Positions 1-64,000 of a stretch of 64,000 nucleotides of DNA are shown piece after piece. The position numbers were made by a program, and so were the translations under genes. The notes beneath the pieces were generated by a model that was given only the letters and a program-made list of their open reading frames with translations, did not search any database and was not told the origin of the DNA. The DNA lies in NCBI RefSeq assembly GCF_009745975.1, contig NZ_WHOL01000126.1, positions 92,423 to 156,422 of the forward strand, in the 5' to 3' direction. The DNA comes from Actinokineospora pegani. GTDB taxonomy: Bacteria > Actinomycetota > Actinomycetes > Mycobacteriales > Pseudonocardiaceae. The first letter of the stretch is position 1. Each line of letters starts with the position of its first letter.

Positions 1-41
1 GATCGGCGCGGGCCCTCGACCTGCCGCAAGCCCGTGGCCGG

Positions 42-1673
<1,632 letters not shown>

Positions 1674-1942
1674 GGGCGGTCCTCGCCTCGGGTTGGCGCG
1701 GGCCGGGGCCCGCCTGGTCGCAGGCGAGCTTACGGCCGGAGCGGGCGGGCGCCTTGATCGCCTCCGGGGGGCGGCTCGGCGGGCGGCGCGGTGCCCGGCG
1801 CCCGAGCCGCCACCCGGGGGCGGGGGACGGTCGCCGGGGTGGGGGCATCACGCCGGTTCCGTCCGTATTCGGGTGGTCTTGTGCGGTAGTCCGAATGGGG
1901 TAAGCGATCCAAGAGGCGCCTACCGTACATCGGGGCACAAGG

Positions 1943-1979
1943 GCTCGCTTTCCCTTCGCCGCAAGGGAAAGGGCCGAGC
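1943..1979. repeat. Bulged inverted repeat in a 560-bp non-coding gap
   Basis: The interval 1674-2234 holds no convincing gene. It contains one clear stem: CTTTCCCTT and AAGGGAAAG, nine complementary bases around a six-base loop. The stem is prolonged outward by GCTCG/CGAGC across a three-base bulge. No T-run follows on either strand, so it is not a standard intrinsic terminator. It could still stop transcription coming from the gene ending at 2235, or be an RNA structure in the leader of the kinase gene starting at 1673. Confidence 0.45.
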
Positions 1980-2234
1980 GGACGGGTACCGTGGAGTAGG
2001 AACCGCGTTATTCACCCGAACGTGTAAGGCGATGCCGGTAACCCCCGGTTGGCCGATGACGCAGCCTGCCCGGGTCCGGCCGGGGCGCGGCCGTTCGGGG
2101 GAAATAAGCCCGGCCGGCCCTCTCGCGGTCCGAGGTGGACTGTCAAGGGCCGACCGGGCGAGTCGAGCACGGCGGGCGACAACGGTGCGTGACGGGTCAG
2201 GCGCGTGCCGCAGCCGGGCGCGGCAGGCGTCGCG

Positions 2235-2645
2235 TCAGTAGCTGTCGCCCCCGAAGAACATCTCCTCGATGGAGTCGGCCGTGCCCGCCAGCAGCGCCAG
2301 CGGGTCCTCGAACTCGTGGATGTCCAGGTCGCGCAGCGGCAGCGAGTGCCGCAGCACGACGTGCTCGCCCATGATCGCCGCGCCGCAGGCGACCGAGCCG
2401 TGGCCGACCTCGCGCAGCAGGGCCGCCAGGTCGACCTGGGCCGCCAGGCCGACGGGGCTGGCGATCTGCACCCACTCGTGCTGGTTGTCGAGCACCTCGC
2501 GCAGCAGGACGATGACCTGGCTGCGCTCGTCCTCCTCGTCGTACTGCTCGAACTTGAACTCGATGCGGATCTCGTCCTCGTGCTCTTCGAGGACCGTGTG
2601 CTGCTCGCGGACGTATCGGACGAGGTCCGCCCAGTGCGACTCCAT
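2235..2645 (-). CDS. Conserved-looking acidic protein of unknown function
   Basis: A 136-residue soluble acidic protein with no signal peptide or membrane helix. It opens with MESHWADLVRYVREQH and is rich in Glu/Asp. Its predicted alternation of strands and helices resembles small YbjN/type III-chaperone-like folds, but I cannot assign a family. Codon use matches its neighbours and the frame is clean, so it is probably real. It stands alone between the kinase gene and a divergent ligase gene starting at 2774. Confidence 0.7.
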   Translation of the reverse strand: MESHWADLVRYVREQHTVLEEHEDEIRIEFKFEQYDEEDERSQVIVLLREVLDNQHEWVQIASPVGLAAQVDLAALLREVGHGSVACGAAIMGEHVVLRHSLPLRDLDIHEFEDPLALLAGTADSIEEMFFGGDSY

Positions 2646-2773
2646 GCGACCAGCCTACGCCGAGTCGATCACCGGCAGGGACCGCAGGCGGGCTTGTGCG
2701 CGGTGTGCCGATCGTGTTGAGTCGGAGGGGGAAAGGACCTCGACGTGGGCGGACCGTCCACTGGGGAGGCTCG

Positions 2774-4330
2774 ATGTCGAACGCGCCCGGACTGCCCGAC
2801 CGGCTGGACCACCCCTCGACGCACACCGCCGCCGTCGTCCTCGGCGCGGCCCGCCGCTGGGGCGCCAGGACGGCCTTCGCCAGGGGTGCGGACTCGATCA
2901 CCTTCGCCGAGCTCGGCGCCGCCGCCGCCCGCACCGCCAACGGCCTGCGCGCCCGCGGCCTGCGCCCCGGTGACCGGGTGGCGCTGCGGATGCCCAACTG
3001 CCTGGAGTTCCCGGTCGCCTACTACGGCGTGCTGCTGGCCGGGGCGACGTTCGTGCCGGTCAACCCGCTGCTGCCGGAGCGGGCGGCGCGCGCCCAGGTC
3101 GAGGACGCGGGCGCGGCCATGGAGCTGACCGCCGCCGAGGTGCCCGGCCTGGGCGTGGACATGCCGGACGCCCCGCCCCCGCTGGCCGTCGACCCGGCGG
3201 CCGACCTGGCCCACATCGCCTACACCGGCGGCACGACCGGGGTGTCCAAGGGCGTGCGGCTGCCGCACGCCGCCGTCGTGGCGAACCTGCTGCAGTACGC
3301 GTGCTGGACGACCGGGTCGGTGCCCCGGCTCGACGGCGACGGCGGGCTCACCCTGGACCAGGTGGGTGATCCGGCGGAGTGGCCGGTGCGGCTCGGCTCC
3401 GGCATCGCGATCAACCTCACCCCGTGGTTCCACGCCATGGGCACGATCGCGGGCCTCAACGCCCCCGTGCTCACCGGGACCACCGTGGTCCTGCACGACC
3501 GCCTCGACCCGGCGGCCTACCTGGCCGAGGCCGAGCGGCTGCGGGTCACCTCGATCGGCGGGGCACCCGCGCTGTTCGCCGCGCTGCTGGCCTGCCCGGA
3601 CATCGCCGGGCGCGACCTGTCCTCGGTGCGCGCCATCGGCTCCGGCGCGGCCCCCATGCCGGTGGCCATGGCCAGGCGGCTGGCGGAGCTGATGCCCGCG
3701 GCGGTCATCGTCGAGGGCTACGGGCTCACCGAGGTGACCATGTGCGCCACCTCGGCGCCCGCGCACCGATCGGGCCTGCGCAAGACCGGCTCGGTCGGTG
3801 TCCCCCTCCCCGGCACGCAGGTGCGCGTCGTCCCCGTCGAGGGCGGCGCCCCGCTGCCCGCGGGCGAGCGCGGCGAGGTCTGCGTCCGCGGGCCCCAGGT
3901 CATGCGCGGGTACCACGGGCGCCCGGACGCGACCGCCGAGACGATCGTCGACGGCTGGCTGCACACCGGCGACATCGGTGTCCTCGACGAGGACGGCCAC
4001 CTGTGGATCGTCGACCGCAAGAAGGACATGCTGCTGTACAAGGGGTACAACGTCTACCCGCGCGAGCTGGAGGAGCTGCTGGCCGCCCACCCGGACGTGG
4101 TCGCCGCCGCGGTCGTCGGCAGGCCCGACCCGGACGTGGGCGAGCTGCCGGTGGCCTTCGTCGTCCCCCGCTCCCCCGACGTCGCCGCCGAGGCGATCCA
4201 GGAGGCGGTCAACGCGCGAGTGGTCCCGTACAAGCGGCTGCGCGAGGTCCGCCTGGTGCCGTCGATCCCGGTGTCGGCGGCGGGCAAGGTCCTCAAGCGC
4301 GAGCTGCGCGACCAGCTCTCGGCGGGGTGA
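2774..4330 (+). CDS. AMP-binding acyl-CoA synthetase/ligase
   Basis: An ANL-superfamily adenylating enzyme of 518 residues. Visible motifs, in order, are the phosphate-binding loop YTGGTTGVSKG, the GYGLTE motif, the hinge region DRKKDMLLYKGYN and a C-terminal catalytic Lys in SAAGKVLKREL. These predict ATP-dependent activation of a carboxylic acid, probably a fatty or aryl acid, followed by CoA thioester formation. The ATG at 2774 follows GGGGAGG at 2763-2769; the longer frame from 2696 has no such support. No carrier-protein domain is fused, so it is not an NRPS module. Its 3' end overlaps the convergent ATP-grasp gene by 38 bases. Confidence 0.93.
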   Translation: MSNAPGLPDRLDHPSTHTAAVVLGAARRWGARTAFARGADSITFAELGAAAARTANGLRARGLRPGDRVALRMPNCLEFPVAYYGVLLAGATFVPVNPLLPERAARAQVEDAGAAMELTAAEVPGLGVDMPDAPPPLAVDPAADLAHIAYTGGTTGVSKGVRLPHAAVVANLLQYACWTTGSVPRLDGDGGLTLDQVGDPAEWPVRLGSGIAINLTPWFHAMGTIAGLNAPVLTGTTVVLHDRLDPAAYLAEAERLRVTSIGGAPALFAALLACPDIAGRDLSSVRAIGSGAAPMPVAMARRLAELMPAAVIVEGYGLTEVTMCATSAPAHRSGLRKTGSVGVPLPGTQVRVVPVEGGAPLPAGERGEVCVRGPQVMRGYHGRPDATAETIVDGWLHTGDIGVLDEDGHLWIVDRKKDMLLYKGYNVYPRELEELLAAHPDVVAAAVVGRPDPDVGELPVAFVVPRSPDVAAEAIQEAVNARVVPYKRLREVRLVPSIPVSAAGKVLKRELRDQLSAG

Positions 4331-5138
4331 CCGCGAGGAAGCCGCGCAGCGAGTCGACCAGGGCGGCCACGAACGCCTCGCGGGTCGGCCCGGGGACCCG
4401 GTCGAGGGACAGGTACGGGTTGTGGTCCTCCAGTTCGACCAGCAGCAGGTCCCCGTCCCGGGTGCGGCAGGCGTCGACCCGCTGGACCCCGTGGGCGAGC
4501 GTGTTCCACTCGATGAACCGCTGCCCGAACCCCAGGTCGGCCGCGCTGGCCTGGTAGGGCTCCAGCACCCAGCGCCTGGCGGGGTCCGGCGCGTGCAGGG
4601 CGTACTGGAACCGGTGGTCGACGTAGTAGAAGGACACCTCGTACCGGAAGTCGACCTCGGGCTGGATCAGGACACCCCGGCCGACCCGCTCGAGTTCCGC
4701 CCGGGGCAGGAACTCCAGGCCGATCGAGTCCGCCCCCGCCTTCGGCTTCACCGCGTACGACGGGCTCTCCGGCAGGCGGTCGACGTCCTCGACGCGGTCC
4801 ACGGTGGGGATGACCGGGTGGCCCGCGGCGGTCAGGTCGACGAGGTACTGCTTGCCCGCCATGTCCCCCCGCCCCGTCAGCGGGTTGTAGACCTTCACCC
4901 CGGCGGCCAGGGCGGCGTCGCGGAACGCCTGGTGCTCCTCGCGGTGGTGCAGGGAGGGGCCGCTGTTGCGGACGACCACGGCGTCGAAGCGGTCCATCAT
5001 GGCCCGTGCGTCCAGCGGGTGGCACAGGGCGAGGGTGAAGTGCTCGCGCAGCCGGGCGGTCAGGAAGACGTCCTCGTCGCCGTAGCGGCGGCCGCGGGCG
5101 GGGTAGGCGAGGTCGGTGACGTACAACAGCTCCGCCAT
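4293..5138 (-). CDS. ATP-grasp family protein, RimK/glutathione-synthetase-like
   Basis: A 281-residue soluble protein with an ATP-grasp look. The nucleotide-binding segment SYAVKPKAGADSIGLEF (about residues 127-143) is followed by a Lys/Glu pattern and a metal-binding end motif, ELEDHNPYLSL. ATP-grasp enzymes join a carboxylate to an amine or thiol through an acyl phosphate; the substrate cannot be read here. The ATG at 5138 is the first in-frame start after the MOSC gene's stop at 5150, an 11-base gap that points to co-transcription. The final 38 bases are antisense to the 3' end of the ligase gene. Confidence 0.85.
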   Translation of the reverse strand: MAELLYVTDLAYPARGRRYGDEDVFLTARLREHFTLALCHPLDARAMMDRFDAVVVRNSGPSLHHREEHQAFRDAALAAGVKVYNPLTGRGDMAGKQYLVDLTAAGHPVIPTVDRVEDVDRLPESPSYAVKPKAGADSIGLEFLPRAELERVGRGVLIQPEVDFRYEVSFYYVDHRFQYALHAPDPARRWVLEPYQASAADLGFGQRFIEWNTLAHGVQRVDACRTRDGDLLLVELEDHNPYLSLDRVPGPTREAFVAALVDSLRGFLAVTPPRAGRAARA

Positions 5139-5149
5139 TCCGGCTCCCT

Positions 5150-5665
5150 CTACTGTGGATGATCCAACACGATGACCTCGGCCGCGCCGACGGTCAGCAC
5201 GCCGTCGTCGAGGGGGACGCAGCGCACGCCGCCGCGGTGGCGCAGCGCGCGGAAAGCGCCTTCGGCGAGGCGGGTGTCCATCCAGCGGCAGGGGCTGGCG
5301 GGGCGGTGGGCGCGGAAGCGGACGGGCCCGGCTCCGGTGTCCACGCTGAACACCGCGCCCGGGCGGTCGCGGGTGGCGGCGAGGGCGTCCACGGCGACGC
5401 CGCGCAGGATCACGTTGCGGCGGGTCAGGAGCGGGTCGAACGCGGGCACGCCGAGTTCGGCCGCCACCTCGTCGAGGGCGTCCGCGTCGAGCAGCGACAC
5501 GGCGGCGAGCCGGTGCGCCCGCTGGTTGAAGTACCGGTCGCCGACCAGGCCGAGGCCCGCGCGGACCTCGCCCCGGTCGACCGAGATCGGGCACGGGTCA
5601 GGCGCGGGCGGCTCGGTGGGCCTGCCCGCGTAGGCGTGCACGGGGGTGACTGCCAGCGCCACCAC
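5150..5665 (-). CDS. MOSC domain-containing protein
   Basis: A 171-residue protein matching stand-alone MOSC proteins, which resemble the C-terminus of molybdenum cofactor sulfurase. It has GLGLVGDRYFNQR near residue 40, the LTRRNVILRGV segment, and a conserved Cys in SPCRWMD near residue 125 that fits sulfur or metal handling. Family members mobilise sulfur or take part in detoxifying N-hydroxylated compounds, but this substrate is unknown. It sits 8 bases after the cold-shock-type gene and 11 bases before the ATP-grasp gene, so the three look like one operon. Confidence 0.88.
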   Translation of the reverse strand: MVALAVTPVHAYAGRPTEPPAPDPCPISVDRGEVRAGLGLVGDRYFNQRAHRLAAVSLLDADALDEVAAELGVPAFDPLLTRRNVILRGVAVDALAATRDRPGAVFSVDTGAGPVRFRAHRPASPCRWMDTRLAEGAFRALRHRGGVRCVPLDDGVLTVGAAEVIVLDHPQ

Positions 5666-5673
5666 CCGTGCCG

Positions 5674-6090
5674 CTAGTCGCCGAGCCAGCCGTGGCCCTC
5701 GGCGAGCTTGACCATCGCCCGGCGCACGCCGAGGATCTGCTCGCCGGTCAGGCTGCCCACCGAGTTCAGCAGGGCCTCGGTCACCTCGGCGGAGAACTCG
5801 CCCGCCGGGATGAAGTCGCAGAGCACGTCGTCCTCGCCGCCCGCGGCCGAGACGCGCTGCGGCGCCGCGGTCGAGCGGCCCACGAGGCTGACCCCGAAGG
5901 CCTTGGGCCCGCGCGGGCTGTCCTCCACCTCGAACTCCACCAGCGAGCCCGCGTTCAGCAGGTGCTTGTCGAACTCGAGGTCGTTCACGTGCAGGAAGAT
6001 GTCGTCCCCACCAGCGTCGTTCGCCACGAAGCCGTACCCGCGAACCTGGTCGAACTTCACCACTGTGCCTGTCGCCACGTCACCCACCAC
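5674..6090 (-). CDS. Cold-shock-domain protein with C-terminal extension
   Basis: The first half is a cold-shock OB fold. TGTVVKFDQVRGYGFV carries RNP-1, and DDIFLHVNDL carries RNP-2-like residues; both bind single-stranded nucleic acid. The 138 residues are about twice a normal CspA. The extra C-terminal half (from about residue 70) is helical and unassigned. The annotated start is the ATG at 6090; a GTG at 6078 (VATGTVV) is an equally reasonable start. It is first in a compact operon with the MOSC and ATP-grasp genes. Confidence 0.9.
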   Translation of the reverse strand: MVGDVATGTVVKFDQVRGYGFVANDAGGDDIFLHVNDLEFDKHLLNAGSLVEFEVEDSPRGPKAFGVSLVGRSTAAPQRVSAAGGEDDVLCDFIPAGEFSAEVTEALLNSVGSLTGEQILGVRRAMVKLAEGHGWLGD

Positions 6091-6191
6091 ATCACATCGC
6101 TCGGGCGCGGCCGCTCACCGGGGCCGCGCGCCACCTCTGGTCGCCTCCCTGACCCCGGCACGTCGAACACCCGCCGGGACGGCGCCTGCGC

Positions 6192-6716
6192 TCATTGTGC
6201 CACCCCCCGCGTGCGCCGCCACGCGACGGCCAGGAACGCCACCAACCCGACCAGCGGCAGCGTGCTCACCGACCAGCTCAGCGCCATCGGCGGGCCGGGC
6301 TGCTCGAGCACCCGCAGCCCGGTGAGGGCGCCCTCGCCGGGCCCCTGCGGGCCCTCGACTCGGAAGCGCACCGTCCAGTCCCCCGGGCTGTCGACGGACT
6401 TGATGTCCAGGCCCCACACCTCCAGCTTGCGCGGGTGCTTGGCCAGCGGCCGCTGCCTGCCCTCCTTCGCCTGGCCGGGGGCGGTCATCGTGAGCGTCCC
6501 CGACTTGTCCGCGATGCCGCCCTCGGGGGCGAACGTCCAGTCCAGCGACTGCATCGCCCGCAGCGGCCACGTGCTGAACCCGATGGTGAGGGCGTACGGG
6601 CCCGCCTGCACCTTCTCGGTGTGGACGATGTTGACCGGCTCGTAGGCGCCCGCCTGCGGGGCGGACGCGACCAGCAGGCCGACTGCGGCGGCGAGTGCGG
6701 TGAGCGCGCGACGCAT
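6192..6716 (-). CDS. Exported, C-terminally anchored protein of unknown function
   Basis: A 174-residue protein with a signal peptide (MRRALTALAAAVGLLVASA, cleavage near QAGA), a beta-rich extracellular domain, a hydrophobic C-terminal helix (about 147-165) and a short basic tail. The topology resembles small CopC/YtkA-like beta-sandwich proteins tethered to the membrane. It includes His residues in IVHTEK and AKHPRK but no certain metal site. Its ATG overlaps the upstream gene's stop by one base (TGATG), so it is translationally coupled to the multipass protein. Confidence 0.82.
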   Translation of the reverse strand: MRRALTALAAAVGLLVASAPQAGAYEPVNIVHTEKVQAGPYALTIGFSTWPLRAMQSLDWTFAPEGGIADKSGTLTMTAPGQAKEGRQRPLAKHPRKLEVWGLDIKSVDSPGDWTVRFRVEGPQGPGEGALTGLRVLEQPGPPMALSWSVSTLPLVGLVAFLAVAWRRTRGVAQ

Positions 6717-7864
6717 CACGCCTCCTTGCTCGTTGACGTGGTCCGGGCGGGGTTGACCAGGCGCAGCATCCGGCCGAAGCGCCAGCCGAGGACGCCCGCG
6801 AGGGCGCCGAGCAGCAGCCCGGCCGCGGCGGTGGGGGCGATCGCGGCCAGGCCGGGCACGGCGTAGCCGTAGACGAGCGCGTCCTGCACGCCCTGCAGCC
6901 CGGCGACGAGCGCGCCGGCGAGCGCCCCGGTCGCGGCGGGCAGCCACCGGGCCCCGGTCCGGCGCGCCCGCCCGACGAGGACCTCGACGAGCGCGGCGAT
7001 GGGCAGCAGCGCCATCGGCATCAGCGCGGGCATCACCGGCACGCCCCGGATGTAGTCGCGGATCGGCAGCCCGACCGCCTCGGCGTAGACGTGCGTCGCC
7101 CACGGGGAGAACCACCAGCCGACGAGCTGGATGACCGCGAGCGCGCCCGCCACGGCGACCGCGATCCCCGGCCGGGTGGCGAAGCCCGCCGCGGTGAGGA
7201 CCAGCAGCACGATCAACCAGGCCAGTCCGGCGCTGACGGCGTCGACCGCGCCGCCGACCCCGGTCAGCCCCAGGACCACGATCGTGGAGAACGCGGCGAG
7301 CACGCCGAGCGAGACCACCGTGCCGACCTGGCCCCAGCGCCGGTCCTTGGCGGCGGCGAAGACCATGACGGTGCCGACCATTGTCGCCATGACCGACAGC
7401 AGCAGCCCGATGTGCGGCGGCGAGTCGATCACCGCGTCGAAGCCGTAGAGCCCGTGCCACCACTGGTCCCACAGGCCGTAGAGCAGGAACGAGGCCGCCC
7501 CCGAGCCCGCCACGAGGTGCCCGATGGGCGCGGCGAACACCCCGCGCAGCACCGCCACCGCGCGCCCGCCCACGGCCGGGTCCAGTTCGCGCCCGGCCCG
7601 CTGCGCCACGGTCGCGGCCAGCACCACGCCCAGGCTGGACAGCCCGGCGAGGGCGCTGCCCGCGTAGAGGAACAGATGCGGCAGCGTGAAGAACGTGTCC
7701 GGGCCGACGTCGGTGTGCCACTGCACGTCCCACGTCAACCCGATGAGCGTCAACAGCGACCCGCTGAGCAGCGCCAGCGCGCTGGGCAGCCCCTTGGCCA
7801 CCACCAGCCCGGCGCTCGCGGCGCGCGGCGGGGCGAACCCCGCCGCCGCGTCCCCTGCCGTCAT
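6716..7864 (-). CDS. Multipass membrane protein with conserved His/Asp/Trp motifs
   Basis: A 382-residue integral membrane protein with about nine or ten hydrophobic helices. Polar residues sit at helix ends: LTWDVQWHTDVGPDTFF, LPHLFLYAG, LWDQWWHGLYGFD and DSPPHIGLLL. Intramembrane-edge His residues like these often bind heme or metal, but no known oxidase or monooxygenase signature is complete. It is the middle gene of a three-gene set, 13 bases after the YtkA-like protein and coupled to the anchored protein that follows. Function unknown; a role in handling a metal or small molecule is inference. Confidence 0.82.
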   Translation of the reverse strand: MTAGDAAAGFAPPRAASAGLVVAKGLPSALALLSGSLLTLIGLTWDVQWHTDVGPDTFFTLPHLFLYAGSALAGLSSLGVVLAATVAQRAGRELDPAVGGRAVAVLRGVFAAPIGHLVAGSGAASFLLYGLWDQWWHGLYGFDAVIDSPPHIGLLLSVMATMVGTVMVFAAAKDRRWGQVGTVVSLGVLAAFSTIVVLGLTGVGGAVDAVSAGLAWLIVLLVLTAAGFATRPGIAVAVAGALAVIQLVGWWFSPWATHVYAEAVGLPIRDYIRGVPVMPALMPMALLPIAALVEVLVGRARRTGARWLPAATGALAGALVAGLQGVQDALVYGYAVPGLAAIAPTAAAGLLLGALAGVLGWRFGRMLRLVNPARTTSTSKEA

Positions 7865-7877
7865 CTTGGCTCCTCTC

Positions 7878-9488
7878 TCACGGGTCGACCCGCACCGGGA
7901 ACACGGCCGTCCGCTCGGCCCCGTCCTTGCGCACGGTCACGGTGAACTCCCAGCCGCCCGGCATGCTCAGCCCGGCCGCGGCCGCGCGGTAGCGGCCCGG
8001 CCCGTCGGCGCCCGCGCGGACGGACCGCGTGGCGTGGCCCATCTCCGGCATGACCGCGGTGAGGCTGACCTCCGCGCCGTCGACCGGCGCGCCGCCCGCG
8101 CCGGTGACCGAGACGGTCACTGCCGGGTCTCGTGTGGACAGCCCGGCGGAGTCCAGCGAGATCGCGAACCCGGCGGCCGTCGACGTGCGCTCGCCCACCT
8201 GGATGTCGGTGGCGGCGGTCAGGACCCGGTAGTCGCGCTCGGCCTGGAACCAGGCGCGGTAGCGGCCGGGCTGGGGGAAGGTGAAGGTGAAGTCGACGAC
8301 GGGCTCGTAGGCGGCCACCGACTCGTCCGGCGTCCCCCCGACCGCGCCCGGCGTCGGGTCGACCATCGCGTGCCCGTGCGCCCAGACCGGGGCCTCCAGC
8401 GCGGCGGCGCCGACCGGGCCCGCGCGCAGCGGGCCGACGACGACCAGGTGCCCGCGCATCCCCAGCCAGGGCTGCAGGTCCGCCGCGCCGCCGAAGTCGG
8501 CCGTGAGCCGGGCGGGCTGCCCGGCGACCGGTTCGCCCACGTCCAGGTCGGCGGCCGCGGGGGCGGGCCTGGGCGAGCGCCCGGCCAGCTCGACCGAGGA
8601 GCGGACCTGCTGGACCCCGGCGCCCGCCCGGGACAGCTCCGCGGCCAGGGCGTGGCGGCCCGGCGTGGTCGCGGGGATGGTCGCGGCGTAGGCGCCCGGC
8701 GCGGTGCGGACCGGGTGCAGGTGCAGCAGGTCCCCGTCCGGGGTCACGACGGTGAGGTGGATGAGGGCGGCGTGCTCGACCCGGAGGTCGTCGACGGGCA
8801 GGCCGGTCGAGCCGTCGGTGAGCCGGAGCACGACCCCGTTGTCCGCGGTCTGCTCGACGGCCATGTTCACCGGCGGGCGGACACCGTCCAGCGGCGGGGC
8901 GGCGACCGGGATCGTGGCCGAGAGCAGCGCCGAGGTGACCCCGACCGTCAGGCACACCACGACGCCCGCGACGGAGACCGCCGCCGCGGGCCCCGCGCCC
9001 CGGCGCACCGCGAGTCCCAGCGACAGCAGGAGGAACCCGCCCGCGCCGACGAAGCCGCCGTAGGTGAAGCGCTCCCACGCGGGGGTGATCCGCTCCGGCA
9101 CGGTGAACGGGATCAGCCCGGTGTGCTCACCGTCGCTGATCTCCAGTTCCCAGGCCCCGAAGGAGTCAACGTCCAACCGGGTGGAGGCAGGACCGTCGCT
9201 GACGGTGAGCGCTGCCCGGGAGTGCTCCCGCCCGGCCGACAGCGTCCGCAACCGCAGGTCGGTCGAGGCCTCCGAGTGGCCGAACACATCGACCACGACC
9301 GGCGCGGGCGCCCCGTCGACCCGGCGGACGACCACTGTGAACTCTTGGGCCCCAAGCGTTTGCGCGATGTGCAGGTCCGCCCCGACCGGGCCGCCGTCGG
9401 CCACCGCCACGGTCCCGGCCCCGCAGAGGAGGAGCACCCCGAGGAGGAGGGTCGCGGTCAGCGCGCGTCGCAGCACACCGCCGACCAT
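7878..9488 (-). CDS. Exported YtkA/FixH-like multidomain protein
   Basis: A 536-residue exported protein. The start at 9488 gives a proper signal peptide (MVGGVLRRALTATLLLGVLL). A beta domain follows, then a membrane segment (about 130-150), a second hydrophobic segment (about 160-185), and two or three immunoglobulin-like repeats. The last repeat, from about residue 440, has YtkA/FixH features such as VMPEMGHATRSV and GRYRAAAAGLSMPG. An internal repeat carries LLHLHPV and HGHAMVD, both possible metal-ligand clusters. The longer frame upstream of 9488 lacks a signal peptide. It is first of the three membrane genes behind the response regulator. Confidence 0.82.
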   Translation of the reverse strand: MVGGVLRRALTATLLLGVLLLCGAGTVAVADGGPVGADLHIAQTLGAQEFTVVVRRVDGAPAPVVVDVFGHSEASTDLRLRTLSAGREHSRAALTVSDGPASTRLDVDSFGAWELEISDGEHTGLIPFTVPERITPAWERFTYGGFVGAGGFLLLSLGLAVRRGAGPAAAVSVAGVVVCLTVGVTSALLSATIPVAAPPLDGVRPPVNMAVEQTADNGVVLRLTDGSTGLPVDDLRVEHAALIHLTVVTPDGDLLHLHPVRTAPGAYAATIPATTPGRHALAAELSRAGAGVQQVRSSVELAGRSPRPAPAAADLDVGEPVAGQPARLTADFGGAADLQPWLGMRGHLVVVGPLRAGPVGAAALEAPVWAHGHAMVDPTPGAVGGTPDESVAAYEPVVDFTFTFPQPGRYRAWFQAERDYRVLTAATDIQVGERTSTAAGFAISLDSAGLSTRDPAVTVSVTGAGGAPVDGAEVSLTAVMPEMGHATRSVRAGADGPGRYRAAAAGLSMPGGWEFTVTVRKDGAERTAVFPVRVDP

Positions 9489-9630
9489 AGCGACGGCCGG
9501 TGTGGGTCTCGTCCCGGCGGCAGGGGATCTTGGGTCCCTCGTGCGAGGGATGCGGGGGGCTCCGCGGCGCACCCGGTCCGTGCCGGTGCCCGCCACCGGC
9601 GAGCGGGGCGCCGTGACCGAACCAGGACGC

Positions 9631-10284
9631 TCAGCGGCGCACCAGCCCGCGCCGGTGGGCGTAGACGACCGCGTGCACCCGGTCGCGCAGCCCCAGCTTG
9701 GCCAGCACCCGCGACACGTGGGTCTTCACCGTCTCCTCGCCGATGTGCAACCGCGCGGCGATCTCGGCGTTGCTCAGCGCGTCGGCGACGAGCAGCAGCA
9801 CCTCGTGCTCGCGCGAGGTCAGCCGGTCCGGGACGTCCGGGAACGGGGCCGGGGCCAGGGTGGCGGTGAACCTGGCCACCAGCCGCCGGGTCACCGAGGG
9901 GTCGATCAGCGCGTCGCCGCGGGCGGCGACGCGGACCGCGGAGGCCAGTTCCTCCGGGGGCAGGCTCTTGAGCAGGAACCCGCTGGCGCCCAGGCTCAGC
10001 GCCTTGTACAGGTACTCGTCGAGGTCGTAGGTGGTCAGCACGAGCACCCGGGTCCGGTTGCCCGGCGCGGACAGGATGGCCTCGAGGGCGGCGAGCCCGT
10101 CGAGCCGGGGCATGCGCACGTCGAGCACGGCCACGTCGGGCTTGAGCCGCGCGGTCTCGCGGACGGCGGCGATGCCGTCGGAGACCTCGGCGACGCACTC
10201 GAGGTCGGGTTGGGTGTCGAGCACGGCGCGCATGCCGGAGCGGAACATGGCGTGGTCGTCGGCGAGCAGGACGCTCGTGGTCAC
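9631..10284 (-). CDS. NarL/FixJ-type response regulator
   Basis: A 217-residue two-domain regulator. The receiver domain has the acidic pair in LLADDHAMF, the phosphoacceptor Asp in VAVLDVRMPRLDG (about residue 54) and the Thr/Lys switch (VLTTYDLDEY; FLLKSLPPEE). A LuxR-type helix-turn-helix follows (LTSREHEVLLLVADALSNAE, then HIGEETVKTHVSRVLAKLGL). Its ATG overlaps the kinase stop in an ATGA arrangement, so the pair is coupled. The three membrane genes start 142 bases downstream and are its most obvious targets. Confidence 0.96.
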   Translation of the reverse strand: MTTSVLLADDHAMFRSGMRAVLDTQPDLECVAEVSDGIAAVRETARLKPDVAVLDVRMPRLDGLAALEAILSAPGNRTRVLVLTTYDLDEYLYKALSLGASGFLLKSLPPEELASAVRVAARGDALIDPSVTRRLVARFTATLAPAPFPDVPDRLTSREHEVLLLVADALSNAEIAARLHIGEETVKTHVSRVLAKLGLRDRVHAVVYAHRRGLVRR

Positions 10285-11441
10285 CTGGCCTCCAAGGGAA
10301 CCGTCACGCGGACGACCCAGTCAGGCCCGTCGGGGCCGCAGGTGACCGCGCCGCCGAACAGGGCGACGCGGTGGCGGATGCCGGTCAGGCCGCGGTGGAC
10401 GCCTGCCTGGTCGGCGCGGGGGACCCGGCTCATGTCGTTGGCGACGGTGAGCACGACAGTGGTCTCCTCCCTGGCGAGGGTGACTTGCGCGGACTCGCCG
10501 CCGCCGTGGCGCAGCGCGTTGGTGAGCGCCTCCTGGGCTATGCGGTACAGGGCGACGTCCACCGACTGGGGCACGGGGGTGGCCGGTCCCTCGGTGGTGA
10601 GGCGGGTGCGCAGTCCCGCGGCGGTCGTGCCCGCCACCAGGCCGTCGAGGTCGTCGAGGCCGGGTTGGCGGGTGGCGTCGTCGCCGTGGTGCAGGACGTC
10701 GAGCAGGCGGCGCAGGTCGGCCATGGCCGAGCGGCTGGCGGTCTCCACCGCGACCAGCGAACGGCCGACCGGTTCCGCCGCCGCGCCCAGGCCGAGCCGG
10801 GCGGCGCCCGCGTGCACGCCGATCGCGCTGACGTGGTGGGAGATCACGTCGTGCAGGTCGCGGGCGATGGCCGTGCGCTCGTCGGCGACGGCGCGGCGCA
10901 CGGCGGCCTGCTCCTCCCTGGCCCGGGTGGCCGCCCGCTGCTCGAGTTCGGCGAGGTGGCCGCGGCGGGCGGTGGTGTTGCGGCCCACCAGCCACGGCAG
11001 GCAGACGGTCGTCAGCGCGTGCAGGGCGATCAACCGCCAGTCCGCCGCGGTCTCCGACTGCGGGTAGGCCCACCGCCCGACGACCGACCCGGCGAGCAGC
11101 ACCGCGAGCACGGTGGCGGCTTGGCCCAGGCCGAGCCACGCGCCCGCCCGGTACCCGGCGACGAGCAGCCCGGTCTCGTTGCCGCCGCGGTACCAGCCCA
11201 CCGGGGACAGCAGCATCGGTCCGAGCACCAGCAGCGCGGCGTGCGCGGCGGCGACCCAGCCGGAGAACCGGTCCGGGGTGGCCAGCGCGAGATCGGCCAG
11301 CACCACCGCCGCGACGACCGCGGGCCCCCAGCCCTGTCCCAGATCTGGACACAGCAGCAAGAGCACGCCCGTGTCGGCGACAGCGCAGAGCACCGCGACA
11401 ACCAGCGATTCCCGCCGCAGCACAACAGCCGTATCCGTCAC
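10281..11441 (-). CDS. HisKA_3-type sensor histidine kinase
   Basis: A 386-residue kinase with five or so membrane helices in its first 160 residues, a linker coiled coil, the dimerisation/phosphoacceptor motif ARDLHDVISHHVSAIG, and an HATPase domain with EALTNALRHG. There is little extracellular loop, as in DesK-like kinases that sense the membrane or an intramembrane ligand. The GTG at 11441 (VTDTAVVLRRE) is chosen because upstream sequence is compositionally unlike protein. It is the first gene of the apparent operon running down to 6192. Confidence 0.94.
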   Translation of the reverse strand: MTDTAVVLRRESLVVAVLCAVADTGVLLLLCPDLGQGWGPAVVAAVVLADLALATPDRFSGWVAAAHAALLVLGPMLLSPVGWYRGGNETGLLVAGYRAGAWLGLGQAATVLAVLLAGSVVGRWAYPQSETAADWRLIALHALTTVCLPWLVGRNTTARRGHLAELEQRAATRAREEQAAVRRAVADERTAIARDLHDVISHHVSAIGVHAGAARLGLGAAAEPVGRSLVAVETASRSAMADLRRLLDVLHHGDDATRQPGLDDLDGLVAGTTAAGLRTRLTTEGPATPVPQSVDVALYRIAQEALTNALRHGGGESAQVTLAREETTVVLTVANDMSRVPRADQAGVHRGLTGIRHRVALFGGAVTCGPDGPDWVVRVTVPLEAR

Positions 11442-11568
11442 GGTCTCAGCTTGGCACCCCGCGGCGGTGCGCGGGTTCAGAACACCTCTTCCCCACCCGG
11501 CGCCCCCGCCGACAGCAACGGCCCGCCCCCCGATATCGACCGTCGAAGCCACGCACCGGCATCTGAGA

Positions 11569-13137
11569 TCAGAACAGCTCCTCGCCCCACGCGACGCGAC
11601 CGCCGACAACGGTGGCGCGGACCCCGATGTCGGCGGGCGGGGCCACGTGCGGGTCGGCGGAGAGCACCACCAGGTCGGCCAGGCCGCCCGGGGTCAGCGC
11701 GCCCAGGTCGCGTTCCCAGTGGCAGGCCCAGGCTGCCTCGGTGGTGTAGGCGCGCACGGCGGTGGCCGGGGAGACCGCCTCCGCCGGGCCGACCCGGTGC
11801 CCGCCGCCGGTGGTGCGGTCGAGCATGAACTGCATGGCCCGCAGCGGGGCCCCGGTGGTCACCGGCCGGTCGGAACTGCCGACCAGACGCACTCCTTCCT
11901 CCACAAAGGATTGTCCTCTGTAGAGCCAGGGGGCCCGGTCGGGCCCCATGACCGCGGCGTAGTCGTCGCCGAAGGACCACAGGAACGCGGGCTGCACGAC
12001 CGGGGTGACCCCGAGCGCGGCGAACCGGGCCAGTTGGTCGGGCCGCACCAGGCCCGCGTGCTCGACCCGGTGCCTGGCCTCGGGCCGGGGGTGGGCGGTC
12101 TGCGCCGCCTCCACCGCGTCCAGCGCCACGTCGACGGCGCGGTCGCCGATGGCGTGCACGGCCAGCTGCCACCCGGCCCGGTGGCCGTCGACGACGACCG
12201 CGCGCAGGTCGGCCTCCGGCGCGTACAGCTCCCCCGCCCCGTCGCCGCCGACGTACGGGGCGGTGAGGGCGGCGGTGCGGGCCATCATGCCGCCGTCGGT
12301 GAAGACCTTGAGCGCGCCGATGGACAGCCGGTCGCCGCCGAAGCCGGTGCGCAGGCCCAGGTCCATCGCGCGGGCGACGCCGTCGCCCGCGTGCGCGCCG
12401 ACCGGGCGCAGCAGGGCGCCCGCGACCATCAGCCGCACCCGCACCGGCAGCCGGTCGCGCTCCTCGGCGCGCTGGTAGGCGGCCAGCTCGACCGGGCTGT
12501 GGGTGATCAGGCCGCCACCGATCCCCGCCTCGGAGACCGCGGTGACGCCCTCGGACAGGCACTGGCGGCCCGCCCGCTCGATCGCGTCGACCAGCTCGGT
12601 CACGGCGTAGGGCTGGCGCAGCGCGCGCACGGCCCCGGCGGCGGCCTCGACGAGCAGGCCGTCGCGGTGCGGGGTGCCCGCGGGCAGCCGGGCCAGCACC
12701 GCGGAGTCGACGACGCAGGCGTGCCCGGAGTCGTGCACCAGGTTGACCCACCGACCGGCGGCGACGGTGTCGAGTTCGGCGGCGGTGACGTGCCTGCCCA
12801 GCCTGCGCTGGTCGTAGCCCGCGACGTCGACCCACTCCCCCGGAGCCCTGGTCGCCGCGGCGGCGCGCACGGCGGCCAGCAGGCCCGCGACGGTGGTCTC
12901 GGCGGCGACCGAGGCCGACCCGGCGGCCAGGCCGGTCCAGGCCAGGTGCACGTGCGGGTCGAGGAAGGCGGGCAGGACGACGGCGCCGCGCAGGTCGACC
13001 GTGCGCCGGGCCGGCAGGCCCGCCACCTGCTCGTCGAGCCCCACGACCCGGCCGCGCCAGATCCCCAGGCTGCGCGCGTGCGGCCTGCCCGGGTCCAGGG
13101 TCGCGAACCGGCCGCCCACCAGCAGCAGATCCAGCAT
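11569..13137 (-). CDS. Amidohydrolase family protein, YtcJ-like
   Basis: A 522-residue amidohydrolase-3 protein. The metal-binding FLDPHVHLAW motif lies near residue 60, a second His-containing motif DSGHACVVD follows mid-domain, then a YGD/YVGGDG region and a C-terminal beta-sandwich strand (ADLVVLSADPH). YtcJ-like enzymes hydrolyse C-N bonds; substrates are mostly unknown. It is full-length, has no signal peptide, and is transcribed on the same strand as the two-component operon but separated from it. Confidence 0.9.
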   Translation of the reverse strand: MLDLLLVGGRFATLDPGRPHARSLGIWRGRVVGLDEQVAGLPARRTVDLRGAVVLPAFLDPHVHLAWTGLAAGSASVAAETTVAGLLAAVRAAAATRAPGEWVDVAGYDQRRLGRHVTAAELDTVAAGRWVNLVHDSGHACVVDSAVLARLPAGTPHRDGLLVEAAAGAVRALRQPYAVTELVDAIERAGRQCLSEGVTAVSEAGIGGGLITHSPVELAAYQRAEERDRLPVRVRLMVAGALLRPVGAHAGDGVARAMDLGLRTGFGGDRLSIGALKVFTDGGMMARTAALTAPYVGGDGAGELYAPEADLRAVVVDGHRAGWQLAVHAIGDRAVDVALDAVEAAQTAHPRPEARHRVEHAGLVRPDQLARFAALGVTPVVQPAFLWSFGDDYAAVMGPDRAPWLYRGQSFVEEGVRLVGSSDRPVTTGAPLRAMQFMLDRTTGGGHRVGPAEAVSPATAVRAYTTEAAWACHWERDLGALTPGGLADLVVLSADPHVAPPADIGVRATVVGGRVAWGEELF

Positions 13138-13487
13138 GGCGGGCAGCCTAGCGGTGGATTCCCGGCGGAAATCAGGGGTGCGGCGAAACCGGCGGACCGG
13201 CGTATTCCATGCTGAATCGGCCCGGGAAAAGCCCGTTGCCGACCGCGGTCGGGCGCCGCCGCACTGGCCGCGGCGGCGCGGTCGGGCGTCGGTTTCGTCT
13301 GGCGCCGGTCGCCGTTACCCCCGGCATCGGAGCGGCCCGGCATAGCGCGCGGGCATAGCCGATGATGACCCGACCGGCCCATGAGCGGTCGCGGGAACAA
13401 GCCACGGGGAACAGCGGTCGATCCGAGTCGACCCCGGAAGCGGCAGCGGATGGCGCAGTGCTATAAGCAGGGCCGCCGTGAACAGAA

Positions 13488-13527
13488 TTCCGGCCGGACC
13501 CGATGGCTGCCGAGGGTCCGGCCGGAA
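13488..13527 (-). terminator. Strong hairpin downstream of lsr2
   Basis: A perfect 14-base stem, TTCCGGCCGGACCC paired with GGGTCCGGCCGGAA around a 12-base loop, 24 bases past the lsr2 stop. There is only a weak T-rich tail, normal in such G+C-rich genomes. The rest of the 414-base space 13138-13551 holds no gene I can support. Confidence 0.7.
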
Positions 13528-13551
13528 AGCCGAGCGATGTCCGCGCCCGGG

Positions 13552-13920
13552 TCAGGAGGCCCGGCGCTGCTGCTTGGCGTGCGCGGCCTCGAAGGCCTCG
13601 ACGACGGCGGACGGGATGCGACCGCGCTCGGAGATGTCGTGGCCGTTCTGCCTGGCCCAGTCCCGAATGGCCCTGGTCTGCTCCTTGCTGCGCGCCTCGC
13701 CGACGCCCTTGGCGGGCGCCCCGCCCCGGCGCACCCGGCCACCCGTGCGGCGCGCGGCGTTGACGAACTCCGCCAACTCCTCCCGCAGCCGGGAGGCGTT
13801 GCGCTCGCTGAGGTCGATTTCATAATGCACGCCGTCGAGGCTGAACTCGATCGGGCGAATGTCCTCACCCGGCGAACCGTCCAAGTCGTCGAACAGCTGC
13901 ACGATCGTCTTCTGCGCCAT
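13552..13920 (-). CDS. lsr2: Lsr2 nucleoid-associated protein
   Basis: A 122-residue Lsr2 homologue. The N-terminal dimerisation domain ([14 protein letters not shown] through [13 protein letters not shown]) is followed by a basic linker and a C-terminal DNA-binding domain. That domain carries the AT-hook-like segment [12 protein letters not shown], with RGRIP in place of the usual RGR core. Lsr2 silences horizontally acquired AT-rich DNA in actinobacteria, as H-NS does in enterics. The upstream region 13921-14105 is visibly more AT-rich than its surroundings, which would allow autoregulation. Length and domain order are normal. Confidence 0.97.
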
Positions 13921-14105
13921 GACACACCCTATTGCGGAAACGGTCGGATCTCTTCGGAATATTGGAGCACATCTCAGCGCAAAGCGCCATGCGCGGATCG
14001 GTCGACTTCCGCACCGACCGACTTCGACACCGACTCGGCGTAATCCCGATCACGCTTAGTCGAACCGGGCGGTCTAACACGCGGGAATAAGCGAAACGGA
14101 TTGGC

Positions 14106-14741
14106 TCACGCCCTGGCCGCGACCCAGGAGAGCTGTCCCATCGCCCAGACCGCGCCGATCGCCAGCGTCGCGGACCCGGCCGCGCCGCCGCTCATCGCCC
14201 ACAGATCACCTGCCGCGAGCGCGATCCCGGCCACCGCGCAGGCCACCGCCCGCCGCTGGTCGCCGCCGCGGCGGAAGTGCCGCGCGAGCACGAGGCAGGC
14301 GGCGGCGAGGGCCAGGAACGAGACCGATCCCGCGGCCATGTGCCCCACGCTGTGCCACGACATCGCGGTGGGCGCGCCCGCGCCGACCGGGAAGCCGTTC
14401 CCGGGGTCCATCGGCAGCAGGCCCGCGGCGACGAAACCGAGGCCAGCGACCAAGACCAGCCGCGCCGTCCACCGGCTGCCGACGGCGGCGCGCAGGCCGA
14501 CCGCGCCGAAGGCCATGAGCGCGCCCGCCGCGACGAAGTTGGCCACCTGCAGCCAGCCGAGCGAGCCGGTGGCGAGCTGGCTGAGCGGGTGCCGGGTGAG
14601 GTCGAAGCCCTCGCGGGTGGCGGCCTGGGCGAGCGAGACACCCGCCCAGAGCGGGGCGGCGGCGGCGAGACCGGCCAGCGAACGGGTGGTCGTGCCGCGG
14701 GTGGCGGGCCGAGCTGCGGGAACGGCGGTCTGAGTGGTCAT
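14106..14741 (-). CDS. DUF998 integral membrane protein
   Basis: A 211-residue membrane protein with about six hydrophobic helices and the DUF998 hallmark DLTRHPLSQLATGSLGW after the first helix, plus SWHSVGHMAAG between later helices. Function unknown. The ATG at 14741 follows GGAAGG at a good distance. It is transcribed away from the YCII-sigma factor pair, with a 37-bp palindrome between them. DUF998 proteins are often controlled by nearby sigma factors or TetR proteins, so it is a candidate target. Confidence 0.88.
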   Translation of the reverse strand: MTTQTAVPAARPATRGTTTRSLAGLAAAAPLWAGVSLAQAATREGFDLTRHPLSQLATGSLGWLQVANFVAAGALMAFGAVGLRAAVGSRWTARLVLVAGLGFVAAGLLPMDPGNGFPVGAGAPTAMSWHSVGHMAAGSVSFLALAAACLVLARHFRRGGDQRRAVACAVAGIALAAGDLWAMSGGAAGSATLAIGAVWAMGQLSWVAARA

Positions 14742-14786
14742 CGTGGTGCCTTCCTGTCCGGGGATCTGCACCACCGTCGTCCGGGT

Positions 14787-14823
14787 CCTATGACAGGGAA
14801 CGCACGGCGTTCCCTGTCATAGG
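14787..14823. promoter_or_regulatory. Perfect 37-bp palindrome between divergent genes
   Basis: CCTATGACAGGGAACGC and its exact complement surround three bases (ACG). Outside the arms, CGTCG (14775-14779) and CGACG (14831-14835) are placed symmetrically, each ten bases beyond a TGTCAT. Each strand also shows GGGAAC, an ECF-like -35 word. It sits 46 bases before the DUF998 start and 60 bases before the YCII start, so a shared operator or divergent ECF promoter pair fits better than a terminator. That role is inference. Confidence 0.75.
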
Positions 14824-14882
14824 CTTCGTTCGACGTGTGGGTGTTCGGCGGAGATGCCGCCGGTTGGCGAGAGGCACATGCG

Positions 14883-15206
14883 ATGCGGTTCCTGATGATG
14901 TCGATGGCGGACGACTCCACCCCCGACGAGGCGCTGATGGTGGAGATGGGCAGGTTCGTCGAGGAGCTGTCGGCGGCGGGCGTGCTGCTGGCCACCGGCG
15001 GGCTGGACCCGGCGGCGATCGAGGTGCGCTCGGTCGGCGACGAGATCACCGTGACCGACGGCCCGTTCACCGAGGCCAAGGAGGCGGTGGGCGGGTTCGC
15101 GCTGGTCGAGGTGGGCTCGGTGGCCGAGGCCGTGGAGCTGACCAGGCGGTTCCGGCGGATCGTGGGTGACGGCAAGAGCGTCATCCAGCAGGTCTTCGGG
15201 CCGTGA
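14883..15206 (+). CDS. YCII/DGPF-domain protein paired with ECF sigma factor
   Basis: A 107-residue YCII-related protein with the TVTDGPFTEAKEAVGGF motif that names DGPF proteins. Such proteins are encoded next to ECF42-group sigma factors and are thought to be targets or modulators of the sigma factor. Their biochemical role is not settled. The ATG at 14883 (MRFLMMSMADD) is the family-like start. The stop overlaps the sigma factor GTG (GTGA), so the two are translationally coupled. Confidence 0.93.
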   Translation: MRFLMMSMADDSTPDEALMVEMGRFVEELSAAGVLLATGGLDPAAIEVRSVGDEITVTDGPFTEAKEAVGGFALVEVGSVAEAVELTRRFRRIVGDGKSVIQQVFGP

Positions 15207-17092
15207 CCGACGCCCGCCGGGCGGTCGAGGCGGTCTGGCGGCTGGAGTCCGCGGCGGTGGTCGGCGCGCTCACCCGGGTGGTGCGCGACGTCGGCCTCGC
15301 CGAGGAGCTGGCCCAGGACGCCCTGGTCGCGGCGCTGGCGCAGTGGCCGCGCGCGGGCGTGCCGGACAACCCGGCCGCCTGGTTGGTCACCACCGCCAAG
15401 CGCCGCGCCGTCGACCACCTCCGGCGGTCCCAGCGGTTCGAGCGGGCCAAGGAGCACCTGGTCCGACCCGACCAGGTGGCCGGGTCGGACCAGGACGAGC
15501 GGGACGGGCCCGAGCAGGACGACGCGCTGCGCCTCGTCCTGCTCACCTGCCACCCGGTGCTGCCCACCGAGCAGCGGGTGGCGCTGACCCTGCGGCTGGC
15601 CGCGGGCCTGTCCACCGCCGAGATCGCCCGCGCCTTCCTCACCACCGAGCAGCGCGTCGCGCAGCGCGTGGCGGCGGCCAAGGAGGCGCTGGCCGGGGTG
15701 CCGGTCGAGGTGCCGCGGGACGCCTCGGACCGGGTCGCCGCCGCCCTGGAGGTCGTCTACCTGACCTTCAACGAGGGCTACTCGGCCACTGCGGGCGACG
15801 ACCTGGTGCGCCTGGACCTGGTCCGGGAGGCGCTGCGGCTGGGCAGGCTGCTCGCCGCGCTCGCCCCGCGCGAGCCGGAGGCGCACGGGCTGGTGGCGCT
15901 GATGGAGGTCCAGGCGTCGCGGTCGGCGGCGCGCACCGACGCGACCGGGGCGCCGGTGGCGCTGCACGAGCAGAACCGGGGCCGGTGGGACCGGCTGCTG
16001 ATCCGGCGCGGGTTCGCCGCGCTGCTGCGCGCCCGCGACCTCGGCCGACCACCGGGCCCGTACGTGCTGCAGGCGGCGATCGCGGTCTGCCACGCGCAGG
16101 CGGCCACGGCCGAGGACACCGACTGGGCCAGGATCGCCGGGCTCTACGACGCGCTGGCGCGGCTGCTGCCCACCCCGGTCGTGCGGCTCAACCAGGCCGT
16201 CGCGGTGGGCATGGCGCGGGGCCCCGCCGCCGGGCTGGACCTCGTCGACCGGCTGCGCGCCGAGCCGTCGCTGCGCGACTACCACCCGCTGCCCGTCGTG
16301 CGCGCGGACCTGCTGGCCCGGCTGGACCGGCCCGCCGAGGCCCGCGTCGAGTTCGAGCGCGCCGCGGCGCTGACCGACAACGCCGCCGAGCGCGAGTTCC
16401 TGCTGCGCCGCGCCGCCGACCTCCCGGCCCAGGACCGCCCCACCCTGGGCGCCAGCGCCGAGGCCTTCCTGGCGCGCACGGACCTGGACCCGACGACGTT
16501 GCGCTCCTACGGCCAGACGCTGGGCCGGGTGCGCCGCGCGCTCGGCGACGCCCACGCCGTCGACGCGATCACCGCCGGGGACCTCGCCCGGGTGTTCGAC
16601 CTCGCGTGGTCGGGCGCGGCGGCCAAGACCTGGAACCGGCACCGCTCGGCGGTGCGCACGTTCTGCGCGTGGGCGCGGCTGCCCGACCTGGCCGCCGACA
16701 TCGACCGCAGACCCGAGACGCGCCACCGGGTCCCGCCGCTGCCACCGGAGCAGGTGGCTCTGTTGTGGACGTTGGACGTCCCGGTGCGGGAGCTGGCGCT
16801 GTGGCGGATGCTGCACGAGTCCGGGGCGCCGGTGCGCACGGTGCTCGCGCTCGACGTCGAGCAGCTCGACCTCGACGACCGCAGGGCCCGCGTCGGCGCG
16901 GGGTGGGTGTCCTGGCGCGCGGCGACCGCGCGGCTGCTGGCGGAGCTGTTGGCGGGCAGGGAGACCGGGCCGGTCTTCCGCTCCAGGCGCGGGGCGGGGC
17001 GGTTGTCCTACGAGCGGGCGGAGTCGCTGTTCAAGCAGGCGACCAAGGCGCTGGACCCGGCGGGGCTCACGCTGGGCCTGCTGCGCCGGTGA
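15203..17092 (+). CDS. ECF42-like sigma factor fused to truncated tyrosine-recombinase-like domain
   Basis: Of 629 residues, the first 410 or so are a complete ECF42-type factor: sigma-2 (ALTRVVRDVGLAEELAQDAL), sigma-4 (TEQRVALTLRLAAGLSTAEI) and the long SnoaL/TPR-like tail with YLTFNEGYSA and a VRLNQAVA repeat. Residues ~413-629 resemble an actinobacterial phage-type integrase: a core-binding domain (TTLRSYGQTLGRVRRALGD; TWNRHRSAVRTFCAWA) and the start of a catalytic domain (LWRMLHESGAPVRTVLALDV; RLSYERAESLFKQATKAL). The first catalytic Arg is replaced (GAPVR rather than GxR), and the protein stops at LTLGLLRR, where HxLRH would begin. No Tyr nucleophile remains, so recombinase activity is unlikely; a DNA-binding role is possible. 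It overlaps the convergent TetR gene by 26 bases. Confidence 0.9.
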   Translation: MTDARRAVEAVWRLESAAVVGALTRVVRDVGLAEELAQDALVAALAQWPRAGVPDNPAAWLVTTAKRRAVDHLRRSQRFERAKEHLVRPDQVAGSDQDERDGPEQDDALRLVLLTCHPVLPTEQRVALTLRLAAGLSTAEIARAFLTTEQRVAQRVAAAKEALAGVPVEVPRDASDRVAAALEVVYLTFNEGYSATAGDDLVRLDLVREALRLGRLLAALAPREPEAHGLVALMEVQASRSAARTDATGAPVALHEQNRGRWDRLLIRRGFAALLRARDLGRPPGPYVLQAAIAVCHAQAATAEDTDWARIAGLYDALARLLPTPVVRLNQAVAVGMARGPAAGLDLVDRLRAEPSLRDYHPLPVVRADLLARLDRPAEARVEFERAAALTDNAAEREFLLRRAADLPAQDRPTLGASAEAFLARTDLDPTTLRSYGQTLGRVRRALGDAHAVDAITAGDLARVFDLAWSGAAAKTWNRHRSAVRTFCAWARLPDLAADIDRRPETRHRVPPLPPEQVALLWTLDVPVRELALWRMLHESGAPVRTVLALDVEQLDLDDRRARVGAGWVSWRAATARLLAELLAGRETGPVFRSRRGAGRLSYERAESLFKQATKALDPAGLTLGLLRR

Positions 17093-17762
17093 CCGCGCCG
17101 GGGGCGTGCTCGAAGAACAGCATCGCCGTGTCGGTGAACATCGGCTCGAGGTCCGGCAGCGCCTGCGCCCCCTTGGTGTGCAGGCAGTCGCGGATGCGTT
17201 CGGCGGTGCCGCCGATGTAGAGGTCGAACGTCGCGGGGGTCACCTGCCGCACCCTCGGGTCGCTCTCGCGGGCGCGGCGGTGCAGCTCGCGGAAGACGTC
17301 GGCGAAGGCCCGGTTGACCGCCGTGGTGCGCTTGACCAGCTCCGGGCCCGCGCACAGCGTCTCGATGTAGAGCGACCACGCGGCGTCGGGGTCCTCGGCC
17401 AGCGCGGCCAGGAAAGCCCGCCAGGACAGGCTGACCCGGGCGGGCCAGTCGTCGCGGGCGACGGGGTCGAGCACGTCGCGCAGGGAGACGCTGACATCGG
17501 CGACAGCGGTGTCGAACGCGGCCAGGAAGCACGCCTCTTTGTCGTGGAAGTGCTCGTAGAAGGTGCGGCGCGACACCTCGGCCCCGCCGACGATGTCGTT
17601 GACCGTGGAGTTGGCGTAGCCCTTGGCGGCCACGACCCGCAGCACGGCCCCGATCAACCTGCCCCGCTGGGAGGCGGCGATGTCCTCCCGGCTGAGCCCG
17701 TGCCTGCCCCTGGGTAACTGGCGCGGGCTGCGCCCAGCCTGGCTGGAATTCACGCTGCGCAC
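17067..17762 (-). CDS. TetR family transcriptional regulator
   Basis: A 231-residue TetR regulator. The helix-turn-helix lies at about residues 32-75 (VVAAKGYANSTVNDIVGGAE, then VSRRTFYEHFHDKEACFL). The C-terminal ligand domain is helical and unassigned. It starts at a GTG (17762) and is divergent from a secreted-protein gene. A 24-bp palindrome in the shared region is a likely binding site for it. Its last codons overlap the sigma-recombinase gene on the other strand. Confidence 0.93.
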   Translation of the reverse strand: MRSVNSSQAGRSPRQLPRGRHGLSREDIAASQRGRLIGAVLRVVAAKGYANSTVNDIVGGAEVSRRTFYEHFHDKEACFLAAFDTAVADVSVSLRDVLDPVARDDWPARVSLSWRAFLAALAEDPDAAWSLYIETLCAGPELVKRTTAVNRAFADVFRELHRRARESDPRVRQVTPATFDLYIGGTAERIRDCLHTKGAQALPDLEPMFTDTAMLFFEHAPGAVTGAAGPA

Positions 17763-17859
17763 TTTATCACCGCCCCACAGCGGCCGTCCCGCATGTTTTC
17801 ACCATGGGACAACTAAATTTCTCACATTTGCGCCCACGTCGCACGACATGCTTTCCTCT

Positions 17860-17883
17860 CTTGGAAACATGGATGTTTCCAAG
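17860..17883. promoter_or_regulatory. Perfect 24-bp operator-like palindrome
   Basis: CTTGGAAACAT and its exact complement ATGTTTCCAAG flank GG, ending 18 bases before the ATG of the secreted-protein gene. Size and symmetry are typical of TetR-family operators, and the divergent TetR gene is the obvious candidate protein. A degenerate half-site, CATGTTTTC, lies at 17792-17800, nearer the TetR start. Binding here would block the ribosome-binding and promoter region of the secreted protein. Confidence 0.8.
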
Positions 17884-17901
17884 ACGACAGGAGCAACGAG
17901 A

Positions 17902-18501
17902 ATGCGCGTGCGTAGTGTGCGATCGGCGGGCGTAGCGGTCGCCAGCGTGGCCGCCGTCGGGGCGTTGTTCGCCACGGCCACCCCCTCGAGCGCCGCGCCG
18001 GTGGAGATCAGCTACGACGCCACCGGCTCGACCGACCTGACCGGCCTCGGCGCCACGCTGCCGCTGGGCCCCGGCACCGCCACCGTCGAGACGGACCTGC
18101 AGCAGGGCAACATCACCGGCTCGATCGACCTGCCGGAGACCAAGACCAAGTTCCTGCTGGCGGGCATCCTGGACACCCACGCCAAGGTCAAGGTCACCCA
18201 GAACGGCCCGCTCTCCGGCACGATCAACGCGGGCGTCGTGGACGTGTCCGGCGACTTCACCGTGCAGATCACCGAGGTCGGCCACTTCGACATCGGCATC
18301 CCGCTGCCGAACTGCAAGGCCACCGAGCCGGTGCGGATCTCGCTCACGTCGGGCCCCGGCTTCAACCCGGCCGTGGGCGGGACGCTGACCGGCAGCTACA
18401 CGCTGCCCAAGTTCGCGGACTGCTTCGTCGACACCGAGATCATCAACTTTCTCGTCGTCGGCAAGGACAACCCCATCTCGATCGACCTCAAGGCCAAGTA
18501 G
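17902..18501 (+). CDS. Secreted beta-rich protein of unknown function
   Basis: A 199-residue exported protein. The ATG at 17902 has AGGAG just upstream and gives a signal peptide (MRVRSVRSAGVAVASVAAVG, cleavage near SSAAP). The mature part is beta-rich with Gly/Thr repeats, and two Cys residues (PLPNCKATEP and FADCFVDTE) could form one disulfide. It looks like a small actinobacterial surface or lipid-binding protein, but I cannot assign a family. It is probably controlled by the divergent TetR regulator through the palindrome at 17860. Confidence 0.88.
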   Translation: MRVRSVRSAGVAVASVAAVGALFATATPSSAAPVEISYDATGSTDLTGLGATLPLGPGTATVETDLQQGNITGSIDLPETKTKFLLAGILDTHAKVKVTQNGPLSGTINAGVVDVSGDFTVQITEVGHFDIGIPLPNCKATEPVRISLTSGPGFNPAVGGTLTGSYTLPKFADCFVDTEIINFLVVGKDNPISIDLKAK

Positions 18502-18550
18502 CACGCCCGCTGCCCCGGGGCAGGGAAAACGGGTTCAGGCCCCGGGGCGC

Positions 18551-18585
18551 GGCCCGGTCCCCCACCACCGACGGGGGGCCGGGCC
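18551..18585. terminator. Hairpin between convergent genes
   Basis: GGCCCGGTCCCCC and GGGGGGCCGGGCC pair with one mismatch around a nine-base loop. It lies between the stop of the secreted protein (18501) and the stop of the opposite-strand gene (18661), so it can serve as a bidirectional terminator. No T-run. Confidence 0.6.
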
Positions 18586-18660
18586 GACCCGTTTCCGCAT
18601 TCGATTACCGCCGGGACGACAAAGCGGCCAACAATCAACCGCGCCCTTTTCCCGCCTCGA

Positions 18661-19320
18661 TCAGGGTTCGATGGGCGGCAGTGGCCGCGGGTCGGTGATG
18701 AGGATCGGCGTGCGGTGCCTGCGGCACACCACGACCCGGGTGAACGGCCCCCGGGGAATGGCGATCCGTGGCGCGGGGCGCCGGGTGAGGGGCGTCAGGA
18801 CGAGCGAGGTCGGTGTCGCCGCGAGGTGCAGGTGGCGCCACAGGACGTGCCAGTGCGCGCACGCCGGGAACCGCGCGGCGATCGGCCCGAGGACCGGGTC
18901 GTGCAGGGTGGCCATGCTGCCGTGGTGGTCGTGCGCCTCGGCCGTCGACAGCCGCAGGATCACCGGTCCCCGGTGCGCCAACCGGTCGACGAGGTCGGCC
19001 ACCTCGCTCGGGTGCGCCAGCAGCACCGGCCGCGCGTCGGCGCACAACCGCCGCGCGGGCCCGTCCAGGGCCGCGTCGGCGGGCACGACCGAGGTGTAGC
19101 GGGGCCCCAGCGGCCCCAACCGGTGCCACCCCGACCACTGCCCCCGCGCCTCGACGACCGGGGTGAACCAGGGGGTCCGCGAGGCGGCCAGGACCGCGGC
19201 CCGCAGCCTCCGCCGGGACGGTCGCGGGCGCCGGGCCAACCGGTCGACGCAGAGCGGTTCGCCGCCGTCGACGACCCGCGCGGCGGTCGCGTGCCAGCGG
19301 TGCGCGGCGAACCCCAGCAC
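18661..19320 (-). CDS. Arg/His-rich protein of unknown function
   Basis: A 219-residue basic protein beginning at GTG 19320. It has His-rich stretches (AEAHDHHGSMATLHD; AHWHVLWRHLHLA) near residues 128-168, and Pro/Arg-rich ends. I do not recognise a family. The codon pattern favours this frame over its overlapping alternatives, but the margin is modest. It lies directly downstream of the geosmin synthase gene on the same strand, 96 bases after that gene's stop. Confidence 0.55.
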   Translation of the reverse strand: MLGFAAHRWHATAARVVDGGEPLCVDRLARRPRPSRRRLRAAVLAASRTPWFTPVVEARGQWSGWHRLGPLGPRYTSVVPADAALDGPARRLCADARPVLLAHPSEVADLVDRLAHRGPVILRLSTAEAHDHHGSMATLHDPVLGPIAARFPACAHWHVLWRHLHLAATPTSLVLTPLTRRPAPRIAIPRGPFTRVVVCRRHRTPILITDPRPLPPIEP

Positions 19321-19416
19321 GGCTCGTCCCCTCGTTGTCGATCGACCGGCACAGTGTGCCCACCTGGTACGCGACGGCGGCCGCCCGCGACCGGGCAGCC
19401 GCCTCCGCGCGGGACC

Positions 19417-23122
<3,706 letters not shown>

Positions 23123-23142
23123 CCCCGGGGCAGGCTGGCGCC

Positions 23143-24042
23143 ATGGGACACCAGCGGAGCCACGAACATCAGCACGGACACGGGCACGGACATGGGCACG
23201 GGCACATGGACTTCGGGGCCGAGGACATGGTCGAGGTCCTGATCGCCGAGGGCGAGTTGCACGAGGGGCACACCAGGCAGACCGCGGCGTGGCTGCGCGA
23301 CCTGGTCGACGGGCCGGTGGCGCGGGTGGTCGACGTGGGCAGCGGGCCGGGCGTGGCCGCCTGCCTGCTCGCCGAGGAGTTCCCCGGCGCGGAGGTCGTC
23401 GCGCTCGACCCGGAGGAGTCGCTGCTGGCGCTGGCCGCCGAGCGCGCGGCCGGGTTGGGCGTCGGCGACCGGTTCCGCACCCAGCGCGCGGTGCTGCCCG
23501 ACGAGCTGGGCGACCCGGGGCCTGCCGACCTGGTCTGGGCGAGCCGGTCGCTGCACCACGTCGGCGACCAGCAGGCCGCGGTGACCGCGGTGGCGGGCCT
23601 GCTGCGGCCCGGCGGCGTGCTGGCCGTCGTGGAGGGCGGGCTCAGCGCCCGGCACCTGCCGCGCGACATCGGCATCGGCGCGCCGGACCTGGAGACGCGG
23701 TTGGAGGCGCTGGGCTCGGCGGCGTACGGGTCGATGCGCGCGGAGCTGCCCGGGGCGGCGCGGACCGTCGAGGACTGGCCGGGGATGCTGTCGGCGGCGG
23801 GCCTGGCCCACACCGGCACCCGGACGTTCCTGGTGGACCTGCCCCCGCCGCTGGCCCCCGGGGACCGGCAGCGCGTGCTGGCCCGCTGGCGGCTGCGCCA
23901 CGGGCAGACCTCCGAGGCCGTCGGCGCCGAGGACCGCGCGACGCTGGACGTGCTGCTCGACCCCGACTCCCCCCACGGCATCCAGCACCGCCCGGACGTG
24001 TTCTTCCTGCACGCCTTGACCGTCCACACTGGACGACGCTGA
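23143..24042 (+). CDS. Class I SAM-dependent methyltransferase with His-rich N-terminus
   Basis: A 299-residue methyltransferase. The SAM-binding motif I is VARVVDVGSGPGVAACLL, with the acidic end of beta-2 in VVALDPEE and a later RPGGVLAVVEGG. Unusually, the first 22 residues are a His/Gly tract (MGHQRSHEHQHGHG and on), a plausible nickel or zinc binding tail. The ATG at 23143 is the only start before that tract; if translation began at MDFGAED the tail would be lost. It lies 20 bases after the MFS gene, so the two are probably co-transcribed. Acceptor unknown. Confidence 0.9.
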   Translation: MGHQRSHEHQHGHGHGHGHGHMDFGAEDMVEVLIAEGELHEGHTRQTAAWLRDLVDGPVARVVDVGSGPGVAACLLAEEFPGAEVVALDPEESLLALAAERAAGLGVGDRFRTQRAVLPDELGDPGPADLVWASRSLHHVGDQQAAVTAVAGLLRPGGVLAVVEGGLSARHLPRDIGIGAPDLETRLEALGSAAYGSMRAELPGAARTVEDWPGMLSAAGLAHTGTRTFLVDLPPPLAPGDRQRVLARWRLRHGQTSEAVGAEDRATLDVLLDPDSPHGIQHRPDVFFLHALTVHTGRR

Positions 24043-24057
24043 CGCGGCCGCCCGGCG

Positions 24058-24480
24058 TCAGGCCAGGCAGAACTCGTTGCCCTCCGGGTCGGCCATGACG
24101 ATGTGGTGCTCGTCGACCTCGCGCAGCACCGACCCGCCCGCGGCGACCAGCCGCTGGGCGGACTCGGTGACCGCGGCCCACCGGCGCTCCGGCTCGACCC
24201 CGCGCGAGACCCGGATGTCCAGGTGCAGGCGAATCTTGCCGGTCTTGGGCTCGGCCACCTGCTGCAGGCACAGACGCGGCCCCGCGCCGTCCGGGTCGCG
24301 CAGCCAGGCGCCGTCGTCAGCGGTGTCGTCCGGGTCGGGCGGGAAGCTGGCGACCCACTCCGCCCGGGTGGCGAACGGCGGCGGGGGCGGCTCGTCCTCG
24401 TAGCCGAGGGCGAGCTTGTAGAACGCGGCGAGCGCGGTGGGGTGCGCGCAGTCGAGCGTCAGATCGATGTCGAAGGCCAT
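24058..24480 (-). CDS. VOC family (glyoxalase-like) protein
   Basis: A 140-residue VOC-fold protein with two beta-alpha-beta-beta-beta modules. DIDLTLDCAHPTALAAFYKLAL opens the first, and HIVMADPEGNEFCLA closes the second. The terminal Glu is a usual metal ligand. Actinomycetes encode many such proteins; roles include antibiotic binding and dioxygenase or lyase activity, and this one cannot be placed further. Convergent with the methyltransferase gene, 15 bases apart. Confidence 0.9.
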   Translation of the reverse strand: MAFDIDLTLDCAHPTALAAFYKLALGYEDEPPPPPFATRAEWVASFPPDPDDTADDGAWLRDPDGAGPRLCLQQVAEPKTGKIRLHLDIRVSRGVEPERRWAAVTESAQRLVAAGGSVLREVDEHHIVMADPEGNEFCLA

Positions 24481-24538
24481 GCGGCGACGGTAGCGCCGGG
24501 CACCGACAGCGACGCCCCGCCCGGCGCGCGCGACAGCC

Positions 24539-25123
24539 CTAGAACCAGTACCGGATCGGGCCCGCGCCCAGCATCAGCGTCGCCGCCGCCCCGGCGATCA
24601 ACCCCCACCCGCGCGCGGCGTGCGACAGCGCGAACGTGTGCGTGAACGGCCGCTGCGCCACCGCGATCAGGCCCCACGCCGGAATCCACGCCAGCATCGC
24701 GAACGTGCTCGCGTACAGCCCCGCGAAGTACCCGACGAACAACTCCGCCTCGAACATCGGCAGCGTGATCAGCCCGAGGCACCACAGCGTGATCGCGATA
24801 GCCGTCTGCCGGTCCCGCGAGGGCTTCGGCAGCCCCTCCCAGACCATCAGCAGCACGCCGGTGTAGACGGCCGCGAGGCCGCCGGGGAGCCAGCCCGCGA
24901 TGGTGTTGACGACGGGGACCTCCCCGATGCCCGCGCTGATGAGGGGGGCCAGGACGTACCAGAAGAGCGGGAACAGGCAGAACCAGCCGATGACCGCGGC
25001 GGTGATGAGGCCCGCCCGGGCGGGCGGCTGGGTCTGGGCCATCGGCGGGGTGTACGGCGCCGCCGCGGCGGGGGCCTTGCCCCGGTTTCGCTTGCGGTTC
25101 TTGCGCTTCTTCGGTCTCGCCAT
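24539..25123 (-). CDS. Small multipass membrane protein
   Basis: A 194-residue protein starting MARPKKRKNRKRNRGKA, a strongly basic tail of about 20 residues, then a Pro/Ala linker and four or five membrane helices. Family not recognised. The basic cytosolic tail could bind nucleic acid or phospholipid. The start at 25123 is preferred over the longer frame (25138) because it opens the basic tail. Confidence 0.78.
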   Translation of the reverse strand: MARPKKRKNRKRNRGKAPAAAAPYTPPMAQTQPPARAGLITAAVIGWFCLFPLFWYVLAPLISAGIGEVPVVNTIAGWLPGGLAAVYTGVLLMVWEGLPKPSRDRQTAIAITLWCLGLITLPMFEAELFVGYFAGLYASTFAMLAWIPAWGLIAVAQRPFTHTFALSHAARGWGLIAGAAATLMLGAGPIRYWF

Positions 25124-25157
25124 GCGGGAACCATACAAACCGGACCGGCGCGGGTGA

Positions 25158-25700
25158 TCAGCCGTCCCCGGTGCGCAGCCCGTCCAGGACGTAGCCGAGC
25201 AGCCTGCGCCAGGAGTCGGGGGCCTCGCGCAGGACCTGGGAGACGGCGGTGGTCAGCGCGGCCAGGTCGGCGGGGCCGAAGTCGGGGCGCAGCGCGCCCG
25301 CGTCCTGGGCCCTGGCGACGATCGCCAGCGACGCCCGGTGGCACCGGTGGCAGATCTCGGCGATCTCGTCGGAGAGGGCGACCCGGTTGGCGAGGGCGTC
25401 GCGCAGGACCGGGTCGTCGGCCTGCATGGCGAACAGGCCCTCGAGGAACCCGGCGAAGGCGGCCCACGGGTCCTCGGTGGACAGCGCGCGCTCGACAAGG
25501 TGGTCGGTGCGGGCGAGCCGGTCCGGGACGACGGCGTTGAGCAGGTCGGCGCGGCCGGGGAAGTGGGCGTAGAGGGTCGCGATGCCGACCCCGGCGCGCT
25601 CGGCGACGTGCTCGAGCGGCACGTCGAGCCCGCGCGCGCCGAACAGCTCGGCGGGGGCGGCCACCAGCTTCGCACGGTTGCGCACCGCGTCCGCTCGCAT
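25158..25700 (-). CDS. TetR family transcriptional regulator
   Basis: A 180-residue TetR regulator. The HTH spans about residues 8-50 (FGARGLDVPLEHVAERAGVG, then IATLYAHFPGRADLLNAV), with a C-terminal TetR_C_33-like ligand domain. It is divergent from the SDR gene (now frameshifted) with 93 bases between the starts, the usual layout for a repressor and its target. Confidence 0.93.
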   Translation of the reverse strand: MRADAVRNRAKLVAAPAELFGARGLDVPLEHVAERAGVGIATLYAHFPGRADLLNAVVPDRLARTDHLVERALSTEDPWAAFAGFLEGLFAMQADDPVLRDALANRVALSDEIAEICHRCHRASLAIVARAQDAGALRPDFGPADLAALTTAVSQVLREAPDSWRRLLGYVLDGLRTGDG

Positions 25701-25793
25701 GCCCCCACACTAACAATCCGAGGCAGTCCTCGGTTTCGTGTTGGGTCGAGCCCGACCGAGGGTGGCCTCGGAATGACCTGGTGGAGGAACACC

Positions 25794-26470
25794 ATGCCCA
25801 CCGCTGTCGTGCTCGGGGTCGGCCCGGGACTCGGCCTGTCGATGGCCAAGAGGCTCGCCGCTGAGGGCTTCGACCTGGCCCTGGTCTCCCGCTCCGCCGA
25901 CCGCCACGCGGGCTACGTCGAGGCGCTCGGCGGCGCGCGGGCGAGCACCCACGCCTGCGACGTCCGCGACCGCGCGGCGCTGGCAGCGACGCTGGCCGAC
26001 ATCGGCGAGGTGGACGTGCTCTACCACGGCCCCGGCGGGGGCGGGACGCCGCCGGGGCCGATCACCGAGGTGGACTCGGCCGCCGTGCGCGACGCCATGG
26101 ACCACTGGGTCCACCCCGCCGTCGACGCCGTCGGGCTCGTGCTGCCGGGCTTGGTGGCGCGCGGGTCCGGGGTGCTGCTGTTCGCGGGCGGCCTGAGCTC
26201 GGTGGGGGCGCTGCCCCGCTGGGCGCGCTGGCCCTGTCGACGGCCGCGCCGCGCAACTACGCGGTGACCCTCAACGCCGCCCTGGCCGACAAGGGCGCCT
26301 ACGCGGGCACCCTCACCATCGGCGGGCTCGTCCGCGGCGGCGACATCCACGCGATGGTCACCGCCGACCCGGGCCGCTACGGCGAGGTCGGCACGCTCGA
26401 CCCGGAGGAGATCGCGGCCACCGCCTGGGCGATGGCAACGACCCGGGACCGGGCCGAGTCGGTGTTCACC
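25794..26470 (+). pseudogene. Short-chain dehydrogenase gene with a frameshift
   Basis: The ATG at 25794 opens an SDR-like Rossmann protein (MPTAVVLGVGPGLGLSMAKR, then ALVSRSADRH and YHGPGGGG). After SSVGALP at about 26213 the frame turns to Arg/Trp-rich nonsense. The +2 frame from 26216 continues sensibly as PLGALALSTAAPRNYAVTL, through GTLTIGGLVRGGDIHA to RDRAESVF. One missing C in the CCCC run at 26214-26217 would explain it. The restored frame has no stop until 26770, so the original end is also unclear; the end given here is approximate. Either a pseudogene or a sequencing error. Confidence 0.75.
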
Positions 26471-26766
26471 CCCACGTGCGGCACACCGGCGCTGAGCTGG
26501 CGTTATCCCCGCAGTCAAGGATTCCTCATACCCGGCGCGCGAGAGTGGGCGCGGTGGCGCGCCGGGACGGGAGGGTCGGCGATGTGCGAGTCGGCGGTGC
26601 CCGATCCGAGCGGGCCCACCCAGGTTGGTGCGCGGGAAGGCCACCGGAACGGCCGTGGCCGGGAGCGGACAGCGCCGCCGGGACCGCCGTGGGGGCGGCC
26701 CCGGCGGCGTGCTCGCCCGGCGGCCCGCGCGGGCACGCACCGGACAGGACACCGGAGGGGATCTCT

Positions 26767-27417
26767 ATGACCGCACTGCTGGAACCCGCGCCGCGCCACA
26801 CCGACACGGCCGTCTCCCGGAACCTGGGTCTGGACGCCCTGCTCGCCGAGGCCGCCGAGGAGGTCCTCGTGCTCAGCGGGCAGGCCGCCGCCTGCCCGAC
26901 CGGTCCGGCCCGGCGCATCGACCACCACAACCTGCGCCGCGGCGTGGCCTACCGGGTCGTGGTGCCCGACCTCGCCCGCACCGCCCCCGGCCTGGGTCCG
27001 CGCCTGGTCGGCCTGGCCGCGGCCGGGGCCGACACCCGCACCGTGTCCGAGGTGCCCACCGACGTGGTCGTGGTCGACCGCGATACGGTCATCCTGCCGA
27101 GCGAGGCGTCCGGGATCGCGGTCCTGCGCCTGCCTGGTGTCGTCGACGGCATGGTCGGCCTGTTCGACCGCGTCTGGGCCACCGCGGTCCCCCTGGTCGC
27201 CACCGGCGTGCCCGGGCGGTCGGAGCTGACCGGCCGGGAGCGCGCCCTGCTCGAGCTGCTCGCTGCGGGCTGCACCGACGACGCGGCCGCGCTCAGGCTG
27301 GGGGTCTCCGTGCGGACCGTGCGGCGGATGGTCGCCGACATCACCAACCGGCTGGGCGCGCGCAGCCGCTTCCAGGCGGGCGCGAAGGCCGCGGTCCGGG
27401 GTTGGCTGCCGACCTGA
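26767..27417 (+). CDS. LuxR-type regulator with TrmB-like effector domain
   Basis: A 216-residue regulator. The N-terminal 145 residues resemble the PLD/TrmB-like effector domain of actinomycete LuxR regulators, with RGVAYRVVVPDLAR and GLFDRVWATAVPL. A C-terminal LuxR helix-turn-helix follows (LTGRERALLELLAAGCTDDA, then VSVRTVRRMVADITNRLGA). No receiver domain, so it is not a response regulator. GGAGGGG precedes the ATG at 26767. Ligand and targets unknown. Confidence 0.9.
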   Translation: MTALLEPAPRHTDTAVSRNLGLDALLAEAAEEVLVLSGQAAACPTGPARRIDHHNLRRGVAYRVVVPDLARTAPGLGPRLVGLAAAGADTRTVSEVPTDVVVVDRDTVILPSEASGIAVLRLPGVVDGMVGLFDRVWATAVPLVATGVPGRSELTGRERALLELLAAGCTDDAAALRLGVSVRTVRRMVADITNRLGARSRFQAGAKAAVRGWLPT

Positions 27418-27502
27418 GCCCTGCCCACCACCACGCGCCCCGGCGGGGCCGAACACCCGTCCCAGCAGGTCGCGGACCAGATGACCTCGTGCGCGCAGGC
27501 GG

Positions 27503-27527
27503 GTTTGGCCCCGCAGGAGATGGGTAC
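27503..27527 (+). promoter_or_regulatory. SigB/SigF-like promoter of STAS gene
   Basis: GTTT (27503-27506), 15 bases, then GGGTAC (27522-27527), 56 bases before the GTG start of the anti-sigma antagonist gene. This matches the actinobacterial SigB/SigF consensus as I know it (GTTT, 14-17 bases, GGGTA). Control of an anti-anti-sigma gene by the sigma factor it frees would be a standard positive loop. Confidence 0.55.
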
Positions 27528-27583
27528 CCCGATCTCGCCCGGTACACGCCGGGCTCTTGATGTTGCCGAGGGGATGGGGACGA

Positions 27584-27940
27584 GTGACGAGTCCGCTACT
27601 GACTGTGCACCGCGAGCACATCGGGTCGACGGTCGTGGTGCACGCGGTCGGGGACGTCGACCTGGCCACGGTGGAGCAGTTGTCGGACGCGCTCACCGAA
27701 GCCACCGAGGTCCCGGGGGCCACCCTCGTGGTGGCGAACCTGGGCGGCGTCGGCTTCCTCGGGTCGGCTGGCCTGTCCGCGCTGGTCGTGGGCAGGAACG
27801 AGGCGGAGAAAGCGGCCTGTCCCTTCCGCGTCGTGGCCTCCGGGCCCGCCCGGCGGGCACTGTCGCTGACGATGCTGGACTCCACGCTCGACGTGGTGGA
27901 CTCGCTGGAGACGGCGCTGGCGGCCAGCCGCTCCTCCTGA
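27584..27940 (+). CDS. STAS-domain anti-sigma factor antagonist
   Basis: A 118-residue STAS protein. The region VVANLGGVGFLGSAGLSALV carries the Ser phosphorylated in RsbV/SpoIIAA relatives (GSAGL). In the partner-switch model the unphosphorylated form captures an RsbW-like kinase and frees a sigma factor. The GTG at 27584 has GGGGATGGGG upstream; an ATG at 27557 is less likely. An RsbW-like gene lies 3.2 kb away and two more STAS genes lie in the window. Confidence 0.93.
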   Translation: MTSPLLTVHREHIGSTVVVHAVGDVDLATVEQLSDALTEATEVPGATLVVANLGGVGFLGSAGLSALVVGRNEAEKAACPFRVVASGPARRALSLTMLDSTLDVVDSLETALAASRSS

Positions 27941-27946
27941 GCGCGC

Positions 27947-28960
27947 TCAGCGCGACTGCCAGGTCTCCTCGTCGCCGTCGGAGATCGGGCGGACGGTGCG
28001 CAGCGCCAACGGGTCGGTCAGCGACAGGCTGGTCTGCAACTGGTGCAGCATGATGCCCTCCCGTAACGCCCACGGGCAGACGTCGACACTCCGCACGCCC
28101 AGCGCGACCATCATCGTGCGCGCCACCACGGCCCCGGCCACGATCTGACCCGCCCTCGCGGCCGACACCCCGCGCAGCCCGGCGCGGTCGTCCCTGGTCC
28201 GGCTCGCCAGCTCCGGGATCCAGCGGTCCAGGTCGTCCACCGACAGCGAACGCCGCGCGAACGGTCCCTCGCTCTGCGGCGGCGCGCCCGCCAGCCGGGC
28301 GAGCTGCTTGAACGTCTTCGACGTGGCGATGGCACGGTCGAACGCCCCCTCCCAGCGCAGCCGTTCGACGGCCTCGCGCAGGCCCTCGCGCACGTGCTTG
28401 GCCACCCGCCGCATTTGCTTGTCCGTCGGCGGGTCCGTGTGCAGGAAGTTCCTGGTCATCCGGCCCGCGCCCAGCGGCAGCGACATGGTCAGCTCCGGCT
28501 CGGCGTCACGGCCGAGGACGATCTCCAGCGTGCCCCCGCCGATGTCGAGCAGCAGCAGGCGACCGGCCGACCAGCCGTACCAGCGGTGCACGGCGTGGTA
28601 GGTCAGCCTGGCCTCGTCCTCGCCGGTGAGGAACTGCGGGCGCAGGCCGGTGGCGGCGCGGATGGCGTCGACGACCTCGTCGCGGTTGGCCGCGTCGCGC
28701 ACCGCCGAGGTCGCGAACACGAACAGCTCCGCGACCTCCAGCGAACGCGCCCGCGCGACCACCGCCGAGGTCGCGTGGACCACCCGGCGGACGCCCTCGG
28801 CCGACAGCGTGCCGTCCGCCTCGATCTCGTCGGAGAGGCCGGTGGGGCGCTTCATCGAGTAGGAGGCCAGCGGGGCCGAGCCCGACCGGCCGTCCACCAC
28901 CAGCAGTTGGGCGGCGTTGGACCCGACGTCGACGACCCCGAGCCGGGTTCCGTTGCGCAT
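27947..28960 (-). CDS. ppx: Exopolyphosphatase, Ppx/GppA family
   Basis: A 337-residue Ppx/GppA phosphatase of the ASKHA fold. Phosphate-1 motif is LGVVDVGSNAAQLLVVD near the N-terminus, and phosphate-2 is LLLLDIGGGTLEIVLG near residue 150. It lacks the C-terminal HD-like domain of long E. coli-type enzymes, like the short actinobacterial forms that hydrolyse polyphosphate or pppGpp. The ATG at 28960 is the first in the family-like region. It ends 6 bases from the convergent STAS gene. Confidence 0.95.
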   Translation of the reverse strand: MRNGTRLGVVDVGSNAAQLLVVDGRSGSAPLASYSMKRPTGLSDEIEADGTLSAEGVRRVVHATSAVVARARSLEVAELFVFATSAVRDAANRDEVVDAIRAATGLRPQFLTGEDEARLTYHAVHRWYGWSAGRLLLLDIGGGTLEIVLGRDAEPELTMSLPLGAGRMTRNFLHTDPPTDKQMRRVAKHVREGLREAVERLRWEGAFDRAIATSKTFKQLARLAGAPPQSEGPFARRSLSVDDLDRWIPELASRTRDDRAGLRGVSAARAGQIVAGAVVARTMMVALGVRSVDVCPWALREGIMLHQLQTSLSLTDPLALRTVRPISDGDEETWQSR

Positions 28961-29190
28961 GCCGTCCTTATACCCGCCGTCTCCCGCGACCGCCTCCTTC
29001 GGCGCCCCAGGGGCGGGCGCCCGGCTGGGCCGTGTCGTGGAGGTCTCGTTCGACGAGAGCCGTGAACGGGGTGGTTCCGGGCGGTGCGGGGCGGGAGTGC
29101 CCGCACCGGGGTCGCACCGGCGCCTTCGTCCCGTTCCGCCAGGGGCCGCCCCGGCGCGGCCATCGCGGACACGGACCTCCACACCGCGGC

Positions 29191-29673
29191 CTAGCGGTCG
29201 GAGTGGGTGGCGTAGGCGACCAGGCGCTCGGCCAGGTCGTCGCGCTGACCCCGGTCGCGCATGGCGGGCGGGTAGGGCGAACCCGGGTCGCCGCCCGCGA
29301 GCAGGTCCTTGAGGAACCAGGCGACCACGCGCGGGGTGGGCAGCGCGTCGACGCCCAGGTAGGACACGGGCAGGCTGTGGTGGCCGTGGTCGGCCTCGAG
29401 CTGGGCGGACCAGCCGTGCTCCTCGTCCCAGCCCAGCGACAGCGGGCGCTCGGGGAACCACGACAGCCGCTGCGGCAGCGGCAGGCTGGCGGAGGCGGCG
29501 GAGCCCGCGTCGCCCTCGGCGACCTCGACGTCGGACAGGCCCCGGCCGCCCACCTCGGCCGCGCCCGCCCGGTGGTTGGCCCCGACGAGGTCGGCGACCT
29601 GCTGGAGGTAGCCGCGCAGCCCGGCGGCGAGGTCGTCGTGCGAGGGGCGACGATCCCCGTGGTCGGAAGTCAT
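29191..29673 (-). CDS. DUF6292-like actinobacterial protein
   Basis: A 160-residue soluble protein with the pattern I associate with DUF6292: LRGYLQQVADLVG near the N-terminus, then RPLSLGWDEEHGWSAQLE and PVSYLGVDALPTPRVVAWFL. Function unknown; found mainly in Pseudonocardiaceae-type genomes. It begins at ATG 29673. The 230 bases between its stop and the ppx start hold nothing I can identify. Confidence 0.78.
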   Translation of the reverse strand: MTSDHGDRRPSHDDLAAGLRGYLQQVADLVGANHRAGAAEVGGRGLSDVEVAEGDAGSAASASLPLPQRLSWFPERPLSLGWDEEHGWSAQLEADHGHHSLPVSYLGVDALPTPRVVAWFLKDLLAGGDPGSPYPPAMRDRGQRDDLAERLVAYATHSDR

Positions 29674-29774
29674 GCCCGGTAGTTACCCCCGATCGGGGAA
29701 TTTCACGCGCTCCGTGTTCGACTTGCTGCGCTGCGTGCCCGCTAAGCTGCCCGGCGGCGAAGGGGGATGTCGAC

Positions 29775-31091
29775 GTGACCGAGCTGCCGTTGGGGAAGAA
29801 CCAAGAGCGCAGGGTGATCAGCAATGTGATTCGCGGGTCCGTCGGCAACCTCATCGAGTGGTACGACTGGTACGCCTACACCGCGTTCAGCATCTACTTC
29901 TCCAGCGTCTTCTTCCCGGCGGGCGACCAGACCGCGCAACTGCTCAACACCGCGGGGATCTTCGCGGTCGGGTTCCTGATGCGCCCGCTCGGCGGCTGGC
30001 TGATGGGGCAGTACGCCGACAGGCGCGGGCGCCGGGCGGCGCTGACGCTGTCGGTGCTGATGATGGGCTTCGGCTCGCTGATCATCGCGCTGACCCCCGG
30101 CTACGCCACGATCGGCGTCGCCGCGCCGGTCATGCTGCTGCTGGCCCGGCTGCTGCAGGGCCTGTCCGTGGGCGGCGAGTACGCCACCTCGGCGACCTAC
30201 CTGTCCGAGGTCGCGACGTCGAACAGGCGCGGCTACTACTCCAGCTTCCAGTACGTCACGCTCACCGCCGGGCAACTGGTCGCGCTGGGCGTGCAGATCG
30301 TGTTGCAGCAGGTCCTCACCGCCGAGCAGATGGGCGACTGGGGCTGGCGCGTCGCGTTCGTCATCGGCGCGGTGGGCGCGGTCACCGTGATGTACCTGCG
30401 CTCGACGATGGACGAGTCGACCAGCTACCTGGCGGCCGCGAAGGACAGCGCCGCCGAGCGCGGCACCCTGCGGGTGCTGCTGCGCTACCCGAAGGAGTGC
30501 CTGCTGGTCTGCGGGCTCACCCTCGGCGGCACGGTCGCGTTCTACACCTACACGACCTACCTGAAGAACTTCATGGTCAACACCAGCGGCATCGACAAGT
30601 CGACGGCGGCCTGGGTGAACTTCACCGCGCTGCTGGTCTTCGTGGTGATCCAGCCGCTGGCCGGGGGGCTGTCGGACCGGATCGGCCGCCGCCCGCTGCT
30701 GATGTTCTTCGGTGTCGGGGCCACGGTGCTGACCGTGCCGCTGATGACGCTGCTGTCGACCACGTCCGCGCCGGTCCCGGCGTTCCTGATCATGATGGCC
30801 GCCCTGGTCGTGGTGACCGGCTACACCTCGGTCAACGCGATCGTGAAGGCCGAGCTGTTCCCGGTGCGCATCCGGGCGCTGGGCGTCGGCCTGCCCTACG
30901 CGCTGACCGTGGCGGTCTTCGGCGGGACGGCGGAGTACATCGGCCTGTGGCTCAAGCGGGCGGGCGTGGAGTCGCTGTTCTTCTACTACGTCGCGGGCTG
31001 CGCGCTGGTGTCGCTGCTCGTCTACTGGTCGATGCGCGAGACCTCGCGCGAATCGGCGCTCAGCGCCGACGGGCAGACCGCCGAGCGCTGA
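29775..31091 (+). CDS. MHS-family MFS transporter, alpha-ketoglutarate permease-like
   Basis: A 438-residue transporter with 12 predicted helices and strong metabolite:H+ symporter features. These are GNLIEWYDWYAYTAF in helix 1, GWLMGQYADRRGRRAAL after helix 2, LLQGLSVGGEYATSATYLSE and the repeat motif GGLSDRIGRRPLL. Such proteins take up alpha-ketoglutarate, proline/betaine, shikimate or citrate; KgtP-like is closest by eye. The GTG start at 29775 follows GAAGGGGG. Confidence 0.94.
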   Translation: MTELPLGKNQERRVISNVIRGSVGNLIEWYDWYAYTAFSIYFSSVFFPAGDQTAQLLNTAGIFAVGFLMRPLGGWLMGQYADRRGRRAALTLSVLMMGFGSLIIALTPGYATIGVAAPVMLLLARLLQGLSVGGEYATSATYLSEVATSNRRGYYSSFQYVTLTAGQLVALGVQIVLQQVLTAEQMGDWGWRVAFVIGAVGAVTVMYLRSTMDESTSYLAAAKDSAAERGTLRVLLRYPKECLLVCGLTLGGTVAFYTYTTYLKNFMVNTSGIDKSTAAWVNFTALLVFVVIQPLAGGLSDRIGRRPLLMFFGVGATVLTVPLMTLLSTTSAPVPAFLIMMAALVVVTGYTSVNAIVKAELFPVRIRALGVGLPYALTVAVFGGTAEYIGLWLKRAGVESLFFYYVAGCALVSLLVYWSMRETSRESALSADGQTAER

Positions 31092-31178
31092 GCGGTGTGA
31101 CACCCGGGCCGGTCCGGGGTACCTCCGTCCACGTGGGCGCCCGGGGCTGGTGACCATCCGGGACAGTGCGGGGAGAAG

Positions 31179-31646
31179 GTGGCGGGGTTGCGGGAGGCCG
31201 ACGGGACGCGGTCGGTGGTAGGGAGGCCGGACGAACCGCGCCCGGCCACCGAGGCGCACCCCGCCACCGAGGTGGTCCTGACCGTCGAGCAGCCGGACAT
31301 CCCGCTGGCCGCCGAGCTGCGCCGGACGCTGACCGAGCGGCTGGCCGACCTGGGCCAGGGCACGCTCGACGTGCTGCACCTGGTGTGCGGCGAGTTCCTG
31401 GCCAACGCCCGCGAGCACGGCGGCGGCCTGCGCGGGCTGCGGGTCTGGCGCACGAACACGGCCTCGGTGCTGCTGGTCGAGGTCGACGACCACAACCCGG
31501 GTGACCCGGTGGTCAAGCCCAAGGACGTCGAGGCCGTCACCGGCCGGGGCATGTTCCTGGTGCAGACACTGGCCCTGGCCTGGGGCGCGGTCCCCAACGC
31601 GGGTGGCAAGACGGTCTGGGCGCTGGTGCCCTGCGAGCAGGCCTGA
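31179..31646 (+). CDS. RsbW-like ATP-binding protein (anti-sigma factor type)
   Basis: A 155-residue single HATPase domain. The N-box is VCGEFLANAREHGGG, the G1 box is LVEVDDHNPGDP and a G2-like box is VTGRGMFLVQTLA. This matches RsbW/SpoIIAB relatives that phosphorylate STAS proteins and hold sigma factors. There is no sigma factor gene beside it. The GTG at 31179 is very close to AGAAG; a start a few codons on is possible. Confidence 0.9.
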   Translation: MAGLREADGTRSVVGRPDEPRPATEAHPATEVVLTVEQPDIPLAAELRRTLTERLADLGQGTLDVLHLVCGEFLANAREHGGGLRGLRVWRTNTASVLLVEVDDHNPGDPVVKPKDVEAVTGRGMFLVQTLALAWGAVPNAGGKTVWALVPCEQA

Positions 31647-31652
31647 CCGGGG

Positions 31653-31668
31653 CCGGCCGCGCGGCCGG
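31653..31668. terminator. Short palindrome between convergent genes
   Basis: CCGGCCGC followed at once by its complement GCGGCCGG, in the 38 bases between two convergent stops. A small bidirectional terminator is the simplest reading. Confidence 0.45.
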
Positions 31669-31684
31669 ACCGGCAGGCCCGTGC

Positions 31685-32569
31685 TCACACCCCCTCGGGG
31701 ACCTCGGCGCCCGCCTCGATCCACAGCGGGGTCCACGCGTCGAGCTCGACGAGCCTGCGCAGCTCGGCGAACCCGGACAGCCAGCCGAGCCAGCCCGCCC
31801 AGGGCATGTCGGCGGTGTCGAAGCCGCTGTTGGAGAAGACCAGCTTGGTCTTGCCGCCGCTGCCCTCCAGCTCCCACGTGGAGGTGCCGACGCCGCTGCC
31901 GAAGTCGATGGACATCCTGCGGTTGGGCTCCAGCTCGACGATGCGGGCCGGGTCGGGGTTGTTGTCGAACCCGCCCATCGCCCACCGGCCGCCGACCTCG
32001 AGCTCCAGCTCGACCGGGAAGTTGAACCACCGCGCGAACTGGGCCGGGTCGGTCAGCGCGGTGAAGACCCGCTCCGGGCTGGCGTCGACGAGGTATTCGG
32101 CGCGCAGGTCGGTGGTGGCGAAGTCGGGCAGCGGGCCGACCTCGCGGCCCGCGACGTGGTCGGCGAGGTTGGCCAGCGCCAGCGCCCAGTAGGTGCCGAT
32201 CAGGCCGATCGTGCCGCCGCCGCCCGAGGCGACGACACCCCAGCCGGGGAACCCGTCCTGGGTCAGCGACAGGACGGTGGTGTCGTCGTCCTCGGCCTCG
32301 AGGGCGATGTCGACGGTGGTCTCGGTGCCCTCGATGGTCCAGGTGAACCGGAGGGTGGTGTCGTCGGCGGCGAGCAGCCTCTGCGCGGGGCCGTCAGCGC
32401 CGTCAGCGCCGTCGATGGTGTTGCGGCCCCAGAACCGGTAGGTGTCGGGCAGCTCGACCTCGGCGTGCTCGGCGAACCAGACGCGGAGCTGGGCCGGGTC
32501 GGTCAGCGCCGCGCGCACCCGGTCCACCCCGGCGGGCAGGCGCAGGCTGTACTCGACGTTCTCGGTCAT
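31685..32569 (-). CDS. Tandem SRPBCC/AHSA1-domain protein
   Basis: A 294-residue protein of two START-like SRPBCC domains. The first begins VEYSLRLPAGVDRVRAALTD, the second YLVDASPERVFTALTDPAQF; each continues with the usual WF and GG-turn patterns. Such proteins bind hydrophobic ligands or assist Hsp90-type processes. Pairing with an ArsR-type regulator is a common arrangement. Its ATG overlaps the regulator stop (ATGA), so the two are coupled. Confidence 0.92.
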   Translation of the reverse strand: MTENVEYSLRLPAGVDRVRAALTDPAQLRVWFAEHAEVELPDTYRFWGRNTIDGADGADGPAQRLLAADDTTLRFTWTIEGTETTVDIALEAEDDDTTVLSLTQDGFPGWGVVASGGGGTIGLIGTYWALALANLADHVAGREVGPLPDFATTDLRAEYLVDASPERVFTALTDPAQFARWFNFPVELELEVGGRWAMGGFDNNPDPARIVELEPNRRMSIDFGSGVGTSTWELEGSGGKTKLVFSNSGFDTADMPWAGWLGWLSGFAELRRLVELDAWTPLWIEAGAEVPEGV

Positions 32570-33120
32570 GTCTGGCTCTCCTTCGGGTAACACGCCACGA
32601 CCAGGGCGAAGGGGTCCCCCTCCGCGCCGCCGTGGCGGGTGAACAGGTCTTGCAACGTCGTGCGCAGGTCGGCGAGGAACGCCTCCCTGTTCTCCGGGGG
32701 CACGCGGATCTCCCCCGCGACCCCCAGCGAGGGCAGCTCGGGCCGGGCCCGGTCGAGCGCGGCGATGTCCACCTGGACCTGTTCGACCAGGTCCAGCAGG
32801 TGCCCCAGGTTCAACTCGTCGCGCTCCCGCCTGCCGCCGATGCGGCCGACGAGCGCGGGTGAGAGCCAGTACGACCGCGCGGTCGCCTGGTACACGGCCT
32901 CGGTCACCGCGCGCACCCGCCGGTCGGACACCTGGGCGACGAGCCCGGCCTCCACCAGCTTCTTCACGTGGTAGTGCACCCGCTGCGGCGTCTGCCCCAG
33001 CGCGGCGGCGACCTCGGCGCAGGACCGGGGCTCGGCGAGTTGGCGCAGCACGTCGACGCGGTGCGGCTTGAGCAGGGCCTCGGCCTGGTCCAGGCGGTCG
33101 AGGTAGTGGATGTCTCTCAT
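32566..33120 (-). CDS. ArsR-like winged-helix regulator
   Basis: A 184-residue regulator with an N-terminal winged helix (LKPHRVDVLRQLAEPRSCAE, then LGQTPQRVHYHVKKLVEAGL) and a helical C-terminus. No metal-binding Cys pair is evident, so it is not a classical metal sensor; HTH_20-type members often regulate an adjacent SRPBCC gene. The ATG at 33120 lacks an SD sequence and lies next to a consensus-like promoter, suggesting a leaderless transcript. Confidence 0.92.
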   Translation of the reverse strand: MRDIHYLDRLDQAEALLKPHRVDVLRQLAEPRSCAEVAAALGQTPQRVHYHVKKLVEAGLVAQVSDRRVRAVTEAVYQATARSYWLSPALVGRIGGRRERDELNLGHLLDLVEQVQVDIAALDRARPELPSLGVAGEIRVPPENREAFLADLRTTLQDLFTRHGGAEGDPFALVVACYPKESQT

Positions 33121-33132
33121 GGCAAGAACTAT

Positions 33133-33160
33133 TTTTTACGTTCAAAGAAGTTTTTGTCAA
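33133..33160 (-). promoter_or_regulatory. SigA-like promoter of ArsR-SRPBCC operon
   Basis: On the minus strand, TTGACA (33160-33155), 16 bases, then TAAAAA (33138-33133). The predicted start of transcription is within a few bases of the ATG at 33120, with no SD. The region is strikingly AT-rich for this genome. GAACGTAAAAAATAGTTC forms an imperfect palindrome over the -10 box and may be the regulator's own operator. Confidence 0.6.
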
Positions 33161-33197
33161 GTCCCCGTGCCGAACTCCTCCGTCATGCCGCCGGGAG

Positions 33198-33833
33198 CTA
33201 GGCGAGGCCCGCCTCGTAGGCGATCAGCGCCGCCTGCACCCGGTTCTCCGCGTCGAGGCGGGTGAGGATGGCGCTGACGTGCGCCTTGACCGTGGACTCG
33301 ACCAGCCGCAGGTCGCGGGCGATCCGCCGGTTCGGCTTGCCCGCCGCCACCCCGGCGAGGACGTCGCGCTCCCTCGGGGTGAGCGCGGCGACCAGCTCCC
33401 GCGCCCGCGCGGCCCGCGTCGCCCTGGCCGGGTCGAGGCGGGCGATGACCCGGCGGGCGACCGGCGGCGACAGGAACGCCGCCCCCTCCGCGACCGCCCG
33501 CACCCCGGCGATGAGGTCGCGCGGGTCGCCGCCCTTGAGCAGGAAGCCGGAGGCGCCCGCGGCCAGGGCGCGGGCGATGTTCTCGTCCTCGCCGAAGGTG
33601 GTGAGCACGGCGATCCCGGGGCCCTGGATGCGCTCGGCGGCCGTGAGCCCGTCCAGCACGGGCATCCGGATGTCGAGCAGGACGACGTCGGGCCGGTGCG
33701 CCCGCGCCAGCTCCACCGCCCGCTGCCCGTCGGCGGCCTCGGCGACCACCTCGATGCCGGGGTCGGTCGCCAGCACCGCGCGCACCCCGGCCCGGATCAG
33801 CGGCTCGTCGTCGGCGAGCAGCACCCGGATCAC
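33198..33833 (-). CDS. NarL/FixJ-type response regulator
   Basis: A 211-residue regulator: receiver with LLADDEPLIRAGV, phosphoacceptor Asp in VVLLDIRMPVLDG, and Lys in FLLKGGDPRD. The LuxR HTH is LTPRERDVLAGVAAGKPNRR plus VESTVKAHVSAILTRL. It starts at a GTG that overlaps the kinase stop by four bases (GTGA). Confidence 0.95.
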   Translation of the reverse strand: MIRVLLADDEPLIRAGVRAVLATDPGIEVVAEAADGQRAVELARAHRPDVVLLDIRMPVLDGLTAAERIQGPGIAVLTTFGEDENIARALAAGASGFLLKGGDPRDLIAGVRAVAEGAAFLSPPVARRVIARLDPARATRAARARELVAALTPRERDVLAGVAAGKPNRRIARDLRLVESTVKAHVSAILTRLDAENRVQAALIAYEAGLA

Positions 33834-34933
33834 GCCAGCACGTCCAACCCGGAGACGACCGCCACGAGCACCAGCCCCAGCACCGCGCTGACGGCCAGCG
33901 GCCTGACCAGGACGCGCAGCCTGCGCCGCGCCAGCTCCCGTTCGGCGGTGGGCGCCGCGGGCGGGGCGTGCGGGAGGCCGGCGCGGATCTCGAACCCGCC
34001 CGCCACCGGTCCCGCGACGCACTCGCCGCCCGCCAGCCGGGCCCGCTCCCGCAACCCGTCGAGCCCCCGTCCGCCGCCGACAGCCCCGTCAGCCGGGCTC
34101 ACACCGGTGAACACCCGCACCGCGCTCTCCCCCTCGCCGTGCTCCACCTCGACCTCCACCGCCGCTCCCGGCGCGTGCTTGGCCGCGTTCGTCAACCCCT
34201 CCTGCACCACCCGGAACACCACCTCCTCCACCGCGGACGGCGCGTCCCCCCGCTCCGACAGGGTGACCGGCAAGCCGGACGCCGACACCAGGTCCGCCAG
34301 CGCCGGGAACGGCGCGTCGGCCAGGGAGATGATGTCGCGCAGGCGTTCGGTGGCCGCGCCCGCGGCGGCGCGCAGGGCCCGCGCCTCGGCGCGGTGGCGG
34401 TCGGGCAGGTCGGGGGCCAGCTCTAGGGCCCCGGCGCGCAGGGCGACGACAGCGAGGTCGTGCCCGAGGGAGTCGTGCATGTCGCGGGCGGTGCGGGCGC
34501 GCTCGGCGGCGGTCACGCGCTCCTGTTCCCGGGCCCAGGTCGTCTCGACCGCCCGGTGGTAGAGCGCGCGCTCCCGGCCGGCCAGCAACGGCAACACCCC
34601 CGCGGCGACCAGCGTCGCCACCATCAGCGACCACGTCCACGCGCTGTCCAGCCCCAGCACGACACCGACCGCGCCCGCGACCGTGACGCCGACCCACGCC
34701 CACGCCTCCCGCCCCGCGACGAAGCACCCGACCACCACCAGGGGCAGCAGCGCCGAGTCGTACAGCCCGACACCGTCCACCAGGGCCACCGCCACCGCCG
34801 CCCCACCGGCCACGACCGGCAGCCACTCCCCCGCCACCGCCACGACCGCGACGCCCAGGACCCACCACCACTCGAACCGCCCCCACAGCGCGCCGACGCC
34901 GTGGACCGCGGCGAGCACCCCGATCCACTTCAC
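33830..34933 (-). CDS. HisKA_3-type sensor histidine kinase
   Basis: A 367-residue kinase with four or five N-terminal membrane helices, the phosphoacceptor motif ARDMHDSLGHDLAVVAL, an HATPase domain (EGLTNAAKHAPG; GRGLDGLRERA) and an unusual extra hydrophobic helix at the C-terminus (SAVLGLVLVAVVSGL). The GTG at 34933 overlaps the stop of the beta-lactamase-like gene, so the three genes 36195-33198 form one coupled operon. Confidence 0.93.
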   Translation of the reverse strand: MKWIGVLAAVHGVGALWGRFEWWWVLGVAVVAVAGEWLPVVAGGAAVAVALVDGVGLYDSALLPLVVVGCFVAGREAWAWVGVTVAGAVGVVLGLDSAWTWSLMVATLVAAGVLPLLAGRERALYHRAVETTWAREQERVTAAERARTARDMHDSLGHDLAVVALRAGALELAPDLPDRHRAEARALRAAAGAATERLRDIISLADAPFPALADLVSASGLPVTLSERGDAPSAVEEVVFRVVQEGLTNAAKHAPGAAVEVEVEHGEGESAVRVFTGVSPADGAVGGGRGLDGLRERARLAGGECVAGPVAGGFEIRAGLPHAPPAAPTAERELARRRLRVLVRPLAVSAVLGLVLVAVVSGLDVLA

Positions 34934-36195
34934 CGACCCCACCGTCCTCTCAGGCGCGCGCCCAGCACAACCACACCACACGACGCCGCGACGGCCGCGA
35001 ACACCACCAGCGCGGGCCAGGACAGCATCAACCGGTCGAACGAGATCCGCCGCCCCCCGAACACGAAGCCCACGGCGTCGGTCAGGAACACCAGGCCCAG
35101 CACGGGGGTCGCCAGCCACAGCGACCGCCACCACGCCCGCGGCCGACGCGACCGGACCACGCCGACGACCCCCGCGCCCACCGCCGCGAGCGTCAGCCCT
35201 CCCAGCACCCAGTCGCCGACGACGCCCGCGGGCCAGCGCGGCTCGGCCCCGCCGAAGAGCACTTGCGCGAGCAGTGTGGCGTCGCTCTCCAAGGCGACGC
35301 CCGTCGGCGCGACGACGGCGACGCCGAGGTCCGCGGACAGGATCTGGTGGCTGGTGTAGGTGAACAGGTCGCCGCTGTGGCTGACCCGGTCGCCCTCGGC
35401 GCGCCAGCCCATCTCCTCCCGGTGCGTGCGCTCCACCGCCTCGCCGCCGCGCGCCTGGAACACCAGCCACCGCGCCAGGTCCGCGGCCGTCGAGGCCATC
35501 CCGTGGCTGCCGCCGAGGAACCAGTCCGGCTCGTCGGCGGGCACGGGCACCCCGTACGCGCGGACGTGCCCGTGCAAGTCCAGTTCGGCGGCCATGTCCA
35601 CGGTGCGGGTCGAGTCCATGCCCGCGGGGACCAACACGTTGTCCCGCAACACATCGGCGAACGGCCGGCCGGTGACGACCTCGACCAGTCGGGCGGCCAC
35701 CTGGTAGTTCGGGTTGTGGTAGCGGAACCGCCCGCCCGGTTCACCCGCCAGCGGCGCGTCGCGCAGGCGGGTGACCAGTTCGGACAGCGTGCGCGGGGAG
35801 TCGAGGGCGAGCTCCGGGTAGGCGCTGTCGGCCATGCCGGAGGTGTGGGTGAGCAACTGCCGGGTGGTGATCCGCTCGGCCGCGGGGTCGGCCATCCGGA
35901 AGTCGAGGTACTGGCTGACGGGGCGGTCCAGGTCGACGCCCGCGGACAGGACGGCGAGGGCGGTGAAGGACTTGCTCAGCGACGCGATGGGCACCTCCGA
36001 GGCCCCGGTGAGCGGCGCGCCGGTGGCGTCGTGGCCGAACCCGCGGGCGAGCAGGACCTCGGTCCCCCGGGTGACGGCGACGACGGCGCCGGGCAGGCCG
36101 GTGTGGTCGAGGTAGCGCTCGACCGAGCCCGCCAGGTCCGCCGGGGCGGCGACCGGGGAGAGGGCCAGGGCGAGTGCGATGGCGGTCGACTTCAT
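34930..36195 (-). CDS. Beta-lactamase-like serine hydrolase with membrane C-terminus
   Basis: A 421-residue class C beta-lactamase/DD-peptidase-like protein. After a signal peptide come the SxxK motif IASLSKSFTAL (about residue 72), the YxN motif RYHNPNYQ (about residue 160) and a HSG-type third motif (VSHSGDLFTY). The last 120 residues form four membrane helices. This family acts on peptidoglycan-like or small ester/amide substrates outside the membrane. Coupling to a two-component system suggests the regulation of, or by, cell-wall stress; this is inference. Confidence 0.92.
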   Translation of the reverse strand: MKSTAIALALALSPVAAPADLAGSVERYLDHTGLPGAVVAVTRGTEVLLARGFGHDATGAPLTGASEVPIASLSKSFTALAVLSAGVDLDRPVSQYLDFRMADPAAERITTRQLLTHTSGMADSAYPELALDSPRTLSELVTRLRDAPLAGEPGGRFRYHNPNYQVAARLVEVVTGRPFADVLRDNVLVPAGMDSTRTVDMAAELDLHGHVRAYGVPVPADEPDWFLGGSHGMASTAADLARWLVFQARGGEAVERTHREEMGWRAEGDRVSHSGDLFTYTSHQILSADLGVAVVAPTGVALESDATLLAQVLFGGAEPRWPAGVVGDWVLGGLTLAAVGAGVVGVVRSRRPRAWWRSLWLATPVLGLVFLTDAVGFVFGGRRISFDRLMLSWPALVVFAAVAASCGVVVLGARLRGRWGR

Positions 36196-36359
36196 GGTGG
36201 CGACGCTAGGGAGCTCCCGGCCCCCGGCACGACCGGCGGACGCACGGCCTCACCCCCTACCAAGGAAGGGGGTCGTGACCAGCGTCAATCCACTCGAAAG
36301 CGGCCAGGGTCACCTCGACGCGGACCCGGTGCGGTGTGGCAGACTCCGAGCACGTGACC

Positions 36360-37211
36360 ATGCTTCGAATCGCCGTGCCCAACAAGGGGTCGCTCAGCGT
36401 CCCCTCCGAGCAGTTGCTCACCGCCGCGGGGTACCGGGTGCATCGGTCCAACCGCGAGCTGATGATCGACGACGCCCGCAACGACGTGCAGTTCTACTTC
36501 CTGCGTCCCCGCGACATCGCGGTGTACGTCGGCTCCGGCACCCTCGACGCCGGGTTCACCGGCCGCGACCTGCTCATCGACGCCGACGCGGGCGCCAGGG
36601 AGGTCATGGAGCTGGGCTACTCGGCCTCGACCTTCCGGTTCGCCGCCCGCCCGGACACGCTGACCGGCGCGACCGACCTGGAGGGCCTGCGGGTCGCCAC
36701 CTCGTACCCGACGCTGGTGCAGAAGTACCTGGCCGAGCTGGGGGTGACCGTGCGGCTGGTGAAGCTCGACGGCGCCGTGGAGACCTCGGTCCGGCTGGGC
36801 ATCGCCGACGCGGTGGCCGACGTGGTGGAGACCGGCACCAGCCTGCGCAACTCCGGCCTGGCCGTGTTCGGCGACCCGATCCTGCGCTCGGAGGCTGTGC
36901 TCGTCGAGCGCCCCGACCTCGGCGCCGACGAGCGGATCGCGTTCGAGCGGCTGTGCCGCAGGCTCAAGGGCGTGCTCATCGCCCGCCAGTACGTCATGGT
37001 CGACTTCGACTGCCCGGTCGAGGCCCAGGACGCCGCGTGCGCGCTGACCCCGGGCATCGAGGCGCCGACGGTGTCACCGCTGGCCCGCGCAGGCTGGGTG
37101 GCCGTGCGCTCGCTGGTGCCGCGCGAGCGGGCGCCGTTCGTGATGGACGAGCTGTGGGAGGTCGGCGCCAGGGCGATCCTGGTGACCCCCTTGGAGTCCA
37201 GCCGCATCTGA
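36360..37211 (+). CDS. hisG: ATP phosphoribosyltransferase, long form (HisG)
   Basis: A 283-residue HisG that starts histidine synthesis by joining ATP and PRPP. It begins MLRIAVPNKGSLS and has the PRPP motif DAVADVVETGTSLRNSGL. The C-terminal regulatory domain (ALTPGIEAPTVSPLARAGW, VMDELWEVGARAILVTPLES) makes it the long, histidine-inhibited form. The ATG at 36360 is preferred; a GTG six bases earlier is possible. In many actinobacteria hisE is directly upstream, but no hisE is present here. A hydrolase gene is coupled downstream by TGATG. Confidence 0.97.
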   Translation: MLRIAVPNKGSLSVPSEQLLTAAGYRVHRSNRELMIDDARNDVQFYFLRPRDIAVYVGSGTLDAGFTGRDLLIDADAGAREVMELGYSASTFRFAARPDTLTGATDLEGLRVATSYPTLVQKYLAELGVTVRLVKLDGAVETSVRLGIADAVADVVETGTSLRNSGLAVFGDPILRSEAVLVERPDLGADERIAFERLCRRLKGVLIARQYVMVDFDCPVEAQDAACALTPGIEAPTVSPLARAGWVAVRSLVPRERAPFVMDELWEVGARAILVTPLESSRI

Positions 37212-37903
37212 TGCGCCCGCTGGCCTACGGCGGGCACCCGGCGCAGGTCGTCGAGCTGACCGAGCCCGACACCCGCGCCGACGCGGTCGTCCTGCTGGTG
37301 CACGGCGGCTACTGGCGGGCCCGGCACGGCCTGGAGCTGAGCAGGCCGCTGGTGCCGTCGCTGGTGGCCGCCGGGTTCGCCGTGGCCAACACCGGGTACC
37401 GACGGGTCGGCGACGGCGGCGGCTGGCCGACCAGCCTCGACGACGTGGCCGCCGCGCGCGCCGCGCTGGGCGGGGACCGGCCGGTGTTCGCCGTCGGCCA
37501 CTCCGCGGGCGGGCAGCTCGCGGTGTGCCTGGCCAAGCGCGGCGCGGTGGCGGGCGTGGTCTGCCTGGCGGGCGTGCTCGACGTCGTCGCCGCGGCACGG
37601 CAAGACCTGGGCGAGGGCGCGACCCGGCAGTTCCTCGGCGGCCACCCCGACGACCTGCCCGACACCTACGCCGCCGCGTCACCCCTCGCCCTCGCCCCGA
37701 TCGGCGTGCCGGTGACCTGCGTGCACGCCGCCGACGACGACCGGGTGCCGATCGCGCAGAGCACCGCGTTCACCGAACTGACCGGCGACCGGCTGGTCAC
37801 CCTCGCCACGGGCGGGCACTTCGCGTTCCTCGACCCCGACTCGCAGGCGTGGGCGGTCGCGATCGAGGAGATCAGCCGGTTGGCAGGGTCCAGCCCATCG
37901 TGA
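37211..37903 (+). CDS. Alpha/beta hydrolase, BD-FAE/kynurenine formamidase-like
   Basis: A 230-residue alpha/beta hydrolase. The oxyanion motif is LLVHGGYWRAR, the nucleophile elbow is AVGHSAGGQLAV, the Asp is in HAADDDRVP and the His in GGHFAFL. HGGYW is typical of kynurenine formamidase-like or carboxylesterase members. Its ATG overlaps the hisG stop by one base. The last codons and the next 30 bases match the 3' end of the phosphatase gene at 38743-38790, part of a duplication described separately. Confidence 0.93.
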   Translation: MRPLAYGGHPAQVVELTEPDTRADAVVLLVHGGYWRARHGLELSRPLVPSLVAAGFAVANTGYRRVGDGGGWPTSLDDVAAARAALGGDRPVFAVGHSAGGQLAVCLAKRGAVAGVVCLAGVLDVVAAARQDLGEGATRQFLGGHPDDLPDTYAAASPLALAPIGVPVTCVHAADDDRVPIAQSTAFTELTGDRLVTLATGGHFAFLDPDSQAWAVAIEEISRLAGSSPS

Positions 37904-37931
37904 CCGTGGGCGCGGCGGGTGGCCGCTGACC

Positions 37932-38742
37932 GGGGGTGGTCGACGTCATCGCCACAGCACGGCGAGATATGGACGCAGACCTCCTCAGCGGCCTGCTCGA
38001 TGCCTACGCCGCCGCATGTTGGTGATCCGGGGTTCCCCGAGCGGACTTTGGCCGGGTCAGAAGTTGTCCACAGGCATGATCAACTTTGGGGTGCGGTGAG
38101 GGGTGGGCCGATAGAATGGGCATCGGGACGCCCCCAGTGGTCAATGCCACTTACTTAGTGTTTTGCCCGGTGGGACGGGTGTGGTGGTGGAGGGTTCGGG
38201 TGAAGGGGGTCCGGTCGGTGTCGGCTTGCTCGGTCGCCTCGCGCACGGGGTTGGTGGATGCGCAACAGCGCCCGGGTCTGTTGCCGCGCTGTTTCGGGGT
38301 GTGGGGAACACGGTTGGAGGGTGGTGAGCAACCGGATGGGCTCGGTTGTGCCACCCTTGCTCGGGACCTCGTGCTCGGGGACCCGAACCAGGGTGTGGTC
38401 GACAGGCACGGTCGTGCGGTGTCCTCGCGTTCGGAACGCTTCCACGCCTCGATCTCCGCGGCCACCATCACCACGCACGCCCCCACAGCCCACACGTCGG
38501 GCTAAGTAAGTGGCATTGCCCAGTGGTGTGGTGGGGTTTGGTGTCGCGCGGGTGGTCGTGAAAGTGGTGGTGAGAGTGATCGGGTCGTGCGGCCACTGTG
38601 CCTCATCGTCGCCGATCGGCGTTCCGGTGATCTGCGTGCACGACGTCGGTCGCGGCGAGCGGGTGCGGTCACCGAGCTGACTGGCTGATCACCCTCGCCA
38701 CGGGCGGGCATCTCGCGTGCCTTGGTCCCGGCGTCGGGGAGG
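37932..38742 (+). pseudogene. Decayed second copy of the hydrolase 3' half, split by insertions
   Basis: 37932-38015 matches hydrolase positions 37570-37680 with gaps (GTGGTCGACGTCATCGCC against GTGCTCGACGTCGTCGCC, then GCCTACGCCGCCGC). 38600-38760 matches 37690-37880 (GATCGGCGTTCCGGTGATCT; ATCACCCTCGCCACGGGCGG), followed by the identical GTCAGCCGGTTGGCAGGGTC-type tail. The interval 38016-38599 is unrelated and includes the IS4-like miniature element. No open frame survives. Apart from these relics the 839 bases between hydrolase and phosphatase hold no gene. Confidence 0.75.
38142..38518. mobile_element. 377-bp miniature element derived from an IS4-family transposon
   Basis: Perfect 17-bp terminal inverted repeats, CAATGCCACTTACTTAG at 38142-38158 and its complement at 38502-38518. 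They are flanked by a perfect 9-bp direct repeat, CCCAGTGGT (38133-38141 and 38519-38527). Read on the minus strand the interior retains IS4-transposase-like pieces in two frames. EPIRLLTTL (about 38343-38317) resembles the post-catalytic strand, and ADTDRTPFTRTL (about 38234-38199) resembles the C-terminal SFTRTLR region. The catalytic Glu region is deleted. It is thus a non-autonomous, internally deleted derivative. Confidence 0.88.
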
Positions 38743-40682
<1,940 letters not shown>

Positions 40683-40686
<4 letters not shown>

Positions 40687-41060
40687 CGTCCCGCCACGGC
40701 CGCGTCGAGCGAGGGGTAGATGTCGAGCACATCGGTCAGCCTGGTCATCTGCAGCGGACGCAGCACCACCCGCCCCTCGGCGACCACCCGCAGGGTCGGC
40801 CACTGCTGGTGGGCGCGCACGAGGACGGACATCCCCGCCGAGGCCAGGAAGTCCACCGAGGTCAAGTCGATGACCAGCGGCGTGCTCTCCGCCGCCCGCT
40901 CGGCGCGGTCGACGAGCTGCTGCAGCTTGGGGGCCAGGGCGAGGTCGAGCGCGCCGCTGACCCGCAGGACGGTCACCGCGTCCCCGGGCACCAGCTCGAC
41001 CGAACCTGCCGAACTCTCCACCCGACCCGCGGGCGACATGGGGCTGTCGGACTCGCTCAT
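40683..41060 (-). CDS. STAS-domain anti-sigma factor antagonist
   Basis: A 125-residue STAS protein with the phosphorylatable Ser in [16 protein letters not shown]. Coupled to the phosphatase/kinase gene by a GTGA overlap, so they are likely partners. The start is either ATG 41060 (MSESDS) or ATG 41069 (MCGMSES); AGAAGG sits close to the second. The 272 bases upstream to 41332 contain no other gene. Confidence 0.92.
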
Positions 41061-41332
41061 GCCGCACATCCTGCCTTCTGCGGTCGACGATGTCGCCCCC
41101 GGGCAGCCCGGATCGCCCCTCCCCCAACCCAGCCCCCGGACAGCGGGCGCACCCCCGCCCCCTGGCACGAGCCGACACCACCGATCAGCCCCCCGACCAC
41201 GCCACCGCACCACCGGCTGACCTGGACCGTGACCAGGCGTGTCCCCCCAGCAAGCCGGCGCCGCGCCCGGGCCAGGCGCCCCCGCCGGTCGACCCGAGCC
41301 GGATATCCAGTGGCGGCGGCGCGCCACCACGG

Positions 41333-41551
41333 TCAGTCCCGGGGAGCCAGTTCCCCACCGTCCGCGTCGGTGATCGTGATGGCCGCGGCCGGGCACGAGT
41401 CGGCGATGTCGAGCAGCGACTCGTCGGGGTCGGCCGTGGGGGTGAGCGGCCTGGCCTTGGGGCCGTCGAGGGTGAAGGCGTCGGGGCGGGCGCCCGCGCA
41501 CATGCCCGAGCCCAGGCAGGCGGCGGCGTCGACGTTGATCGTCCAGGTCAT
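41333..41551 (-). CDS. [3Fe-4S]-type ferredoxin, P450 partner
   Basis: A 72-residue ferredoxin with three cluster Cys residues, two in ACLGSGMC and one in DSCPAAAI. The position of the fourth Cys of a 4Fe cluster is taken by Ala/Gly, as in 3Fe-4S ferredoxins that feed actinobacterial P450s. It begins 2 bases after the P450 stop and is certainly in the same operon. Confidence 0.94.
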   Translation of the reverse strand: MTWTINVDAAACLGSGMCAGARPDAFTLDGPKARPLTPTADPDESLLDIADSCPAAAITITDADGGELAPRD

Positions 41552-41553
41552 GG

Positions 41554-42735
41554 TCACCACCGCACCATCATCCGGCGCGGCCCGCGCACCAGCATCTGGG
41601 TCTTCCACCGCGGGGCCTCGGCCTCGCGCAGGCCGGGCAGGCGGGCGGCGAGGCCGCGCAGGGCCTCCTGCAGCTCGAGCCGGGCCAGCGGCGCGCCGAG
41701 GCAGTGGTGCACGCCGTGGCCGAAGCCCAGGTGGGAGGTCTCCTCGCGGTCGAAGCGCAACTCGTCGGCGCAGGCGAAGCGGGCGTCGTCGTGGTTTGCC
41801 GAGGCGATCGAGACCAGGACGGGCTCGCCCGCGCGGACGGTGACCGAGCCGACCTCGACGTCCTCGGTGGCGTAGCGGGGGAAGGCGCCGCCCGCGCCGA
41901 GCGCCACGAAGCGCATCAGCTCCTCGACGGCGGGGACCACCTCCTCCTGGTCGGCCACCAGCGCGGCCCACCGCTCGGGGTGGGCGAGCAGCACGTGCAC
42001 GAAGTTGGGGATCTGGGTCGCGGTCGTCTCGTGGCCCGCGACGAGCACGCCGACGCACAGGTCGACCAGCTCCAGCTCGGTGAGCCGCTCGGTGTTCTCG
42101 GCGCGCGCGGCGATCAGCGCGCTCATCAGGTCGTCGCGCGGCTCGGCGCGGCGCAGGCGGACCAGGTCGCCCATGTACTCGCGCAGCTCCCCGTGGTTGG
42201 CGCCGAACTCCTCCTCGGTCAGCGACGAGGTCGACAGCAGCGCGTCGCTCCACACCCGGAAGCGGTGGCGGTCCTCGGCGGGGACGCCGAGCAGCTCGCA
42301 GATGACCTGGACCGGCAGCGGCAGCGCGAAGGCGTCGACGAGGTCGACCGGCCCGCCCGCGGCCCGCATGGCGTCGATGAGCCCGCCGGTGATCTCGCGC
42401 ACCCACGGGCGCAGCTTCTCCACCCGCCGCACGGTGAACGCGCCCGCCACGAGCACCCGCAGCCGGGTGTGGTCCGGCGGGTCCATCGCGAGGATGCCGC
42501 CGGGACGGCGGTAGGGGCTGCTGCGGGGCTCGTCCCGCGCCGCGGCCATGGCCCGGCTGAACCGGCGGTCGCCCAGCACCAGCCGCACGTCCTCGTACCG
42601 GGTGGCCAGCCAGGCGGGCTCGCCGAAGGGCAGCCGCACCCGGAGCATCCCGGGCGCCTCCCGCGCCTCGCGGTAGCGCGGGGACAGCTCGATGCCCTCC
42701 GCCTCGTTGAACGGGTAGGTCTGCACGCTCGTCAA
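41554..42735 (-). CDS. Cytochrome P450
   Basis: A 393-residue soluble bacterial P450. The I-helix oxygen motif is GVLVAGHETTAT, the ExxR motif lies in EELMRF and the heme loop is FGHGVHHCLGAPLARLE, with the Cys ligand. It presumably receives electrons through the adjacent ferredoxin. Substrate unknown; the HGVHHCLGAPLARLE type occurs in CYP105/107-like enzymes, but this is not a family assignment. The best start is TTG 42735, seven bases after GAGGGG. Confidence 0.95.
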   Translation of the reverse strand: MTSVQTYPFNEAEGIELSPRYREAREAPGMLRVRLPFGEPAWLATRYEDVRLVLGDRRFSRAMAAARDEPRSSPYRRPGGILAMDPPDHTRLRVLVAGAFTVRRVEKLRPWVREITGGLIDAMRAAGGPVDLVDAFALPLPVQVICELLGVPAEDRHRFRVWSDALLSTSSLTEEEFGANHGELREYMGDLVRLRRAEPRDDLMSALIAARAENTERLTELELVDLCVGVLVAGHETTATQIPNFVHVLLAHPERWAALVADQEEVVPAVEELMRFVALGAGGAFPRYATEDVEVGSVTVRAGEPVLVSIASANHDDARFACADELRFDREETSHLGFGHGVHHCLGAPLARLELQEALRGLAARLPGLREAEAPRWKTQMLVRGPRRMMVRW

Positions 42736-42853
42736 CGCAAGTCCCCTCGGCAGCGTCCGGCGTCGGTGGGGCGCCTGCCGACAAAGGTAGGACGAAGGAT
42801 GCTCAGCGTCAACGCCCGAACACGGCAAGTGACAGTGTGGACGGTGCGGCAGG

Positions 42854-43477
42854 ATGGCCCGGGTGAAGTGGAACCGCGCAGTGCACCACGTCGAACACCT
42901 GGCCTCGGCGTGCGCCGGGATGGCCGCCAAGCCCGCGACGATCTTCCCGCTGCGGGTGGTCGGGCTGTGGGTGGCGGGCGGGCTGCTGGGCCCGGCCGCC
43001 GACGACGTGGACTCCGCGCTGGTGGCCCTCGAGGTCGACCTGCCCGCCGAGGAGGTGCCGTGGCTGGTGGAGCCCGCGGGCGCCACGCACTGGGGCAACG
43101 CGGTGAAGCTGGCCCAGTCGCCGCTGGCGGTCCGCTGGCGCTCCGCGCACGCCCCGGTCTGGAACCACATCCTGGAACGGCCCGCTCGTGTGTGGACTGT
43201 CACCGACGGCCTGGACGAGGACGCGCTCGCCGCGCTGCGGGCAGGCGACGGCGAGCGCGTCCGCGCGCCCGCCCCGGCCGACCGGGACGCGCGCATGGCC
43301 GCTGAGCTGCGGATCAGCCACGCCGCGCTGGTCGAGCGCACCGCCGCCTACCAGGACCGGAGGTGGCGGCCGGGCAAGCTGGAGCCGGTCGCCGACGCCC
43401 TCTGGCAGGCGTCCGCCGGGTACCTCGATGTGCTGAGCGTGACCAAAACCGGAGAAAGTTGGGCCAAACAGGTGTAA
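42854..43477 (+). CDS. Conserved actinobacterial protein, DUF7711-like
   Basis: A 207-residue soluble protein with KWNRAVHHVEHLASACAG at the start and VRWRSAHAPVWNHILERPAR in the middle, a pattern I associate with actinobacterial DUF7711 proteins of unknown function. No catalytic motif is obvious. It is divergent from the P450 gene by 118 bases. The next gene is a 39-codon ORF. Confidence 0.72.
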   Translation: MARVKWNRAVHHVEHLASACAGMAAKPATIFPLRVVGLWVAGGLLGPAADDVDSALVALEVDLPAEEVPWLVEPAGATHWGNAVKLAQSPLAVRWRSAHAPVWNHILERPARVWTVTDGLDEDALAALRAGDGERVRAPAPADRDARMAAELRISHAALVERTAAYQDRRWRPGKLEPVADALWQASAGYLDVLSVTKTGESWAKQV

Positions 43478-43530
43478 ACCCTGGTCAGAGCGGCTATCCG
43501 CGCCGGTCAAGACCACCCCGAGGAGGACCC

Positions 43531-43650
43531 GTGCCCAAGACCGCCGATCCGAACCCGATCTACACCGCGCTCGCCCGGGAGCAGGGCGTGACCCCGGTGC
43601 CCGAGCAGCAGCCCAAGACCGAGGACAAGCCCGCCTCCACGTCCGAGTAG
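43531..43650 (+). CDS. 39-residue Pro/Lys-rich microprotein
   Basis: GTG at 43531 is preceded by an ideal AGGAGGA at 43521-43527. It encodes a 39-residue protein (VPKTADPNPIYTALAREQ, then VTPVPEQQPKTEDKPAS). The N-terminal half may form a short helix; the tail is disordered and highly charged. I recognise no family. The strong ribosome site and codon bias argue that it is real. Confidence 0.7.
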   Translation: MPKTADPNPIYTALAREQGVTPVPEQQPKTEDKPASTSE

Positions 43651-43662
43651 CGGGCAGCGGGG

Positions 43663-45558
43663 CTACCGCCCCCGGAACACCTCCACCGCTCGCCGCACGG
43701 CCGGGTGCCCGAACACACCCGCGACGTCCAGCGGCAGCGGGATGCGCCAGTTGGGGTACTGGTCGACAGTGCCCGGCAGGTTGGGCTGGCGCTCCTCCCC
43801 GATGAGGTCCTGCGGCGCGGCGAACACCAGCGCGCAGGGCGTCCTGGCGAGCAGCACGTGCAGCGCGTCGACCACGTCGGGCAGCGGCGCGTCCGCCGCG
43901 ACCAGTCCCTCGGAGACCAGCAGCGCCACGATCTCGTCCCGCTCGGCGGCGGCGCGCGCCCGCTCCCCCTCCGGGTCCGACAGCAGTCCCCGCTCGGCGC
44001 GGACGCGGACGTGGTCGCCGGTGAGGAAGCCCAGGGCGGTGGGCAGGTCGTGGGTGGACACGCTCGCGGCGGCCTGGGCCGACCACCGCGCGGGCGGGCG
44101 CGGGCTGCCGTCGTCGTCGCGCTCGAACCAGGCCACCGAGCAGCTCAGCACGCCGCGCTCGCGCAGGGTCGCGGTGACCGCGTCGGGCACCGTCCCCAGG
44201 TCCTCGCCGATCACGACCGCCCCGGCCCGGTGCGCCTCCAGCAGCAGCACGCCCAGCATCGCCTCGGCGTCGTAGTGCACGTAGGTGCCCTTGTCCGCCG
44301 CGCCGCCCGGCGGGATCCACCACAGCCGCCACAGCCCGGCCACGTGGTCGACCCGGATGCCGTCGCCGTGGGCGAGCACGGCGCGGATCATGTCGCGGAA
44401 GGGCAGGTAGCCCGCGGCGGCGAGCCGGTCCGGGCGGAACGGCGGCAGCACCCAGTCCTGGCCCAGCGGGCTGAACGCGTCCGGCGGCGCGCCCACGGTG
44501 ACCTCGGTGGCCAGCACGTCGCGCAGCGACCACGCGTCGGCGCCGCTGGGGGTCACTCCGACCGGCAGGTCGTGCACCACGCCGACGGCCAGGTCGGCCG
44601 CGGCCGCGTGCACCCCGTCGAGCTGGCACGCGCACAGCCCCTGCACCCAGACGTGGAACGCGACCCGGTCGGCCAGCTCGCCGCGGGCGGCGCGGACCTC
44701 GGCGGAACCGGGGTGGCGCAGCGGTGCGGGCCAGTCGCGCCAGTCGGGCCCGTGCACCTCGGCGAGCGCGGCGAAGGTGGCGTAGTCCAGCAGGCCGGGC
44801 TCGACGGCGGCCAGGTCGACCGGCGGGGCCAGCAGCGCCAGCGCGGCGGACTTGGCCCGCCACACCGCGTCGTGGTCGATCAGCTCGGTCGCGTCCGGGC
44901 GCAGGGCCAGCACCTCGGCGCGGGTGGCCTCGTCGGCGGTGGCGAACTCGGGCGTCGCGGTGACGGACAGGTGCACCGGGTTCAGGAAGCGCCTGCTCGA
45001 GGGCGAGTAGGGCGAGCGCTGCACCGGGTGCACCAGGTTGGGCGCGGCGACCGGGCTGACCAGCACCGCCCCGCCCGCGTCGGCGGCGGTGCCCTCGACG
45101 AAGGCGCGCAGGTCGGCGTAGTCGCCGATGCCCCAGGAGTCGGGGGTGTGCAGGGCGTAGAGCTGGGTCATCCAGCCCCAGGTCCGCGGGGCGGGCGGCA
45201 GCGCGGCGGGGGCGACCGCCAGCGGCGTCTCCCGGTCGCCGACGCGCAGCGTGTGCCAGCCCAGCGGCAGGTCGGCGGGCAGCGCCCCGTCGACGGCGAC
45301 CTCACCGCCGTCCTCCAGCAGCACCGTGCCCGCCCCGACCCGCACCCGGTCGCCTCGCCGCACCACCGTGGGCACCGGCCGCTCGCATGGAGCAGCCAGT
45401 GCGGCGGCGACGGCCTCCGGCGTGCTCGCGTCCACGCCCAACTGCGCCAGGACCGCCACGACCACCTCGGCGCTGACCTCGACCTGCTCGCGGTCGCCGT
45501 TCTCGTACTCCGTCGCCACGCCGTGCGCGGCGGCCAACGCCGCCAGTTGCCCGTCCAC
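43663..45558 (-). CDS. malQ: 4-alpha-glucanotransferase (MalQ)
   Basis: A 631-residue GH77 amylomaltase. Following a beta-rich N-terminal domain are AAPNLVHPVQRSPYSPSSRR (acceptor loop), nucleophile-region DGIRVDHVAGLWRLWWIPPG, acid/base-region VVIGEDLGTVPDAV and STHDLPT. It transfers 1,4-glucan chains in maltodextrin and glycogen metabolism. It starts at GTG 45558 with GAGAGGG upstream. The GH65 phosphorylase 13 kb away is functionally related. Confidence 0.97.
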   Translation of the reverse strand: MDGQLAALAAAHGVATEYENGDREQVEVSAEVVVAVLAQLGVDASTPEAVAAALAAPCERPVPTVVRRGDRVRVGAGTVLLEDGGEVAVDGALPADLPLGWHTLRVGDRETPLAVAPAALPPAPRTWGWMTQLYALHTPDSWGIGDYADLRAFVEGTAADAGGAVLVSPVAAPNLVHPVQRSPYSPSSRRFLNPVHLSVTATPEFATADEATRAEVLALRPDATELIDHDAVWRAKSAALALLAPPVDLAAVEPGLLDYATFAALAEVHGPDWRDWPAPLRHPGSAEVRAARGELADRVAFHVWVQGLCACQLDGVHAAAADLAVGVVHDLPVGVTPSGADAWSLRDVLATEVTVGAPPDAFSPLGQDWVLPPFRPDRLAAAGYLPFRDMIRAVLAHGDGIRVDHVAGLWRLWWIPPGGAADKGTYVHYDAEAMLGVLLLEAHRAGAVVIGEDLGTVPDAVTATLRERGVLSCSVAWFERDDDGSPRPPARWSAQAAASVSTHDLPTALGFLTGDHVRVRAERGLLSDPEGERARAAAERDEIVALLVSEGLVAADAPLPDVVDALHVLLARTPCALVFAAPQDLIGEERQPNLPGTVDQYPNWRIPLPLDVAGVFGHPAVRRAVEVFRGR

Positions 45559-45574
45559 CAGAGCCCTCTCGTGC

Positions 45575-46957
45575 CTATCCGAGCGGTGCGCGCTCGGCCG
45601 CGTGCGCGATGCCGCGCGCCATCAGCCCGAACACGACGTCGTGCGCGGGTTTGTTCGCGTACCAGTACAGCGTGCCCGCCACCCCGTCCGGCTGGTAGGT
45701 GACCGTCTGCTCCAGCACGCTCTCGTCCGCGGCGGGACCGGGCCGGGCGCGCAGGGTCAGCCACGCCTTGCCGGGCAGCCGCATGTCCGCGCGCAGCACC
45801 AGCACCCGCCGCTCGTCGTCGCGCTCGACCACGGTCCAGGAGTCGACGCTGTCGCCCTCGGCCAGCCGCTCGGGCCTGCCCCGGTGCAGGCCGACGCCGC
45901 CGATGACGTGGTCGATGGCACCGCGCAGGGCCCACGCGCCGGGGATGGTGTGCCACCCGGCGGCGCCGCCGATGTCGGTGATGACCCGCCACAGCCCGGT
46001 GTCGGTGCTGGCGCTGGCGACCTCGCGGTGGTCGGTGCGCAGACCGGGCGCGATGCTCGGCGGGGCCTCCGGCGCGGGCAGCCCGAGCGCCGCGCGCAGC
46101 GCCTGGTCGACGCTGGTCGCCCCACCGGGTGGCGGCGCGGCGACGGCGGCCGGGTCGGGGACCAGGTCGTGGCGCAGCGACTCCAGCAGCGCCCGCACCA
46201 GCGGCGCGGGCAGCGGGCTGAACACCGAGACGGCGGTGGCGGTGGGCCCGTCGGGCAGCGGCGGGATGGGGACCGGCACCCGCCTGCGCAGGCGGGCCAC
46301 CCTGGCGTAGCGCTGCACCAGGTCCAGGTAGGTCACCGTCTCCGGCCCCGCCAGCTCGACGGTCTCGTTCCTCGGCGCGGCGCCCGCCGCGGCCACGAGG
46401 TGGTGCAGCACGTCGTCCAGCGCCACCGGCCTGCTCCGGTTGTCCATCCACGGCGGCGCCAACAGCACCGGCGCCGCCCGGCTGGCCCGGGCGAGCAGGT
46501 CCAGGCTGGCCGACCCGGCCCCGATGATCATCGATGCCTGGAGCACGAGCGCGGGCACCGGCGCGCGCAGGAACACATCGCCCACCCCCGCCCGGGAGGC
46601 CAGGTGCGCGGAGACGTCGTCACCGCCGGGCCGCGGCCCGCCCAGGTACACGACCTGCCGCACCCCCGCCTCGACGGCGGCCTTGGCGACCACCCTGGCG
46701 ATCTCGTCGTCCACCGAGACGAAGTCGTCGCCCGCCATCGAGTGCACCAGGTGGTAGACCACGTCGACACCGGCCACCGCCGCCGCGACCGCCACCGGGA
46801 CGCGCGCGTCGCCGCGCAGGACGGTCACACCGCCCGGCACGTCCTCGGGGTCCAGCGAGCGCCCCATCGCCCTGACCCCGTGTCCCGCTCCCACCAGCGC
46901 CGCCACCAGCGGCCGTCCGATGTAGCCGCCCGCGCCGATGACCAGACAGGTGCTCAC
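45575..46957 (-). CDS. NAD(P)-binding epimerase-like domain plus DUF2867
   Basis: A 460-residue two-domain protein. Residues 1-290 form an atypical SDR/NmrA-like Rossmann domain (CLVIGAGGYIGRPLVAALV; VVYHLVHSMAGDDF). Residues 300-460 are a DUF2867 beta domain of SRPBCC type (VSTDTGLWRVITDIGGAAG-like region to LYWYANKPAHDVVFG). This fusion is common in bacteria, role unknown; some are called DUF2867-containing oxidoreductases. GTG 46957 is the chosen start. It ends 16 bases before malQ, so the two may be co-transcribed. Confidence 0.9.
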   Translation of the reverse strand: MSTCLVIGAGGYIGRPLVAALVGAGHGVRAMGRSLDPEDVPGGVTVLRGDARVPVAVAAAVAGVDVVYHLVHSMAGDDFVSVDDEIARVVAKAAVEAGVRQVVYLGGPRPGGDDVSAHLASRAGVGDVFLRAPVPALVLQASMIIGAGSASLDLLARASRAAPVLLAPPWMDNRSRPVALDDVLHHLVAAAGAAPRNETVELAGPETVTYLDLVQRYARVARLRRRVPVPIPPLPDGPTATAVSVFSPLPAPLVRALLESLRHDLVPDPAAVAAPPPGGATSVDQALRAALGLPAPEAPPSIAPGLRTDHREVASASTDTGLWRVITDIGGAAGWHTIPGAWALRGAIDHVIGGVGLHRGRPERLAEGDSVDSWTVVERDDERRVLVLRADMRLPGKAWLTLRARPGPAADESVLEQTVTYQPDGVAGTLYWYANKPAHDVVFGLMARGIAHAAERAPLG

Positions 46958-47115
46958 CACGCCCACTATCCCAGTGCCGCACCGGATCCGCTGAGTTCGC
47001 TCGACCCGCGACGAGGCGCGACGTCCACACGCCCCCACCACCCGCGAGTCACCGAACCCCACCGCGACACGCCGTCCGACACCAGGTCACCGACCGAGCG
47101 GTGTCAAGAAAGGTG

Positions 47116-47631
47116 TCACGCGGGTTCCGGGTGTCCCGCGGCCAGCCAGCGCGCGACCAGTTCCGGGTCGCGCCGCTCCAACTCGGCCAGGCACGACGCG
47201 CGCACGCGCAGCGCGGCCGCCGCCTCGGCCGCGTCGTGGGCCCGCTCGAGCCGGGCGGCGGCATCGTCCCAGCGACCGCGCAGTTGATCGGTGTCGAGGA
47301 AGCGGTCACGCAGCCACAGCAGGGGCGCGCCGGTGAAGGCCAGGGCGGCGAGGACGTGCATGGCGGCGGAGTCGAGCAGCAGCACCAGCCCGACCACGGC
47401 GACGATCACCGCGAGCAGCCCCGCCAGCACCGGCAGCGGCGGCAGCCGCACGCCGGTCAGGTCCGCGCAGCCCAGGCACAGCGCGACCGCCAGGCAGGAG
47501 GCCGTCACCGCGATCATCGCCAGCGACGCCGTGCCCAGCAGCACCACGCCCGCGCCGAGTCCGATCGACCCGACCAGGGCGGCCACGCCCAGCCAGGCGC
47601 GCCGGTACCACCGGCGCGAGATCCTCACCAT
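47116..47631 (-). CDS. Membrane protein with charged cytosolic C-terminus
   Basis: A 171-residue protein with four membrane helices in its first 100 residues and a 70-residue charged helical tail (DDAAARLERAHDAAEAAAAL) that is probably a coiled coil. Not recognised. AAGGAGAGG precedes the ATG at 47631. Confidence 0.75.
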   Translation of the reverse strand: MVRISRRWYRRAWLGVAALVGSIGLGAGVVLLGTASLAMIAVTASCLAVALCLGCADLTGVRLPPLPVLAGLLAVIVAVVGLVLLLDSAAMHVLAALAFTGAPLLWLRDRFLDTDQLRGRWDDAAARLERAHDAAEAAAALRVRASCLAELERRDPELVARWLAAGHPEPA

Positions 47632-47815
47632 CACCAGGGCCTCTCCTTCCACAAAGTCCTGCTCGACACTGTGAGCTTCCACCGGGCGGCGTCGGCAAAC
47701 CGCTGGCGTGGTGCGCTCATCGGGGGAAACCGGGCGGCCGGTTGCTTGCTGTGGGGCAAACGTGCTTTATGCTGCCGGTAACCGCCGCTCCACCGTCCCA
47801 GGAACCGAGGCCGTC

Positions 47816-48232
47816 ATGGCTGCTGCCGCCCGTCCGGTCGGGCTCCCCGGTCCCCGGGGGCCCGGGTCGGCAGGGGTGACCGTGGGGGTGAGCGCGGTCA
47901 GCCGCTGGGCGGTGCTGGTGCGCGTCGAGGGTGAGGTCGACCTCGGGTCCGCGCGGACGCTCGAGGCCCGGCTCGGCCAGGCCCTGGAGACCCCCGACGT
48001 GCTCGCCGTGGTCGTCGACCTGTCCGGGGTCGGGTTCCTGGCCGCCGCGGGGTTGTCGGCGCTCGTGCGGGTGGCCGAGCGGGCGGAGTCGATGGCGGTG
48101 CGGCTGCACCTGGTCGCCGAGCACCGGGCCGTGCTGCGGCCGCTGGAGGTCACCGGCCTGCGCCCGAGGTTCCGGCTGCACGCCGACGCGGCGGACGCGC
48201 TGACGCGCTACGAGTCGGCCAGCTCCCGGTAG
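47816..48232 (+). CDS. STAS-domain anti-sigma factor antagonist
   Basis: A 138-residue STAS protein. The phosphorylation-site region is VVVDLSGVGFLAAAGLSALV, where the usual Ser before Ala-Gly is Ala (AAAGLSAL). Thus either Ser in GLS is used or the protein cannot be phosphorylated and would be constitutively active. Its 3' end overlaps the antiporter gene by 25 bases on the opposite strand. Confidence 0.9.
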   Translation: MAAAARPVGLPGPRGPGSAGVTVGVSAVSRWAVLVRVEGEVDLGSARTLEARLGQALETPDVLAVVVDLSGVGFLAAAGLSALVRVAERAESMAVRLHLVAEHRAVLRPLEVTGLRPRFRLHADAADALTRYESASSR

Positions 48233-49497
48233 GGCGTCCGGAACCCGTCCACCACCAGCGCCTTGAGGTGCGCGCGCTTGCGCACGGCGATGACGATGGC
48301 GGCGAGGACGTACACACCGGACAGCACCAGCAGCTCGATCCCCTTGATCGAGGCGGGCAGCACCGCGGCGAGGACGAACTGGGCGACGAACATCCCGAAG
48401 AGCACCACCGCGGCGCGGACGGTGATCGTCAGGCTCAGCAGCAGGGTCACCGCGAACAGCGATTGCGCGGCGGTGAGCAGCAGCTCCTCGCGCTGCGGGC
48501 CGTCCAGCGGCAGCCCGGACAGCCTCCCGGCGGAGATCGCGAACACGATCGGCAGCGTGCCGACCAGCAGCGTCCACTGGTTGACCTTGGACGAGACCAG
48601 GGTGGCCAGCGCGTCGGTGGTCTTGAGCCGCCACGCGTACAGGCTCGCCACCAGCAGCTCGGGGGCCTCGGAGGCCAGCGGGGCCACCCACTGCACCAGG
48701 AAGAACTGGCTGACGCCCAGCTCGGTCCCCGTCTCCACCAACGCGTGCGCGAAGTTCTCCGCGACCAGGAGGATCACCGCGGCGGCGAAGGCGAACAGGC
48801 CCACGCACCACCAGCGGCGGCGGCGCTTGGCCTGGTTGCCCAGCACCGCGGACACGCCCTGCAGGTCCGGGTCGCCCGCGGGGGCCCGGGCCACGCGCAC
48901 CGCGTAGAGCAGGAAGATGCCGACGAGCACGGCCGTGTCGACCAGGGTGACCGAGTTCCGCAGCGGCAGGGTCAGCGAGTAGAGGGTCGCCAGGGCCAGG
49001 AAGGCCAGCGGGACGGCGTCGGTCCGGGCCAGGGTGATCGCGGTGGGTCCTTTGTGGCCGCTGCCGCGCAGCCGCCAGGCGGCGATGAACACGACCACGG
49101 CCCAGCCGACGCCGACGAGTATCCGGTTCGCCCCGGTCATGTTCGCCAGCGCCAGCCCGCACGAGGACTCCGTGCCGGGGGCGGCGTCCGGGGGCAGGCA
49201 GGCGGGCCCGTGCTCGGCGAACGCGGCGCCGCCCTCGGCGGTGAACACGAAGTCCACCGCGTACTCCGGCAGCACCGCGATCAGCGCCAGGGCGGTGATC
49301 GCCAGTCCCGGGGAGATGTCGAGCTGGATGGCCTCGGCCACCCAGCTCAGCACGAACGCCGCGCCGACGACCGCGACGCCGAACAGCGCCGCGTCGACCG
49401 GGGGCGAGGTGTGGGACCCGGCGACGCCCAGCACGACGCCGGGCACGGTGACGGCGATGGCCGCCCACAGCGCGATCGCGGCCCGGGTGAACACCAC
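48208..49497 (-). CDS. Sodium/calcium exchanger-superfamily antiporter
   Basis: A 429-residue protein of about 11 membrane helices. The two CaCA alpha repeats appear as ALALIAVLPEYAVDF with ANMTGANRILVG, and VAPLASEAPELLVASLY with SSKVNQWTLLVGT. The acidic residues in PEYAVD and SEAPEL are the ion-binding candidates. A long extracellular loop with two Cys (HGPACLPPD; ESSCGLA) lies between helices. It likely exports Ca2+ or another cation in exchange for H+ or Na+. The gene lies 23 bases after a stress-type membrane gene. Confidence 0.9.
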   Translation of the reverse strand: MVFTRAAIALWAAIAVTVPGVVLGVAGSHTSPPVDAALFGVAVVGAAFVLSWVAEAIQLDISPGLAITALALIAVLPEYAVDFVFTAEGGAAFAEHGPACLPPDAAPGTESSCGLALANMTGANRILVGVGWAVVVFIAAWRLRGSGHKGPTAITLARTDAVPLAFLALATLYSLTLPLRNSVTLVDTAVLVGIFLLYAVRVARAPAGDPDLQGVSAVLGNQAKRRRRWWCVGLFAFAAAVILLVAENFAHALVETGTELGVSQFFLVQWVAPLASEAPELLVASLYAWRLKTTDALATLVSSKVNQWTLLVGTLPIVFAISAGRLSGLPLDGPQREELLLTAAQSLFAVTLLLSLTITVRAAVVLFGMFVAQFVLAAVLPASIKGIELLVLSGVYVLAAIVIAVRKRAHLKALVVDGFRTPYRELADS

Positions 49498-49520
49498 GGG
49501 CCGCGATCGCGTAGGCGCGC

Positions 49521-50084
49521 TCAGCGCTTCTCCGGCAGGATCGGTCGCTCGACCGCGCCGCGCTTCTCCTGCACGGGCACGGGGATCTGGTCGTCACCCG
49601 GCTGGACCGCCTTGAACCGCGCCGGGGTCGTGGGGTCGTTGGTGATCACCGGCTCGTGCCGCACCGGCACGTCCGGGTTGGGCGCCACGACGGCGTCGGG
49701 GACGGGCTGGTTCTCCTCGCGGCTCTCGTAGCGCTGCTTGGTCAGGCTCTCCGCGTCGATGCGGTCGCGCATCCGGTTGAGCACCCGGATGGTGACCGCG
49801 TGCGCGATCGCCAGGAGCACCAGCACGACGCCCAGCTTGAGCACCACGGCCTGCAGCGGCGCGGACCCGCCGAGGTCGATCACCGACACCAGCGCCAGCA
49901 GGCCGAGCACCGCGAAGTGGAACAGCACCGACACCAGCCGGGCCATCGACTGCGCCGATTCCTTGTCGTCACCGTAGGAGTCCGTGAGGTAGCGCAAACC
50001 GCTGCGGTAGATGATCTGCCCATCCACCACCACCAGCGCCACTCCGAGGATCAGGAACATCACATACGCGCCGTCGTCCACCAC
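49521..50084 (-). CDS. Three-helix membrane protein with Pro-rich tail
   Basis: A 187-residue protein: three membrane helices in residues 1-105, then a Pro-rich disordered cytosolic tail. Family not recognised, though resembling uncharacterised actinobacterial stress membrane proteins. It is first in an operon with the antiporter and follows a strong SigB/SigF-like promoter. Confidence 0.78.
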   Translation of the reverse strand: MVDDGAYVMFLILGVALVVVDGQIIYRSGLRYLTDSYGDDKESAQSMARLVSVLFHFAVLGLLALVSVIDLGGSAPLQAVVLKLGVVLVLLAIAHAVTIRVLNRMRDRIDAESLTKQRYESREENQPVPDAVVAPNPDVPVRHEPVITNDPTTPARFKAVQPGDDQIPVPVQEKRGAVERPILPEKR

Positions 50085-50122
50085 CCGCTCCTTCCGCCCG
50101 GCCGTTCGTATCCACGTGTGGG

Positions 50123-50147
50123 GTACCCCCCGTGACGGAAGCGAAAC
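50123..50147 (-). promoter_or_regulatory. SigB/SigF-like promoter
   Basis: On the minus strand, GTTT (50147-50144), 15 bases, GGGTAC (50128-50123). It ends 38 bases before the ATG of the membrane protein at 50084. Spacing and boxes are identical to the promoter of the STAS gene at 27503. Confidence 0.6.
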
Positions 50148-50153
50148 GGGGTG

Positions 50154-51665
50154 TCACCCGAGCCAGCGGGGCCGCTTGGCCTCCCGGAGCCCGTCCCACG
50201 CCTCGACGAAGTCGGCCTCGGCGGCGTGCGCGCGGGCGTCCTCGCGGGCCCAGAGCAGGCCGTAGGTGAAGGCGTTGTCGCCGTCGAGGTGCACGCGGAC
50301 GCCCAGGTCGCGCAGGGCGTCGCGGGCCACGACGGCGTCCTGGTGCACGCCGAGCGCGGTCTGCACCGCCTTGGCCCCCTTGCGCCAAGCCTTGATCTCC
50401 TTGCCGAGCACGGGCTCGACCGCGTCGACGGTGTAGCGGGCCTTCTTGGCGTCCTTGCGGGCCTGGTGCAGGGCAAGGTCGCGGTCGGCCGCGGTGGTCG
50501 CGGCGTCGGCCTCGGCGACCGAGCCCGCCAGCCGGTCGGCGGCCTTGCGCACGACCTTGCGCAGCTCGGTGGCCGCGGGCCGGGTCGCCTTGGCGGTCAG
50601 CGGCGGGTCGGCCAACAGCGCGCCGAACGCCTCCAGCGCGGCCTTGTACCGGTCGCCGTCGAGCACCGCCAGCGCCGCGCCCCTGGCGTCGGCGCCCGCC
50701 CTGGCGAACTCGGCGGTCAGCCGGGCCGCGACCCCGCCGAGGACCATCTCGTCGGGCAGGGCGGCGACCTCGGACCGCAGGTGCGCCTCCAGGACCTCGG
50801 CGTCGCGCGCCGGGGACATCTCGGCGCCGAGCCAGCGGAACTCCGCGCGCAGCGACTCCACGGTCTCGCGGTCGAACAGCGCGCGGAAGGCGCGCAGCGC
50901 GCTGCGCAGCCGCCTGCAGGTCACCCGGAACTGGTGGATGGAGTCCTCGGCGTCCAGGCGCACCCCGGTGTCGTGGGCGCGCAGGTCGTCGTGGCGCTCG
51001 CGCAGGTAGTGCAGCGCCACCCCGCCCGCGGTCGGGTCCGAGGGCAGCGGCGGCCGCTTCTCGCGGCGGGCGCGCTTGCCCAGGGTGCGGGCCAGCTTGG
51101 AGGTGGAGTCCGACGGGCGCGCGCCCAGGGCGGCGCCGATCGCGTCGATGGTCGCGCGGTCGGCCGCCTCGACCTCCAACTCCCGCCACGCGCTGGCCTT
51201 GCCCTCGATCGGCACGGCGGTGACGTGGTCGTCGGCGAGCAGGGCCACGGTGGCGCCGTCGGCGGCGCGCAGCGTCCACTCGTCGCGGCGGGTGACGATC
51301 CTGGCGACCTCGACCAGCGGCGCGTCCAGGGTGTAGGCCCGGACGAGGGCGGCCAGCTCGGTGGGCACGCGCGCGCGCTTGTCGCCCAGCTCGTCGCCCA
51401 GCTCATGGTGCACCTCGTCGCGGGTGTCCGGGCCGACGGGGAGCTTGGCGTGCCAGCCCGCGTCGCCGCCGCCGGTGCGCCGCCGCAGCGTGATGCCCGC
51501 CTTGGCCAGTCTCAGGTCGGCGGTGTCGAAATAGGTCGCGTCCAGGTCGCTGCGGCGGGGTGCGCCGCTCTCGGTCACCAGCCCCACGCCTGCCAGGTCC
51601 GGCAGCGCGAAGTCGGCGTCGGCCTCGAACTTGCGCTCGGTCTCACGAATCGTCTTGGCGCCCAT
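50154..51665 (-). CDS. CYTH-CHAD domain protein
   Basis: A 503-residue polyphosphate-type protein. The CYTH domain (about 1-200) has the ExExK signature in IRETERKFE and Arg/Lys-rich strands. The CHAD domain (about 215-500) has helices rich in conserved His (LDAEDSIHQFRVTCRRLRSAL; LALHQARKDAKKARYTVD). CYTH enzymes act on triphosphates; CHAD domains bind polyphosphate. With Ppx at 28 kb it suggests polyphosphate handling. The ATG at 51665 opens the CYTH motif. Confidence 0.94.
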   Translation of the reverse strand: MGAKTIRETERKFEADADFALPDLAGVGLVTESGAPRRSDLDATYFDTADLRLAKAGITLRRRTGGGDAGWHAKLPVGPDTRDEVHHELGDELGDKRARVPTELAALVRAYTLDAPLVEVARIVTRRDEWTLRAADGATVALLADDHVTAVPIEGKASAWRELEVEAADRATIDAIGAALGARPSDSTSKLARTLGKRARREKRPPLPSDPTAGGVALHYLRERHDDLRAHDTGVRLDAEDSIHQFRVTCRRLRSALRAFRALFDRETVESLRAEFRWLGAEMSPARDAEVLEAHLRSEVAALPDEMVLGGVAARLTAEFARAGADARGAALAVLDGDRYKAALEAFGALLADPPLTAKATRPAATELRKVVRKAADRLAGSVAEADAATTAADRDLALHQARKDAKKARYTVDAVEPVLGKEIKAWRKGAKAVQTALGVHQDAVVARDALRDLGVRVHLDGDNAFTYGLLWAREDARAHAAEADFVEAWDGLREAKRPRWLG

Positions 51666-51772
51666 CTGACCACTATGACACCGAAACCGGGCAGTCGACA
51701 CGAAAGCGCCAGGGGTGTGCTGCCACACCCCCCGGGTGGGTCAGTCCGCGCGGGCACGCGCCCGCGTCCCGG

Positions 51773-52639
51773 TCAGCCGAACAGCTTCCCACCGGTCACC
51801 GCCAGCACCTCGCCGGTGATGTAGGAGGCCGCCGCCGAGGCCAGGAACACGTAGGCGGGGGCCAGCTCCGCGGGTTGCCCGGCGCGGCCCAGCGGGGTCT
51901 GCCCACCGAAGCCCTCGACGTGGTCGCCGTCGATGGTGGCCGGGATGAGCGGTGTCCACACCGGACCGGGGGCCACGGAGTTGACCCGGATGCCCCGGTC
52001 CGCGACGTCCTGGGCCAGCGCCCGGGTGAAGGTGGTGATCGCCCCCTTGCTGGTGGCGTAGTCCATCAGGTGCGGCGAGGGCTGGGTGGCCTGGATGGAC
52101 GAGGTGTTGATGATGGACGAACCGGGGCCCAGCACCGGCACGGCCAGCTTGCACAGCCAGAACATCGCGTACACGTTGGTCTTGAGCACCCGGTCGAACT
52201 GCTCCGTCGTGATGCCCAGCAGCCCGTCGGGCTGCGACATCTGGAACGCGGCGTTGTTCACCAGCAGGTCGATGCCCCCGAGGTCGGCCACAGCGCGGGC
52301 GACGATCGCGCGGCAGTGCTCCTCCTCGCGCACGTCGCCGGGCACCAGCACGGCGTCGCGGCCCGCCTCGCGGACCCAGCCCGCGGTGGTCTCCGCGTCC
52401 TCCTGCTCCTCGGGCAGGTAGGACAGCAGCACGTCCGCGCCCTCCCTGGCGAACGCGATCGCGACCGCCCGCCCGATCCCGGAATCACCCCCGGTGATCA
52501 CCGCGCGGTGGCCCTCGAGGCGCCCTGAGCCCCGGTAGGACTGCTCGCCGTGGTCGGGCTCCGGCGTCATCTCGCCGGTGGTCCCCGGGTGCGGCTGCTC
52601 CTGCGCGGGCAGGTCTGTGGGCCGGTTCTGCTGGTCCAT
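51773..52639 (-). CDS. General-stress-type SDR oxidoreductase
   Basis: A 288-residue SDR of the YhdF/YhxC group. After a polar 40-residue leader come the cofactor motif ITGGDSGIGRAVAIAFAREG, NNAAF, the catalytic Ser in INTSSIQATQ and YATSK (Tyr/Lys). The long leader with PxxxYxGSGRLEGHRA is a hallmark of this stress group. NADPH-linked. Start ATG 52639. Confidence 0.94.
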   Translation of the reverse strand: MDQQNRPTDLPAQEQPHPGTTGEMTPEPDHGEQSYRGSGRLEGHRAVITGGDSGIGRAVAIAFAREGADVLLSYLPEEQEDAETTAGWVREAGRDAVLVPGDVREEEHCRAIVARAVADLGGIDLLVNNAAFQMSQPDGLLGITTEQFDRVLKTNVYAMFWLCKLAVPVLGPGSSIINTSSIQATQPSPHLMDYATSKGAITTFTRALAQDVADRGIRVNSVAPGPVWTPLIPATIDGDHVEGFGGQTPLGRAGQPAELAPAYVFLASAAASYITGEVLAVTGGKLFG

Positions 52640-52689
52640 CGGTGTCCCTCCTTCGGTCACAGGCCCGACTACCACCGACGGGGCCACCC

Positions 52690-52714
52690 CAACCCGCATA
52701 TGTCCCCGGTGAAC
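52690..52714 (-). promoter_or_regulatory. Weak SigB/SigF-like promoter upstream of SDR
   Basis: On the minus strand, GTTC (52714-52711), 15 bases, GGGTTG (52695-52690), 50 bases before the ATG of the SDR gene. Each box has one deviation from the consensus, so this is tentative. Confidence 0.35.
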
Positions 52715-52805
52715 GGGTAGCTCGCGAGCGGCACACCACGGCCGGCGAGACCGGTCACGGCCACCTCCGTCACCCCGGGGTGGCCCGACAGCACTGGAGA
52801 AGGCG

Positions 52806-53117
52806 ATGAGCGACGAGTTCGACGAGGCTGTGAACATGTCGGCCAGCGAGTTGTCCCGATGGCTGGAGACCGAGGAGTCGAAGTCGGTCGGGCAGTCCGA
52901 CGGCGGGGAGTCGGTGGGGCACCGCTCCGGCAGGCGCATCGTGGACCTGCTGGGGAAGAAGGCGGGCGACCGGACGGACGCCGACCGCGAGCACATGAAG
53001 AAGGTGGTCGGGTACGTGCACCGCCACCTCGCGCAGCGGCCGTCCGGGGACGTCGAGAACACGAAGTGGCGCCACTCCTTGATGAACTGGGGCCACGACC
53101 CGCTCAAGTCCTCCTGA
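52806..53117 (+). CDS. DUF3140 protein
   Basis: A 103-residue protein matching DUF3140, with NMSASELSRWLETEESKSVG near the start and ENTKWRHSLMNWGHDP at the end. Function unknown, but its occurrence in stress islands is common. It is divergent from the SDR gene, and GGAGAAGG precedes the ATG. Confidence 0.88.
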   Translation: MSDEFDEAVNMSASELSRWLETEESKSVGQSDGGESVGHRSGRRIVDLLGKKAGDRTDADREHMKKVVGYVHRHLAQRPSGDVENTKWRHSLMNWGHDPLKSS

Positions 53118-53272
53118 CGGTCCGGTCGCGCCCGTCGGCGCCATCCGGTTCGTGCGCATCGCGCGACACCAACAACCTCTTGCCCCGGGCGGGCACTGCG
53201 GTGGCGTAATCACCGATTTATGACCCACAGTCGCGTCCAGCGTGGTCCATAAGTTTCAAATACCCTTTCGAT

Positions 53273-54433
53273 ATGGGCTTCGATGGCACAAATCAGGAAG
53301 AATCCACCACGAAGCGTCATGCTTCGAGTAAGGATGAGTCCCTCACCATCGGGGTTGAGGAGGAGTTCTTCCTCGTCGACCGCGACGGCAAGCTCATCGA
53401 CCAGGGGCCGGAGACGGCCGAGCACGGTGTGGCCCAGAGCGACGGCGACCCCGACCTGAAGCCGGAGCTGCTGCGGGCGATGGTGGAGTCGGCGACCGGG
53501 ATCTGCCGGACCGGGCCCGAGGTGGTCGACGAGCTGACTGGGCTGCGCGCCGCGCTGGCGAGCGGGGCGGGCGAGCACGGGGCACTGCTGATCGCCTCCG
53601 GGACGCTGCCGAACGTGCAGGACCGGTCCGCCCCCGTGGGGCCCGGGGCGCGCTACCGGCGCATCACCGAGCATGTCGGGGAGTTCCTGTTCTCGGGGAT
53701 GACCTGCGGGTGCCACGTGCACGTCGGCGTCGACGACCCGGCGACGGCGGTGCGGGTGACCAACCACCTGCGGTTGTGGCTGCCCACGCTGATGACCGTC
53801 TGCGCCAACTCCCCGTTCCACGACGGCCGCGACACCGGGTACGCCAGCAGCAGGCACCTGCTGTGGGAGCGCTGGCCCTCGGCGGGTCCGCCGCCGTACC
53901 TGGACTCGGTCGACCAGTACGAGCAGTTGGTCGCGGACATGCTGGAGACCGGCGCGATCCTGGACCGCAAGATGGTCTACTTCGACGTGCGCCCCTCCGA
54001 CACCCACCCCACCGTGGAGATCCGCATCTCCGACGTGGCGCCGACCCCGCGCGAGGCCGGGCTGCTCGCGGTGCTGACCCGGATCGCGGTCGCCGAGGCG
54101 CTGGACTCGGCCACCCCGGCCGAGCGGGTGCCCACCCAGGTGGTGCGCGCCGCCGAGTGGCGCGCGGCCAAGGACGGCTGGGGCGCGGTGCTGCCCGACC
54201 CGGCGGGCGGCCAGTCCCGGCCCGCCCCGCTGATCATCGGCGACCTGGTGGCCCGGCACGCGCCCGCGCTGCGCCGCTCCGGCGAGTTGGAGTTCGTGGA
54301 GTCCACACTGGCCCTGGTCGACGCGCAGGGCGACGGCGCGGTCCGGCAGCGGGTGGCCGGGCTCGACTCGGTGATCGACATGCTCGCCGAGCAGACGGCG
54401 GGCCAGAGTTTGTCGGCGGCGCGCACCGGGTAG
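53273..54433 (+). CDS. YbdK-type carboxylate-amine ligase (GCS2 family)
   Basis: A 386-residue GCS2-family protein. The nucleotide/metal motif is LTIGVEEEFFLVD, with the family patterns FSGMTCGCHVHVGV and VEIRISDVAPTP. YbdK proteins form a gamma-glutamylcysteine-like or related amide bond weakly; true substrates are uncertain. Here the conserved part is preceded by a 23-residue extension in A+T-richer code. An actinomycete role in thiol synthesis is inference. Confidence 0.93.
   Translation: MGFDGTNQEESTTKRHASSKDESLTIGVEEEFFLVDRDGKLIDQGPETAEHGVAQSDGDPDLKPELLRAMVESATGICRTGPEVVDELTGLRAALASGAGEHGALLIASGTLPNVQDRSAPVGPGARYRRITEHVGEFLFSGMTCGCHVHVGVDDPATAVRVTNHLRLWLPTLMTVCANSPFHDGRDTGYASSRHLLWERWPSAGPPPYLDSVDQYEQLVADMLETGAILDRKMVYFDVRPSDTHPTVEIRISDVAPTPREAGLLAVLTRIAVAEALDSATPAERVPTQVVRAAEWRAAKDGWGAVLPDPAGGQSRPAPLIIGDLVARHAPALRRSGELEFVESTLALVDAQGDGAVRQRVAGLDSVIDMLAEQTAGQSLSAARTG
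54408..54433 (+). promoter_or_regulatory. SigB/SigF-like promoter of DUF5709 operon
   Basis: GTTT (54408-54411), 16 bases, GGGTAG (54428-54433), whose TAG is the stop of the preceding gene. The next ATG is ten bases on, with no ribosome site, fitting a leaderless transcript. Overlap with coding sequence lowers certainty. Confidence 0.4.
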
Positions 54434-54442
54434 CACCCGCGC

Positions 54443-54889
54443 ATGAGCACTGACGGCCAGGGAAACGAACAGCTGAGCCAGCAGGAGAGCCTGGACGAGG
54501 ACAACCTGCGCGTCGACCCGCTGGAGAAGGGGGTCGAGCCGCCCGAGCGGTGGGCCGAGGCCGACCGCTTCGGCACCACGCCGCGGGAGCAGCGCGAGGG
54601 CGAGGACCACGAGCACCGCCTGGCCGAGGAGGAACCGGACGTGCCGCTGGCCAGCAGGCCCGGCGCGGAGACCCCGCTGTCGCGGCTGGACGACCGCATC
54701 GACGAGCCGAGCTACGACCTCGAGGAGGCGGCCCCGCTGGAAGAGGTCGACCCGGGGCTGTCCTCCAACGGGCAGACCATCGACGAGGCGGGCCAGTCGG
54801 TGGCCGAGGCACTGCGCGAGGAACCCGAGGTGGACATCGACGCGGGCGACCTCGCCGAGGACGCCGCGATCCGCGGGGAGCTGCGGTGA
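54443..54889 (+). CDS. DUF5709 acidic stress protein
   Basis: A 148-residue, strongly acidic protein in which the EESLDEDNL...GVEPPERWAEADRFG and REQREGEDHEHRLAEEEPDV patterns match DUF5709. It is largely disordered. Coupled by GTGA to the F420-type oxidoreductase gene. DUF5709 proteins are typical of stress-induced operons in actinobacteria; function unknown. Confidence 0.87.
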   Translation: MSTDGQGNEQLSQQESLDEDNLRVDPLEKGVEPPERWAEADRFGTTPREQREGEDHEHRLAEEEPDVPLASRPGAETPLSRLDDRIDEPSYDLEEAAPLEEVDPGLSSNGQTIDEAGQSVAEALREEPEVDIDAGDLAEDAAIRGELR

Positions 54890-55872
54890 CCCGCTTCGGC
54901 TACACCCTGATGACCGAGCAGGCGGGCCCGCGCGAACTGGTGGGCCACGCGGTCGCCGCCGAGGCGGCCGGTTTCGACTTCGCGGTCATGAGCGACCACT
55001 TCTCGCCCTGGCTGACCAGCCAGGGCCACGCCCCCAACGCGTGGGCGACGCTGGGCGCGGTCAGCCAGGCCACCTCGGTGATCGAGCTGATGACCTACGT
55101 GACCTGCCCGATCATGCGCTACCACCCGGCCGTCGTGGCCCAGCAGGCCGCGACGGTCGGGCTGCTGTCCGACGGCCGGTTCACCCTGGGCCTGGGCGCG
55201 GGCGAGAACCTCAACGAGCACGTGGTGGGCCGGGGGTGGCCGTCGGTGAATGTCCGGCACGAGATGCTGGTCGAGGCCGTGGACATCATCTCGGCGCTGT
55301 TCTCCGGCGAGTACGTCAACACCGCGGGCAGGCACTTCCGGGTCGACTCGGCGAAGCTGTGGGACGTGCCGGAGCGGCGCGTCCCCATCGCCATGGCGGT
55401 CTCCGGCGCGCAGTCGGTGTCCACCTTCGCCGCGCTGACCGACCACATGGTCGCCGTGGAGCCCGACGCGGACCTGGTCGCTCGGTGGGACTCCGCCCGC
55501 GCCGACCGCGGGGGCGACCGGGACAGCCGCAAGATCGGCCAAATCCCGGTCTGCTGGGACACCGACCGCGACGCGGCGATCAGCCGCGCCCACGACCAGT
55601 TCCGCTGGTTCGCTGGCGGGTGGAAGGTCAACGCGGAGCTGCCCGGCACCGCCGCGTTCGCGGGCGCCACGCAGTTCGTCCGCGAGTCCGACGTGGCCGA
55701 CTCGATCCCCTGCGGCCCCGAAGTGGAGCCGATCGTCGAGGCCGTCTCGGCGTTCTGGGAGGCGGGTTTCACCGACATCGCCCTGATCCAGGTCGGCGGC
55801 GACACCCAGGACGCCTTCACCGGGTTCGCGGAGCGCGAGCTCCTGCCCGCCCTGCGCGAGGCGTCCGCATAG
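54886..55872 (+). CDS. LLM-class F420-dependent oxidoreductase
   Basis: A 328-residue luciferase-like protein of the F420 G6PD type. It contains VTRFGYTLMTEQ, FAVMSDHFSPW, ELMTYVTCPIMRYHPAVVAQ, RFTLGLGAGENLNEH and a C-terminal FTDIALIQVGGD. It fits the TIGR03557-like F420 family (glucose-6-phosphate dehydrogenase relatives). F420 handles redox stress in actinobacteria. GTG 54886 overlaps the DUF5709 stop. Confidence 0.92.
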   Translation: MTRFGYTLMTEQAGPRELVGHAVAAEAAGFDFAVMSDHFSPWLTSQGHAPNAWATLGAVSQATSVIELMTYVTCPIMRYHPAVVAQQAATVGLLSDGRFTLGLGAGENLNEHVVGRGWPSVNVRHEMLVEAVDIISALFSGEYVNTAGRHFRVDSAKLWDVPERRVPIAMAVSGAQSVSTFAALTDHMVAVEPDADLVARWDSARADRGGDRDSRKIGQIPVCWDTDRDAAISRAHDQFRWFAGGWKVNAELPGTAAFAGATQFVRESDVADSIPCGPEVEPIVEAVSAFWEAGFTDIALIQVGGDTQDAFTGFAERELLPALREASA

Positions 55873-55886
55873 GAGGGAGAGTCACC

Positions 55887-56063
55887 ATGCCGGACAAGGA
55901 CGAGGACCAAGAGGACCTGTTGGACCGCAGCACCGAACCGCTCGCGGAGTACGCCGAGGCCGACACCCGCGAACGCACCCCGGTCGTGGGCAAGGACGCC
56001 AGGGCCGAGGACGCCCGGGCGGAGGAGACCACCGAGCCCGATCCCGTCGAAGCCCCGGACTGA
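55887..56063 (+). CDS. 58-residue acidic protein
   Basis: The ATG at 55887 follows a strong AGGAGGGA. The short acidic product (MPDKDEDQEDLLDRSTEPLA, then TRERTPVVGKDARAEDARA) is disordered and charged, like small stress proteins. It ends 14 bases before a perfect terminator. Confidence 0.75.
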   Translation: MPDKDEDQEDLLDRSTEPLAEYAEADTRERTPVVGKDARAEDARAEETTEPDPVEAPD

Positions 56064-56077
56064 GGCCGCACGGACGG

Positions 56078-56111
56078 AAAGGCCCGGCACTGCGCGCAGT
56101 GCCGGGCCTTT
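56078..56111. terminator. Perfect 34-bp bidirectional terminator
   Basis: AAAGGCCCGGCACTGCG is followed at once by its exact complement, CGCAGTGCCGGGCCTTT. It lies between two convergent stops (56063 and 56139) and ends in T-runs on both strands, the best intrinsic terminator in the window. Confidence 0.9.
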
Positions 56112-56138
56112 CTCGATTCCACCTGGAAGGTCGAACGG

Positions 56139-56399
56139 TCAGTTGTCCATCTCCTTGCCGGTGACTTTCTTGAACCCCTTGGCCCCGGCGCGGTCGACCC
56201 CCGCCTTGACCACGCCGAAGATCGCGCCGTGCACCAGCGCGGCGAGCAGCACCTCACGGGTGCTGTGGTCGGGCGAGGTGGCCTCCGGGGCCTCGTCGTG
56301 CCCGGTCACCCCCCGCCACAGGCGCTTGAACAGGACACCGGCCATCATCCCGCCGAGGACACTGATGAGCAGGCTCAGCGGGCGGTAGAGCAGTTTCAC
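56139..56399 (-). CDS. DUF4235 membrane protein
   Basis: An 86-residue protein with two membrane helices (SLLISVLGGMMAGVLFKRLW and LLAALVHGAIFGVVKAGVD), matching DUF4235. It is the last of three overlapping or adjacent stress-type genes (57211-56139). Six bases separate it from the DUF3618 gene. Confidence 0.92.
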   Translation of the reverse strand: MKLLYRPLSLLISVLGGMMAGVLFKRLWRGVTGHDEAPEATSPDHSTREVLLAALVHGAIFGVVKAGVDRAGAKGFKKVTGKEMDN

Positions 56400-56405
56400 G
56401 GCCGA

Positions 56406-56801
56406 TCACCTCGACCGCGAGCGGAGGATGAGCGCGATGATCACGGCGACCAGCGCCGCGATCCCGGCCACCTGCGCCGGGTTGCGCTTGGCCACGACGG
56501 TCAGCTCACCCGCGGCGACCTTGGCCTGGTCCGCGATCGCGGCGGCCTGGTCGGCGGCGGTGCCGTCGGTGGCCTTCTCCTTGGCCTCAGCCGCCTTCGC
56601 GACCACGGTGTCGCGGGCGTGGGCCACCTTGTCCTTGGTCTCGGCGGCCTTGGCCGCGACCGTGGCCTTGACCTCGTCGGCCTTGTCGCCCACGCGCTTC
56701 TTGACGTCGGTCTTGGCCACGAGGGCGTCGACCGTGTCGGCCAACTCCTCGCGCGCCTCCTCGATGTCCGCGGCCAACGCCTTCTTCTCAGACGGACTCA
56801 T
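56406..56801 (-). CDS. DUF3618 protein
   Basis: A 131-residue protein: DUF3618 signature ADIEEAREELADTVDALVAK, a long Lys/Ala-rich coiled-coil segment (VKATVAAKAAETKDKVAHAR) and one C-terminal membrane helix. It resembles LEA-like repeat proteins and may protect membranes or nucleoid under desiccation or osmotic stress; inference. The ATG overlaps the holin-type stop (ATGA). Confidence 0.92.
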   Translation of the reverse strand: MSPSEKKALAADIEEAREELADTVDALVAKTDVKKRVGDKADEVKATVAAKAAETKDKVAHARDTVVAKAAEAKEKATDGTAADQAAAIADQAKVAAGELTVVAKRNPAQVAGIAALVAVIIALILRSRSR

Positions 56802-57211
56802 CGGTGCGCACTCTCCTTCACCACTTCGACGTCGCGCCGGGTGCTGCTGATCGCCTGCTCGGGGATCGGCGGGGTGGCGTGCTTGACCTTCTTGACCGCG
56901 ATGAGGCCGAGCACGGCGGCCAGGACGAACAGCGCCCCGGCCACGATCAGCGCCGCGGCCCAGGCGGGCACGACCAGCGCCAGCCCGGCGATGGCGGCGA
57001 TCACCAGCGCGGCGACGCCGAACCACCCCAGCACGCCAGCGCTCCCGCCGAGCGCGGCGCCCACACCCGCCTGCTTGCCCTTCTCCTTGAGCTCGACCGT
57101 GGCGAGCTGCAGCTCGTCGCGTACGAGCCGTGACACCTGCTCGCTCAGCCTCCCGACCAGCTCACCGGTGGACAGCCCGTGCGCGTCCGTTCCGACATTC
57201 GGCTCGTTCAT
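56798..57211 (-). CDS. Actinobacterial Holin-X / DUF1469 protein
   Basis: A 137-residue protein with an amphipathic N-terminal helix (GELVGRLSEQVSRLVRDELQ) and two membrane helices (about 55-110), as in the Actinobacterial Holin-X superfamily. It is not a phage lysis protein. It heads the DUF3618-DUF4235 operon; a weak GTGT-N16-GGGTAG box lies upstream at 57246-57221 on the minus strand. Confidence 0.92.
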   Translation of the reverse strand: MNEPNVGTDAHGLSTGELVGRLSEQVSRLVRDELQLATVELKEKGKQAGVGAALGGSAGVLGWFGVAALVIAAIAGLALVVPAWAAALIVAGALFVLAAVLGLIAVKKVKHATPPIPEQAISSTRRDVEVVKESAHR

Positions 57212-57297
57212 ATCCTCCGGCTACCCCGCATCCGGCGGCTTCACACACCAGCGGCAGCCAGACATATTCCCCACCGCGCGCGGGTAACCCACCGGGT

Positions 57298-57558
57298 ATG
57301 GACTCCAACAAGGGCAAGTCGGACCACGGCACGGCGGTACCGCCCGACCCGGACCCCGAAGACCACGGCGTGCCCACGGACCTCGCCCCGGGTGAGACGC
57401 CGCCGGACTCCGGCAGCACCACCGACGGCTTGTCGGGGCCGGAGCGGTACCCCTCGCGCGCCTGGCCGATAGCCACGCTCGTGTTCGTCGTGATCGCCGT
57501 GCTCGCGGTCGTCGGCTTCACCCTCGTGGGGCTGCTGGGCATCGTGAAGATCTTCTGA
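57298..57558 (+). CDS. DUF6480 protein
   Basis: An 86-residue protein with an acidic N-terminal half (PPDPDPEDHGVPTDLAPGET, PDSGSTTDGLSGPERYPSRA) and one C-terminal membrane helix, matching DUF6480. Its function is unknown, but it co-occurs with stress genes. A GGGTAA box is at 57282 without a good -35 element. Confidence 0.85.
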   Translation: MDSNKGKSDHGTAVPPDPDPEDHGVPTDLAPGETPPDSGSTTDGLSGPERYPSRAWPIATLVFVVIAVLAVVGFTLVGLLGIVKIF

Positions 57559-57559
57559 C

Positions 57560-57715
57560 TCACCCCTCGGCGGGCGGCCGCTCCTCGGCCACGGCGTCCT
57601 GGGGGTCCGGGTCGGGTTCCACGACGAGTTCGTCCCGGTCCTCGTTGTGCCCGGTGTACTCCGGGTCGCGGGGGTCGTCGTCGTGCGGGCGCGGGTGCTG
57701 GATTCGTTCGCTCAT
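57560..57715 (-). CDS. 51-residue acidic protein
   Basis: A small acidic, His/Pro/Asp-rich protein (MSERIQHPRPHDDDPRDPEY, then NEDRDELVVEPDPDP). There is no ribosome site before ATG 57715; a promoter ending ten bases upstream indicates a leaderless mRNA. It ends one base from the convergent DUF6480 gene. Confidence 0.62.
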   Translation of the reverse strand: MSERIQHPRPHDDDPRDPEYTGHNEDRDELVVEPDPDPQDAVAEERPPAEG

Positions 57716-57725
57716 GGGGGTTGGC

Positions 57726-57751
57726 GTTCCCTGCCCGCCGGTGCGCCAAAC
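57726..57751 (-). promoter_or_regulatory. SigB/SigF-like promoter of small acidic protein
   Basis: On the minus strand, GTTT (57751-57748), 16 bases, GGGAAC (57731-57726), then ten bases to the ATG. The -10 differs in one base from GGGTAC. Confidence 0.45.
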
Positions 57752-57787
57752 ACCACCGCTGTCACCGTGAGTGATCAAGCGGGCACC

Positions 57788-57824
57788 GCCGACCGGACCT
57801 GGGGTGGGGGGTGGTCCGGCCGGC
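57788..57824. repeat. Imperfect inverted repeat in 331-bp gene-free gap
   Basis: GCCGACCGGACC and GGTCCGGCCGGC pair with one mismatch around a 13-base G/T-rich loop. The gap 57716-58046 otherwise shows no gene. The repeat may end transcripts reading toward the HAD gene, or be regulatory. Confidence 0.4.
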
Positions 57825-58046
57825 GGCTTGTGACGTCGCCACCCGGGCGGCGGGGGCGCGCTTCCCGGGGGAGCCTGGGGGAACTCCGGCCGGGTGGGCC
57901 TCGCCGCCGCCTCGGGGGGCGACACCTAGCACAACGGCCGAACCCCCTGCCGTGTTCCCGAGGGGCGGTGTCGCCTGTCACTCTCTGCGACAACGAGCCC
58001 GGGGACCACCCTGCCGGAGCCCACGAATGGCGGTAACGTCTCGGGC

Positions 58047-58778
58047 ATGATCGGACTGCCCGACGGGATCACCGCATGCCTGTTCGACCTGGACGGCGTG
58101 CTCACCAGCACGGCCGCGGTGCACCAGCGGGCCTGGAAGGCGACCTTCGACGCCTTCCTCAGCGGCCGCGCCGACGGTGACACCGGCGAGTTCACCCCGC
58201 AGGACTACGCGGCCCACGTCGACGGGAGGCCGCGGGCGGACGGCGTGCGCGCGTTCCTGGAGTCGCGCGGCATCCACCTGCCCGAGGGCGCGCCCGACGA
58301 CCCGCCGGACGCCGCGACGGTCAACGGCGTGGGCAACCACAAGAACGTGGACCTGCTGCGCATCATCGACGAGCAGGGCGTGCAGTCCTACCCCGCGTCG
58401 GTGCGCTACCTGGAGGCCGCCCGCGACGCCGGGCTCCGGATCGGCGTGGTGACCTCCAGCGCCAACGGCGAGCACGTGCTCGCCGTCGCCGACCTCGCCC
58501 GGTTCGTCGAGGCCAGGGTCGACGGGCTCACCATCGGCGAGCTGGGCCTCAAGGGCAAGCCCGCCCCCGACTCCTTCCTGGAGGGCGCCAAGCGCCTCGG
58601 CGCGCGCCCGGAGCAGGCGGCGGTGTTCGAGGACGCGCTCGCGGGCGTGCGCGCGGGCCGGGACGGCGCGTTCGGGTACGTGGTGGGCGTCGACCGGGCG
58701 GGCCAGGCCGACGCGCTGCGCGACAACGGCGCCGACATCGTCGTCACCGAGCTGGACGAGCTGCTGGAGGGTGCGTGA
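58047..58778 (+). CDS. Beta-phosphoglucomutase-like HAD hydrolase
   Basis: A 243-residue HAD protein with all four motifs: CLFDLDGVLTSTAAVH, VVTSSANGEH, LKGKPAPDSFLEGAK and VFEDALAGVRAGRDG. The DxD...GVL/T form and the cap domain are those of beta-phosphoglucomutase. It would convert beta-glucose 1-phosphate, the product of the GH65 phosphorylase gene coupled to it (GTGA overlap), to glucose 6-phosphate. Confidence 0.94.
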   Translation: MIGLPDGITACLFDLDGVLTSTAAVHQRAWKATFDAFLSGRADGDTGEFTPQDYAAHVDGRPRADGVRAFLESRGIHLPEGAPDDPPDAATVNGVGNHKNVDLLRIIDEQGVQSYPASVRYLEAARDAGLRIGVVTSSANGEHVLAVADLARFVEARVDGLTIGELGLKGKPAPDSFLEGAKRLGARPEQAAVFEDALAGVRAGRDGAFGYVVGVDRAGQADALRDNGADIVVTELDELLEGA

Positions 58779-61129
58779 ACGGGTTCCTCGTCGAGCCTTG
58801 GCGGCTGCGCTGGGACGGCCTGTCCGTCGACCAGCTCGACCGCACGGAGTCGACCTTCGCCCTGTCCAACGGCCACCTGGGCCTGCGCGGCACGCTCGAC
58901 GAGGGCGAGCCGGTGGGCCTGCCGGGGACCTACCTCAACGGCTTCTACGAGGAGCACTCGCTGCCCTACGCCGAGGCGGGCTACGGCTACCCCGAGGCCG
59001 GGCAGACGGTCGTCAACGTCACCGACGGCAAGATCATCCGGTTGCTCGTCGAGGACGAGCCGCTGGACATGCGCTACGGCAAGGCCCACAGCCACCACCG
59101 CACCCTGGACTTCCGCGCGGGCACGCTGAGCCGGGAGACCGAGTGGGAGTCGCCGACCGGGCGGCGGGTGCTGGTGCGCACCACCCGGCTGGTGTCGTTC
59201 ACCCAGCGCGCGGTGGCCGCGATCCACTACGAGGTCACCCCGCTCGACGACGACGCGCAACTGGTGGTGCAGTCGGACCTGCTGGCCAACGAGCCGATCG
59301 AGTCCGACACCCGCGACCCCCGGGTGGCCCAGGCGCTCAAGGCGCCGCTGGCGGGCGAGTTCCACTGGTCGGAGGGCCGCCGCGCGGTGCTGGTGCACCG
59401 GACCAAGGAGTCCGGGCTGCGGATGGCCGCGGCGATGGACCACGAGATCTCCGCGGGCAGCACCGAGGACGGCCAGCAGCCGCGCACCGAGATCGCCTGC
59501 GAGGACGACCTGGCGCGGCTGACGATCGCCGCGGACGTCCCGGTCGGACGGACGCTGACGGTCACCAAGTACCTGGCCTACGGGTGGTCGGCGCAGCGGT
59601 CGGTCCCCGCGCTGCGCTCGCAGGCCGAGGCGGCGCTGGCCGGGGCGAAGCAGACCGGCTGGGCGGGCCTGCTGGCCGAGCAGCGCGCCTTCCTCGACGA
59701 CTTCTGGGAGGCCGCCGACGTCGAGGTCGAGGGCGACGACGCGTTGCAGCAGGCGGTCCGGATGGCGCTGTTCCACGTCATCCAGGCCGGGGCGCGCGGC
59801 GAGCGGCGGGCCATCCCGGGCAAGGGCCTGACCGGGCCGGGCTACGACGGCCACGCGTTCTGGGACTCCGAGACGTTCGTGCTGCCGGTGCTGACCTACA
59901 CGATGCCCGGGGCGGCCCGCGACGCGCTGCGCTGGCGGCACAGCACGCTCGACGCCGCCAGGGACCGGGCCCGGGTGCTGGGCAAGCGGGGCGCGGCGTT
60001 CCCGTGGCGGTCGATCAACGGCGCGGAGTGCTCGGCCTACTGGCCCGCGGGCACCGCCGCCTTCCACGTCAGCGCCGACATCGCCGACGCGGTTGCCCGC
60101 TACCTCGCCGCCACCGGCGACACCGAGTTCGACGTGGACTGCGCCACCGAACTGCTCGTCGAGACCGCCCGGCTGTGGGCGTCGCTGGGCCACCACGACC
60201 CGCACGACGGCTTCCGCATCGACGGGGTCACCGGCCCGGACGAGTACACGGCCGTGGTGGACAACAACGTCTACACGAACCTGATGGCGCAGAAGAACTT
60301 CCGCGAGGCCGTCGCCGCCTGCCTGCGCAACCCGGAGGTCGCCGAGCGGCTCGAGGTCGCCGAGTCGGAGCTGGACACCTGGACGCGCGCGGCGGACCAG
60401 ATGCGCGTCCCCTACGACGACCTGCTGGGCGTGCACCCCCAGTCGGAGGCGTTCACCCAGCACCAGGAGTGGGACTTCGAGAACACCGCGGACGGGTCCT
60501 ACCCGCTGCTGCTGAACTTCCCGTACTTCGACCTCTACCGCACCCAGGTCGTCAAGCAGGCCGACCTGGTCTTGGCCCTGCACCTGCGCGGCGACCACTT
60601 CACCGCGGAGGAGAAGGCCCGCGACTTCGCCTACTACGAGGCGCGCACGGTCCGGGACTCGTCGCTGTCGGCGGCCACCCAGTCCATCGTCGCCGCCGAG
60701 GTGGGGCACCTGGACCTGGCCTACGACTACCTGGTCGAAACCGCCCTGACCGACCTCGAGGACCTGCACGGCAACGTGAAGAACGGCCTGCACATGGCCT
60801 CCCTCGCGGGCGCCTGGCAGGCGGTCGTCGCGGGCCTGGGCGGCATGCGCGACCACGGCGGCGAGCTCACCTTCGCCCCCCGCCTGCCCCGGGGCCTGAC
60901 CCGGGTGTCGTTCCGGATGTCCTTCCGCGCCACCCGGATCCGGGTCGACATCACCCACGAGTCGGCCACCTACCACCTGGTCTCCGGCGAGCCCATCACC
61001 ACGACCCACCACGGCGAGGAGATCACCGTGGACGAGTCGCCGGTGTCGATGAAGATCCCGGCCGCCCCGGACAACCCCAAGCCCACCCAGCCCCACGGCC
61101 GAGCCCCCCGCTCCGCCCGCGACCGCTGA
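58775..61129 (+). CDS. GH65 family disaccharide phosphorylase
   Basis: A 784-residue GH65 protein. The catalytic acid lies in DGVTGPDEYTAVVDNNVYTN (Glu of PDEY). N-terminal beta-sandwich, (alpha/alpha)6 barrel and C-terminal jelly roll are in normal order. Members phosphorolyse maltose, trehalose, kojibiose or nigerose to beta-glucose 1-phosphate. A trehalose or kojibiose enzyme is plausible beside the phosphoglucomutase, but I cannot decide the sugar by eye. GTG 58775 overlaps the HAD stop by four bases. Confidence 0.95.
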   Translation: MNGFLVEPWRLRWDGLSVDQLDRTESTFALSNGHLGLRGTLDEGEPVGLPGTYLNGFYEEHSLPYAEAGYGYPEAGQTVVNVTDGKIIRLLVEDEPLDMRYGKAHSHHRTLDFRAGTLSRETEWESPTGRRVLVRTTRLVSFTQRAVAAIHYEVTPLDDDAQLVVQSDLLANEPIESDTRDPRVAQALKAPLAGEFHWSEGRRAVLVHRTKESGLRMAAAMDHEISAGSTEDGQQPRTEIACEDDLARLTIAADVPVGRTLTVTKYLAYGWSAQRSVPALRSQAEAALAGAKQTGWAGLLAEQRAFLDDFWEAADVEVEGDDALQQAVRMALFHVIQAGARGERRAIPGKGLTGPGYDGHAFWDSETFVLPVLTYTMPGAARDALRWRHSTLDAARDRARVLGKRGAAFPWRSINGAECSAYWPAGTAAFHVSADIADAVARYLAATGDTEFDVDCATELLVETARLWASLGHHDPHDGFRIDGVTGPDEYTAVVDNNVYTNLMAQKNFREAVAACLRNPEVAERLEVAESELDTWTRAADQMRVPYDDLLGVHPQSEAFTQHQEWDFENTADGSYPLLLNFPYFDLYRTQVVKQADLVLALHLRGDHFTAEEKARDFAYYEARTVRDSSLSAATQSIVAAEVGHLDLAYDYLVETALTDLEDLHGNVKNGLHMASLAGAWQAVVAGLGGMRDHGGELTFAPRLPRGLTRVSFRMSFRATRIRVDITHESATYHLVSGEPITTTHHGEEITVDESPVSMKIPAAPDNPKPTQPHGRAPRSARDR

Positions 61130-61249
61130 CGCGACCGGTTCGGAGCCGCCGGGGCGCCGACGAGCAGTGTTCCCGTGGGGCTGGCCCTACCGCGACGATT
61201 CGGGCAGGCACCATGTCCTGATCGTCAGGTGGACCACACACTGTCGATC

Positions 61250-62476
61250 ATGGTGATTGTCTGTTCCTCCCGGCGAAAGCCGGTGTTGTCGACCGCTTCT
61301 CTCGCTGCTGTCGTTCTCGCCGCGGTCACCGCCTGCGGCTCCGAGGCACCTGAAGGGCGCGGCACGGTGGTGTCGGCGGACCAGGTGGCCGATCTGGGAC
61401 CGGCCGAGGTGGCGGCCGTTCTGCGAGCCGCCAAGTTCGACCCGGCGCTGGTCCGCAACGGGGTGACCGCGTACCGCGTGGTGTACCGAACCGTGGGCAC
61501 CGGCGGTGAGCCGACGACCGCGAGCCAGCTCGTCGCGTTGCCGAAGACCGGCCCGAGCGACCTGCCGGTGGTGTCCTGGCTGCACGGCACCACCGTCTAC
61601 CGCGGCGACGTGGCCTCGATGAAGGACACCTCGTCCGACCGGGCCGTCGCGTTGCTGTTCGCCTCGACCGGGAAGGCGGTGTCCGCGCCGGACTACCTCG
61701 GGCTCGGGGAAGGGCCGGGCGCCCACCCCTACGGGCATCCGGAGGCGACCGTTTCGGCACCGATCGACGCGCTGCGCTCGGCGCGGGAACTGGCCGGGAG
61801 ACATGGGCGCACGCTCGACGAACGCGTGTTGATCAGCGGGTTCTCCCAGGGCGGGCCTGCCGCGATGCTGGTCGGCCGTGCGCTGGCGGACGGCGCGGAC
61901 GGCTACTTCAAGCCGGGTGCGCTCGCACCGGTCGGCGGGCCGTTCAACCTGACCCGGTTCGTCGCGGACGCCGCGGACGACCGGATCGCGAACGCGCAGC
62001 TCTACCTCGCGTACCTGGCCACCGCGTGGGATCGCATGTTCGGCCTGTACGACGTGCCGCAGCAGGCGTTCCACGAGCCGTACGCGTCCCGATTGGACAC
62101 CCTCTTCGACGGCAACCACCAAACCCAAGAGATCGCCTCCACACTGCCGAAAACGTCGAAGGAACTGTTCACCAACGACTTCCTCGACTCGGCGCGACAG
62201 CCGAGCCCGGTCTGGCAGCAACACCTCGCCCCGCTGGACACCACCTGCGACTGGCGTCCGGAGGTACCGGTGCACCTCTACCAGGCGACAGGCGACCGGG
62301 ACGTGCTCTTCGACAACGTCCGGCACTGCGAAAGCCAGCTGACGGCCAGAGGTGTTCGGCCGGAGGTGAGCGACCTTGGCGAGGTGGACCACAACACCAG
62401 CGTGCGCCGGGCCGTCCCGCTGATCGCCGAGGAATTCAGTCACATCGCGAACCAACTTCAACGACAGCCCGCTTGA
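61250..62476 (+). CDS. Secreted lipoprotein lipase/esterase
   Basis: A 408-residue secretory lipase-like alpha/beta hydrolase. From ATG 61250 it has a lipoprotein signal (LAAVVLAAVTACGSEAP, Cys near residue 30). HGTTVY forms the oxyanion region, GFSQGGPA the nucleophile elbow, DRDVLFDN the Asp region and VDHNTS the His region. It resembles LIP-type triacylglycerol lipases. It is somewhat less G+C-rich than neighbours and stands alone, so it may be acquired. Confidence 0.88.
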   Translation: MVIVCSSRRKPVLSTASLAAVVLAAVTACGSEAPEGRGTVVSADQVADLGPAEVAAVLRAAKFDPALVRNGVTAYRVVYRTVGTGGEPTTASQLVALPKTGPSDLPVVSWLHGTTVYRGDVASMKDTSSDRAVALLFASTGKAVSAPDYLGLGEGPGAHPYGHPEATVSAPIDALRSARELAGRHGRTLDERVLISGFSQGGPAAMLVGRALADGADGYFKPGALAPVGGPFNLTRFVADAADDRIANAQLYLAYLATAWDRMFGLYDVPQQAFHEPYASRLDTLFDGNHQTQEIASTLPKTSKELFTNDFLDSARQPSPVWQQHLAPLDTTCDWRPEVPVHLYQATGDRDVLFDNVRHCESQLTARGVRPEVSDLGEVDHNTSVRRAVPLIAEEFSHIANQLQRQPA

Positions 62477-62549
62477 TCATCTCCCGATCGATCCGGGTTT
62501 GGTGGGTGGCGTGGACAGGGTCCGTGTGTTGAACGCCGACGGGTCGGTT

Positions 62550-62831
62550 TCACAGACGGGACGAGGGCACGTCACGCGCGGCGTACTCGATCGCCGCGAG
62601 GACGGTGGCCGTCCAGGTGCGCATGTCCTTGACCGTGAAGTCCTCCCCCGCCAGCTCCTTGAAGCGCTGGTTGACCCTGTCCGCGCGCACTTCCCAGTCC
62701 CGGTGGGCGGCGGCCTGTCGCGTCGACGCCGGTGGCCTGGATGTGGCCGTTGGCGTCGAGGTGGCGGAAGCCTGGCCGTGGCGCACGCGGGCCAGCCCGG
62801 GGCCGTCCGAACTGCTGCGGCGCAGGCGCAT
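62550..62831 (-). pseudogene. Collapsed DNA topoisomerase IB relic
   Basis: The 94-codon remains of a gene normally near 330 codons. One frame gives MRLRRSSSDGPGLARVRHG, the next frame FRHLDANGHIQATGVDATGR, then the first frame resumes as NQRFKELAGEDFTVKDMRTW and TATVLAAIEYAARD. The first pieces match the N-terminus and the last the C-terminal Tyr-region approach of bacterial topoisomerase IB; the middle 200 or so residues are missing. It cannot encode an active enzyme. Confidence 0.8.
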
Positions 62832-62839
62832 GGGTGCCT

Positions 62840-62877
62840 CCCTCGGTCCGCGCGGGATTTCCGGCGCGGACCGAGGG
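62840..62877 (-). terminator. Hairpin downstream of MaoC gene
   Basis: CCCTCGGTCCGCGC pairs perfectly with GCGCGGACCGAGGG around ten bases, 10 bases past the MaoC stop on the minus strand. It separates the MpaB-MaoC operon from the relic gene. Confidence 0.7.
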
Positions 62878-62887
62878 CAAACCAGCC

Positions 62888-63703
62888 TCAGCGCAGCACG
62901 GCCAGTCCGTCCTTGAGCACCAGGGCGCCCCCGGCGGTCGTCTGGAAGGCGCCGCCCGCGTGCACCGCCGTGGTGATCTCCGCGCCGGGCAGGACCGGCT
63001 TGGCGAACCGCACCGCCAGCCGCGCCAGCCGGGTGACGTCGTCGGCGGCGAAGCGGGTCAACACCGCCCAGGAGGCGAACGCCAGGGTGCACATGCCGTG
63101 CACGATGATGCCCGGCAGCCCGACCTGGCGGGCGAAGTCGGCGTCGAGGTGGATGGGCATGGGGTCGCCCGCGGCGGGGCCGTAGCGGAACGTCTGGTCC
63201 TCGTCGATGCGGGCGGTCACCGTCTCCAGCGGGTCGCCGTCGTCGTCGAAGGCGTGCGGCGGGGCGGGTTCGCCCGCTGTGAGACCGCCGTCGACACCGC
63301 GGAAATAGGCCGTCATCCACTGCTCGTTGACCAGCTCCCCGTCGCCGTCCCGGGTCTCGGAGCGCACGACGACAGTCGTGCCCTTCTCCCGGGACACCAC
63401 GCCCACCGGCCGCGACCGGCTGACCAACGAGTCCCCCGGTCGGATCGGCCGGTGGAAGTGGAAGTCGTGCTCGCCGTGCACCAGGCGCGGGACCAGCTCC
63501 AGCGGCACGACGCCGAAGACCGCCGGGCCGAGGGTCTGGAAGACCGGGGCGATGGCGAAGACCGGCGCGGCCACCTCGCCCTCCCGGTGGGCCTTGATCG
63601 GGTCGTTGGTGGCCTCGGCGTACTGGGCCAGGCGCTCGGCGGTGACGGCGAAGGGGTGCGGTTCGGTCCAGGCGCCGAGCCCGGCCGTGGTGAACTCCGG
63701 CAT
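62888..63703 (-). CDS. MaoC-like (R)-hydratase, two hot-dog domains
   Basis: A 271-residue double hot-dog protein. The N-terminal half is MaoC_dehydrat_N-like (AVTAERLAQYAEATNDPI), the C-terminal half has the hydratase-2 motif DADFARQVGLPGIIVHGMCT. It would hydrate trans-2-enoyl-CoA or a similar thioester, as in mycobacterial Hsd4B/Htd. It begins directly after the MpaB-like gene's stop (TAG at 63704-63706), so the two are co-transcribed. Confidence 0.93.
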   Translation of the reverse strand: MPEFTTAGLGAWTEPHPFAVTAERLAQYAEATNDPIKAHREGEVAAPVFAIAPVFQTLGPAVFGVVPLELVPRLVHGEHDFHFHRPIRPGDSLVSRSRPVGVVSREKGTTVVVRSETRDGDGELVNEQWMTAYFRGVDGGLTAGEPAPPHAFDDDGDPLETVTARIDEDQTFRYGPAAGDPMPIHLDADFARQVGLPGIIVHGMCTLAFASWAVLTRFAADDVTRLARLAVRFAKPVLPGAEITTAVHAGGAFQTTAGGALVLKDGLAVLR

Positions 63704-64000
63704 CTAACGAGCCTTCCAGTGGGGGTCGAGGGCGGGGTCGGGCTCGGGGGCGCCGAGGTCGCTGGGGTGGTAGCCGTTCGGGTAGCCGGGGTAGGTGCGG
63801 TTGCCCGCGTCGTTGGCGAGGCGGGAGACCTCGCGCGGGGGCAGCAACCGCACGAGCCGCCCCCTGGCCCGCAGCCCGGCGGGTTCGAGCCGCCGCAGCC
63901 AGCTCGGCGGGGTGGGGAAGCCGAAGGCGGTGAGCATCCGGTCGGTGAGCAGGCCGTGCACGGCCAGGCGGGTGAGCGGCTTGGGCAGCCACCGGTACCA
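63704..64000 (-). CDS. MpaB-like oxygenase (DUF2236), C-terminal part
   Basis: Only the last 98 codons are in the window; the frame runs off the end. The segment (LPKPLTRLAVHGLLTDRML, then LLPPREVSRLANDAGNR) matches the C-terminus of MpaB/DUF2236 proteins, which include latex-cleaving oxygenase relatives with heme. Substrate unknown. It is the gene upstream of the MaoC-like hydratase in the same operon. Confidence 0.78.
   Translation of the reverse strand, partial: WYRWLPKPLTRLAVHGLLTDRMLTAFGFPTPPSWLRRLEPAGLRARGRLVRLLPPREVSRLANDAGNRTYPGYPNGYHPSDLGAPEPDPALDPHWKAR

Follow-up and report, generated by a model that had tools for sequence, protein, structure and literature searches.

The window, a 64,000-nucleotide stretch of Actinokineospora pegani DNA, contains a gene in which an ECF42-type sigma factor is joined to a truncated domain derived from a tyrosine recombinase (15203..17092, + strand; 629 aa, GTG start). 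This gene overlaps by 4 bases an upstream YCII/DGPF-family gene (14883..15206, + strand; PF03795, E 6.8e-11), and a DUF998 gene, a putative second target, is encoded divergently (14106..14774, − strand, with a start likelier at 14741; PF06197, E 1.2e-31). Between the divergent genes lies a perfect inverted repeat, CCTATGACAGGGAACGC-ACG-GCGTTCCCTGTCATAGG, with 17-bp arms and a 3-bp centre (14787..14823). The YCII gene, the neighbor gene of ECF42 sigma factors, was matched in 48/48 fused loci (one of them a duplicate) and in 20/20 unfused ECF42 loci. The divergent DUF998 gene is present in 32/48 fused loci vs. 0/20 unfused loci, and a DUF1801 gene takes the divergent position in three others (L022, L028, and L111).

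Domain architecture of the fusion protein

The ECF42-type sigma part comprises residues 1-405, with sigma region 2 at residues 18-78 (15254..15436, + strand; PF04542 Sigma70_r2, E 1.3e-11), sigma region 4 at residues 112-163 (15536..15691, + strand; PF08281 Sigma70_r4_2, E 1.3e-8), and the DUF6596 part of the ECF42 C-terminal region at residues 177-277 (15731..16033, + strand; PF20239, E 8e-33); a TPR_2 match (E 0.055) is below the Pfam cut-off. Regions 2 and 4, the DUF6596/TPR-like C-terminal region, and the upstream YCII gene in the operon are shared with ECF42 sigma factors, whereas the protein does not end after the TPR-like region but continues to 629 aa, adding a recombinase-derived extension of ∼217 residues (413-629). 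None of 20 unfused paralogue loci has an integrase match, and their alignment reaches only query residue ∼405-411.

The sequence-only reading had described this extension as an integrase core-binding domain and half of a catalytic domain, in frame behind a complete ECF42-type protein, and profile searches agree, bearing out both its coordinates and its description. The core-binding (SAM-like) domain spans residues 415-495 (16445..16687, + strand) and includes a TWNRHRSAVRTF helix; it is matched over residues 428-491 by PF02899 (Phage_int_SAM_1; E 2.5e-7 with the full protein as query, 4.5e-8 with only the tail), with scores of 31-34 bits, above the Pfam cut-off of 22.3. Within the TWNRH helix, T476, W477, N478, R479, and H480 are invariant across 40 aligned fusions. 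The tail also matches the PHROG 'integrase' profile phrog_1 (E 9.8e-17, profile positions 180-388 of 611), and NCBIfam Xer models match it weakly, far under their cut-offs. The first half of the catalytic domain, with its catalytic residues gone, occupies residues 496-629 (16688..17089, + strand; pLDDT 79-94), as identified by alignment to intact integrases (leaving out L001, L014, L015, L039-L049, and L070, which are duplicates or a XerC).

Structure prediction with AlphaFold2, with 40 fusions as input, gave pLDDT values of 79-97 over residues 411-629 and of 92-97 over the core-binding residues 411-500 (whole protein 85.7, pTM 0.71). All five Foldseek matches with E <= 0.001 were XerA or the Tn1549 integrase (best E 1.8e-4), with lambda integrase-DNA complexes further down the list; a phmmer search with the sequence alone retrieved no PDB match up to E 1. 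The extension is therefore predicted to be well folded and integrase-like, combining a core-binding SAM-like domain with the catalytic-domain fold of tyrosine recombinases, the latter as its N-terminal half only. The window copy lacks a loop of ∼18 residues that is present in other aligned fusions.

Not one of the residues of an active recombinase (Arg, Lys, His-x-x-Arg, His/Trp, and Tyr) is left in the window copy. In the alignment to intact relatives, neither the box I Arg nor the beta-hairpin Lys is present, and the residues of box II and box III, along with the Tyr, are missing because the protein stops at the column in which HxLRH would start; the loss of the box I Arg, the end at box II, and the lack of a Tyr had all been noted from the sequence. 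The hairpin Lys, box II Arg, box III, and Tyr are lost from the truncated fusions in general, as is the box I Arg from most of them (it is seen in L025 and L028), and the box II His is still found in L030, L032, L036, and L038. In most copies the end falls no more than about 20 residues from a ...TL(R/G/H)xL motif at the box II position, and this near-identical end, common to the sampled truncated fusions, indicates that the truncation is old and shared rather than an accident of this genome. A search for the missing half of the integrase in the ∼370 bases past the stop, in the window and 44 relatives, returned three matches at chance level (best E 0.19).

A second class of fusions (L167, L168, L174, L177, and L189) has a complete integrase domain in which HRLRH and SGH are kept (5/5), the Tyr has become Leu in L189 and Phe in the other four, and Pro occupies the position of the box I Arg (5/5). 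The catalytic residues are retained in the intact stand-alone relatives, including L165. The fusion protein is expected to be incapable of DNA strand exchange at a core site and, by its sequence and operon, is to be classed as an ECF42 member plus an extra domain and not as a recombinase.

Distribution, selection, and integrase ancestry

The fusion occurs in one frame in 10/16 congeneric genomes (E 6.5e-46 or better), and in the other 6/16 the extension is absent and ECF42 genes are unfused only. A scan of public genomes yielded 23 loci, 21 of them with the fusion in one frame; in L035 (Actinoplanes sp. KI2) it is split across two frames, and L039 is a stand-alone recombinase. The fusion was found in five or more actinomycete families, with hosts that include Amycolatopsis, Saccharopolyspora, Solihabitans, Actinomadura, Thermomonospora, Streptosporangium, Microtetraspora, Actinoplanes, Actinorhabdospora, and Streptomyces, and it is also borne by Streptomyces and Embleya plasmids. 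In a survey of the order, a match at E <= 1e-15 was present in 36/397 genomes, 16 of which were counted as fusions and the remainder as stand-alone, with unfetched loci classed by frame length. The L080/G246 copy, with a short frame of 375 aa, seems broken, as does L035; both loci were excluded from the dN/dS and structure sets.

For the 22 most closely related fusion-gene pairs, which have rows in common and are not independent, dN/dS was 0.00-0.71 in the core-binding part and 0.16-0.49 in the half-catalytic part, compared with 0.07-0.48 in the two sigma-side parts, in line with the purifying selection for which the sequence-only reading had proposed to look. The computations show the fusion to be old and widespread and to be subject to purifying selection. 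Pairwise identity averages 0.60 and 0.63 in the extension parts, against 0.69 and 0.76 in those of the sigma side and 0.22 in the short linker; the faster evolution of the extension relative to the sigma side is an observation that we count against the main reading proposed below. Lost catalysis, purifying selection on the domain, and a link to a DNA site are the features of a domesticated regulator, and all three are found here.

Actinomycete plasmid and chromosomal tyrosine integrases of the L098, L165, and L163 type share the core-binding and catalytic N-half sequence of the extension. In a maximum-likelihood tree of 81 rows (without L013, L086, L166, L169, L170, L175, L183, and nine near-copies), support is 96/95 for a group of the 44 truncated fusions and 100/100 for a group of the five full-length fusions; the two come together at 96/74 and are joined at 100/96 by L165, the intact integrase closest to the fusions. 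The window copy sits on a long branch (0.43). In the tree of the sigma part (without L018, L019, L026, L032, L103, L118, and rows with a short sigma part), 51 truncated-type and five full-length fusions group together, with support of 0.996 without L125 and 0.39 with it, and the sigma part of the fusions clusters with the ECF42 paralogues encoded in the same genomes. The proposal that an integrase gene became fused behind the sigma gene is strengthened by an extension that is in frame, conserved, and grouped with intact integrases. We infer the order to have been intact integrase, full-length dead fusion, and truncated fusion. A phage origin was considered and rejected, with no tblastn match up to E 1e-5 among 50,697 phage records; neither a relative of L098/L165 nor the palindrome was found among viral_contigs.

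Palindromic half-sites and promoter layout

The inverted repeat in the window can be parsed into a pair of recombinase-like half-sites, TATGACAGGGAA / TTCCCTGTCATA, with a spacer of 9 bp between the 12-bp half-sites. The right half-site (14810..14821, + strand) lies at the -35 position of the YCII-sigma promoter and is followed by GTTCGACG, a putative -10 of this operon (14828..14835, + strand); a mirror-image half-site plus -10 (TTCCCTGTCATAGGACCCGGACGACG; 14775..14800, − strand) faces the DUF998 gene. Core sites of tyrosine recombinases consist of a pair of ∼11 bp half-sites flanking 6-8 bp (PMC5357621), and the repeat was taken to share this geometry, with two inverted arms of ∼11-13 bp about a 6-8 bp centre, the window spacer being 9. 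The consensus upstream of the operon-heading YCII gene is ATGTGACAGGGAA-N8-TTCCCTGTCACAT, with a 13-bp half-site.

Allowing at most 3 mismatches per arm, both arms were found in 43/54 truncated-class loci, in 0/20 unfused ECF42 loci, and in 0/1080 shuffled sequences (this count drops L118, which equals L017, and omits L195, whose upstream sequence is the same as that of L031, as well as L201 and L205 (no sigma part); L190-L194 and L204 were tallied apart). The spacer between the 12-bp arms of the 43 two-armed loci is 8 in 35, 9 in 7, and 10 in 1. The two-armed palindrome is missing in 11/54 truncated-class loci: the right arm alone is present in L038, L112, L114-L117, and L125, the left alone in L020, L119, and L123, and L202 has a degenerate left arm. 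Changes common to both arms numbered 8, against a shuffled mean of 2.8 (2/5000 shuffles as high), in a test that is inflated by related sequences.

Unfused ECF42 promoters are of the TGTCGA-N-CGTTCGACG type in 17/20 loci, and a TGTCGA -35 with a CG(A/T) -10 is what we take to be the ECF42 target promoter motif. TGTCGA is present in 1/54 loci of the truncated class and in 4/6 full-length-type loci. The truncated class retains a -10 of the same type as the unfused ECF42 promoters, and has, in place of the -35 TGTCGA of ECF42, the recombinase-like half-site: in 50/51 loci the right half-site begins 21-22 nt before the -10 and so occupies the -35 position. Most loci have divergent genes and, behind each arm, a CGACG -10-like element separated from it by roughly one -35/-10 spacing; in L027, L035, L126, and L127 the palindrome is kept without a left -10 (by inspection). 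The full-length-type promoter set is composed of the five full-length proteins and L204, a truncated protein whose sigma part groups with the full-length fusions. In these six loci, half-sites occur 42-55 bp upstream of GTCGA (GTCTG in L194) in a canonical-type promoter, as two direct repeats 17-18 bp apart in 5/6 and as a single copy in 1/6. Because these half-sites are distal from the -35, the half-site is not simply a -35, and follows the integrase domain instead.

Genome-wide, the strict palindrome GACAGGGAA-N7-10-TTCCCTGTC was detected in 11/397 genomes of the order, once in each and always at the fusion locus, and in 0 of 381 fusion-free genomes; the reversed-pattern control gave 0. A survey of the class (394 genomes) returned 8 sites in 7 genomes, six of them at fusion loci, and the two sites off fusion loci (G624:C64 and G689:C50) each have half-sites 7 bp apart, with no ECF-type -10 evident on inspection. 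The G624 site is a perfect ATGTGACAGGGAA-N7-TTCCCTGTCACAT, located about 0.9 kb upstream of L165 on the same contig; both of its 13-bp half-sites are identical to the fusion consensus, and inspection revealed no CGWCG -10 where the usual spacing would place one. Just one intact integrase, L165, provides such a case, and its gene lies ∼900 bp from the palindrome. In G689, the palindrome occurs without a detected fusion, at an ECF42 gene that an insertion has split, next to an integrase fragment.

Compared with the half-sites of the fusions, those of the integrases are identical for L165 and close for L098 and L163. Arms resembling TGTGACA(C/G)AGAA precede the L098, L163, L166, and L081 genes, and more distant intact relatives have arms of the CCGCAGA- or ACCGGATAA-type. 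The arms near several integrase genes are 12-13 bp long and, in L098, L163, L165, and L166, are separated by 7 bp. Unlike the fusion, the intact integrases are stand-alone and keep the Arg, Lys, HxLRH, (S/G)xH, and Tyr; the shift in spacer from 7 bp in intact relatives to 8-9 bp in fusions was counted against the main reading. A site beside intact integrases was rejected as a general rule, since many show no clear palindrome: none is evident for L084, L160, L161, and L162, and that of L165 is not within 400 bases and lies further up. For 19 stand-alone rows (400 bases each), the best inverted repeat was matched by 0/100 shuffles in six (L085, L086, L092, L093, L094, and L098, the L086 repeat being of another, GC-rich kind); the number of shuffles, of 100, reaching the best repeat was 1 for L081, 5 for L082, 9 for L090, 22 for L101, 34 for L013, and 39-100 for the others.

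An exact half-site plus -10 was sought in 36 chosen genomes and was present in 20/25 that bear the fusion, absent from the other 5/25, and present in 1/11 that are fusion-free (G083, with an unusual 8-base gap); the reversed control matched once in the 36 (G011). Four of the sites are remote from the fused locus, before a relocated DUF998 gene in G003, G005, and G008 and before a DUF1801 gene in G014, and all four occur in congeners with a one-armed fused locus. These remote sites are an independent check of the half-site as a putative target-promoter element.

A probable role of a recombinase-derived domain in promoter recognition

Bacterial sigma factors are thought to read promoters via regions 2 and 4. 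In the fusions, a DNA-binding domain domesticated from a recombinase probably holds the sigma factor at ancestral core half-sites within its target promoters. An integrase gene would have been fused behind an ECF42 sigma gene, after which catalysis was presumably lost and the DNA-recognition part kept. The extension would bind the half-site, mostly as two subunits on the palindrome, and thereby set sigma-2 on the adjacent GTTCGACG-like -10. As the half-site of the truncated class stands in the place of the ECF42 -35 (TGTCGA), recognition of the -35 is probably performed or assisted by the recombinase domain, and the outcome would be autoregulation of the YCII-sigma operon along with control of the DUF998 or DUF1801 gene. 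In the full-length-type promoters, the half-sites may serve as an upstream anchor. We infer both binding by the fusion protein and activation of transcription, and activation is favored over repression as the likely effect of the domain. The earlier suggestion of redirection to recombinase-like sites is consistent with the core-like palindrome in the promoter region of the fusion and with the half-site on the L165 contig. Recombinases normally hold DNA with both domains, and because the catalytic domain is only partly left, the DNA affinity of half a protein can only be presumed, a point against this reading. The single intact case of L165 with its distant palindrome, the truncated-class loci short of an arm, the misses and stray matches of the half-site plus -10 search, the G689 palindrome, and the copies that seem broken were likewise set against it.

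A more far-reaching view, which we consider somewhat better than an even prospect, is that the fusions constitute a sigma class in which promoter recognition is partly passed to a third, recombinase-derived DNA-binding domain. The integrase would have been captured, killed, and trimmed, its ancestral core half-site becoming a -35-like element in the truncated class or an upstream anchor in the full-length-type promoters, which would leave sigma factor and activator combined in a single polypeptide.

Palindromes bound by dimers are typical of operators, and the arms here overlap both putative -35 positions in a class from which the canonical TGTCGA is almost gone (1/54); a fused dimer covering two divergent -35 regions could thus repress its own operon and the DUF998 gene. 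In such a case, the domain would still read a recombinase half-site, with a negative sign. We regard this as unlikely, given that the relocated DUF998 and DUF1801 genes have single half-sites at the same distance from the -10, as a promoter element would, that the half-site to -10 spacing is 21-22 nt in 50/51 loci, and that the full-length-type half-sites are located 42-55 bp upstream of the -35, beyond the likely zone of occlusion. The palindrome might also be just two divergent -35 elements read by sigma-4, with the extension serving, e.g., to dimerise or to control the TPR region; the CGACG -10-like element behind each arm in most loci, with genes diverging, fits this arrangement, and the TPR tails of ECF42 have been proposed to work through protein interaction (PMC8999054). 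Such an explanation is quite improbable, as unfused paralogues with a similar region 4 use TGTCGA (17/20), and the palindromes of L027, L035, L126, and L127 lack a left -10. Divergent -35 elements are disfavored as the sole cause of the palindrome by the same half-site on the contig of the nearest intact integrase, where such a -10 is lacking, and by the full-length-type loci, whose half-sites precede a canonical-type promoter by 42-55 bp. The catalytic residues that are gone, the missing loop and long branch (0.43) of the window copy, and the broken appearance of L035 and L080 are what a functionless, decaying integrase remnant would leave, and yet this has a negligible chance of being correct: a length and end that are alike across many families, purifying selection in close pairs, and a confident fold were grounds for rejecting a decaying pseudogene, and the tight genomic association with a DNA site also speaks against a remnant.

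The nearest precedent found for dead tyrosine recombinases in transcription is that of the Crypton-derived eukaryotic regulators Gcr1, KCTD1, and ZMYM2-4, which contain a recombinase domain with a lost catalytic site (PMC3212892). They differ from the fusion in being eukaryotic and in having no sigma factor attached, and the relevant passages of that source describe no ancestral core half-site in their target promoters (PMC3212892). Sigma appropriation by T4 MotA/AsiA, in which a separate DNA-binding domain reads the MotA box that substitutes for the -35 next to an ordinary -10 (PMC6755090), resembles the fusion only in how it works: there, sigma-70 is acted on by two distinct phage proteins, MotA and AsiA, whereas the putative DNA reader of the fusion is integrase-derived and lies within the sigma polypeptide. 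Passages on ECF42 in published accounts name the TPR extension only (PMC8999054, PMC8103513, PMC6180224), and the term 'sigma factor' is absent from the text of a review of recruited mobile-element proteins in prokaryotes (PMC8987985). The titles and abstract openings returned by a limited search of the open-licence literature describe no sigma factor-integrase fusion.

A mobile-element recombinase has apparently become a third promoter reader in a sigma factor, and the half-site would record its origin. Because living genomes preserve the unfused sigma factor, the full-length dead fusion with distal half-sites, and the truncated fusion with a half-site on the -35, the steps from selfish DNA enzyme to transcription regulator can be tested singly. 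The link of DUF998 or DUF1801 genes to many fused loci sets these apart from other ECF42 loci, and DUF998, DUF1801, and YCII genes are the predicted targets for this sigma group. The sites found are mainly those of the operon's own promoter and of the DUF998 or DUF1801 putative targets.

A possible integrase-family element at an ECF42 gene

An unfused ECF42 gene in genome G689 (contig C50; L250:137-5426) is apparently split by an insertion of ∼4.9 kb. One end of this insertion has a perfect palindrome bearing the fusion's half-site (the recombinase-like arm of the fused YCII-sigma operon promoters), and near the opposite end there is a half-site along with an integrase fragment. Together, these features suggest that ECF42 genes did meet elements of the fusion-type integrase family.

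Stand-alone integrases

Unfused, half-length integrases are encoded in three genomes of one genus (L105:4872-5636, L087, and L090), and these end at approximately the same box II (HxLRH) position as the sigma fusions. They possibly represent a second domesticated family. A fourth genome likely harbors another such half-integrase (G059:C2:14094).

A stand-alone integrase of degraded appearance occurs in the same genus as the window (L013:1405-2826; genome G012). It is preceded by an imperfect palindrome with arms of another type, CCGGATAAT, which was not significant in the inverted-repeat scan (19 stand-alone integrase rows, each over 400 bases); the best repeat of L013 was reached by 34 of 100 shuffles.

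Fusion copies and their surroundings

In Actinoplanes sp. KI2 (L035:2688-4696), the sigma and integrase parts lie in two different frames, reflecting either an assembly error or a broken gene. On Streptomyces anulatus plasmids (L097:1-529; L103:1-679), type I-E cas1e and cas2e genes occur near the fused sigma operon. In the window, a minus-strand gene of the TetR family (17067-17762) shares 26 bases with the 3' end of the fusion gene, and a long open frame, also on the minus strand (19417-21987), appears to encode a geosmin/germacradienol-type terpene synthase with two domains.
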